34,157 nt of DNA. It comes from Neptuniibacter sp. UBA6509 (GTDB taxonomy: Bacteria; Pseudomonadota; Gammaproteobacteria; Pseudomonadales; Balneatricaceae). The translations under genes were made by a program, and so were the position numbers. The notes below the pieces were generated by a model. It was given only the letters and a program-made list of their open reading frames with translations, was not told the DNA's origin and did no database searches. The stretch is taken from contig DJLT01000019.1 in NCBI GenBank assembly GCA_002435145.1, positions 1-34,157 on the forward strand. Direction: 5' to 3'. Of the stretch, positions 1 to 34,157 are shown piece after piece (within the stretch, counting starts at the first letter, position 1; each line of letters starts with the position of its first letter).

Positions 1-265
1 CCTGTTCCGAACAGCCATGATGGCCACATGCTCCGGGCACAGGGTCATATCCCCCTTCATTGTAGGGATGACAACGCCACAAACGCTTTAAACCCAGCCA
101 AGTACCCTTAATCGGCCCATGCAATTGAATTGCTTCAATCATGTAGGTTGAACAGGTTGGGTAAAAACGACAGCGTGGACCAATAATGGGACTGATTAGA
201 TATCGGTATATGTTGACTAAACCAATCAGTAGTTTGCTTAGAAGTGTTTTTAATAAAGCGATCAT
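1..265 (-). CDS. yidD: Membrane protein insertion efficiency factor YidD (3' end cut by window edge)
   Basis: YidD is a small membrane-associated protein that assists YidC-dependent insertion of inner-membrane proteins. Reading the minus strand from the ATG at 263-265 gives an N-terminal amphipathic segment, then the family core [15 protein letters not shown], a conserved Gly-Pro-Lys stretch, [19 protein letters not shown] and a Cys/His-rich tail that runs off the left edge. About 88 residues are visible, near the usual full length, so only the very C-terminus is missing. In most gammaproteobacteria yidD follows rnpA; here the upstream minus-strand gene is the Cys-rich CopZ-like gene, so the usual rpmH-rnpA-yidD order is absent or broken on this side. 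No clear Shine-Dalgarno sequence precedes the ATG. The identification is firm; the start is likely but not certain. Confidence 0.95.
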
Positions 266-377
266 CTAACTAGTTTAGTTGAATTGTGCTCCGTAGTGTA
301 TGGGGTATGAGCGTTTTATATTGATGTAATGGCGATCTGATTGGAGCCTGCTACTTTGACTATGTGCTGTAAGTTCA

Positions 378-806
378 CTAGATGTCAGCATGAGGAAAAT
401 CTTTTAAACAGCAGCGACCTGATGGGTTCCTTGAGTCGCAAGCGCATGTTTTATTTTTTGTTTGATCAACAATATATGATTTCGTTCTTTTGTCTCTCAA
501 GAATTCACCACGAGTTAAACCAAAGCAATAGCATAGAGTTGCTGAGTCAGAAGGATCTTTTTGACCTACATCCGTTCGGAGGTGAGCTCGGGTGATTATT
601 TGATTCGTAGCTGAAAAGTAAACTACATCGCAATCTGGGTTATCACAAAAGTAATAAGTGTCGCCTTGAGGATTCCAAGCCCAAGGCTGACTAATATGAT
701 GAATGATTGTTGATACTGGAACTTCTATATATACATATCCGTCTAAAGGGCATGTACCTTTCTTCGAATGTGCTTTATTACTGCCAGAACCACAACACTC
801 AGCCAC
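378..806 (-). CDS. Small Cys-rich CopZ-N-terminus-like metallochaperone (putative Zn/[2Fe-2S] protein)
   Basis: This 142-residue protein resembles the N-terminal metal-cluster domain of Archaeoglobus-type CopZ, a copper chaperone that binds one zinc and one [2Fe-2S] cluster in that domain. Eleven cysteines are visible: C4, C5, C19, C54, C59, C92, C94, C121, C123, C132 and C133. The CYC, CAC and CC patterns near the C-terminus are the expected cluster ligands. There is no following heavy-metal-associated domain, so this is a stand-alone form. It is a soluble protein without signal peptide. The start is a GTG at 804-806 with GAGG about eight bases upstream; the nearby ATG upstream is out of frame. 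It is the last gene of a minus-strand metal-related cluster but is separated from its upstream neighbour by 139 bases holding a strong inverted repeat, so it may have its own promoter. Family assignment is by recalled motif; metal specificity is unknown. Confidence 0.75.
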   Translation of the reverse strand: MAECCGSGSNKAHSKKGTCPLDGYVYIEVPVSTIIHHISQPWAWNPQGDTYYFCDNPDCDVVYFSATNQIITRAHLRTDVGQKDPSDSATLCYCFGLTRGEFLRDKRTKSYIVDQTKNKTCACDSRNPSGRCCLKDFPHADI

Positions 807-887
807 TTTTTATGCCTCATATAGAAGTCTATGGATGTTTTAGGAGCATAAAAGTTTCACTTCAGTACTTTCACTATTTAATAAACT

Positions 888-924
888 ATACACTCTATTA
901 TCAATATTAGTTAATAGAGTGTAT
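888..924. promoter_or_regulatory. Perfect 13-bp inverted repeat with 11-base spacer (operator or terminator)
   Basis: The arms ATACACTCTATTA (888-900) and TAATAGAGTGTAT (912-924) are exact reverse complements around an AT-rich spacer. The dyad lies between the stop of the membrane-anchored protein gene (946) and the GTG of the CopZ-like gene (806). No clear U-run follows it in the minus direction, so an operator is at least as likely as a terminator. The half-site TAGAGTGT recurs in a second, imperfect dyad at 2801-2825, upstream of the first gene of the same cluster. Confidence 0.6.
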
Positions 925-945
925 GGAACAAATTAAATAGCCGAA

Positions 946-1545
946 TTAAGGCATGTAAAGATCGCCATAAAATCCATTGGTGGATAATGTGATTGTCACA
1001 GGAGTGGTTCCTGTATTCTGCCAGTACCACCCATGGGTACCTTTAAATGGGGCGGAAAAGTTCCCACTAGCCTGTTGTTGATTTTTACCAATCCAGTAGC
1101 TGGTGAACTCATCCTTACCTGCATTTGGCGGTTCGCCATGCATGTCGAAGTAAACTAAGCCACCTTCGACCTTCCAGCTAAAAACAAAGTTGTCACCGAC
1201 ATTCATTGGGGACTTGATTTCGGCACCCTGTCGAGGCAATAAGGTCAGCGTTTTAGTGTCAGAGCGTGGTACGGTTTGTGTCTTCCATAACGGATTACTT
1301 CCGTCTGTCATGACATTTTCAGTATCACTTTCAACCGTGGTTGATTCTATCTCTGGGGCTTGTACCTGACTCAAAACAGTCAAGCCCAGCGCTTTACCTG
1401 CCCCTGTCGGATCAATTCCATATTCAGCCGGCAATATTACTGTTAGCAATATAAGTACTGCACCTACTAGCGAAGCTGCAGTCGTTTTGATGAGGCTTAT
1501 TGTTGACGGTAATCCGTCTTTGTTAATAGTTGAGATATCGTTCAT
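946..1545 (-). CDS. Membrane-anchored periplasmic protein of unknown function (transmembrane anchor type)
   Basis: The 199-residue product has a short cytoplasmic N-terminus, one hydrophobic helix at about residues 19-40 and a long outside part. That part begins with a Thr/Ser/Glu-rich linker (about 60-100) and ends in a compact beta-rich domain with many Trp, Tyr and Gly residues (WKVEGG, YFDMHGEPP, HGWYWQNTG, FYGDLYMP). A protein of this type, often labelled transmembrane anchor protein, commonly sits beside HupE/UreJ-like genes, but I know no experimentally shown role. It starts at an ATG with AGGA eight bases upstream, and that ribosome site overlaps the TAG of the HupE-like gene. The two genes are only 11 bases apart and almost surely co-translated. 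A metal-related role is inferred from neighbours only. Confidence 0.8.
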   Translation of the reverse strand: MNDISTINKDGLPSTISLIKTTAASLVGAVLILLTVILPAEYGIDPTGAGKALGLTVLSQVQAPEIESTTVESDTENVMTDGSNPLWKTQTVPRSDTKTLTLLPRQGAEIKSPMNVGDNFVFSWKVEGGLVYFDMHGEPPNAGKDEFTSYWIGKNQQQASGNFSAPFKGTHGWYWQNTGTTPVTITLSTNGFYGDLYMP

Positions 1546-1556
1546 GGTGATAATTC

Positions 1557-2291
1557 CTATGTACTCATCCAGTAGCCAGTTAATTGGTAGCCAATAAGCA
1601 TAAAGCCCAGCGCCATCAGGACTGAATTTGTAAAGAATGCATGCAGATTAAAAGAGGGTGATTTTCGCCAGAAATTCATGGCGATAAGAATTCCTGTTAA
1701 TGCTAAGAGCTGACCGATTTCAACACCAATATTGAAAGCTAATATATTGGCGACAAGTCCATCTTCAGAAAGTGTGAAATCCTGAAGCTTTGTAGCCAGG
1801 CCAAATCCATGGAAGAATCCGAAAATCAGGACAGCAGCTTTAGTGTTCGGCTGAAACCCAAACCATCGTTGAAAAGCGCCAAGGTTATCAAGTGCCTTGT
1901 AAACTACAGAAAGGCCAATGATAGCGTCAACAATATACGGGTTTACATGAGTTTCGCTAAGAACCCCATAAAGCAAGGTTACACTGTGTCCAACAGCAAA
2001 TAATGTTACATAAATAGCAACATCTTTCATTCGAAAAAGAAAGAATATAACGCCAAACAGAAATAGAAGGTGGTCATAGCCTGTGACCATATGTTTGGCA
2101 CCTAAGTAAATAAAGGGTATTAAGTGCATGCCGCTGGCGCTTTCGATAAACGAAGCATCCCCTTCGGCGACACCATGGGCTAAAGCTTGTGCTGGTAGCC
2201 CTATACCAACAAGTAGTGTTAGGAAAGTAGCTAGACTCACTAAGCTAATATTCCATTTAGGTGCAAGAGCAGATGAAAATACTGGATACAT
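1557..2291 (-). CDS. HupE/UreJ-family membrane protein (putative metal permease)
   Basis: The 244-residue polytopic protein has an N-terminal signal-like helix ending near ALAHG (residues 36-40) and then about six membrane helices. Conserved polar residues sit inside helices: GAKHMVTGYDHLLFL (H67, D73, H74), AVGHSVTL (H102), FGFFHGFGLA (H161) and FNIGVEIGQ (E191). These are the signature positions of the HupE/UreJ_2 group. Classical HupE and UreJ proteins are nickel or cobalt permeases linked to hydrogenase or urease. No hydrogenase or urease gene is present here, so the cargo is open; a neighbouring His-rich exported protein and a CopZ-like protein suggest Ni, Co, Cu or Zn. GGAG lies about eight bases before the ATG. 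It is 39 bases downstream of the His-rich gene and 11 bases upstream of the anchored-protein gene, forming one operon. Confidence 0.85.
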   Translation of the reverse strand: MYPVFSSALAPKWNISLVSLATFLTLLVGIGLPAQALAHGVAEGDASFIESASGMHLIPFIYLGAKHMVTGYDHLLFLFGVIFFLFRMKDVAIYVTLFAVGHSVTLLYGVLSETHVNPYIVDAIIGLSVVYKALDNLGAFQRWFGFQPNTKAAVLIFGFFHGFGLATKLQDFTLSEDGLVANILAFNIGVEIGQLLALTGILIAMNFWRKSPSFNLHAFFTNSVLMALGFMLIGYQLTGYWMST

Positions 2292-2330
2292 ACCAGTTCT
2301 CCATTAAAAGTTAATACTGATTAAGATGCG

Positions 2331-2735
2331 CTAAGCGCATTTGATATTCAATTGATCCGGGTTTCGCGGAGGACGATATGGATTTGATTGATATGGGTGT
2401 AGAGGCGTAAATGAGAGATGAGGGAATTCACTCTCAATATGAATCAGAACTCGTTCTGGCAATGTAGTCAAAAATACTTGGTGATCAAGTGCGAGCATTA
2501 CATGAATAAATGGATGATCATCGTCAGTAATACCAGATGAATCATCATGAACGTGGTCAAGCTTGGGAGCATGATAGTGCCCATGTTCTATGGCAAGTAC
2601 TGTCGGGTCAACCAAGGGTGCGGTATCGTGTTGGGCTAATTGAGCCGCCCAGCACGCTCGGAACATCGTCGCAGCAATTAATATAGCTATAGTTGCTATA
2701 CGTATTACTTTAGTTGTGAGTCTTTGCTGCGTCAT
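2331..2735 (-). CDS. His-rich exported protein of unknown family
   Basis: The 134-residue protein has a typical Sec signal peptide: basic N-terminus (R5, K9, R12), hydrophobic core to about residue 25 and a likely cut after CWA near residue 30. The mature part is rich in His and Asp, with EHGHYHAP, DHVHDD and DDDHPFIHV in the first half and a Pro/Asn-rich C-terminus. Such His/Asp clusters often bind Zn, Ni, Co or Cu in the periplasm. I do not recognise a named family. It is the first gene of the minus-strand cluster, followed after 39 bases by the HupE/UreJ-like gene, so it could hand metal to that protein or buffer it. No strong ribosome site is visible immediately before the ATG. An imperfect dyad at 2801-2825 lies in its upstream region. 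Confidence 0.7.
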   Translation of the reverse strand: MTQQRLTTKVIRIATIAILIAATMFRACWAAQLAQHDTAPLVDPTVLAIEHGHYHAPKLDHVHDDSSGITDDDHPFIHVMLALDHQVFLTTLPERVLIHIESEFPHLSFTPLHPYQSNPYRPPRNPDQLNIKCA

Positions 2736-2800
2736 GAAAATTAAAAAACCTTTTTAAATGCCTTCACTGATTCTATCGGAGCAAGCAAATTAAATAAATT

Positions 2801-2825
2801 ACCCTCTAGGCTTAATTTAGAGTGT
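2801..2825. promoter_or_regulatory. Imperfect dyad upstream of the metal-related cluster
   Basis: ACCCTCTA and TAGAGTGT face each other across nine bases (2801-2825), about 66-90 bases before the ATG of the His-rich gene. The right half-site is identical to that in the 888-924 dyad, and the left half differs at one base from ACACTCTA there. Spacing differs (9 against 17 bases between the CTCTA/TAGAG cores). A shared regulator is an inference; no regulator gene is present in the cluster. Confidence 0.35.
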
Positions 2826-2927
2826 TTGTTTTTGGAGCAGATCTGGTACTCGCTAGAAATCAGTAGCGCATTGCAACGCTAATTCATTAAGGCGGGGTAA
2901 TTTAGTGTTGGACATCAGGTTAGTCCT

Positions 2928-2964
2928 CCCTCCGAATCAAGTTCGTATGCCTCGATTCGGAGGG
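2928..2964 (-). terminator. 11-bp hairpin downstream of phoH
   Basis: CCCTCCGAATC (2928-2938) and GATTCGGAGGG (2954-2964) form a perfect 11-bp stem with a 15-base loop, starting 15 bases after the phoH stop. In the phoH direction the stem is not followed by a U-run; on the plus strand it is followed by TTATTTAT. It is placed like a phoH terminator or mRNA 3'-end stabiliser but lacks the full intrinsic-terminator signature. Confidence 0.5.
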
Positions 2965-2978
2965 TTATTTATACTCAG

Positions 2979-4373
2979 TTACAGATGCTCTTCTGCATAC
3001 TCAGCTAAACGAGAACGGAAGATTCCTTCAAGGTGAATGTTCGCTGCACCTTCGTAATCTTTAAAACGTTCCACTAAGTAGGTTAAACCTGACGTTAATG
3101 GTGTGAGGTAGTTAGAGTCTATCTGCGCTAAGTTACCTAAGCAGATAATCTTAGAGCCTTTACCGCAACGAGTGACAATGGTTTTAAGCTGAGAAGGCGT
3201 TAAGTTTTGGGCTTCATCGAGTAAGACGATAGCATCTTGAATACTACGTCCACGGATAAAGTTAAGTGATTTGAATTGGATGTTAGCTTTTTCAATGGCG
3301 TATTTGACGCTGCTTTGCGGACGTTCATCGTTTTCATGCATCGCTTCAAGGTTATCTTGAATGGCGCTTAACCAAGGCGTCATCTTTTCCTCTTCAGTGC
3401 CGGGCAAAAAGCCAATATCTTCAGCAACTGGAGGTGTAGAGCGGGTGACAATAATTTTATTGTAGCGACGCTGCTCGATAACCATTTCTAGCGCACAGGC
3501 CAAGGCCATTAAGGTTTTGCCTGAACCAGCAGCACCGTTGAGAATCACCAGATCTAGATCTGGGTCCAGAACAGCATTCATCGCAAATGCTTGGAAGATA
3601 TTGATAGGTTCAATTCCCCAGCAGTTTTGCTGCATCAACTGTTCAACGCCTAAGTCACGAAGGGTCACTTGTTGGTCGCGAACGGAGCTGACTCGGGCTG
3701 CAAACTCCTCTGAATCGTCATAAATATATTCACAAGGGTAAGTTTCAGGCAGAAGGCTTTGCTCAACCTTGTGATAAGTATGACTATCTTCTTGGTAGCT
3801 TGTAACATCTTCAACCCGTTCCCAAAAGTTGCCTTCTAGGTTGCAGTGTCCCGCAGGCAGAAGGTCAATATCGGAAACGAGCTGATCGGTACGATAATCC
3901 TCAACTTTTTTAAGTCCTGCGCCTAAAGCTTTTAAGCGCATGTTGATATCTTTGGTAACCAGAATAATCTCGCGATGAGGATTGGTCGCTTGTAGATGGA
4001 TGGCGCAGTTGATTATCTGGTTATCTTTATTCGAGTTTTGCGGTAAAAAACCTTGGCGGGCTGTGAGCTCATGGTCCGGAAAGATACTAAGTTGGCCTAG
4101 CTTTAAATTGCTGTTGGCTGCGGTAATGGGGATGAGGATATCAACCCCTTTAGTAATCTCTGCTGCATCTTCTGCCTGAGTGATAATATCGTCAATTGCA
4201 CGAATGGCTGCTCGGGCTTCTTGAGAAACATTCTTCTTTCTGTCCTTTATATCGTCTAACTCTTCTAAAACAGTCATCGGAATAGTGATGTCCTGCTCTT
4301 TAAATTCATACAGACACTTAGGGTCATGTAGCAGCACATTGGTGTCGAGAATATAAAGTTTAGAGGCAGTCAT
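2979..4373 (-). CDS. phoH: PhoH-family ATPase with N-terminal PIN ribonuclease domain (PhoH2 type)
   Basis: This 464-residue protein joins a PIN-domain nuclease to a PhoH P-loop ATPase, an arrangement known from PhoH2 proteins with RNA-unwinding and RNase activity, often linked with toxin-antitoxin-like control or phosphate stress. The PIN domain covers about 1-150, with acidic positions in LDTNVLLHDP (D10), EELDDIKD (38-44), KDNQIINCA (116-124) and TKDINMR (D142). The ATPase domain covers about 245-460, with Walker A GAAGSGKT (280-287), the VTRSTPPVAEDIGFLPG segment after it and Walker B LLDEAQN (384-390). The ATG has GAAGGAA about eight bases upstream. The gene is monocistronic, divergent from cobB, with a hairpin just past its stop. 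Length and motifs are complete. Confidence 0.95.
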   Translation of the reverse strand: MTASKLYILDTNVLLHDPKCLYEFKEQDITIPMTVLEELDDIKDRKKNVSQEARAAIRAIDDIITQAEDAAEITKGVDILIPITAANSNLKLGQLSIFPDHELTARQGFLPQNSNKDNQIINCAIHLQATNPHREIILVTKDINMRLKALGAGLKKVEDYRTDQLVSDIDLLPAGHCNLEGNFWERVEDVTSYQEDSHTYHKVEQSLLPETYPCEYIYDDSEEFAARVSSVRDQQVTLRDLGVEQLMQQNCWGIEPINIFQAFAMNAVLDPDLDLVILNGAAGSGKTLMALACALEMVIEQRRYNKIIVTRSTPPVAEDIGFLPGTEEEKMTPWLSAIQDNLEAMHENDERPQSSVKYAIEKANIQFKSLNFIRGRSIQDAIVLLDEAQNLTPSQLKTIVTRCGKGSKIICLGNLAQIDSNYLTPLTSGLTYLVERFKDYEGAANIHLEGIFRSRLAEYAEEHL

Positions 4374-4727
4374 AGCCGGTTCCTTCTATAGCCACAGGGA
4401 AGTTACAAACTAAGGGGGGATTTGCGTCAGGCCGAGCGTGGCAAAGCCTAGAGACAGGCGCCACAGTTTTGTCTATTGAGTTGCAAACGTTAAATGCCGT
4501 TTGATCCACTAAAGTATCTCAGTTATTGGCTGATTTATTAATCATCACTCTATTCAAATAGTGGTGATTAACTCCGTTTATATAACTCTAGTAATACACA
4601 GATTTTCGTGTTGTACAATTGTTTATAAGAAAAAAATTTAGGTTAGGTTTTCGGATAGATGCTTATACGTTGGTAAAAAGAACTTGCTGTATTATGGTTA
4701 GAGGCGAATTGTTTTAAGGATAATTAG
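4374..4727. other. Divergent phoH/cobB promoter region with a 12-bp dyad
   Basis: No gene is visible in these 354 bases. They must hold the promoters of phoH (leftward) and cobB (rightward). A hairpin at 4538-4571 has arms TTAATCATCACT and AGTGGTGATTAA (twelve pairs, one G-T wobble) with a ten-base loop. It has no U-run on either side and lies midway between the genes, so it could be an operator. I could not assign convincing -35/-10 pairs. Confidence 0.4.
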
Positions 4728-5441
4728 ATGGCGATTAAATCGATTGTTATTTTAACCGGTGCGGGTATTTCAGCTGAATCAGGGATACGAACATTCCGCG
4801 CATCAGATGGATTATGGGAAGATCATAAAGTTGAAGATGTGGCGACCCCAGAGGCGTTTGAGCGTAATCCTCATTTAGTGCATCGTTTTTATAACGAGCG
4901 GCGTAAGCAACTGTTATCTGATGAGATTAAACCTAATGCGGCTCATATTGCGCTGGCAGAGTTAGAGGACAAATTTCCAGGCGATGTGTTAATCGTTACC
5001 CAGAATATTGATAATTTACATGAGCGTGCGGGTAGCCGTAATGTGCTTCATATGCACGGCGAGCTGTTAAATCAGCGTTGTCAGGATTCTGGAGTTGTAT
5101 ATCGAATAGAGGGGGATTCTCAGCCCGAAGATCTGTGTCAGTGTTGTGGCTCATCAGGAAATTTAAGGCCGGATATTGTTTGGTTTGGTGAAATGCCTAT
5201 GGATATGCCCAAGATTCATGATGCACTCGAAAATTGCGATCTATTTGTATCGATTGGGACGTCAGGAAATGTTTACCCTGCGGCCGGTTTTGTCGAGCAT
5301 GCAAATGCGGTGGGTGCGTTAACGGTTGAGTTGAATTTAGAGCCATCTAGAGTGGGTAGTGTTTTTGGCCACAAAGTCTATGGTCCCGCAAGTGAAGTTA
5401 TTCCGGAGTTTGTGCACGATATATTAAAACAGGTTCCCTAA
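4728..5441 (+). CDS. cobB: NAD-dependent protein deacylase (class III sirtuin) CobB
   Basis: CobB removes acetyl and succinyl groups from lysines of cytoplasmic proteins using NAD, for example reactivating acetyl-CoA synthetase. The 237-residue product shows the NAD site [14 protein letters not shown] (11-24), [12 protein letters not shown] (91-102) and the catalytic histidine in HMHGE (H110). The pair Y55 and R58 in FYNERRKQL is the class III signature that allows succinyl-lysine as substrate. A reduced zinc-loop region with C118, C137, C139 and C140 follows, then [10 protein letters not shown]. Length matches the short bacterial form. AAGGA precedes the ATG by about eight bases. It is divergent from phoH and separated from ppnN by about 300 bases, so probably single. 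Confidence 0.96.
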
Positions 5442-5747
5442 ATAAATTAAATGGTTTTATGTCCTTAGCTTATTGATTAGTAAATGTTTTTTTGTGAGTT
5501 ATTATTTTCTCGCCTATATTGGGTAGTGGAACTTCATTAAGTTGTTAGCTGTCTTAGTTATAGTTGTTTGTGAATTTCGCTACTTATACCTTCCTTTTTT
5601 CTTTTCTTGAAATTCATAAATTCTTAACAACTTCACAGTAACAATGGATGTCAGTTGTTTTTTATTTTTAATAATTAAGGCGGCTTTTATGATGCTCTCT
5701 AAGGAGATAGTTGAAGCATTAGAGCCTTGATTTAGGAGGTGGTCATT
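5442..5747 (+). other. Long AT-rich 5' region of ppnN with a possible 13-codon leader ORF
   Basis: No gene of normal size is visible. Just before ppnN a short ORF runs from ATG 5689 to TGA 5728-5730 (MMLSKEIVEALEP) with AAGG eight bases upstream. It ends 17 bases before the ppnN start and could be a leader peptide or chance. The rest is AT-rich with a polypyrimidine run near 5590-5610. No terminator for cobB is obvious. Confidence 0.3.
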
Positions 5748-7133
5748 ATGATGACAGAACAATACGTAACCACCAGTATTACTCCATTGGAGAGTCTAAA
5801 CTCTCTTTCCCCTTATGAAATTGATAAATTGCAGGATGTCAGTCAGGGAGGACTGTATCGGTTATTTCGGCAGTGTTCGTTAGCGGTATTGAATAGTGGT
5901 AGTGAATTAGACAGTACTAAGTTGGTACTCGATAAGTTTTGTAATTTTGATATTAAGATCAGCCAAAAACATAGAAGTGTGCAGTTGGAGTTGATCAATG
6001 CACCTGCGGCGGCGTTTGTAAATGGCGAGATTATTACAGGTATACGTGAACAGCTTTTTTCAGTGTTAAGGGATCTGCTCTATGTAGGCACTGAAATGGA
6101 TGCTTGTTGCCCAGGGGCCAGTGAGTCTGAGGCAACGACTAATATGGTGTTTCACATTTTACGTCATGCGGATGCAATTAGACCTCACATTAAGCCGGAC
6201 CTAATCGTATGTTGGGGTGGTCATTCAATCGGTCGTACTGAATATGATTATACAAAGTCTGTGGGGTATGAGATGGGGTTGAGAGGCCTTAATATTTGTA
6301 CCGGCTGCGGACCTGGTGCGATGAAAGGGCCAATGAAAGGTGCGACCATATCTCATGCTAAACAGCGTATTAAAGATGGCCGCTATGTGGGTATTTCAGA
6401 GCCTGGAATTATAGCTGCGGAAAGCCCTAATCCGATTGTAAATGAATTAATTATCATGCCTGATATTGAAAAGCGTCTAGAAGCTTTCGTGCGTTTGGGA
6501 CATGGAATTGTGGTGTTTCCAGGAGGAGCAGGTACGGCAGAAGAGATTCTCTACATTTTGGGTATCTTACTGCATGAACAGAACCACAGCTTACCTTACC
6601 CTTTGGTGTTAACAGGGCCGGCGGGTAGTGAAGAGTACTTCCAGACGGTCGATGATTTTATTCGTGCGACCTTAGGTGAGGAAGCAACTAAGCGTTATCA
6701 AATTATTATTGATGACCCACATGATGTTGCTGAAGTGATGAGAGAGGGGCTGGAACAAGTAACACGTTATAGAAAAGCGACAAGTGAGTCATTTCACTAT
6801 AATTGGCAGCTTCATATTCCCGAAGGCTTTCAACAGCCTTTTGATCCTACACATGAAAACATGGCGGGGCTTAAGCTCTTAAAGGATCAGTCGGATTTTG
6901 AATTAGCTGCGAATCTACGACAGGCTTTATCAGGCATTGTGGCTGGTAATGTTAAAGAACCAGGTATACGTGCCATTGAAGAAAACGGCCCATTTCAAAT
7001 TTGCGGGGAGAAGGCGATTATGGAGCCCTTAGATCAGCTGTTAGCTTCGTTTGTTGCCCAGCGTAGGATGAAAATTAACTATCAGGAGTATCAGCCGTGC
7101 TACCAATTGCAACCTGAGGCTGAGCTGGTTTAG
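5748..7133 (+). CDS. ppnN: Pyrimidine/purine nucleotide 5'-monophosphate nucleosidase PpnN (YgdH)
   Basis: PpnN hydrolyses nucleoside monophosphates to base and ribose 5-phosphate and is an alarmone (p)ppGpp-stimulated enzyme in E. coli. This 461-residue protein, close to the E. coli length, has an N-terminal regulatory domain (about 1-140), a central LOG-like Rossmann domain with GCGPGAMKGPM (about 186-196) and the diagnostic PGGAGTAEE (258-266), and a C-terminal domain (about 350-461). The ATG at 5748 is preferred because AGGAGG lies eight bases before it; an ATG at 5751 is 11 bases away, and a GTG at 5739 overlaps the ribosome site and is unlikely. Transcription ends at a hairpin with T-run at 7185-7213. 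Confidence 0.95.
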   Translation: MMTEQYVTTSITPLESLNSLSPYEIDKLQDVSQGGLYRLFRQCSLAVLNSGSELDSTKLVLDKFCNFDIKISQKHRSVQLELINAPAAAFVNGEIITGIREQLFSVLRDLLYVGTEMDACCPGASESEATTNMVFHILRHADAIRPHIKPDLIVCWGGHSIGRTEYDYTKSVGYEMGLRGLNICTGCGPGAMKGPMKGATISHAKQRIKDGRYVGISEPGIIAAESPNPIVNELIIMPDIEKRLEAFVRLGHGIVVFPGGAGTAEEILYILGILLHEQNHSLPYPLVLTGPAGSEEYFQTVDDFIRATLGEEATKRYQIIIDDPHDVAEVMREGLEQVTRYRKATSESFHYNWQLHIPEGFQQPFDPTHENMAGLKLLKDQSDFELAANLRQALSGIVAGNVKEPGIRAIEENGPFQICGEKAIMEPLDQLLASFVAQRRMKINYQEYQPCYQLQPEAELV

Positions 7134-7144
7134 TTAAGCTTTAA

Positions 7145-7173
7145 TGCCCTGTACTTACTTTAGCGACAGGGCA
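7145..7173. repeat. 8-bp inverted repeat after ppnN
   Basis: TGCCCTGT (7145-7152) and ACAGGGCA (7166-7173) are exact reverse complements with a 13-base loop. No T-run follows directly. It lies just upstream of the true terminator and may act with it. Confidence 0.5.
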
Positions 7174-7184
7174 AACAGTTAAAT

Positions 7185-7213
7185 AAAGCTGGGTGCAATC
7201 TCAGCTTTTTTTT
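7185..7213 (+). terminator. Intrinsic terminator of ppnN
   Basis: AAAGCTGGG pairs with CTCAGCTTT (one G-T wobble) around a six-base loop and runs into eight consecutive T residues. Position 52 bases after the ppnN stop and the T-run make this a standard rho-independent terminator. Confidence 0.85.
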
Positions 7214-7434
7214 ATTATTCTAATAACCGCGTTCGAATCAAATAGCGCTACCCAGATGGCACAATAGCCATTATCTCTTAGCAAACAGCTTATACTTTAA
7301 AGTCACTGGTATAGAAAAATCTTAATTATGTAATCCTAATGGATATGTTTTTTAATCTGTTAGAGGGGGGTATGCTGTTTTCAAGGTTGTTGTAGTCAAA
7401 GGTGATACAACACAATAATTAGGAGAGATGATTC

Positions 7435-8616
7435 GTGAGTAGAGAAGTTGTAGTTCTTAGTGCAGTACGTTCAGCAATTGGCGCATTTGGCGGTAGCTTA
7501 AGCAAGATGGAGCCTGCAGAACTTGCTGGTCAAGTTATGAAGGAAGCGGTAACTCGCTCAGGTGCTGATCCAGAAAAGATTAATTATGTGACGGTTGGTA
7601 ACTGTATTCCAACGGAATCACGTTACGCATATGTAGCACGAGTAGCTGCGATTCAGGCAGGTCTGCCTATGGAATCGGTAGCGATGTCTGTTAACCGTCT
7701 ATGTAGCTCGGGTTTACAGGGTATCGTGACGACTGCACAGCAGATCATGTTAGGTGACTGTGACTACGGCGTTGGTGGTGGTGTAGAAGTTATGTCTCGT
7801 GGTGCTTACCTGTCTACAGCGATGCGTTCCGGTGCACGTATGGGCGACACGGCAATGCTTGATTCTATGGTTTCAGTGTTGACTGACCCGTTTGGTGCCG
7901 GTCATATGGGTATCACAGCTGAAAACCTAGCTGAAAAGTGGGATATCAGTCGTGAAGAGCAGGATGCATTAGCGGTTGAATCTCAGCGTCGTGCAGCGGT
8001 TGCGATTGAAGAGGGACGTTTTAAATCTCAGATCGTACCTATCGTACAGAAAACGCGTAAAGGTGAAGTTGTTTTTGATACCGATGAGCATGGTAAGCCA
8101 GGCGCTACCATGGAAGGCTTGGCGAAAATGCGCCCTGCATTCAAAAAAGACGGTACGGTAACAGCGGCTAACGCATCGGGTATTAACGATGGTGCAGCTT
8201 TCTTCGTTCTAGCATCTGCAGAAGCCGCAGAAGCAGCGGGTGAAAAGCCGATTGCTAAGATCAAGTCATACGCGGTCGCTGGTGTTGCGAATGATCTTAT
8301 GGGTGAAGGTCCGATTCCTTCAACGAAATTGGCGCTTGAGAAAGCGGGTCTGTCACTGGATGATATGGATGTAATTGAATCCAATGAAGCATTTGCTGCT
8401 CAAGCAATAGCAGTTGCTAAGGGACTAGGTTTGGATATGGAGAAGACAAATCCGAACGGTGGTGCGATTGCTCTAGGTCACCCAGTGGGTTGTTCTGGTG
8501 CATTCATTGCAACTAAAGCAATTTACGAACTTGAGCGCATCGAAGGTAAGTATGCATTGGTGACAATGTGTATCGGTGGCGGTCAGGGGATCGCGGTAAT
8601 TTTTGAACGCGTTTAA
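7435..8616 (+). CDS. bktB: Acetyl-CoA C-acyltransferase, BktB-type beta-ketothiolase
   Basis: The enzyme makes or cleaves 3-ketoacyl-CoA by thiolysis, in beta-oxidation or polyhydroxyalkanoate precursor supply. The 393-residue sequence follows the Cupriavidus BktB pattern closely from the N-terminus (REVVVLSAVRSAIG) to the end (YALVTMCIGGGQG). The nucleophile is the Cys in VNRLCSSGLQ (near 90); other catalytic positions are NEAFA, the His in ALGHPVGCSG and the Cys in CIGGGQG. The start is GTG at 7435 with AGGAG nine bases upstream. An ATG at 7427 is in another frame and stops after four codons, so it is not the start. The gene is single, ending in a hairpin terminator. A dyad GTTGTA-N11-TACAAC at 7389-7411 lies just upstream and might be an operator. 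Confidence 0.9.
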   Translation: MSREVVVLSAVRSAIGAFGGSLSKMEPAELAGQVMKEAVTRSGADPEKINYVTVGNCIPTESRYAYVARVAAIQAGLPMESVAMSVNRLCSSGLQGIVTTAQQIMLGDCDYGVGGGVEVMSRGAYLSTAMRSGARMGDTAMLDSMVSVLTDPFGAGHMGITAENLAEKWDISREEQDALAVESQRRAAVAIEEGRFKSQIVPIVQKTRKGEVVFDTDEHGKPGATMEGLAKMRPAFKKDGTVTAANASGINDGAAFFVLASAEAAEAAGEKPIAKIKSYAVAGVANDLMGEGPIPSTKLALEKAGLSLDDMDVIESNEAFAAQAIAVAKGLGLDMEKTNPNGGAIALGHPVGCSGAFIATKAIYELERIEGKYALVTMCIGGGQGIAVIFERV

Positions 8617-8647
8617 ATATTAGTTTGACCTGAAAAAAAAACGACTG

Positions 8648-8684
8648 AAAGGCCTGCTTATTTTTTACTGTAAGTGGGCCTTTT
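8648..8684 (+). terminator. Intrinsic terminator of the thiolase gene
   Basis: AAAGGCCTGCTTA (8648-8660) pairs with TAAGTGGGCCTTT (8671-8683) over 13 positions with two G-T wobbles and a ten-base loop, followed by a short T-run. It begins 32 bases after the stop codon. Confidence 0.8.
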
Positions 8685-8895
8685 GCTATCTAGCGTTTTC
8701 CAAATTCCATATATTGATAGCCTCCTATAATTACTCGTTATGAAATCTACCTTTCATCCTGCTCTAAGCTCTGTTATCAATATATCTAGAAAGTGATTAA
8801 TGGATGCATATAGGTGGCTCGATGAGTTCTTATCTGACACCGTTTACTGATCAAGTGGTAAAGGGTTAATTTTTACATTGTAGTGGAGCAAGTTA

Positions 8896-10122
8896 ATGAC
8901 ATTCGCGCTGCAATTATTACTTTTTTTGAGCATGTTGTTACCGGCGATCGTTCTTTTCCCTTTAAGCAGAAAACTGAAATTGCCAGATAGTCTGATCTTG
9001 GTATTGTCGGGTTTTATTAGTTCGGAACTGATTACTTCATTTGGTTTTGATACGGGGTTACGCTGGCATCATTTTCATGACTTGGTTTTTTATCTGTTTA
9101 TACCTATCTTAGTTTTTCATTCAGCATTACATCTCAATCTTCCTCAGTTGTATAAACAGTTGCCCGCTATGCTCATATTAGCTATACCGATGATGCTGTT
9201 AGCTACCTTAGTGAGTGCTATGGTACTGTATTTTGGTATTGGTTATCCTAACTACTATTCTTGGCTTACTGCGCTATTGACAGGTGTACTGCTCTCCTCA
9301 ACTGATCCGGCAATCATTATTGATATTTTTCGAAGAGCAGGAGTATCGGAACGCATTCTTTTATTGTTAGAGGGGGAGAGCTTATTTAATGACTCTCTTG
9401 CGGTTCTACTGTTTGGTTTGTTATCCGCGATGTTATTGATGGCGGGAGAAAGCCAATCGGTTACCGATTTCTCTATCGATTTTCTGGTTGTATTCATAGG
9501 TGGTTTATCCTGTGGTGCTGCGGTTTTATTATTAATTTATCCTCTATTTAAGGCATTAGACGGTTCTTTTAATCGATTATTTTTAATGTTGCTTGCATGC
9601 CACCTAAGCTATCTTTGTGCTGAGGTTATATTTGATCTATCTGGGGTCATGGCTGTCATGGTGGTTGGCTTAGGGTTCTCACAGTGGGTCCGTGAGCAAC
9701 TTCAAGTTGAAGAGTGTAATAAGCTGCTTCAATATTGGTCTTTCCAGAAGCAATTGAGTCATTCGATGATGTTCTTGCTTCTAGGTGTCACTATCACAAT
9801 GACGATGTTTACTCAGCAGTGGTTAGCTATGCTGCTGGGGATTGGTGCTGTGGTAGTTGCGCGAGTGGTTGGGTTATTGCTCTCTTTGCCAATGATTAAT
9901 TTGTTGCCGGAGAGAGGGTTACGTCCTAGAGAGTCTCTAATTATGTATTTAGGTGGGACTCGGGGAGCGGTGACCATCGCTTTAGCACTCTCTATTCCGG
10001 TAGAGTTGGATGCTTGGTTTACCATTCAGTCTATTGCTTATGCTGTAGTGCTATTTGGTTTGTTGGTACAAGCGGTGAGTGCGCCCCATTTAATTAAGCA
10101 TCTCATATCAGGAGATAAATAA
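8896..10122 (+). CDS. CPA1-type cation:proton antiporter
   Basis: This 408-residue polytopic membrane protein is a Na+(K+)/H+ exchanger of the CPA1 group, acting in pH and sodium balance. About twelve hydrophobic helices are visible. Diagnostic parts are [17 protein letters not shown] (TDP at 136-138), [17 protein letters not shown] (the Asn-Asp pair at 165-166, the CPA1 hallmark linked to electroneutral exchange) and the late [16 protein letters not shown] (R356). There is no long C-terminal cytoplasmic tail, so it is a short form. GGAG precedes the ATG. Its TAA shares its last A with the ATG of the next gene, so the AIM24-family protein is translationally coupled to it. Confidence 0.92.
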
Positions 10123-10910
10123 TGCGTTGTCATGAAGTAGATTATGAAATCATTGGAGAAGCCCTTCAGGTTGTAGAAGTAGAGTTAGATCCTGGTGAAA
10201 AGGTCATTGCTGAAGCGGGCATGATGAATTACATGGAAGAGGGGATCTCCTTTGAAACTAAAATGGGTGATGGTTCAGAGCCTGATCAAGGTTTAATGGG
10301 TAAGCTGTTTTCAGCAGGTAAGCGTATGGTGATGGGTGAGTCTGTTTTTATGACCCATTTCGGCAATGAAGGTACAGGTAAGCGACGGGTCGCCTTTGCA
10401 GCGCCTTATCCTGGAAGTATTGTGCCGCTTGATCTATCTGAATACGGTGATCAGATTACCTGTCAAAAGGATGCTTTTTTATGTGCAGCTTTAGGTACCA
10501 AAGTTGAGATCGCTTTTTCCAAAAAGCTTGGTGCAGGTTTCTTTGGTGGTGAAGGCTTTATATTGCAAAAGCTTGAAGGTGATGGGATGGCGTTTGTACA
10601 GGCTGGTGGCACGGTCGTTCGTAAAGAGCTTAATAATGAAACACTACGTGTTGATACCGGTTGTTTAGTGGGCTTTACCGATGGTATTGAATACGACATT
10701 GAGATGGTAAAAGGCCTTAAATCTATGATTTTTGGTGGTGAAGGTTTATGGCTAGCAACATTAAAAGGTACAGGCTCTGTTTGGGTACAAAGTTTACCGT
10801 TTTCTCGCTTAGCTGACCGCCTGATTGCATCTGCTCCTGCGTCGGGAGGTTCAGATAAAGGTGAGGGTTCTGTCTTAGGTGGGATTGGCCGTATGCTGGA
10901 TGGTGATTAA
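10122..10910 (+). CDS. AIM24/TIGR00266-family protein
   Basis: The 262-residue protein belongs to the AIM24 family, whose members have a tryptophan-attenuator-RNA-binding-protein-like beta-barrel fold and no firmly known bacterial function; the yeast homologue is a mitochondrial inner-membrane biogenesis factor. Typical parts are [17 protein letters not shown] near the start, repeated Gly-rich strands such as [20 protein letters not shown] (about 134-153), [15 protein letters not shown] and [30 protein letters not shown] near the end. No signal peptide or membrane helix is seen. The one-base stop/start overlap with the antiporter suggests the two act together, perhaps in ion or membrane homeostasis, which is inference from context. 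Confidence 0.9.
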
Positions 10911-11122
10911 CCATTAAATTGTAAAGTTATTGAGCGTTTATTATTTAGAGTTCAGGATTAACAATTAGATATGAGCGCTCAAGAGCAGTTAAAGGTTCTA
11001 TAGGCTAAATATAAGGTATTAAACCCCTGTTATGACTATGACAATTGTATGAAAATCGGTATATTTGTGCCTGCGATTTTTATAGAAAGTTTTAATTAAG
11101 ACGCGTAGTTACAGGTATTATC

Positions 11123-12076
11123 TTGAGAAATAAATTGGTTATAACGCTGACCACGGTTCATGGGTCACGTCAATATACCTTCAATCAGGTTGCTAAGTAT
11201 TTGCTGCTTATTTTTGTTGTGCTTGCAGCAGTGAGCTTTTTTGTTTCGAATACTCTATTAGTTGTTAAAACAGACAATTTATCTGAGCTGGAAGAAGATC
11301 ATCAAGAGCTGAGTGAAAACTACGAAATGATGGTGGGCTCGCAACAGCTCTATATTGATGAGTTAAAAGATCTGAGTTTATCTTTGAGTTCATTAAAAAA
11401 TGAACGTGACCATTTAGAGCAAGAGAATATTCGTATTGGAGAGCTCAACTCTTCATTAGATAATTCATTGCTAGGTCTTGAGAATTTATTGGGTGTTGAG
11501 CATGAAACACCGGTAGACCCTCTTAGAGCTGAGCAGTTAACGATAGAAGCCAATAAGCGGCTTTTCTTCCTGCATAGCATTCCTAATGGGGTGCCGATTC
11601 AGGCTATACGTATAACGGATCGCTACGGGCCAAGGTTCCACCCAGTGCGGAAAAAGCGTGTTGTACATCATGGTATCGATTTTAAAGCTAATCGTGGTAC
11701 TCCGGTTTACGCAACAGCCGATGGTGTAGTTGAATTTGGTGGTTATAATAAATCCAGTGGTTTTGGAAAGTTAATCATCTTGCAGCATAATTTTGGTTTT
11801 AAAACTTACTATGCACATTTAGATACTGTGAAAGTAAAAAGTGGAGAGTTTGTCAGCAAGGGACAGCTGATTGGTAATAGCGGAAATACAGGAAGGTCAA
11901 CAGGTCCTCATCTACATTACGAGATTAGGCATCTGTTTACTACCCTAGATCCTGAGCCTTTTCTCTCTTGGAATATAACAGATTTTGACTCTTTGTTTAC
12001 AAAGGTTAAGGGCGTTAAATGGGCATCCTTAAAAGAAATGTATCCACTAAATCAACACAGTCAGCTATTACAATAA
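11123..12076 (+). CDS. M23-family peptidoglycan endopeptidase, membrane-anchored
   Basis: This 317-residue cell-wall hydrolase has one N-terminal membrane helix (about 25-47), a periplasmic coiled coil (about 52-122) and a LytM/M23 zinc peptidase domain (about 165-280). Zinc ligands are visible as HxxxD (H182, D186) and HLH (H263, H265). Such enzymes cut peptide cross-links in peptidoglycan. The start is a TTG at 11123 with AGG upstream; it is the first initiation codon that keeps the basic N-terminus before the helix. Its 3' end overlaps the bactofilin gene by 58 bases in a different frame. An M23 peptidase next to a bactofilin is the known cell-shape pair (for example CcmA with Csd1 in Helicobacter), so a role in curvature or local wall remodelling is likely. 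Confidence 0.93.
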   Translation: MRNKLVITLTTVHGSRQYTFNQVAKYLLLIFVVLAAVSFFVSNTLLVVKTDNLSELEEDHQELSENYEMMVGSQQLYIDELKDLSLSLSSLKNERDHLEQENIRIGELNSSLDNSLLGLENLLGVEHETPVDPLRAEQLTIEANKRLFFLHSIPNGVPIQAIRITDRYGPRFHPVRKKRVVHHGIDFKANRGTPVYATADGVVEFGGYNKSSGFGKLIILQHNFGFKTYYAHLDTVKVKSGEFVSKGQLIGNSGNTGRSTGPHLHYEIRHLFTTLDPEPFLSWNITDFDSLFTKVKGVKWASLKEMYPLNQHSQLLQ

Positions 12077-12471
12077 TTGCTGAAGGTAATAAATTTTGTG
12101 GTGATATGAGTATTATCGGCAAGATGCATATTGATGGTATCTTCGAAGGTAATATCTCCTCTCTAGACAATATTTCGATCGGCAAGTCTGGCCATGTCCG
12201 TGGCTTAATTAAAGCGCGTGCAGTCGATGTTTGCGGTCTACTTGAAGGCGAAGTGGTCTGTGATGATCTGAACATTGATTCAGGTGGTCAGGTCCGAGCT
12301 ACCGTTGAAAGCAAGTTAATGTCTATTCACCCTCAAGGCTGTTTTCTTGGGGAGCGTCGTTTGAAAGAAGTGTCTGCGTTGAGTGATGAAAGTCAAAAAA
12401 TCGAAACAGGTATGGATGCGATTGATTCATTGCCTGATAAGGTTGTTTTAGACAATAAATCTGAGACTTAA
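12019..12471 (+). CDS. Bactofilin
   Basis: Bactofilins polymerise without nucleotide into filaments that recruit peptidoglycan enzymes to the membrane. The 150-residue product has a short N-terminal tail, a central right-handed beta-helix domain (about 15-110) with repeated short strands such as GKMHIDGIFEGNI, NISIGKSGHVRGLI, AVDVCGLLEGEV and LNIDSGGQVRATV, and a Ser/Asp-rich C-terminal tail. Its ATG lies inside the M23 gene with AAGGG seven bases upstream, so translation of the two is probably coupled by a long overlap. The pairing supports a joint morphogenetic role. Identification is firm from the repeat pattern and context. Confidence 0.92.
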   Translation: MGILKRNVSTKSTQSAITIIAEGNKFCGDMSIIGKMHIDGIFEGNISSLDNISIGKSGHVRGLIKARAVDVCGLLEGEVVCDDLNIDSGGQVRATVESKLMSIHPQGCFLGERRLKEVSALSDESQKIETGMDAIDSLPDKVVLDNKSET

Positions 12472-12515
12472 TGTCCTGAAAACTAGTTTTTCAGCGAGTG
12501 ACGGAATAACGTTAT

Positions 12516-13283
12516 ATGTGTGAATTATTGGGCATGAGTGCCAATGTGCCTACAGATATCTGTTTCTCTTTTTCCGGTTTAATGCAAAGAGGAGGGGGGA
12601 CTGGGCCGCATAAAGATGGTTGGGGTATTGCATTTTATGAAGGTAAAGGTGTGCGTTGCTTTCATGACCCTAATCCCAGTGTTGACTCTAAAATTGCAAA
12701 CCTGATTAAAGAGCACCCTATAAAGAGCCATGTGGTTATTAGTCATATCCGTCAGGCTAATGTAGGTGATATCTGTCTGGAAAATACTCACCCATTTCAG
12801 CGCGAATTATGGGGCTATACGTGGACTTTTGCTCATAACGGTCAGCTCGACAAAAGCCTTTTTGATATGCCGCTGTCTCACTACAAGCCTGTAGGTACAA
12901 CTGATAGTGAGTATGCTTTTTGTTGGTTGCTTGGTGAACTACGTAGCCAGTTTCCAGAACCACCAGAATATTTTGAGGAAGTATCAGCTTTTATTCGTGA
13001 CTGCTGTGAGAAACTACGTGCTTTGGGTGTCTTCAACATGTTGTTGACGGAAGCATCACATCTGTTTGCGTTTTGCGGTAGTAAGTTATCTTGGATCACG
13101 CGTAAAGCGCCTTTTGGTGAAGCGAGCCTTACGGATTGTGAGGTGACGGTTGATTTTGTAAAAGAAACAACGCCCAATGATATAGTCACTGTGGTTGCTA
13201 CTGTCCCCTTAACGGCTAATGAAGCATGGGTTCAGTTGCAGCCGGGAGAACTTGTTACTTTTGTGAAGGGAGTACCACAATAG
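12516..13283 (+). CDS. Class II glutamine amidotransferase, YafJ type
   Basis: The 255-residue protein is an N-terminal-nucleophile glutamine amidotransferase of the YafJ group. Cys2 directly follows the initiator Met ([10 protein letters not shown]), as needed for self-processing to a catalytic N-terminal Cys. Family motifs are [17 protein letters not shown] (about 25-41), SHIRQANVG (about 76-84), [13 protein letters not shown] (about 104-111) and [14 protein letters not shown]. It has no synthase domain, and the acceptor substrate for YafJ-like proteins is not known. The ribosome site is weak. It lies 44 bases after the bactofilin and 51 bases before the acyl-CoA ligase on the same strand. 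Confidence 0.92.
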
Positions 13284-13334
13284 TATTTAGATATTGTTAG
13301 TCGTGCCTTCATAAGTATCCAGGGAGTGTTATAG

Positions 13335-15020
13335 GTGACTTTAATAAGTGGTTCCGAATCAAAGATTGAGCAAGAGGTCGAGAATGAGATTGAAAGCTAT
13401 CGCAATCTAACTGGGATCTGGAACGCGGCTTGTAAAGAGTTTGCTTATAAATCAGCCTTTTCTAACATGGGTGCAACGCTGTCGTATGAGGAGGTTGATG
13501 TCGCTGCGGAAAACCTAGCGGCCTATTTTCAGAATTGTACGGAGCTAAATCCCGGTGATCGAATTGCCATTCAATTACCCAATACTTTGCAGTACCCTGT
13601 TTCAGTCCTAGCGGCTTCTCGTGCAGGGCTTGTGATTGTCAATACGAATCCTCTTTATACCGCTACAGAAACGACTCAGCAGTTTAAAGGTGCGGGCGTA
13701 AAAGCAGTTATTATTTTAGCGAATAATGCTCATATGCTTGAAGAGGTTTTGCCTCATACTCAAGTTGAAACGGTTATCGTTACTCAGCTTGCGGACCTTC
13801 ATCCTTTCAATCGTCGTGTATTTATTAACCTTACTGCAAAGTTCGTTCGAAAAATTGTCCCTAGATATTCACTAAAGGGATCTGTTTCTTTTTCAAATGC
13901 GTTGTCTAAAGGTTCCAAACATACCCTGAGGCAGGTAGAGCGCAAGCCTGAGGATACAGCTTTAATCCAATACACGGTGGGTACGGCGGGTAAGCCGAAA
14001 GGGGTGGTGCTCAGCCATAGAAATTTAATTGCGAATTTGGTGCAGTTAAAAAGTCGTTTGCCTGACTCCTTAAGAGTGGGTGAGGAAATTTCTATAGCGC
14101 CTTTGCCGATATTCCATTCTTACGGTTTTATCATGAACTGCCTGATGATGCCTGCATTAGGCGGGCACGTTATATTAATTACAAACCCTCGAGATACCAG
14201 CGGTTTTATTAATGAGTTAGGGCGCTGGGACTTTACCATTTTTTCAGGCATTAATACGTTGTTTGTTTCACTTTGCCAGAATAGCTTGTTCGGTCAATTA
14301 GACATGACACGCTTAAAGTTAACCCTCTCAGGTGGCATGGCACTCACTCGATCAGTCAATGATGAATGGAAAAAGTTGACGGGGTGCTCTATTGCTCAAG
14401 GCTACGGTTTAACCGAAGCTTCACCTGTGGTTGCCTTTAGTGGTGAGAATACGGATGAATTTGGCTCTGTGGGTCTGCCACTCCCGTTAACGGACATTCG
14501 TATTGTCGGCGAGGATGGTGAAGATCTATGTTCTGGTGAGATAGGGGAGTTATACATACGTGGCCCTCAAGTGATGTCCGGTTATTGGCAAGACTCTTCA
14601 GATATACCCGATGCGGATGGCTGGTTAGCAACAGGGGACATAGCGCGTATCACTGATAATGGAGCATTGAGAATTGTTGATAGGAAAAAGGATATTATCA
14701 ATATCTCAGGTTTTCCTGTTTACCCTAATGAACTGGAGAACGTAATCACAAGCCACCCTGATGTAATTGAATGTGCGGTTATCGGTTTACCCGATGATCA
14801 ATATGGGGAGGTGATTAAGCTGTTTGTCGTTACGCTTAATAGACGCTTATCTGTTAAGCAGGTTCGTGAATATTGTCGTGAACGTTTAACCTCTTATAAA
14901 GTCCCGCGTTTGGTGGAGTTTCGTACACACTTGCCAAAATCAAATGTGGGTAAGGTTTTAAGGCGTTCTCTTTTGGAAGAGGAGCTTATTCGCATCCAGA
15001 AAATGCGTAAGCGAACGTAA
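13335..15020 (+). CDS. FadD-like AMP-forming acyl-CoA ligase with variant P-loop
   Basis: The 561-residue enzyme has full adenylate-forming architecture and FadD-like length: N-domain to about 440, hinge and C-domain to 545. Motifs in order are the P-loop YTVGTAGKPKG (213-223), APLPIFHSYGF (255-265), GYGLTEASP (356-364), GWLATGDIARI (429-439), IVDRKKDIINISGFPVYPNE (447-466) and the catalytic lysine K540 in PKSNVGKVLRR. The P-loop departs from the usual YTSGTTG/YTGGTTG: position 2 of the Gly-Thr-Thr-Gly core is Ala218 and residue 215 is Val. This may lower or change adenylation. It should activate fatty acids to acyl-CoA at the inner membrane, but substrate class is not certain. Start is GTG with AGGGAG eight bases upstream. 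Confidence 0.88.
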   Translation: MTLISGSESKIEQEVENEIESYRNLTGIWNAACKEFAYKSAFSNMGATLSYEEVDVAAENLAAYFQNCTELNPGDRIAIQLPNTLQYPVSVLAASRAGLVIVNTNPLYTATETTQQFKGAGVKAVIILANNAHMLEEVLPHTQVETVIVTQLADLHPFNRRVFINLTAKFVRKIVPRYSLKGSVSFSNALSKGSKHTLRQVERKPEDTALIQYTVGTAGKPKGVVLSHRNLIANLVQLKSRLPDSLRVGEEISIAPLPIFHSYGFIMNCLMMPALGGHVILITNPRDTSGFINELGRWDFTIFSGINTLFVSLCQNSLFGQLDMTRLKLTLSGGMALTRSVNDEWKKLTGCSIAQGYGLTEASPVVAFSGENTDEFGSVGLPLPLTDIRIVGEDGEDLCSGEIGELYIRGPQVMSGYWQDSSDIPDADGWLATGDIARITDNGALRIVDRKKDIINISGFPVYPNELENVITSHPDVIECAVIGLPDDQYGEVIKLFVVTLNRRLSVKQVREYCRERLTSYKVPRLVEFRTHLPKSNVGKVLRRSLLEEELIRIQKMRKRT

Positions 15021-15105
15021 TGAATTGTAATGGCTTGTACAAATAGCTGATCAAGTTTTCAATATTGCTTATGATTGTTTTTTAAACCACCGTGGTGGGT
15101 AAGCG

Positions 15106-15951
15106 ATGAAAAAATTTAGATTCCTGTTTGATTACATTCTAATGATGGTCGGTTGTGCCAGCTTATCATGCGGAATTTTTATGTTTTTGGCTCCAAGTCA
15201 AATAGCTGCAGGTGGCCCGCCCGGCTTAGCAATTTTAGGTCATTATTCGCTGGGGATCAGTACCGGTTTCCTTCTGTTTATTATTAACTTCCCGCTTGTC
15301 TTGGCCGGATATAAATTACTCGGTCGTAAACTATTTATTCGCTCTCTTGTCGTGGTGGTGCTAACGGCATTTTTTACGCACTTTTTACCTATCCTTTTTG
15401 AGCTACCAGATCTAGGTGATAACCGCCTCTTAAACGCCCTTTATGGCGGACTTATGATGGGGTTGGGTATCGGTTTGATGTTTAAGGCAGGCTCTTCGTC
15501 AGGCGGCTGGAGCATTTTAGCTAGATTGATCTCCTCTCGTCTCAATCTCAGTTTAGGCCAATGCCTGTTTTTTATGGATGCGGGAGTGATTCTCTTATCT
15601 GCTTTAGTATTTCAGGATTTTGAGGCTGCAATGCTGGGCGGCATAGCCGTTTTCGTAACTGGGCGTATGGTTGATCTGATTGTTTCAGGCTCATCAGATA
15701 TAAAGGTTGTACATATTTCTTGTTGGAAGGCTGGTCGGTTAAAGCCGATTATCGAGAAGCAGTTGGGTATTTCAGGTTCAGTCATTCAGGCGAAAAGCTT
15801 AAAAAGCGGCGGTGATAAAGAGATTTTATTTTTAATCATAGAAAAAACACAGCTTGTCCCTATTCGTAAAGTAGTCGAGGACTACGACCCGGAAGCTTAC
15901 CTAGTTGTTATGAATGCGATGGAGGTCTACGGAACCGGCTCAAGAGCTTAA
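15106..15951 (+). CDS. YitT-family membrane protein
   Basis: The 281-residue protein has five or six membrane helices in the first 200 residues with the family features SCGIFMFLAPSQIAAGGPPG (20-39) and LMFKAGSSSGGWSILARLIS (about 125-144). A cytoplasmic C-terminal DUF2179 domain follows (about 205-281: VVHISCWKAGRLKPIIEKQL, ILFLIIEKTQL, DYDPEAYLVVMNAMEVYG). The family is widespread and of unproven function, possibly a transporter. The ribosome site GGTGG (15094-15098) can pair with CCACC just upstream (15087-15091) across only two bases, a small detail that could modulate translation. It lies 85 bases after the acyl-CoA ligase. Confidence 0.9.
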   Translation: MKKFRFLFDYILMMVGCASLSCGIFMFLAPSQIAAGGPPGLAILGHYSLGISTGFLLFIINFPLVLAGYKLLGRKLFIRSLVVVVLTAFFTHFLPILFELPDLGDNRLLNALYGGLMMGLGIGLMFKAGSSSGGWSILARLISSRLNLSLGQCLFFMDAGVILLSALVFQDFEAAMLGGIAVFVTGRMVDLIVSGSSDIKVVHISCWKAGRLKPIIEKQLGISGSVIQAKSLKSGGDKEILFLIIEKTQLVPIRKVVEDYDPEAYLVVMNAMEVYGTGSRA

Positions 15952-16073
15952 ATATAAGCCCATTTTTGAACCTTAGCCAAAGATAAGCTGGGTTTACGCT
16001 TAAGATATCAGTACTATCGATAGATTAAATTAGTTTAAATGTTAACGATAGTTGAAGTTGAGTTCTTATTTGG

Positions 16074-17282
16074 ATGAGTAGTTTGCAATCTAAGGCAGAT
16101 ATTGGGTTTACAGAGTTCGTTGCGCTAATGGCATTTGTTACGTGTTTTGTTGCAATGGCTATTGATCTAATGCTCCCCGCGTTAGGCGTTATCGGAGCCG
16201 ATCTGGGCGTTGAACGCGCTAACGATGCGCAGTTGATCATTACTACTGTGTTTCTAGGTGTTGCAATAGGGCAAGTTCTTTATGGACCTTTGTCAGACAT
16301 AGTCGGGCGAAAACCTTGCCTTTATCTTGGTTTCTCTATTTTTATCGTTGGTACTTTTATCTGCTTGTTTTCTACTAGTTTAGATATGATGCTCCTAGGT
16401 CGGTTGTTCCAAGGGTTTGGTGCCGCAGGTCCGCGTATAGTGACCATTGCGATTGTGAGGGATCAGCACAAAGGTTCTCAAATGGCGCGTGTGATGTCAC
16501 TTATTATGACGGTATTTATATTGGTACCCGTCGTTGCACCTATCATAGGGCAGGGGATACTACTGGTTTCAGGATGGCGCGCGATTTTTGCTTTCCTGTT
16601 ATTAATGGCGCTTATGATCGTAATTTGGTTAGCGGTTCGTTTACCAGAAACATTATCTGTAGATAAAAGAACTCGCCTATCAGTATCAACTATTTTAGCT
16701 GGGTTTAAAGAGGTCTTAGCGCATAAAGAAACGATGGCATATGTGATTGCATCAGGACTTTGTTTCGGTGCTTTTTTGGGCTTATTAAGTTCGGTTCAGC
16801 AAGTGTTGCAAGATCTCTATGAACTAGGAGCTGCATTCCCATTCTATTTTGCAATTTTAGCTGCGGGTATTGGTGCATCAAACTTTATCAATTCTAAGTT
16901 AGTGATGCGTTTTGGTATGAGGCCCTTAGTCATGGGGGCTCAAGCGGGAACCGTAATTCTTTCTTTAACTGCTTTGGTGGCGATGGTGTGGTTAAGCGCT
17001 GTCCCGCCATTATGGTTTCTTATGTCGTATTTGATGCTGTTGTTACTAGGTATGGGATTACTGTTTGGTAATTTAAATGCCTTAGCAATGGAGCCTTTCG
17101 GACATATAGCTGGACTTGCGTCTAGCCTTGTGGGTGTTGTCTCAACCTTAATCGCAGTTGGACTAGGAACGCTGGTTGGGCAGTCGTTCAATGAAACGGT
17201 GGTGCCGTTAATTATTGGCTTCGTTTTGTTGCATGGTTTTGCATTTTTGATTACACGTTGGGCGGTAACCCTGCGGGTTTAG
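16074..17282 (+). CDS. MFS transporter, Bcr/CflA drug-efflux type
   Basis: The 402-residue protein has twelve hydrophobic segments. The MFS motif A, YGPLSDIVGRKP (70-81), lies between helices 2 and 3, and DLMLPALGVIGADLG (31-45) in helix 1 is typical of Bcr/CflA exporters. LLGRLFQGFGAAGPRIVTIAIVRD (about 107-130) carries the motif B/C region with the helix-4 Arg. These transporters export drugs or small metabolites with proton antiport; the cargo here is unknown. The ATG at 16074 has no strong ribosome site. The MaoC-like gene starts 15 bases after its stop, so they are co-transcribed. Confidence 0.88.
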   Translation: MSSLQSKADIGFTEFVALMAFVTCFVAMAIDLMLPALGVIGADLGVERANDAQLIITTVFLGVAIGQVLYGPLSDIVGRKPCLYLGFSIFIVGTFICLFSTSLDMMLLGRLFQGFGAAGPRIVTIAIVRDQHKGSQMARVMSLIMTVFILVPVVAPIIGQGILLVSGWRAIFAFLLLMALMIVIWLAVRLPETLSVDKRTRLSVSTILAGFKEVLAHKETMAYVIASGLCFGAFLGLLSSVQQVLQDLYELGAAFPFYFAILAAGIGASNFINSKLVMRFGMRPLVMGAQAGTVILSLTALVAMVWLSAVPPLWFLMSYLMLLLLGMGLLFGNLNALAMEPFGHIAGLASSLVGVVSTLIAVGLGTLVGQSFNETVVPLIIGFVLLHGFAFLITRWAVTLRV

Positions 17283-17297
17283 TATGGGAGTTGTGTA

Positions 17298-17744
17298 GTG
17301 GAACGTTATTTGGATGATTTTAATGTAGGTGAGGTATTTAATGCGCCTGGATTTACCTTAAGTGAAGGTCAGATCTTAGATTATGCACTGACATACGACC
17401 CTCAACCGTTTCATATTGATACCCAAGCTGCGGCTGAAAGTCCCTACGGTGGAATTATTGCCAGCGGTTTTCAAACGCTCTCTCTATGCTTTCGGATGAT
17501 GATTCAGACACGTGTATTTGAAACTGTCAGTATGGGTGGTCCTGGCCTAGATGAGTTACGCTTTTTAGCGCCTGTGCGTCCTGGCGATACAATCAAACCG
17601 GAATTTGTTATTGATTCAATCACTCCTTCACGATCAAAGCCTGATCGAGGGATAATGAAAATACACTGTCGTGGATACAATCAGCACAAAGATCAAGTGA
17701 TAGGATTTATCGTCATTATGATGGGACGAAGAAAGCCTGATTAA
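17298..17744 (+). CDS. MaoC-like (R)-specific hydratase/dehydratase
   Basis: The 148-residue protein is a single hot-dog-fold domain of the MaoC group. The catalytic Asp and His are seen in YDPQPFHID (D34, H39), followed by the SPYGGIIASGFQT helix (48-60). Members hydrate trans-2-enoyl-CoA or related thioesters; the substrate here is unknown. The start is GTG at 17298 with GGGAG seven bases upstream. It follows the MFS gene by 15 bases and faces the hydroxyphenylacetate reductase gene, with a shared hairpin between the stops. Confidence 0.9.
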   Translation: MERYLDDFNVGEVFNAPGFTLSEGQILDYALTYDPQPFHIDTQAAAESPYGGIIASGFQTLSLCFRMMIQTRVFETVSMGGPGLDELRFLAPVRPGDTIKPEFVIDSITPSRSKPDRGIMKIHCRGYNQHKDQVIGFIVIMMGRRKPD

Positions 17745-17794
17745 AGCGATAGCTAATAGAGGGCTGATAGAGAGTTAAAAGAGAGACAATTGAA

Positions 17795-17823
17795 AAGGAG
17801 CAAGCCTCGTAGGCCTGCTCCTT
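17795..17823 (-). terminator. Terminator between convergent MaoC-like and C1 reductase genes
   Basis: AAGGAGCA (17795-17802) pairs with TGCTCCTT (17816-17823), and the stem continues inside with GCC/GGC after one mismatch. On the minus strand it is followed by TTTTC, so it best ends the reductase gene, ten bases after its stop; it may also stop the plus transcript. Confidence 0.75.
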
Positions 17824-17832
17824 ATAATGAAC

Positions 17833-18777
17833 TTAGCCTAATTTTTCCATTAGGCATTTTAAGTTCACTTTAAGCTGCTCAGCTTGTTCTGGCGGCAGTT
17901 GACTTAGTAATGCTGACTCTTCAGCTAAAGCGATGCTTTGCATTTCGAGTCCTACTTTAGAGCCTTTCTCGGTGATTTTTAACGCATCATCTCCTTGGTA
18001 CATAACTAAACCTTTATCGACCATCCAGTCAGCCGTTTCTCGTAATGCTACATCAGGCTGCATAACCATTGTTGATAGATCGCTTAGTTTAATAACAGGG
18101 CACGTTACCATTCTTGCAAGGATGCGCCACTCTTCAGCTGTGACATCACACTCGCTTTTTAGTTTAGGGTAGAGATCTGCACTAAAGCGTTGGTAAGTTT
18201 CGCGAAGTAGGTAGAGTAGGTAGTCACCTACAAAATCACCTTCTACTGCTTTTGCATCGCAAGCAGCTGAAGATTTAGCCATTTCAGGGTGCTGTGCGGA
18301 AATCGCGTAACTACCACGAGCAAAAACAAGAGGCTCAGCGCTATCATTGTATCGGTAGTCGAGGACTTCACCGACTAGGATTAGGTGATCACCACCTTCG
18401 TAAACAGCCCAAGTCTTACATTCAAATTGTGCTGCGTAATCATCTAGAATCGGCGCGCCACCAAGGCCAGCTGAATAGGCTGCATTAGCAAACTTATCTT
18501 CACCACGGCTAGCAAAGTTATTAGAGGTACTCACCTGATCTCGGTTTAATACGTTAACTGCAAAGTGCTCTGTATTTTCAAACGTACTTAGACTGTGTGC
18601 ACCTTTATCAATGCTCCAAAGAACAAGTGTTGGGTCCATAGATACTGAGTTAAAGCTGCTTGCTGTTACGCCTACAGGGTTTCCTTCAGCATCAAGCGCG
18701 GTGATAACCGTTACGCCGGTTGGGAACTGTGAAAGAGCGCGGCGGAAATCTTTTGCATCGAATTGAGTCGTAGACAT
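17833..18777 (-). CDS. 4-Hydroxyphenylacetate 3-hydroxylase reductase component C1 (flavin reductase plus MarR-like domain)
   Basis: This 314-residue protein matches the architecture of C1 of the Acinetobacter baumannii p-hydroxyphenylacetate hydroxylase. An N-terminal flavin reductase domain (about 1-165; FRRALSQFPTGVTVITALD, VGVTASSFNSVSMDPTLVLWS, DHLILVGEVLDY) is fused to a C-terminal MarR-like winged-helix domain (about 185-314; TAEEWRILARMV, LSDLSTMV, ALKITEKGSKVG). In the known enzyme, C1 uses NADH to reduce FMN and releases it to C2; the MarR-like part is an autoinhibitory sensor relieved by 4-hydroxyphenylacetate. A simple one-domain flavin reductase would be about half this length. 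The ATG has AGGTGA seven bases upstream. It is downstream of, and on the same strand as, the AraC regulator, but 207 bases separate them, so it has room for its own promoter. Confidence 0.92.
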   Translation of the reverse strand: MSTTQFDAKDFRRALSQFPTGVTVITALDAEGNPVGVTASSFNSVSMDPTLVLWSIDKGAHSLSTFENTEHFAVNVLNRDQVSTSNNFASRGEDKFANAAYSAGLGGAPILDDYAAQFECKTWAVYEGGDHLILVGEVLDYRYNDSAEPLVFARGSYAISAQHPEMAKSSAACDAKAVEGDFVGDYLLYLLRETYQRFSADLYPKLKSECDVTAEEWRILARMVTCPVIKLSDLSTMVMQPDVALRETADWMVDKGLVMYQGDDALKITEKGSKVGLEMQSIALAEESALLSQLPPEQAEQLKVNLKCLMEKLG

Positions 18778-18894
18778 TGAAGGTCACCTTATATCGTTCT
18801 GGATCATTGTAATAGTTTTGTTTCATCGGCATTGCTTGCGAGAAACTTCATATATTAACTAATTATAGAAGGCGTACAGTGAGATAACATATAT

Positions 18895-18922
18895 TTTTCA
18901 TTGCTTTAATTGTACTTTTCAT
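18895..18922. promoter_or_regulatory. Two TTTTCAT direct repeats 21 bp apart in the C1 promoter region
   Basis: TTTTCAT occurs at 18895-18901 and 18916-18922, exactly 21 bp apart (two DNA turns), about 120-145 bases before the C1 start. Direct repeats with this spacing are the usual binding pattern of AraC-family activators, and an AraC-type gene is next door. The 7-bp repeat in AT-rich DNA could be chance. The rest of 18778-18984 shows no other clear signal. Confidence 0.35.
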
Positions 18923-18984
18923 AACTATGTGCAGCTGGTTTTATATTTTATATTGCCTTGTTTGTTTTTTTAACTTATTGATAT

Positions 18985-19917
18985 TTATGTTTTATTTTTT
19001 TCTTCTCTATACTCCGTTGCTGTTGCGCCTGCATTTCTGCGAAAAAAACGAGCAAAGTATGCAGGGTCTTTAAAACCTAATTGATAGCTGATTTCAGTAA
19101 TCGTTGTCGATGAAAATGTAAGAAGTCTACGTGCTTCCTGTGTCAGCCTATCCATAATTAGACGTTTAGAGGGTTGACCAGCAAGTCGCCTGCAAATCTC
19201 ATTTAGCCTAGCTTCGGTTACCCCGATAATATCGGAGTACTGGCTTAACGTTAGATGTTCACGGTAGTGAGTTTCTATCAATTCATTAAAACGATGAAAG
19301 ATACGCACATCCTCTTTGCGTGTTTTTTGCTGGGGCTGGTTCTGATCAGATAAGCGGGATATATCAATTAAAACCAATTGCAGTAGAGCTTTTAAGGCAA
19401 CAGCATGCTCCATATTAGAATGTTTGTTTTCATCCGCCATCAAACTTAATAGATGAAGCATACGCTCTGCATTTACATCTGCTTTGGGGGATAAGGCAAC
19501 GCAGAGAGGGCTATTCATAAAACTACTGCTTCCCCAGCCTGTTGGAACCATTCCTCCCATTAGCTCCCAAACCAATTGTTGCCTAGCGGTGATGACATGT
19601 CCGGTTGCATTGTTGTCTGTTACGAATGCGTGGGGAATTGTTGGAGGTGTTAAGAAGAACATAGGCCCTTCAACGATGTAACTGGTTTCATCTAAATGGA
19701 CACGCACCGTTCCATTTAAGATGACATGTAATTGATAAAAACGATCATGATGATGGACTGGCATGTTGCGGCCAAAAAAATCTGCGAGCTTTTCAAGATG
19801 CTCATAGTGAATATCTGCATCAACATAATGCTGATCATAAGCATGCCCAATATCAATATTAGGGATATCGTCTGAAATAGAAGTGCTTTGGTTTGGAGGC
19901 GATGAATTACGGCTCAT
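18985..19917 (-). CDS. hpaA: AraC-family regulator, HpaA type (4-hydroxyphenylacetate catabolism)
   Basis: The 310-residue protein has an N-terminal cupin-like sensor domain (about 30-130, with NMPVHHHDRFYQLHVILNG, VHLDETSYIVEGPMFFLTPP and IPHAFVTD) and a C-terminal AraC double helix-turn-helix (about 212-306; HLTLSQYSDIIGVTEARLNE, then TITEISYQLGFKDPAYFARF and FRRNAGATATEYR). The HHHD sensor motif and overall form fit HpaA, which activates hydroxylase genes in response to 4-hydroxyphenylacetate. It lies between C1 (same strand, downstream) and C2 (divergent), an ideal place to control both. An unusually Ser/Asn-rich tail of about 20 residues precedes the sensor domain. Identification as AraC family is certain; the HpaA assignment rests on sequence memory and context. 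Confidence 0.82.
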   Translation of the reverse strand: MSRNSSPPNQSTSISDDIPNIDIGHAYDQHYVDADIHYEHLEKLADFFGRNMPVHHHDRFYQLHVILNGTVRVHLDETSYIVEGPMFFLTPPTIPHAFVTDNNATGHVITARQQLVWELMGGMVPTGWGSSSFMNSPLCVALSPKADVNAERMLHLLSLMADENKHSNMEHAVALKALLQLVLIDISRLSDQNQPQQKTRKEDVRIFHRFNELIETHYREHLTLSQYSDIIGVTEARLNEICRRLAGQPSKRLIMDRLTQEARRLLTFSSTTITEISYQLGFKDPAYFARFFRRNAGATATEYREEKNKT

Positions 19918-20263
19918 ATCTCAGGACTCACAGTAGTGTTGTATTTGCTATTTATAGTTTAGTTAATAAAATAAGTATATCTTAAAAAGTCTATCCTTAG
20001 TACAAATGCGTTTCTGTGTTAGAACGGAAGTTATAATAAAGTCCTTATAAAACAGATAGTAAAGTTTTTTTCTTGCTTGTGAAAGGCTGATTTATAAGCA
20101 ATATAATTCATGTGTTAACTATCAAAAGTGCAAGTAAGCCTGTGAAAGATCCATTTTATTCTGCGGATAGCTAAACAATAATGTAATCATCAACGGGGCA
20201 ATAGGTTTAGCTCACTAGAGTATTTCTTGCCAGAGTAGAACAATAAATAAAAGGTATTGAACG
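19918..20263. other. Divergent hpaA/C2 control region
   Basis: No gene is visible in 346 bases. A likely C2 promoter has TTGTGA at 20077-20082 and a perfect TATAAT at 20102-20107, with a 19-base spacer, which is long and often seen in activator-dependent promoters. The octamer TGTGAAAG occurs at 20078-20085 and 20141-20148, 63 bp apart (about six turns). The leader to the C2 ATG is then about 150 bases. No hairpin or riboswitch-like structure was recognised. Confidence 0.4.
20077..20107 (+). promoter_or_regulatory. Possible sigma-70 promoter of the C2 oxygenase gene
   Basis: TTGTGA and TATAAT are separated by 19 bases. The -10 is a perfect consensus; the -35 is fair and the spacer long, consistent with need for an activator such as the neighbouring HpaA-type protein. 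Confidence 0.35.
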
Positions 20264-21439
20264 ATGGAAAGACCAAATCCAATGTTAGATGAGTTAAAGA
20301 ATATTTTACCAGCGATTGCTGCGAATGCTGTACAGGCTGAGAAAGAGCGTAAAGTACCTGATGAAAATATTCGTCTTCTAAAATCCATCAATTTACACCG
20401 TGCCTTGCAGCCAAAAGCTTATGGCGGTCTGGAGCTTTCTCTACCTGAAGTCACAGATTGTGTTGCTGCACTTGCTGGCGCTTGTGGTGGTACGGCTTGG
20501 GCTTTCAGTCTACTGATTACCCACAGTCACCAGATGGCTATGTTCTCTAAAGAAGCGCAGGCTGAATTCTGGGGTGAAAACCCAGATGCAACGGCAAGCA
20601 GCTCAATTGCACCTTTTGGTAAAACAGAAGAGTGTGAAGGTGGTGTTATCTTTAATGGTGACATGCGTTGGAGCTCTGGTTGCGATCATGCAGAATGGGC
20701 CATTCTTGGCTTCTTGCGTCCTAATGCAGAAACCGGCGAGAAAGATTACTGTTTCGGTGTTGTTCCAAGCTCAGATTATGAGATTGAAGATGATTGGTAT
20801 TCAGCGGGCATGAAGCCTTCCGGTACTAAGACATTAAAGATTAAACTTAATACATTCATTCCTGAGCATCGCATTGAGAAAGCTAAAGCGATGATGACAG
20901 GTGAATCTTCTGGTTTTGGTTTGTACCCAGATAGCAAAATTTTCTACGCACCGTACCGTCCATACTTCGCATGTGGCTTTGCTGCCATGGCATTAGGTAT
21001 CGCTGAGCGTATGTTAGTTGTCTACAAAGAGATGACTAAAAACCGTACGCGTGCTTACACTTTGGCAAGCAGTGGCAAAGAGATTCCACCTATTATGCGC
21101 CTAGCTGAATCAACCCATCAGGTTATGGCTGCACGTGCATTAATGGAAAAAACTTGGGATGAGCACAAAGAGTTTGGTGAACAGAAACGCTATCCAAATG
21201 ATGAAGAGCTAGCGTTCTGGCGTACTAACCAAGCCTATGCAGTTAAAATGTGCTGCGAAGCGGTTAACCGTTTGTTTGAAGTTTCAGGTGGTAGTACCTG
21301 GATTCACGATAATGAAATCCAGCGTCTATGGCGTGATTGCAACATGACAGCAGCTCACGCATATACCGACTATGATGTTTGTAAGCAGGTACTTGGCCGC
21401 TCCATCATGGGCATGGATCCAGATCCGACCATGGTATAA
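20264..21439 (+). CDS. 4-Hydroxyphenylacetate 3-hydroxylase oxygenase component C2
   Basis: C2 takes reduced flavin from C1 and O2 and hydroxylates 4-hydroxyphenylacetate to 3,4-dihydroxyphenylacetate (homoprotocatechuate). The 391-residue sequence has the acyl-CoA-dehydrogenase-like fold and follows the Acinetobacter C2 pattern throughout: ALQPKAYGGLELSLPE (48-61), ITHSHQMAMF (85-94; active-site His region), ATASSSIAPFG (109-119), RWSSGCDHAEWA (135-146; the Ser near the flavin N5), FGLYPDSKIFY (218-228), AHAYTDYDVC (364-373; second catalytic His, H365) and the conserved end GMDPDPTMV. It starts shorter than the Acinetobacter protein at the N-terminus, but an in-frame TGA lies just upstream, so the ATG is fixed. 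AAGG precedes by nine bases. A strong terminator follows. Confidence 0.93.
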   Translation: MERPNPMLDELKNILPAIAANAVQAEKERKVPDENIRLLKSINLHRALQPKAYGGLELSLPEVTDCVAALAGACGGTAWAFSLLITHSHQMAMFSKEAQAEFWGENPDATASSSIAPFGKTEECEGGVIFNGDMRWSSGCDHAEWAILGFLRPNAETGEKDYCFGVVPSSDYEIEDDWYSAGMKPSGTKTLKIKLNTFIPEHRIEKAKAMMTGESSGFGLYPDSKIFYAPYRPYFACGFAAMALGIAERMLVVYKEMTKNRTRAYTLASSGKEIPPIMRLAESTHQVMAARALMEKTWDEHKEFGEQKRYPNDEELAFWRTNQAYAVKMCCEAVNRLFEVSGGSTWIHDNEIQRLWRDCNMTAAHAYTDYDVCKQVLGRSIMGMDPDPTMV

Positions 21440-21464
21440 ACCAAGCGCTAAGCTTAGTTATAAC

Positions 21465-21491
21465 AAAACCGCGTATATCGCGGTTTTTTTT
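21465..21491 (+). terminator. Intrinsic terminator of C2
   Basis: AAAACCGCG (21465-21473) and CGCGGTTTT (21479-21487) form a perfect nine-pair stem with a five-base loop and run into further T residues. It is a textbook rho-independent terminator 25 bases after the stop. Confidence 0.92.
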
Positions 21492-21684
21492 AGGCTGTTG
21501 TGATCAGTGCTTGAGGGCTTTGTAGTTAAAGGAAGTACTTGAATCAAGAACGGCAGAAGCTAAGTCGATCCATTTCCTCTTGATTAAAGTTAATATATTA
21601 ACTAAGTTGCTCGATAAATTCTCAGGAAATTAAGACAAGAACTGCTTTCTTGCATCCCTATTAAATGGAGATTATGCCCTAGCC

Positions 21685-22629
21685 ATGCATGATTTAACGT
21701 ATTTATTATCACTTACTAGTCCTACCTTTATCTTGATTGCGATGGGGTATTTTTCAGTTAGGAGCGGTTTTTTACAAAAAGCCAATGTCCGTACATTGGC
21801 TTGGTTCGTCATCAATTTTGGTTTGCCCGCAGCGATGTTCAGGGCGCTTAGCTCAAGATCTTTCCAAGATATTTTGCACTACGATTACCTGCTGATTTTT
21901 GGTCTAGGCTCACTTCTATCGTTTCTAATTCTTTTCTTTATAGCGAAAATTCGTCATAAGTCACTGACTGAATGTGCTCTTTTTGGTTTGGGTGGGAGTA
22001 TCTCTAACAGCCTTATGGTTGGGTTCCCTATTATCATTCAATTGTTTGGTGATGCGGCTCTAGTCCCATTCGCGCTGACGCTTATTATTGAGAACTTCTT
22101 TATTCTTCCTTTAGCTTTGGCTCTTGCTGATACAGGCCAGCATGAAGGCACGAGTTTTTTTAAAGCATTAGGTAAGTCATTACCACAGTTACTTAAAAAC
22201 CCCGTTATTGTTTCTATTGGCCTAGGAATATTGAGTGCAGTAACGGAAGTTAGACCTCCTCAATTTATAGGTAATGTGATTGATATGTTGGCTATGACAG
22301 TGGGAGGCTTAGCTCTATTTACCATTGGTGGCATGTTGGTTGGATTAAAACCAAAGGGGATGTTGGCAGACCTCTCATTTATTGTGGTGGGTAAACTTAT
22401 AATCCATCCATTATCTATATTTATGATGATCCTGATCTTCCCTCCTATGCCTTCATTGTTCCAGTCAGTCGCAATCATTCTAGCCTGTATGCCCATGTTC
22501 AGTATCTATGCTGTGATCGGTAGTCGCTATCATCTAGGTGGACTATGTTCAGCGGTATTGCTGCCTACAACTCTCTTATCCTTTATCACAATAAATGCTG
22601 TGATTTTGTTATTAGGGCTGAGTGGGTAG
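21685..22629 (+). CDS. AEC-family (auxin efflux carrier-like) transporter
   Basis: The 314-residue protein has about ten membrane helices and the AEC/PIN-like layout of two five-helix repeats: LLSLTSPTFILIAMGYFSVRSG at the start, FVINFGLPAAMFRALSS (about 42-58), LGGSISNSLMVGFPIIIQLFGD (about 107-128) and ALFTIGGMLVGLKP (about 210-223) near the middle break. AEC members move organic anions such as malate and malonate; its place between C2 and the semialdehyde dehydrogenase suggests an aromatic acid or product, which is inference. The translation start is odd: GGAG at 21667-21670 is 14 bases from the ATG, and a two-codon ORF ATG-CCC-TAG (21674-21682) lies between them. Confidence 0.88.
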   Translation: MHDLTYLLSLTSPTFILIAMGYFSVRSGFLQKANVRTLAWFVINFGLPAAMFRALSSRSFQDILHYDYLLIFGLGSLLSFLILFFIAKIRHKSLTECALFGLGGSISNSLMVGFPIIIQLFGDAALVPFALTLIIENFFILPLALALADTGQHEGTSFFKALGKSLPQLLKNPVIVSIGLGILSAVTEVRPPQFIGNVIDMLAMTVGGLALFTIGGMLVGLKPKGMLADLSFIVVGKLIIHPLSIFMMILIFPPMPSLFQSVAIILACMPMFSIYAVIGSRYHLGGLCSAVLLPTTLLSFITINAVILLLGLSG

Positions 22630-22652
22630 GTCGATGAGTAGATAAGAGGGTA

Positions 22653-22677
22653 GGCCTTTAATAGAAAATAAAAGGCC
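22653..22677. repeat. 7-bp inverted repeat after the AEC gene
   Basis: GGCCTTT (22653-22659) and AAAGGCC (22671-22677) flank 11 AT-rich bases, 24 bases after the AEC stop. No T-run follows on the plus strand, so it is at best a weak terminator. Confidence 0.4.
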
Positions 22678-22834
22678 ACATAAAGAAAACTACTTAACTT
22701 GTTAAGTAAGTTAAAATCAGTTAATCTAATTAACATAAGTTGACTACATCGATAGATTCACCTTAATCGATTTGGCCTAGCAGAGTTCACATGCGAGGCA
22801 TAGTTACCCACAGATATATCAAGAAGAGATTGTT

Positions 22835-24292
22835 ATGAAACTAGCATTGAATGATTCCAGTCTGTTGCAGACACAAGCTTTTATAAATGGTGAGTGGGTT
22901 GATGGAAGCAAGGGAGAAACTTTTGCTGTGACCAATCCAGCAACGGGTGAACTACTTGCTAATGTCGCTAGTGTAGGTCAAGCAGAAACAGCACAGGCTA
23001 TTGATGCGGCAGAAGTAGCAATGAAGTCTTGGAAAGCGCTACCACCTGCGAAACGTTCTGAAGTATTGGAATGCTGGCATGGACTGATAATCGACAATAT
23101 TGATGACCTCGCTGCGATAATGACAATTGAACAAGGTAAGCCGCTGTTCGAATCTAAAGGCGAGGTGATGTATGGCGCATCTTACCTAAAATGGTTTGCC
23201 GAAGAGGGTAAACGTATCTACGGAGATGTTCTGCCATCTACTGCTGATCGTCGTAGTATTGTTATTCGTCAGCCTGTAGGTGTCGTGGCTGCGATAACGC
23301 CTTGGAATTTCCCGAACGCTATGATTACACGTAAAGCTGCGCCAGCATTGGCAGCGGGTTGTGCAATTGTATTGAAGCCTGCTGCAGAAACACCGCTTTC
23401 TGCCCTCGCGCTTGCTGAATTGGCTAAACGCGCAGGCCTACCGAATGGTTTATTCAGTGTACTGCCAAGTGCTGATGCACCGGCTGTTGGTGGTGAGATG
23501 ACTGCTAACGTAAAAGTTAAAAAGCTTACATTTACGGGTTCTACCCCTGTAGGCAAACTGCTGATGAAGCAGTGTGCGGATACGGTAAAACGTACTTCTA
23601 TGGAATTAGGGGGTAACGCCCCGGTTATCATTTTTGACGATGCTGATATAGATGAAGCGATCAAAGGTGCGTTGATTTCTAAATATCGTAACTCTGGTCA
23701 AACCTGTATCTGTGCTAACCGTTTGTTAGTTCAAGAGGGTATCTACGATGCATTTGTTGAGAAGTTCGCAGCAGCCGTAAAAGAGTTTAAGTTAGGTTAT
23801 GGTTTTGATGGTGATACCACTCATGGCCCTGTTATTACAGCGAAAGCATTAACGGACATTGACACTAAAGTGCGAAATGCTGTTGAGCAGGGAGCTAATG
23901 TAGTGATTGGTGGTAAGCCTTCTGAATTGGGTCATGGCTTCTATGAGCCGACTATTTTGACAAACGTGAATGACACCATGAGTGTTTTCCGTGAAGAGAT
24001 CTTTGGTCCTGTTGCGCCAGTGTTTAAGTTTGCTACGGAAGAGGAGGCGATCTCCATGGCAAATGATACAGAGTTCGGCCTAGCGGCATACGTATACACC
24101 CAGAACATCGGTCGTATCTGGCGTGTCTCTGAAGGTATTGAATACGGTATGGTGGGTGTAAATGAAACTGCTATTAGTTCTGAAGTGATTCCATTTGGCG
24201 GCGTGAAAGAATCGGGCCAAGGCCGTGAAGGTTCAAAATACGGGCTAGAAGATTACCTAGAGACAAAATATATCTGCATGGGTGGTTTGTAA
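22835..24292 (+). CDS. gabD: Succinate-semialdehyde dehydrogenase, NAD(P)-dependent
   Basis: The 485-residue aldehyde dehydrogenase oxidises succinate semialdehyde to succinate. Catalytic residues are N158 in ITPWNFPNAM, E257 in TSMELGGNAP and C291 in YRNSGQTCICANR, which is the characteristic SSADH form of the active-site motif with a second Cys two residues on. FTGSTPVGK (233-241) forms the cofactor site, and FGPVAPV and PFGGVKESGQGREGSKYG lie near the end. Succinate semialdehyde is released in the last step of homoprotocatechuate meta-cleavage, so this enzyme fits the hydroxyphenylacetate genes just before it. It is also an enzyme of 4-aminobutyrate use, and no gabT is present here. AGAAGAG precedes the ATG. 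A terminator follows. Confidence 0.92.
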   Translation: MKLALNDSSLLQTQAFINGEWVDGSKGETFAVTNPATGELLANVASVGQAETAQAIDAAEVAMKSWKALPPAKRSEVLECWHGLIIDNIDDLAAIMTIEQGKPLFESKGEVMYGASYLKWFAEEGKRIYGDVLPSTADRRSIVIRQPVGVVAAITPWNFPNAMITRKAAPALAAGCAIVLKPAAETPLSALALAELAKRAGLPNGLFSVLPSADAPAVGGEMTANVKVKKLTFTGSTPVGKLLMKQCADTVKRTSMELGGNAPVIIFDDADIDEAIKGALISKYRNSGQTCICANRLLVQEGIYDAFVEKFAAAVKEFKLGYGFDGDTTHGPVITAKALTDIDTKVRNAVEQGANVVIGGKPSELGHGFYEPTILTNVNDTMSVFREEIFGPVAPVFKFATEEEAISMANDTEFGLAAYVYTQNIGRIWRVSEGIEYGMVGVNETAISSEVIPFGGVKESGQGREGSKYGLEDYLETKYICMGGL

Positions 24293-24328
24293 GAAATTCG
24301 TTAAAACTGACCGTTTTAATGTGCTTTT

Positions 24329-24359
24329 AGGAGGCTTCGCAAGAAGACCTCCTTTTTTT
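24329..24359 (+). terminator. Intrinsic terminator of gabD
   Basis: AGGAGGCTTC pairs with GAAGACCTCCT (one bulged A) around a four-base loop and is followed by seven or more T residues. Confidence 0.9.
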
Positions 24360-24403
24360 ATGCCTAAAGCTCTTTAAAGGGGAGGCTATTAGCAAGACTG
24401 AAC

Positions 24404-24652
24404 TTAGCTACCTATCGGCTTTTCTAATTCATGGATCTGATAATTTAGCTCTTCTGCCTGCTGGCTAAACAAGTCTTGAGCATCAGATAATCCCTTATTG
24501 TAATAAAAAGGGCCGATCTCTTTAGCAAAAAAATCGATCAAAAACTCAGCCTCAAAACCGCCAATATCCTGATCAAGCTCATCGTTGAAATAGGTTTTTA
24601 TCTTACTGACAATCCGGTCTGTTTCATCTTTAGTGAATTTTATTTCACTCAT
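24404..24652 (-). CDS. DUF2164-family small protein
   Basis: The 82-residue acidic, helical protein matches DUF2164: KFTKDETDRIVSKIKTYF (5-22), then DELDQDIGGFEAEFLIDFF (24-42) and EIGPFYYNKGLSDAQ (45-59). The function is unknown. It is likely cytoplasmic, with no membrane segment. Its ATG overlaps the TGA of the upstream DUF1294 gene by four bases (ATGA type), so the pair is translationally coupled. It faces gabD, separated by the terminator. Confidence 0.9.
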   Translation of the reverse strand: MSEIKFTKDETDRIVSKIKTYFNDELDQDIGGFEAEFLIDFFAKEIGPFYYNKGLSDAQDLFSQQAEELNYQIHELEKPIGS

Positions 24653-25158
24653 AATTGTTCCTTGCTTTTGCGTATATAAAACGTACCGTTTTCAAAACCC
24701 GTATACTGGTCTTTCCTAAACTTAAAAAGAGAGGAAATAGTACCCTTAATATGTTGATTACTAATATTTGACGCTATTAAGTGATTCACTTTGTCGCTAT
24801 AGCTTCTTAAAATTTGAGCTCCTTCGCTGGTATGTAGCCATCCAATTAGTGAAGCATTTATTATGACAGTCACTATAAATACAGCTCTAAAACTGGTTTT
24901 TTTACTTTTATGACGTAGCCTTTGTTGAGCTACTATCGCGCCGGGCCATCCACATAATAGTGAATATAGATGAAGTGTACTTTCAGATGTTCGCCATTCA
25001 TTATGTCTAGCCGCTTTTTTATCCTTTGCATAAATAAGATAAGTCAGGAGGCTGATGATTGCGAAAATGCTTAATATAGCCGGAGGAATAAATCCCTGAT
25101 AGTAAGAAGTGCCTAGGGCCGTAGTTAGAATATAGATGGGTAAATAGTGATAGTTCAT
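24649..25158 (-). CDS. DUF1294-domain membrane protein
   Basis: The 169-residue protein has two N-terminal hydrophobic helices (about 5-42), the DUF1294 core YAKDKKAARHNEWRTSE, LYSLLCGWPGAIVAQQRLRHKSKKTSFRAVF (about 43-95) and a third helix (about 93-107). A C-terminal extension of about 60 polar residues is not part of the usual domain. Many DUF1294 proteins carry a cold-shock domain in front; this one does not. The function is unknown. The ATG has GGAAC upstream, and the stop overlaps the DUF2164 start. Confidence 0.85.
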   Translation of the reverse strand: MNYHYLPIYILTTALGTSYYQGFIPPAILSIFAIISLLTYLIYAKDKKAARHNEWRTSESTLHLYSLLCGWPGAIVAQQRLRHKSKKTSFRAVFIVTVIINASLIGWLHTSEGAQILRSYSDKVNHLIASNISNQHIKGTISSLFKFRKDQYTGFENGTFYIRKSKEQL

Positions 25159-25513
25159 AATAACTCTAGTTCCTTCTTGTGCATTACCTACGAGAGTGTT
25201 TTTAGTATACGAAGGCCATACATCTCAACAGCCGATGGTGTGCGGTCGTCTTTATAAATCTAATAACACTAATGTAGGTGTTTCCATTTTGCGGGTATCA
25301 TTGCATAGCCTAAGGATATGGGTCAAAGCAGTAGCGCTTTTTATAACGATAATATGTGCTCAAATGCCCCTAATGCTTTAGAATCCTCAACCTGAATTTT
25401 ACACTCAGTTATTAAACAGAAACTGTCATATATGCTTATGCGGCACTGCTTCTGTCGATTCTGTATTTAATTATTTTTTGCGTTGGGATTACGCCCCAAT
25501 TAGCGGAGTTAAT
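25159..25513. other. Intergenic region between the DUF1294 gene and trhO
   Basis: These 355 bases lie between divergent genes and hold no gene I can support. A 61-codon GTG-start reading frame at 25196-25381 has no good ribosome site and no recognisable protein features. GGAG six bases before ATG 25514 is the trhO ribosome site. Promoters must be here but I could not place them. Confidence 0.4.
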
Positions 25514-26518
25514 ATGTCTAATCTAAACGATCAGCAAAGCGATGCTTTTGTTGTCTGTGCTTTATATAAATTTGTTACCTTAGAAAACTTTGAAGAGTTA
25601 CGTCAGCCTCTACATGACTGCATGCTTGATGCAGATGTGAAGGGTACCTTGCTTTTAGCTGCTGAAGGTATCAATGGTACGATCGCGGGTACCCGTGAAG
25701 GGATTGATGCGGTTCTAAATTGGTTACGTCAAGATCCACGTCTAGCCGAGTTAGGCTTTAAAGAATCGTTTGATTCTAGCAATCCATTTATGCGTACCAA
25801 AGTTAAGCTTAAGAAAGAGATCGTCACCATGGGTGTCGAAGGTATCGACCCTAAGAAAGTGGTGGGGACTTATGTTAAGCCGAAAGACTGGAATGCGTTG
25901 ATCTCTGACCCTGATGTTGTGTTAGTTGATACGCGTAACGATTACGAAGTGGCGATTGGTACGTTTGAGAATGCGCTAGATCCGGAAACCAAAACCTTCC
26001 GTGAATTCCCTGAGTATGTGGCTAAAGAGTTAGACCCTGAAACGAATAAGAAAGTAGCGATGTTTTGTACTGGTGGTATCCGCTGTGAAAAATCGACTGC
26101 TTATTTGAAAGAGCAGGGGTTTGATGAGGTTTATCATCTTGAAGGCGGGATTTTAAAGTACTTGGAAGAGGTGCCTGAGACTGAATCCATGTGGAAGGGT
26201 GACTGTTTTGTATTTGATGGTCGCGTTTCTGTTAAGCATGGTTTGGAAGTGGGTGATTATGACCAGTGTCATGCTTGTCGTATGCCGATTACTGAGCAGG
26301 AAAAACAGCTTGAAAGCTATGAGAAAGGTGTAAGCTGCTTGCACTGTGTAGATAAGATGACAGATGAGCAAAAGCGCCGTTTCAAAGAGCGTGAACATCA
26401 GATGGAGTTAGCGAAAGCACGTGGTGAAGCACATCTAGGTGGTGAAGTTCAGGATGCAGTTAAAGCGCATCGTGAAGCAAAAGCGGCTTATCGTGCAGCC
26501 CAGAAAGATCGGTCTTAA
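25514..26518 (+). CDS. trhO: tRNA uridine(34) hydroxylase TrhO (YceA-type rhodanese)
   Basis: TrhO performs oxygen-dependent 5-hydroxylation of uridine 34 in tRNAs as a step to 5-methoxy or 5-carboxymethoxy uridine. The 334-residue protein has an N-terminal acylphosphatase-like domain (about 12-100, [14 protein letters not shown]), a rhodanese domain (about 115-215) with active-site Cys185 in [11 protein letters not shown], and a C-terminal zinc-like segment with CHACRMP and CLHCVDK. The ATG at 25514 is chosen for GGAG six bases upstream and the typical N-terminus; an in-frame upstream start at 25478 adds twelve unsupported residues. A strong bidirectional-looking terminator follows. Confidence 0.95.
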
Positions 26519-26531
26519 AGATAGTTGTTTA

Positions 26532-26567
26532 GCATAAAAAAACCACGCATTTGCGTGGTTTTTTATG
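26532..26567. terminator. Strong hairpin terminator between trhO and hisI
   Basis: GCATAAAAAA before ACCACGCA pairs with TGCGTGG and TTTTTTATGC, with a two-base loop, giving about 17 pairs flanked by A-run and T-run. It is a good terminator on both strands and serves trhO; hisI ends about 145 bases away on the other strand. Confidence 0.92.
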
Positions 26568-26712
26568 CCTAGCATTTCACAGCTGGATAGCGCGTTTATT
26601 CAGCGCAGCAAGGTTTCAGCTTTTTTGTAGGAAGCCACCCTGTGTGCGAGGTTTTTCATTAGATAGGCTAAAGGCCCAAAATGATGGGCTTCCTCAATTT
26701 CTATTGATTACG

Positions 26713-27135
26713 TTATTTTGCGCAACAAGGTTCGGCAATGATCTCTATTTTGTCACCTTTAACTGCATGGAAAAAGCAGTTAGAACGTTCAGTATGACAC
26801 GCAGGACCGGTCTGATTAACAAGACAAAGTAGTGTGTCGCCGTCGCAATCGATACGCAGCTCAACTAATTTTTGTACGTGTCCAGAGCTTTCACCTTTAC
26901 GCCAGTAAGCTTGACGTGAACGTGACCAATAGCAAACCTGGCCAGTTTTAAGTGTCTCTTCAATGGAGGCGCGGTTCATCCATGCCATCATCAGTACTTC
27001 ACCGGTTTCATTCTGCTGTGCGATCGCTGGAATCAAACCATCATCGTTAAAGCGTAAATTATCTAAAGCCGCATTCAGATCTGTCTGTGCGCCTTTTTCT
27101 GCTGACTCTAGGTCGTAGTAAAAGTTGTTTTTCAT
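26713..27135 (-). CDS. hisI: Phosphoribosyl-AMP cyclohydrolase HisI (stand-alone)
   Basis: HisI opens the purine ring of phosphoribosyl-AMP in the third step of histidine synthesis. The 140-residue protein has GLIPAIAQQNETGEVLMMAWMN (33-54), YWSRSRQAYWRKGESSGHVQ (69-88), the metal-binding DCDGDTLL (96-103) and GPACHTERSNCFF (110-122) with C97, C113 and C120 as zinc ligands. There is no HisE domain, and no other his gene lies nearby. About 20 extra residues precede the core. The C-terminus ends in a Cys pair (EPCCAK). Only a weak ribosome site (AACAGATT) precedes the ATG. A weak hairpin (near 26674-26696) may end the transcript. Confidence 0.93.
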   Translation of the reverse strand: MKNNFYYDLESAEKGAQTDLNAALDNLRFNDDGLIPAIAQQNETGEVLMMAWMNRASIEETLKTGQVCYWSRSRQAYWRKGESSGHVQKLVELRIDCDGDTLLCLVNQTGPACHTERSNCFFHAVKGDKIEIIAEPCCAK

Positions 27136-27192
27136 AATCTGTTTTCATCTATGCAAAGTGATCTTGCGCGCATCATACCATAAGGCAGAATC

Positions 27193-27246
27193 CATCTTAG
27201 ATATAAAAAGCATCTTAGTTATAAGAAACATCGTAGCTATAAAAAG
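27193..27246. repeat. Three tandem 18-bp imperfect repeats
   Basis: Three abutting units are CATCTTAGATATAAAAAG (27193-27210), CATCTTAGTTATAAGAAA (27211-27228) and CATCGTAGCTATAAAAAG (27229-27246). They agree at 13-16 of 18 positions pairwise. They lie 57 bases upstream of the divergent hisI start and 115 bases before the small ORF at 27362. Each unit holds a TATAA core, so they could be stacked promoter-like or operator sites, or slipped-strand duplications. Confidence 0.8.
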
Positions 27247-27361
27247 TGACACAGCAACAAAAAGCGCTTTCAGCATAAAAATATTGAATTATTAATCAAT
27301 TAGTCACTCAAATCCGATAAGAGTTGTTTTGATAATGCAGTGATATATCGGGAAGTAAATA

Positions 27362-27523
27362 ATGAAGATGCGTACCAGCCTATTGGTTTTTTTAATAGCG
27401 ATATTAGTTACGCTGCTTTGTGCACGCTCTTGTTCGGTAACCCCTTTAAATGAGAGTGCTGCTAACAATTATGGGTTTGATATTAGTAATGCATCTAAAG
27501 AGGTTAAAGATATACCACGGTGA
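27362..27523 (+). CDS. Small exported or membrane protein, 53 residues
   Basis: A 53-codon ORF starts at ATG 27362 with GGAAG six bases upstream and ends at TGA 27521-27523. The product begins MKMRTSLLVFLIAILVTLLC, a basic start and a hydrophobic helix, then ARSCSVTPLNESAANNYG and a polar tail. The two cysteines (20 and 24) do not form a normal lipobox, so it is more likely a single-pass or secreted small protein than a lipoprotein. I know no family. The good ribosome site and signal-like start support it as a real gene; the PhoD-like gene starts 153 bases downstream. Confidence 0.55.
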   Translation: MKMRTSLLVFLIAILVTLLCARSCSVTPLNESAANNYGFDISNASKEVKDIPR

Positions 27524-27676
27524 GTGTTTTTAGGTTGTTTTTTCGAATCACAAGTTATGTAAATACGATTGAATAAATGCGCTCAATCTAGGTACACTTT
27601 ATCCATAATCTCGCTGTATTTGTGCGTTTTACTTGTGCGTTTTATTTCTACGTATTTTTAGCATCGTAACTTATTG

Positions 27677-29557
27677 ATGATGAACAACACTGTGACTGAT
27701 CTTCCCTATATTATTGCGGGTCCTATGATTCGCCGATTACTGCCTGAGCAGATGGTGCTCTGGTTAGTTACGCGCGAACCTCTGAATGCCTCTTTAACGG
27801 TTCATTACATGGAAGACCAAGTGATCTCGATTCCTTGTGATGAGATTACACAAACGGTGGCAGTGGGTGAGTCGGCTTACATCAACCTGATTACCTTTAA
27901 TGCGGAAACACCTTTACCTGAAAATAGCTGGTTATCCTATGATCTTCACTGTGTAGTGGAGGGAGAGGAAAGGAACTTACGCTCTCTGTTACCTAATCTT
28001 ATGTATGAGGGTGAACTGCGACCGCACTTTGTGCTTAAAACGCAGCTGAATGATCTTTTACATGGTTCATGTCGCAAACCCCATTATCCCTCTAAAGATG
28101 CACTGTTAAGAGTGGATGAAGTGCTCGATAACTCTAAAAACAGTATTGAGCAGCGCCCTGCGCTATTGATGATGTCAGGGGATCAAATCTACGCAGATGA
28201 TGTGGCAGGGCCTATGTTATCTGCGGTTCATCAAACCATAACTCTGCTTGGGCTCAGGTCCGAATCTATTCCTGGCGCGACCGTTGGGAATTGTGGCGAA
28301 CTCTATCAGAGCAAACATTGCTATTACGAACGCGAGGAACTTCTACCACATACGGAAGCAAACCAAGATTTAAGGGACAAGTTTTTTGGTGGCGCAAAGA
28401 AGCCTATCTTCACCGCTGATACGGCACACAATCATCTGATTACATTGTCTGAAGTTTTGGCAATGTACTTTCTCGTTTGGTCTCCGCAGTTATGGGACCT
28501 TATCAAACTAGATGTGTCGGGCTTATCAGATAAACACTTAGATCGTTTCTTAACAGAACAGAAAGAGATAAAGCAGTTTTCCCAAGGTTTAGGCCAAGTA
28601 CAACGCGCGTTGGCTCATATCCCGGTCTATATGATTTTTGATGACCATGATGTCACTGATGATTGGAATTTAACACGTGGCTGGGAAGAGGCCGCTTATG
28701 GCCATCCGTTCTCACGACGAATTATTGGTAATGCTTTAATCGGTTACTGGCTCTGCCAAGCTTGGGGCAACGCTCCAGAGAGGTTTCCAGTTGAATGGGT
28801 AGACACTTTAGATACTGAGCGTGATGAATTAGTCACGCAGATGCTGGAATTTGAATCATGGCACTATAGTTTACCGACCTCACCTAAGCTGGTTGTATTG
28901 GATACTCGCACCAAACGCTGGTGGTCAGAAAACAGTTTATCTCAGCCTTCGGGCTTGATGGATTGGGAGGCGCTGTCTGAGTTACAGCAAGAACTTATCG
29001 GTGAACAATCAGTACTGCTGATTTCACCCGCCCCAATATTTGGTATGAAGCTGATTGAAACCGTCCAGCGGATCTTTACCTTTTTTGGTAAAGCGCTCAC
29101 GGTGGATGCAGAAAACTGGATGGCTCATTCTGGGTCTGCAAACGTGATTTTGAATATTTTCCGTCACCCGAAAACGCCGCAGAATTTTGTGATTTTATCG
29201 GGTGATGTCCACTACTCATTTACCTACGATATTAAAATTCGTTTTCGTGAAAATAGCCCCGATATTTGGCAAGTGACCTGTAGCGGCTTAAAAAATGAGT
29301 TTCCGCATAAACTGCTTCAGCTTTTTGATCGTCTTAATCGCTGGCTATATGGCAGTCGATCTCCATTAAACTGGTTTACAAAGCGTCGTCGTATGCAAGT
29401 ACGTTCAAGGATTCCAGAAGGTCAGCCCCATAATCGAGTGCATAACAGGAGCGGTGTAGGCCGCTTGCTCTTGAATGATGTGGGTGAACCGGAAAAGATC
29501 AGTGTGCTTACGGTTGATGATCGTGAAGTGGTGTTCCCAGAGCGTAGGCGTTTATAG
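27677..29557 (+). CDS. PhoD-like metallophosphatase
   Basis: The 626-residue protein has an N-terminal beta domain (about 1-120) and a PhoD-like metallophosphatase domain (about 125-560). Metal-site motifs are LMMSGDQIYADD (about 165-176), MIFDDHDVTDDWN (about 319-331) and VILSGDVHYSF (about 506-516), the order typical of PhoD alkaline phosphatase/phosphodiesterase. No Tat or Sec signal peptide is visible, so it is probably cytoplasmic, unlike secreted PhoD. The C-terminus is very basic (KRRRMQVRSR, PERRRL). The start could be ATG 27677 or 27680; neither has a clear ribosome site, and a TTG at 27674 is less likely. Substrate unknown. Confidence 0.88.
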   Translation: MMNNTVTDLPYIIAGPMIRRLLPEQMVLWLVTREPLNASLTVHYMEDQVISIPCDEITQTVAVGESAYINLITFNAETPLPENSWLSYDLHCVVEGEERNLRSLLPNLMYEGELRPHFVLKTQLNDLLHGSCRKPHYPSKDALLRVDEVLDNSKNSIEQRPALLMMSGDQIYADDVAGPMLSAVHQTITLLGLRSESIPGATVGNCGELYQSKHCYYEREELLPHTEANQDLRDKFFGGAKKPIFTADTAHNHLITLSEVLAMYFLVWSPQLWDLIKLDVSGLSDKHLDRFLTEQKEIKQFSQGLGQVQRALAHIPVYMIFDDHDVTDDWNLTRGWEEAAYGHPFSRRIIGNALIGYWLCQAWGNAPERFPVEWVDTLDTERDELVTQMLEFESWHYSLPTSPKLVVLDTRTKRWWSENSLSQPSGLMDWEALSELQQELIGEQSVLLISPAPIFGMKLIETVQRIFTFFGKALTVDAENWMAHSGSANVILNIFRHPKTPQNFVILSGDVHYSFTYDIKIRFRENSPDIWQVTCSGLKNEFPHKLLQLFDRLNRWLYGSRSPLNWFTKRRRMQVRSRIPEGQPHNRVHNRSGVGRLLLNDVGEPEKISVLTVDDREVVFPERRRL

Positions 29558-29587
29558 ACGAAGCGTACTTTGTTATCTATCTATATA

Positions 29588-29607
29588 GCAGAGACTGAAG
29601 TCTCTGC
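29588..29607. repeat. 9-bp inverted repeat between convergent genes
   Basis: GCAGAGACT and AGTCTCTGC face each other over two bases between the PhoD-like and MYG1-family stops. No T-run follows on either strand. It may work as a weak bidirectional end signal. Confidence 0.4.
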
Positions 29608-29649
29608 AACATAGGTTTAGATTTGGGGTATGAGGTTAGGCGTATAAGG

Positions 29650-30519
29650 CTAGTCTTTCAGCGCTATTTCGGCCATCTTCATAGTGCTTTCAAATGACTC
29701 AGCGCCGGCGATAAATAAGCCGTTGTGGCAGAACATTGCATCATCTAAACCGGTTACATCTTTAAGCTCTTGACCGGATAACCCCGCCCAAGCTTTTGGC
29801 AAAGACTTTCTATCTTCAAATGAACCTAGTTCAACAGGTACGGCTTGGATACGCCACTGGCCGGTATCCGATGGATAAACTATATATAGAGCTTCTTTAG
29901 ACAGAGCGTGGACTGTTCTTTTCCACGGCGTGTACTGCTCTAATACAATAACGCGTGGGTCTGCCGCATTTTTAATCGCTTTAGCGACGATATCTTTGGC
30001 GCTGATTCCACCATTAGCTGATGCAATAAAGCGGGCTAAAACGCGTGATGCAAAATCAACGGCTTCATCAAAACACGTATCAAAGTGAGTCTCTTCCTGC
30101 CATGTTGGGTTGAACATAGAGATAGTCTGGCTAAGACTAACCCCTTTAGCAACACCGTCACCATAACCACAATCGATGGCATCAATATTTGAAACTAAAC
30201 CCGCATCAACAGAGTTAGCAACTTCGGTATTGCCTTGGCAAATCTCTACACCGTATTTTTGCCAAATCAAACCAAAAGAGGAGTAGGGGATACCGTTCTC
30301 ACGCTCACCTGCACCACCACGTTGGTGATGATCAAACCGGCCCGTTTCAGGGTCATATTCACCGCCTACATCAACCACAATATCTGCCTGACTAATAAGC
30401 GCATGATCACGAGTACGGATCAACTTAAAAGAGGGAAAAATAGCTTTGAGGGCAGCGATACTGAAAACATCATCTGCATGAAAATTACCGCTGTGCGTTG
30501 CTATCGTTAAATCAGTCAT
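29650..30519 (-). CDS. MYG1-family (UPF0160) DHH-like protein
   Basis: The 289-residue protein belongs to the MYG1 family of the DHH phosphoesterase superfamily; the eukaryotic member is a 3'-5' RNA exonuclease. Metal-binding motifs are THSGNFHADDVFS (8-20), the DVGGEYDP stretch (50-57) and FDHHQRGG (62-69). Later conserved parts are SNIDAIDCGYGDG (109-121), PWKRTV and AWAGLSGQEL. No signal peptide is visible. The bacterial function is not proven. It is monocistronic, convergent with the PhoD-like gene. Confidence 0.92.
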   Translation of the reverse strand: MTDLTIATHSGNFHADDVFSIAALKAIFPSFKLIRTRDHALISQADIVVDVGGEYDPETGRFDHHQRGGAGERENGIPYSSFGLIWQKYGVEICQGNTEVANSVDAGLVSNIDAIDCGYGDGVAKGVSLSQTISMFNPTWQEETHFDTCFDEAVDFASRVLARFIASANGGISAKDIVAKAIKNAADPRVIVLEQYTPWKRTVHALSKEALYIVYPSDTGQWRIQAVPVELGSFEDRKSLPKAWAGLSGQELKDVTGLDDAMFCHNGLFIAGAESFESTMKMAEIALKD

Positions 30520-30855
30520 TTTTTATTGGGTCATGTAATAGAGTGGGAAGAGGCTGAGAGTCAAATCGCGTCGATAGGGCTTACTTATATAGAGCGTTTT
30601 TGATCCTTCATGTTGCACGGTGGATAGTATACGAAGGTCTTCAATAAGAATAGGGCTTTGATGCTAGTTTAGAACTCAGTCACAACATGCGCTTCCTTAG
30701 AATAAGCCTTGAGGGTCAGTGCTGACCCCTTCCAGATGATTAGAGCTAAAAGGGGCTTTGATCTCTTTAATAAGACAGTGCAAGTTTTATTAGCTGTTAA
30801 ATATGTGGCTAATCGATAGAAAAGATAATGAAAATGGTTTGGCTTATTCATAAAA

Positions 30856-30893
30856 CCACTCGCAGGTATGGAATTTAATCTATCTGCGAGTGG
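30856..30893 (-). terminator. Terminator of the binding-protein/OmpA fusion gene
   Basis: CCACTCGCAG (30856-30865) and CTGCGAGTGG (30884-30893) form a perfect ten-pair stem with an 18-base loop. On the minus strand the stem is followed by TTTTATG. It lies about 70 bases past the fusion-gene stop. Confidence 0.65.
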
Positions 30894-30917
30894 CTTTATA
30901 AAGAGTGGCTTTATAAA
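30888..30917. repeat. 15-bp exact tandem duplication
   Basis: GAGTGGCTTTATAAA occurs twice back to back at 30888-30902 and 30903-30917. The first copy forms part of the right arm of the terminator stem, so the duplication copied half of that stem. Confidence 0.85.
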
Positions 30918-30963
30918 AGGAATAGTTAAAGAGGATTTAGCAAAGAGGGCTAGGCAAAGAGCA

Positions 30964-32889
30964 TTAGCGAGTTGCCGTGTTATAAGAGTGAGCCGAATGA
31001 CTATCAACCCAAATTTCTACACGGCGATTTTTCTCACGGCCCAGTTTAGTCTGGTTGGATGCAATAGGGGCCATCTCGCCTAAACCAACAGTACGTTGAA
31101 TATTGATACCCCGTGCAAGCAGTGCTTGTTCAACTGTTCTTGCGCGTTGTAACGAAAGCGCTTTGTTACCGACCGGATCTCCTATGCTATCGGAGAAACC
31201 GATCAACATCGCTTGTTGGCCGGGGTTACTTTCAAAGAATTGGATAACACGCTCTAGATCGCGTACCGCTTTGTTATCCAGAACAACCGTCCCGCTTTGG
31301 AAACGGAAGTTAAGGGATAAGCGTTGTGCATTTTTGACAGTCTGAATATATTCCTGCGGATAGGTGTCTGTTAATACAGGGGTGGTCTGATAGATATTTT
31401 GAGAGATAAAGCCTGCTTTCTTAACAACATCCTGCCCTTCTTTGGACAGCACAAAACTTATAAAACGATGAGCTTCAGACTGTGTGCTAATGGTGGTCGG
31501 CTCATAAATATAGAGGCGTCTAACCAAGGGATAGTCTTCTGTGGAGATGGTGAAAGAGGTTGGGTAGATCGGTAGGCCATGTTTACCATCTGAAACGGCT
31601 AAAGCTTTTGCGCGTAACACATAAGGTAAGCCGATAAAACCAATAGCCCCGGGGGTTCTACTAACGCTATCGGATAGTTCTACGCTGGATTCTAAGCGCT
31701 TAGATGCAGTCGATAATTTTACACCGTGCTTTTTCAGCACCATAGATTTAAACGAATCCCAAGTACCTGAATTACTATCGCGCGCGAAGATCTTTACGGC
31801 TTGATCTTTCCCTCCTAACTCACGCCAGTTAGTGATATTTCCGGCAAACAATTTTGCCAAATTCTCGGTGCTTAGGTGAGCGATAGGATTATCAGGATTA
31901 ACGATGACAGCTAAACCGTCCATTCCGATAATGTGTTCCGTGCTCTTCGATTTCAGGTTACCGTAACGGCTCTCTAACTGTTTGACCTCTTTATCTTTAA
32001 TTCGACGGGAGGCCATTGCCAGTTCGGTCATATCATTGTTCAGGGCAGCAAAACCGGTACTCGATCCATGAGCATGAATAGGGATAACGGAGACCTCTTT
32101 CTTACCCGCAAAGGAGACCTCCAGATTGTTTTCTACATCAATGCCGCTTTTAATGAGTGTTGTTTGTTGGGCACCTTCATTGGCATAAAACGCTTTAAGT
32201 AGTTCTGGCGCTAATGCTTCGCCAATTGTATTGGAGCCTTGTATCCGAAAGGCGGTTGTTTTAATGACCTCTTCGACTTCTGGAACCGGCTTATCAGGCG
32301 TAACTGCAGCGACGACTTGTTGTTCGGAATTAGCAGTTATCGGCAGTTGATTTTGCGCAGCTTGATGGTTTGCATCGTTCATCTTCGGCTGAGCTAAGGG
32401 TGCATTAACCTTAGGGGCTGTAACTTGTGTTGCTCTGACCTGTGTAGTGTTGACCTGTGAAGTCAGAAGCTCTGTCGTATTAACCCGCGCAGAATCTGTC
32501 GATTTTGAATCTTGTGTAGCGCTAGAAAACTGAATGAAAGAAACACCAAACAGGAGAGAGGCAATCGCCGCAAAACCAATGTAAATCGGTTTGTTGTTAT
32601 GCTGGTTTGAGTTTTTAGGTTTCTCTTGAACTGGTGGGCTGATTAATGTCTTTTTCTCAGGAGGAAGCTCCACCTCTTTCGCCAGCTCAAGTTCATCCGC
32701 TTCTAGTAAATCCTTGTAAATCCGCTGAAGCGATTTACTGATAGGCAACTCGCTAATATCTACATTAAGTAGAATTGTCTTGCGGTAATCTTTTTCATGA
32801 GTAAAGCGGTGCAGGTCTATTTTTTCGTGGCCCTGTTTTTCGAGCGCATTCTTAAATTTCCAGATAAGGTCAAAAACAGTTGTCTTCAC
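30964..32889 (-). CDS. Fusion: cytoplasmic domain, membrane helix, PstS-like binding domain and OmpA-like domain
   Basis: From a GTG at 32889 (GAGAG seven bases upstream) the product has 641 residues. Residues 1-95 are a charged, helical cytoplasmic part of unknown family; 101-122 is one membrane helix; 123-210 is a Thr/Gln/Val-rich linker with repeated VNTTQ/VRATQ-type units. Residues 212-503 are a phosphate-type periplasmic binding domain (IQGSNTIGEALAPELL, MASRRIKDKE, GMDGLAVIVNPDNP, ARDSNSGTWDSFK, PGAIGFIGLPY). Residues 525-630 form an OmpA peptidoglycan-binding domain (NFRFQSGTVVLDNKAV, IGFSDSIGDPVGNKALSLQRA, NRRVEIWV). No pst transporter genes are adjacent, so a sensor or wall-tethered scavenger is more likely than simple import. 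A TTG at 32940 would add 17 residues but has no ribosome site. Confidence 0.85.
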   Translation of the reverse strand: MKTTVFDLIWKFKNALEKQGHEKIDLHRFTHEKDYRKTILLNVDISELPISKSLQRIYKDLLEADELELAKEVELPPEKKTLISPPVQEKPKNSNQHNNKPIYIGFAAIASLLFGVSFIQFSSATQDSKSTDSARVNTTELLTSQVNTTQVRATQVTAPKVNAPLAQPKMNDANHQAAQNQLPITANSEQQVVAAVTPDKPVPEVEEVIKTTAFRIQGSNTIGEALAPELLKAFYANEGAQQTTLIKSGIDVENNLEVSFAGKKEVSVIPIHAHGSSTGFAALNNDMTELAMASRRIKDKEVKQLESRYGNLKSKSTEHIIGMDGLAVIVNPDNPIAHLSTENLAKLFAGNITNWRELGGKDQAVKIFARDSNSGTWDSFKSMVLKKHGVKLSTASKRLESSVELSDSVSRTPGAIGFIGLPYVLRAKALAVSDGKHGLPIYPTSFTISTEDYPLVRRLYIYEPTTISTQSEAHRFISFVLSKEGQDVVKKAGFISQNIYQTTPVLTDTYPQEYIQTVKNAQRLSLNFRFQSGTVVLDNKAVRDLERVIQFFESNPGQQAMLIGFSDSIGDPVGNKALSLQRARTVEQALLARGINIQRTVGLGEMAPIASNQTKLGREKNRRVEIWVDSHSAHSYNTATR

Positions 32890-33217
32890 AGCAATACTCT
32901 CATTATTTGTGTGATCTAAGTGTGGATCTTGTCGTACCAAGGGAAGGCATTATAAAAACGAAAGGTTGCTGCAATATGACAAAGCAGGGATATAACTTAA
33001 TTTATGTATCAGTTAACTAGAATGAGCGATGGAAGAGGGCAGTGATTTGTTAAAGGCAGTAGGATGGTAGACGTAAAACTGGGCAGTGCTCTAAGTTCTT
33101 TCTTTACTAATGCAAAATTTTATCTTGTGAAGTTTCATTTACCCGACTGGAAAATTACCCATGTGCTTTGAATCTTCGCAAATGCTAGATTAATTACAGA
33201 AACTAATTGGAGGCTCT
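32890..33217. other. Intergenic region upstream of the fusion gene and the antitoxin gene
   Basis: About 330 bases between divergent genes. GGAGG (33209-33213) is the antitoxin ribosome site. No hairpin, RNA gene or clear promoter pair was recognised; antitoxin autoregulation would need an operator here but none stands out. Confidence 0.35.
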
Positions 33218-33436
33218 ATGTCGGCTGCATTCAAAAGAGTTATTGGTGAAATTGATTCCTTATCTGCAAAGGAGAAGGCGCTGGTTGCTCATCGTCTTAT
33301 TGAATCACTGGATTCAGTAGAGGATGAAGGTACAGAGCAGGCTTGGAAATATATAGCTGAACAGCGTTATAATGCTTTGCTATCTGGTGATGTTACAGCA
33401 ATCTCTTGGGATGAGATTAAACAGCAGGTCAAGTAA
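33218..33436 (+). CDS. Addiction-module antitoxin (RelB-like, TIGR02574 type)
   Basis: The 72-residue protein has the family form of short helical antitoxins paired with ParE/RelE-like toxins: EIDSLSAKEKALVAHRLIESLD (11-32), then the acidic VEDEG, AWKYIAEQRYNALLSGDVTAISWDEIKQQV. The C-terminal half normally wraps the toxin, and the SWDEIK end is diagnostic. GGAGG lies four to five bases before the ATG. The toxin gene follows after 29 bases but is interrupted by a stop codon, so this antitoxin may be an orphan. No antitoxin DNA-binding fold beyond the N-terminal helices is clear. Confidence 0.88.
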   Translation: MSAAFKRVIGEIDSLSAKEKALVAHRLIESLDSVEDEGTEQAWKYIAEQRYNALLSGDVTAISWDEIKQQVK

Positions 33437-33465
33437 AGCCTAGCTGAATCAGATAAGGGGCTAGG

Positions 33466-33759
33466 ATGCCAAAACTTATTTTTCACCCAGATGTGGGACT
33501 AAAAGTAAAAGCCTGATACCGATGGTATGAAGCCAAAGCCAAAGGATTAGGCGAAGACTTTCTTCTCGAGCTCGAATATTCATTTAAGCTTATCCGTGAA
33601 CAACCGAATACTTGGCCTGCTTTTACTGCAAAAACGCGTAGATTTCTTTTAAACAAATTCCCCTTTTCCGTTATTTATACCCCATCTGCAGAAGTCATTA
33701 CGGTGCTGGCTGTAATGCATAACAGAAAGAAGCCGGGGTATTGGGAGGAGCGGGCGTAA
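33466..33759 (+). pseudogene. ParE/RelE-type toxin gene with in-frame TGA at codon 17
   Basis: Reading from ATG 33466 (AGGGG upstream) gives MPKLIFHPDVGLKVKA, then TGA at 33514-33516, then an open frame of 81 codons to TAA 33757-33759: YRWYEAKAKGLGEDFLLELE, then KLIREQPNTWPAF, RRFLLNKFPFSVIYTP and MHNRKKPGYWEERA. This is a full-length ParE/RelE-type toxin in one frame (98 codons) except for the stop, where relatives usually have a Ser or similar before YRWYE. One base change (for example TCA to TGA) explains it. It pairs with the intact antitoxin 29 bases upstream. A sequencing error or read-through cannot be excluded. Confidence 0.85.
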
Positions 33760-33821
33760 ATGGTTAAAAAGGGCTTTTCTTAAACTCTACTGAATTACTA
33801 TTTAGTATAAAAAGGACTTTT

Positions 33822-34086
33822 ATGAAGTTTACAGCTTTAGTGGTGAAGAGGTTTATCAGTAGTAGGTCTTGCACAGTCTTAGCGACTAATAAAGTTCGAC
33901 TGGTGGTTGAATCCTCCACTGAAAGCTAGAGAGTATCTATCGATATTGGTGCAACCTGTATTAGGATTTGATTCTGCTTTTTTTGATGAGCCCCATTACC
34001 AAGGACGTATAATAATTGACTCGACAGCGCCTGCTGGGAAACCTGGTTTTGTAGTTAATCTAGTTAAGTATATTGAAACGAATTGA
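33822..34086 (+). pseudogene. Broken ORF of unknown family
   Basis: An ORF starts at ATG 33822 with AAAGGA six bases upstream (MKFTALVVKRFISSRSC...) and stops at TAG 33927-33929 after 35 codons. In the +1 frame a protein-like stretch without start runs from about 33883 to TGA 34084-34086: KFDWWLNPPLKAREYLSILV, then GFDSAFFDEPHYQGRIIID and GFVVNLVKYIETN. The two overlap, as expected for a frameshifted gene, or the second is an older remnant. I know no family. The last 70 bases of the window show no gene beyond a 15-codon ORF. Confidence 0.35.
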
Positions 34087-34157
34087 CCTAAGGCGAATGA
34101 TATGAGTCAGTCAGTGGCTTCGATACAGATTACCGGGGTCACCCATTAGAGGTCTCC

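Follow-up and report, generated by a model that had tools for sequence, protein, structure and literature searches.

A conserved gene trio of a HupE/UreJ_2 permease, its membrane-tethered partner and a small His-rich protein in Neptuniibacter sp. UBA6509, with relatives often among nickel- and cobalt-resistance genes

Introduction

HupE/UreJ proteins are described as importers of nickel or cobalt (PMC7689651, PMC11247825), with HPXXGXDH as the signature of their first transmembrane helix (PMC7689651). Among nickel-resistance determinants, ncrABC confers resistance to nickel, NcrB is nickel-responsive and NcrC is described as an RcnA/NirC-like protein of family PF03824 (PMC3046157, PMC8545094); in one published test, deletion of an ncr neighbour named operon2, which may differ from the genes studied here, left nickel resistance unchanged. 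The cluster IL54_0273-0283 of Sphingobium sp. ba1 is described as combining NreB, a CsoR-type repressor, an RND pump, a His-rich ORF and a HupE/UreJ-like gene. The latter was the most nickel-induced gene of that strain, an induction that its authors wrote might seem counterintuitive and for which they proposed an accumulator role (PMC5557971).

We analysed a locus of Neptuniibacter sp. UBA6509 (GCA_002435145.1) located at positions 378-2,735 of the window, that is, the whole 34,157-nucleotide stretch under analysis (contig DJLT01000019.1, 1-34,157). Its features are as follows.

2331..2735, minus strand: His-rich exported or membrane-anchored protein, 134 aa (ORF)
1557..2291, minus strand: HupE/UreJ_2-family permease (PF13795)
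946..1545, minus strand: membrane-tethered protein, the constant neighbour of hupE (ORF)
888..924, no strand: perfect inverted repeat of 13 bp in the spacer that separates the tether and CopZ-like genes, with an extended hairpin within 868-946
378..806, minus strand: CopZ-N-terminus-like Zn/[2Fe-2S] protein, judged to lie outside the unit (NF047645)

Like the trio of His-rich protein, permease and tether, the ba1 cluster places a HupE/UreJ-like gene beside a His-rich ORF; this likeness is drawn from its description, the available text of which does not mention a tether (PMC5557971). A gene order similar to that of ba1 was found in the sphingomonad loci L078 and L088, which carry the tether gene, whereas neither NreB nor an RND pump nor a repressor is linked to the window copy. 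The label "unrecognised", given to the cluster by a first-pass annotation, was thus too strong, as a HupE/UreJ-like gene within an nreB-RND cluster had already been reported (PMC5557971). The trio with its tether was not found described in the available text of the literature on HupE, the tether and their neighbours, where the slash spelling "HupE/UreJ" may be missed.

Results

Gene layout and conserved synteny

The first-pass annotation had placed four ORFs in one orientation, three of them nearly abutting, and this layout was confirmed: all four lie on the minus strand at the coordinates listed above, with intergenic gaps of 39 bp between the His-rich gene and hupE and 11 bp between hupE and the tether gene. 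The spacer between the tether and CopZ-like genes measures 139 bp with 27% GC, and the inverted-repeat region has a predicted RNA fold of -24.1 kcal/mol (z = -5.68); the repeat is single copy in the genome when searched at up to 3 mismatches. The four ORFs are real, yet they are not a single system. When synteny was checked in other genomes, the proposed four-gene metal-handling cluster held for the His-rich protein, the permease and the tether and failed for the CopZ-like gene, which was absent at all 80 of the best hupE-tether loci. Conserved synteny supports the first three genes as a putative metal-handling unit.

The CopZ-like gene

The CopZ-like protein matched NF047645 (CopZ_Nterm_CC) over its full length (1-138) with 161.7 bits against a cut-off of 100, and zf_CopZ (PF18423) was the only Pfam family above cut-off for its 142 aa. 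Residues 30-133 aligned with 2hu9, with C54, C59, C92, C94, C123, C132 and C133 falling on cysteines; this entry, named in the PDB table as mercuric transport protein periplasmic component, is one we take to be the N-terminal domain of Archaeoglobus fulgidus CopZ. In contrast to two-domain CopZ, the window protein lacks the C-terminal HMA copper-chaperone domain in the Pfam search, and the homologues inspected sit with mer genes.

The gene was found in two of 38 genomes, its own included. In the second genome, the copy lies in a merC operon on a separate contig from that genome's hupE-tether fusion. This same-genus homologue showed the gene order merC-GDCCVxC-copZ, and the homologues inspected were in mer contexts. 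The GC3 content of the window gene was 28.0%, compared with 38.2 ± 3.0% for 20 window genes, or 3.4 SD lower. A system of all four genes, in which the CopZ-like protein would receive or sense imported metal in the cytosol, much as the first-pass annotation had suggested, could draw on the shared strand, the distance of only 139 bp and membership in a metal-binding family; against the 0/80 loci, the mer contexts of the inspected homologues, the strong hairpin that separates it from the tether gene and the GC3 offset, this system is highly improbable, and the gene was rejected as a fourth member of the unit. Most likely it is a neighbour of mercury type with no relation to the trio.

The permease, the tethered protein and the His-rich protein

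The window HupE matched PF13795 (HupE_UreJ_2) with 187.7 bits (cut-off 24.5; E 1.4e-55), and all 21 members of the HupE clade matched this family. It has a signal-like N-terminus and the motif H67-x5-D73-H74, and eight residues (H39, H67, G71, D73, H74, H102, D122 and H161) were invariant in the 21 sequences. Where the published signature of the first transmembrane helix would lie, the window protein reads HMVTGYDH: four signature residues (H, G, D and H) are kept and M stands in place of P. Besides this substitution in the window protein, differences from the described HupE/UreJ permeases are the constant tether partner of the clade, the lack of linkage to hydrogenase or urease genes and the response to the classical family PF04955 (HupE_UreJ), for which the window protein gave no match at E up to 1 and only 4/21 clade members matched (best E 1.8e-4). 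Among solved structures, the HupE profile had no match with an E value of 0.1 or lower.

The tether has a single hydrophobic stretch (residues 22-40), corresponding to one transmembrane helix, then a variable linker and a conserved C-terminal domain, with H136 and H171 invariant in 67 sequences; some records name it "transmembrane anchor protein". Searches against Pfam and NCBIfam assigned no family, returning scattered weak matches across the 67 members, and the profile matched only two thioredoxin-family chains among solved structures (E 0.14-0.15). A GOLD/emp24-like fold was considered, but the match of one of 67 members to PF01105 (E 0.0094) is too weak to assign it.

The tether gene lay downstream of hupE in 80/80 of the best genome loci, and the pair was kept in all 12 relatives whose hupE was at least 61% identical. 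It was also present in 13/13 plasmid regions, four of which had been selected through the tether query. In two same-genus genomes, G007 and G008, the two genes are fused, the tether transmembrane segment being missing and the tether domain following the last HupE helix. More distant HupE-like genes, such as L053 and the split L056, occurred without a tether.

The His-rich protein contains 12 His among its 134 aa, one N-terminal hydrophobic stretch, an HGHYH...H.H core and a PYRPPR motif close to the C-terminus. With E values up to 1 allowed, neither Pfam nor NCBIfam gave a family for it, and it had no match among plasmids. BLAST homologues occupy the same position in L040, L041, L042 and L043, and a six-row alignment of His-rich proteins showed eight invariant His and one invariant RPP. 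In 34/80 loci, the region upstream of hupE encodes an analogous protein, likewise small and His-rich, whose end is RPP-like. The CopL-type profile NF033807 did not match the window protein and gave 12.2 and 11.7 bits (E 0.21 and 0.30; cut-off 40) for two of its relatives.

Genomic context in relatives

An NcrA/NreB-like exporter, an NcrC/RcnA-like protein, a CsoR/RcnR repressor or an RND pump was found nearby in 57/80 loci, and in 41 of the 55 loci that span 14 kb or more; the remaining 23/80 loci had none of these metal-resistance genes nearby. By class, NcrA-like MFS proteins occurred in 32 of the 80 loci, CsoR/RcnR in 32, CusA/CzcA-type RND pumps in 30 and RcnA/NcrC-like proteins in 7. The MFS references (n = 3), one of which was ncrA itself, were 60-71% identical to one another. 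Of 12 repressors compared among 41 aligned, eight were 53-70% identical to NcrB and one was close to neither NcrB nor RcnR. Among 29 RND ORFs, 22 carried DFG and one DLG before xxxDGA, which we take to mark the divalent-cation type, and two carried AIAxG...DAA, presumably of the copper/silver type; four yielded no motif.

On plasmids, hupE occurred in 381 records (60-80% identity), with many of these records being similar copies from Klebsiella and Enterobacter, and the annotated plasmid regions inspected placed it mostly among metal-resistance genes. DUF6488 followed the tether in L040, L041 and L042 and was present in 6/80 loci; its absence from the UBA6509 genome is a weak result, because no control genome matched either. 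The trio's own hupE subclade is less often linked to metal-resistance genes: in the tree group holding the window hupE, four of 10 genome rows had a linked repressor and six had none of the listed genes.

The ncrABC, nirABCD and nreAB determinants often adjoin relatives of the trio, whereas none lies near the window copy. Identity of HupE with NcrC was rejected, the former belonging to HupE_UreJ_2 and the latter being described as PF03824.

Nickel enzymes, exporters and regulators

The first-pass annotation had noted the absence of nickel enzymes and of a regulator, which is correct for the window; for the nickel enzymes it is incorrect genome-wide. Neither genome-wide searches nor reading of window ORFs by eye placed a hydrogenase, a urease, a CsoR/RcnR repressor or an NcrA-like exporter in the window, and hupE has no adjacent NcrA/NreB exporter or NcrB/NreA repressor. 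NiFe hydrogenases and urease were present on other contigs. The only NcrA/NreB-like exporter found in this genome is also on another contig, unlinked, after cobalt-type ECF (CbiMQO-like) importer genes that were read from sequence only. No PF02583 repressor was found in the genome, which is 91.5% complete.

We compared occurrence of the trio and of nickel enzymes across 38 genomes. Hydrogenases were counted only at PF00374 E < 1e-60, because PF00374 also returns weaker matches that are presumably NuoD-like, and ureases at E < 1e-50; the hydrogenase match counted for G007 was a part-length frame. Neither hydrogenase (5/13 module genomes versus 7/25) nor urease (9/13 versus 14/25) showed an association, and three module genomes had neither enzyme. 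A tie of the trio to hydrogenase or urease supply was not supported by these genomes or by the location of the enzymes on other contigs. NcrA-like genes occurred in 8/13 module genomes versus 4/25 (p 0.009), an association that is confounded by kinship and was not taken as proof, because 9/11 same-genus genomes (UBA6509 included) have NcrA-like genes.

Discussion

The trio probably serves as a three-gene accessory in nickel/cobalt stress, and we infer that nickel or cobalt would be the metal handled in the window genome. A fuller model of a Ni(II)/Co(II)-tolerance accessory, involving a complex and hand-over of the ion, is slightly favoured. The permease and the tethered protein would act as one complex: on the predicted topology, the conserved domain of the tether would face the permease from the outer side of the inner membrane and offer its two invariant His. 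HupE may move nickel or cobalt from the cytosol to this exterior domain, which could pass the ion to the small exported His-rich protein, a periplasmic binder or buffer in this model, and also to a Cnr/Czc-type RND pump in genomes that have one. For HupE itself, outward is the likeliest direction of transport, although we put its probability somewhat below even. The model draws on the hupE-tether linkage and its natural fusions, on the nickel/cobalt-resistance genes beside many relatives, on the absence of an association with hydrogenase or urease in 38 genomes and on the published nickel induction of a HupE/UreJ-like gene in such a cluster (PMC5557971). Evidence against it includes the importer descriptions of HupE/UreJ proteins, the loci that have none of the listed resistance genes, the weaker linkage in the window's own tree group, the lack of a PF02583 repressor in the organism's own genome and the unlinked position of its NcrA-like gene, the RND ORFs and the repressor that depart from the nickel/cobalt type, the distant HupE-like genes without a tether and the unchanged nickel resistance after deletion of operon2.

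The first-pass annotation had proposed a metal uptake or buffering system, of which uptake for nickel enzymes is disfavoured by the surroundings of the relatives and by the lack of hydrogenase or urease association in the 38 genomes. A nickel/cobalt importer, with an inward HupE supplied by a capturing His-rich protein and serving hydrogenase, urease or B12, accords with the published descriptions of the family (PMC7689651, PMC11247825) and with the NiFe hydrogenases and urease of this genome. It is nevertheless unlikely: three module genomes have neither enzyme, many relatives lie beside exporters and nickel-type repressors, the genome already has CbiMQO-like importer genes as judged from their sequence, and the Sphingobium gene is described as induced by nickel excess (PMC5557971). 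The Sphingobium authors' accumulator proposal (PMC5557971) and the small His-rich proteins that accompany hupE in many loci would fit sequestration, in which HupE admits or holds nickel or cobalt and His-rich proteins store it. The N-terminus of the His-rich protein is, however, of export type, so that no storage of cytosolic ion is expected, and, with no store in the cytosol, a facilitator that works inward would burden cells exposed to toxic metal; we regard sequestration as distinctly improbable.

In a role like that of CzcI, CopL or CnrX, the tether and His-rich protein could instead be periplasmic regulators or sensors, with HupE serving to partner them in signalling and not to transport metal in bulk. 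No repressor lies near the window copy, and small His-rich exported relatives weakly recall CopL, with scores far under the cut-off; however, no sigma, anti-sigma or kinase gene was recognised by eye among the neighbouring ORFs, and the fusion links the tether domain with a permease and with no signalling domain. Such a role is very improbable.

The trio is a widespread, poorly described membrane unit that elsewhere often lies among nickel- and cobalt-resistance genes. More tentatively, the nickel/cobalt-tolerance reading may extend to a two-subunit nickel/cobalt exporter in which a constant tethered exterior subunit, from a protein family that lacks a Pfam entry, would drive a HupE-fold permease outward; this would be a widespread undescribed efflux class, found on enterobacterial conjugative plasmids and on environmental chromosomes. 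A family described as importers occurs in hundreds of plasmid records, mostly amid metal-resistance genes in the annotated regions inspected. If the trio exports, a common reading of the HupE/UreJ annotation, as nickel uptake, would be wrong for this clade, and the constant, sometimes fused tether offers a concrete possible reason for its differing behaviour.

Gene layout and protein families

The four ORFs that the first-pass annotation had proposed as a metal-handling cluster were confirmed in the window in a common orientation, with gaps of 39 bp between the His-rich protein gene and hupE, 11 bp between hupE and the gene for the membrane-tethered protein (tether gene), and 139 bp between the tether gene and the CopZ-like gene. 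Profile searches gave a strong PF13795 match for the hupE product and an NF047645 match spanning the full length of the CopZ-like protein, and found no Pfam or NCBIfam family for the His-rich and tethered proteins. The window is one entire contig, and an ORF read as YidD is cut off by its left end at base 1.

Linkage and fusion of hupE and the tether gene

A hupE gene with at least 61% identity was present in 13 of the 38 genomes (UBA6509 included), and the tether gene adjoined it in all 12 relatives concerned. The species-genome scan gave at least 584 relatives; the tether gene lay downstream of hupE in 80/80 of the best loci kept from these, which are not a random sample because they are the most similar ones, retrieved via two conserved peptides and including near-copies. 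It was also beside hupE in all 13 plasmid regions opened (nine found by the hupE query, four by the tether query). Plasmid records gave 467 HupE-like matches, 86 of them below 60% identity, and 388 tether matches, with equal counts in leading organisms such as Klebsiella (148/148) and Enterobacter (55/55). The trio formed by the His-rich protein gene, hupE and the tether gene is real, conserved and under-described.

The tether gene was absent from more distant HupE-like genes, such as those of loci L053 and L056 (the latter split). L053:4384-5214 (genome G021) encodes a HupE-like protein with a His-rich C-terminal tail, and the stretch fetched held no tether match.

HupE and the tether domain occurred as one ORF in two relatives:

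L052:2741-3790 (genome G007), HupE-tether fusion, 349 aa, without the tether transmembrane segment
L054:4478-5545 (genome G008), HupE-tether fusion, 355 aa, without the tether transmembrane segment

Both lack the tether helix and linker, the tether domain following the last HupE helix; their identity to the hupE of the window is only 40–42%, and the tree places them outside its clade. Read most simply, this natural fusion means that the tether domain acts at HupE's outer face.

Invariant positions were H39, H67, D73, H74, H102, D122 and H161 in HupE (21-row alignment) and H136 and H171 in the tethered protein (67-row alignment). The small upstream protein was more variable than these two, with BLAST homologues in loci L040–L043. 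Searching by pattern (His-rich, RPP-like end, just upstream of hupE) placed it in 34 of the 80 loci, an estimate because the search also gave spurious frames (47 candidates in all); matches occurred in 33/58 loci without an RND pump gene directly upstream versus 1/22 loci with one. In two same-genus genomes an ORF lies next to the His-rich gene, divergent to it (L041:6396-6671 and L042:3325-3600); by eye it is like the GDCCVxC protein of locus L055, and it had no Pfam match.

The CopZ-like gene as a neighbour

The CopZ-like gene was found in 0/80 hupE loci (BLAST, E ≤ 1e-4; 25 of the loci shorter than 14 kb) and in 2/38 genomes, UBA6509 and G007. The G007 homologue (57% identity) is third in the order merC–GDCCVxC–copZ and lies on a different contig from the hupE-tether fusion. 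Plasmid homologues were scarce (24/72,556 records); in the three regions read, the gene was preceded by annotated MerR-family, MerT-family and cation transporter genes, followed merR, or was a match within a gene annotated merA. The tether/CopZ-like spacer is AT-rich and carries a 13-bp perfect inverted repeat (fold z −5.68) that is single-copy in the genome, and GC3 of the gene is 28.0% versus 38.2 ± 3.0% in 20 comparison genes. The absence from the 80 loci, the mer context of the homologues read, the hairpin and the deviating GC3 argue against the CopZ-like gene as a fourth member.

The four-gene quartet is thus not supported. At 868-946 of the window lies a strong AT-rich hairpin with 13-bp perfect arms and an outer 9-bp pair, a terminator or operator candidate. 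Like the 2hu9 protein, with which seven of its cysteines align, the CopZ-like protein is apparently capable of binding Zn and [2Fe-2S].

Gene company and metal

UBA6509 carries hydrogenase and urease. Across the 38 genomes the trio did not track hydrogenase (p 0.71) or urease (p 0.50), and G016, G018 and G027 have the trio hupE and neither enzyme.

The 80 loci contained NcrA-like MFS (32), CsoR/RcnR (32), CusA/CzcA-type RND (30), RcnA/NcrC-like (7) and chrA (13) genes. One or more of the first four gene types occurred in 57/80 loci and none of them in 23/80 (raw counts); among loci of at least 14 kb the figure was 41/55. Of 12 annotated plasmid regions, eight had a metal-sensing repressor (NcrB/NirB included), four a CusA/CzcA-family pump and one neither, one region falling in both groups. 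On the Klebsiella plasmids L057 and L063 (conjugative), the hupE-tether pair lies about 5 kb and 2.5 kb, respectively, from ncrA, and in L057 it adjoins chrA and chrB.

The three MFS reference proteins, one of them ncrA, shared 60–71% mutual identity. Among 12 repressors chosen from 41 aligned, eight had 53–70% identity to NcrB, three 39–42% to E. coli RcnR, and one was near neither. The sensing positions read C-H-C in 35 of the 41, the CsoR/InrS/NcrB type, and H-C-H-H in six, the RcnR type. The 29 RND ORFs carried DFG (22) or DLG (1), the divalent-cation type of motif, a second, copper/silver-like motif (2; L083, L086), or no motif (4).

NcrB is Ni-responsive, and ncrABC confers resistance to Ni, its effect on Co being slight (PMC3046157, PMC8545094). 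In Sphingobium ba1 grown at 10 mM Ni, the most induced gene was a HupE/UreJ-like one, whose cluster also holds NreB, an RND pump, a repressor of the CsoR type and a His-rich ORF (PMC5557971). Sphingomonad loci L078 and L088 have a similar order to the ba1 cluster, compared by its description, with the tether gene present.

The window copy

The window hupE paired with G001 in a 17-row group (support 89/92, below the starred level). Among its 10 genome_contigs rows, four had a linked repressor (L068, L071, L072, L080) and the other six none of the listed resistance genes; the six relatives in the group lie outside this scoring. Among these relatives, a CusB-like gene lies close to hupE in G014, and a merR-like gene in G004. 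In UBA6509, a profile search did not find PF02583, and RND proteins had at most 38% identity, over the matched stretch, to a trio-linked one. An NcrA-like protein with 53% identity to the Marinobacter one is encoded after CbiMQO-like genes. This NcrA/NreB-like MFS, at L157:4090-5487 (UBA6509 contig C37), has a very His-rich tail and, given its position behind CbiM/CbiQ/CbiO-like genes (names read from sequence), may belong to cobalt homeostasis. Because linkage to Ni/Co-resistance genes in this subclade and genome is limited, the metal of the window copy is assigned only by analogy with relatives.

Proposed mechanism

The wider HupE/UreJ–NiCoT group also includes the exporter RcnA. HupE/UreJ proteins have been described as import permeases (PMC7689651, PMC11247825) and as distant kin of NiCoTs. 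The direction is tentatively taken to be outward, because an inward facilitator co-induced with exporters makes little sense. Building on the linkage, fusion, invariant histidines and gene context observed directly, HupE and the tethered protein would form a complex that moves Ni/Co outward and hands the ion over to the His-rich protein or to an RND pump. We infer that the trio serves outward transport of Ni/Co.
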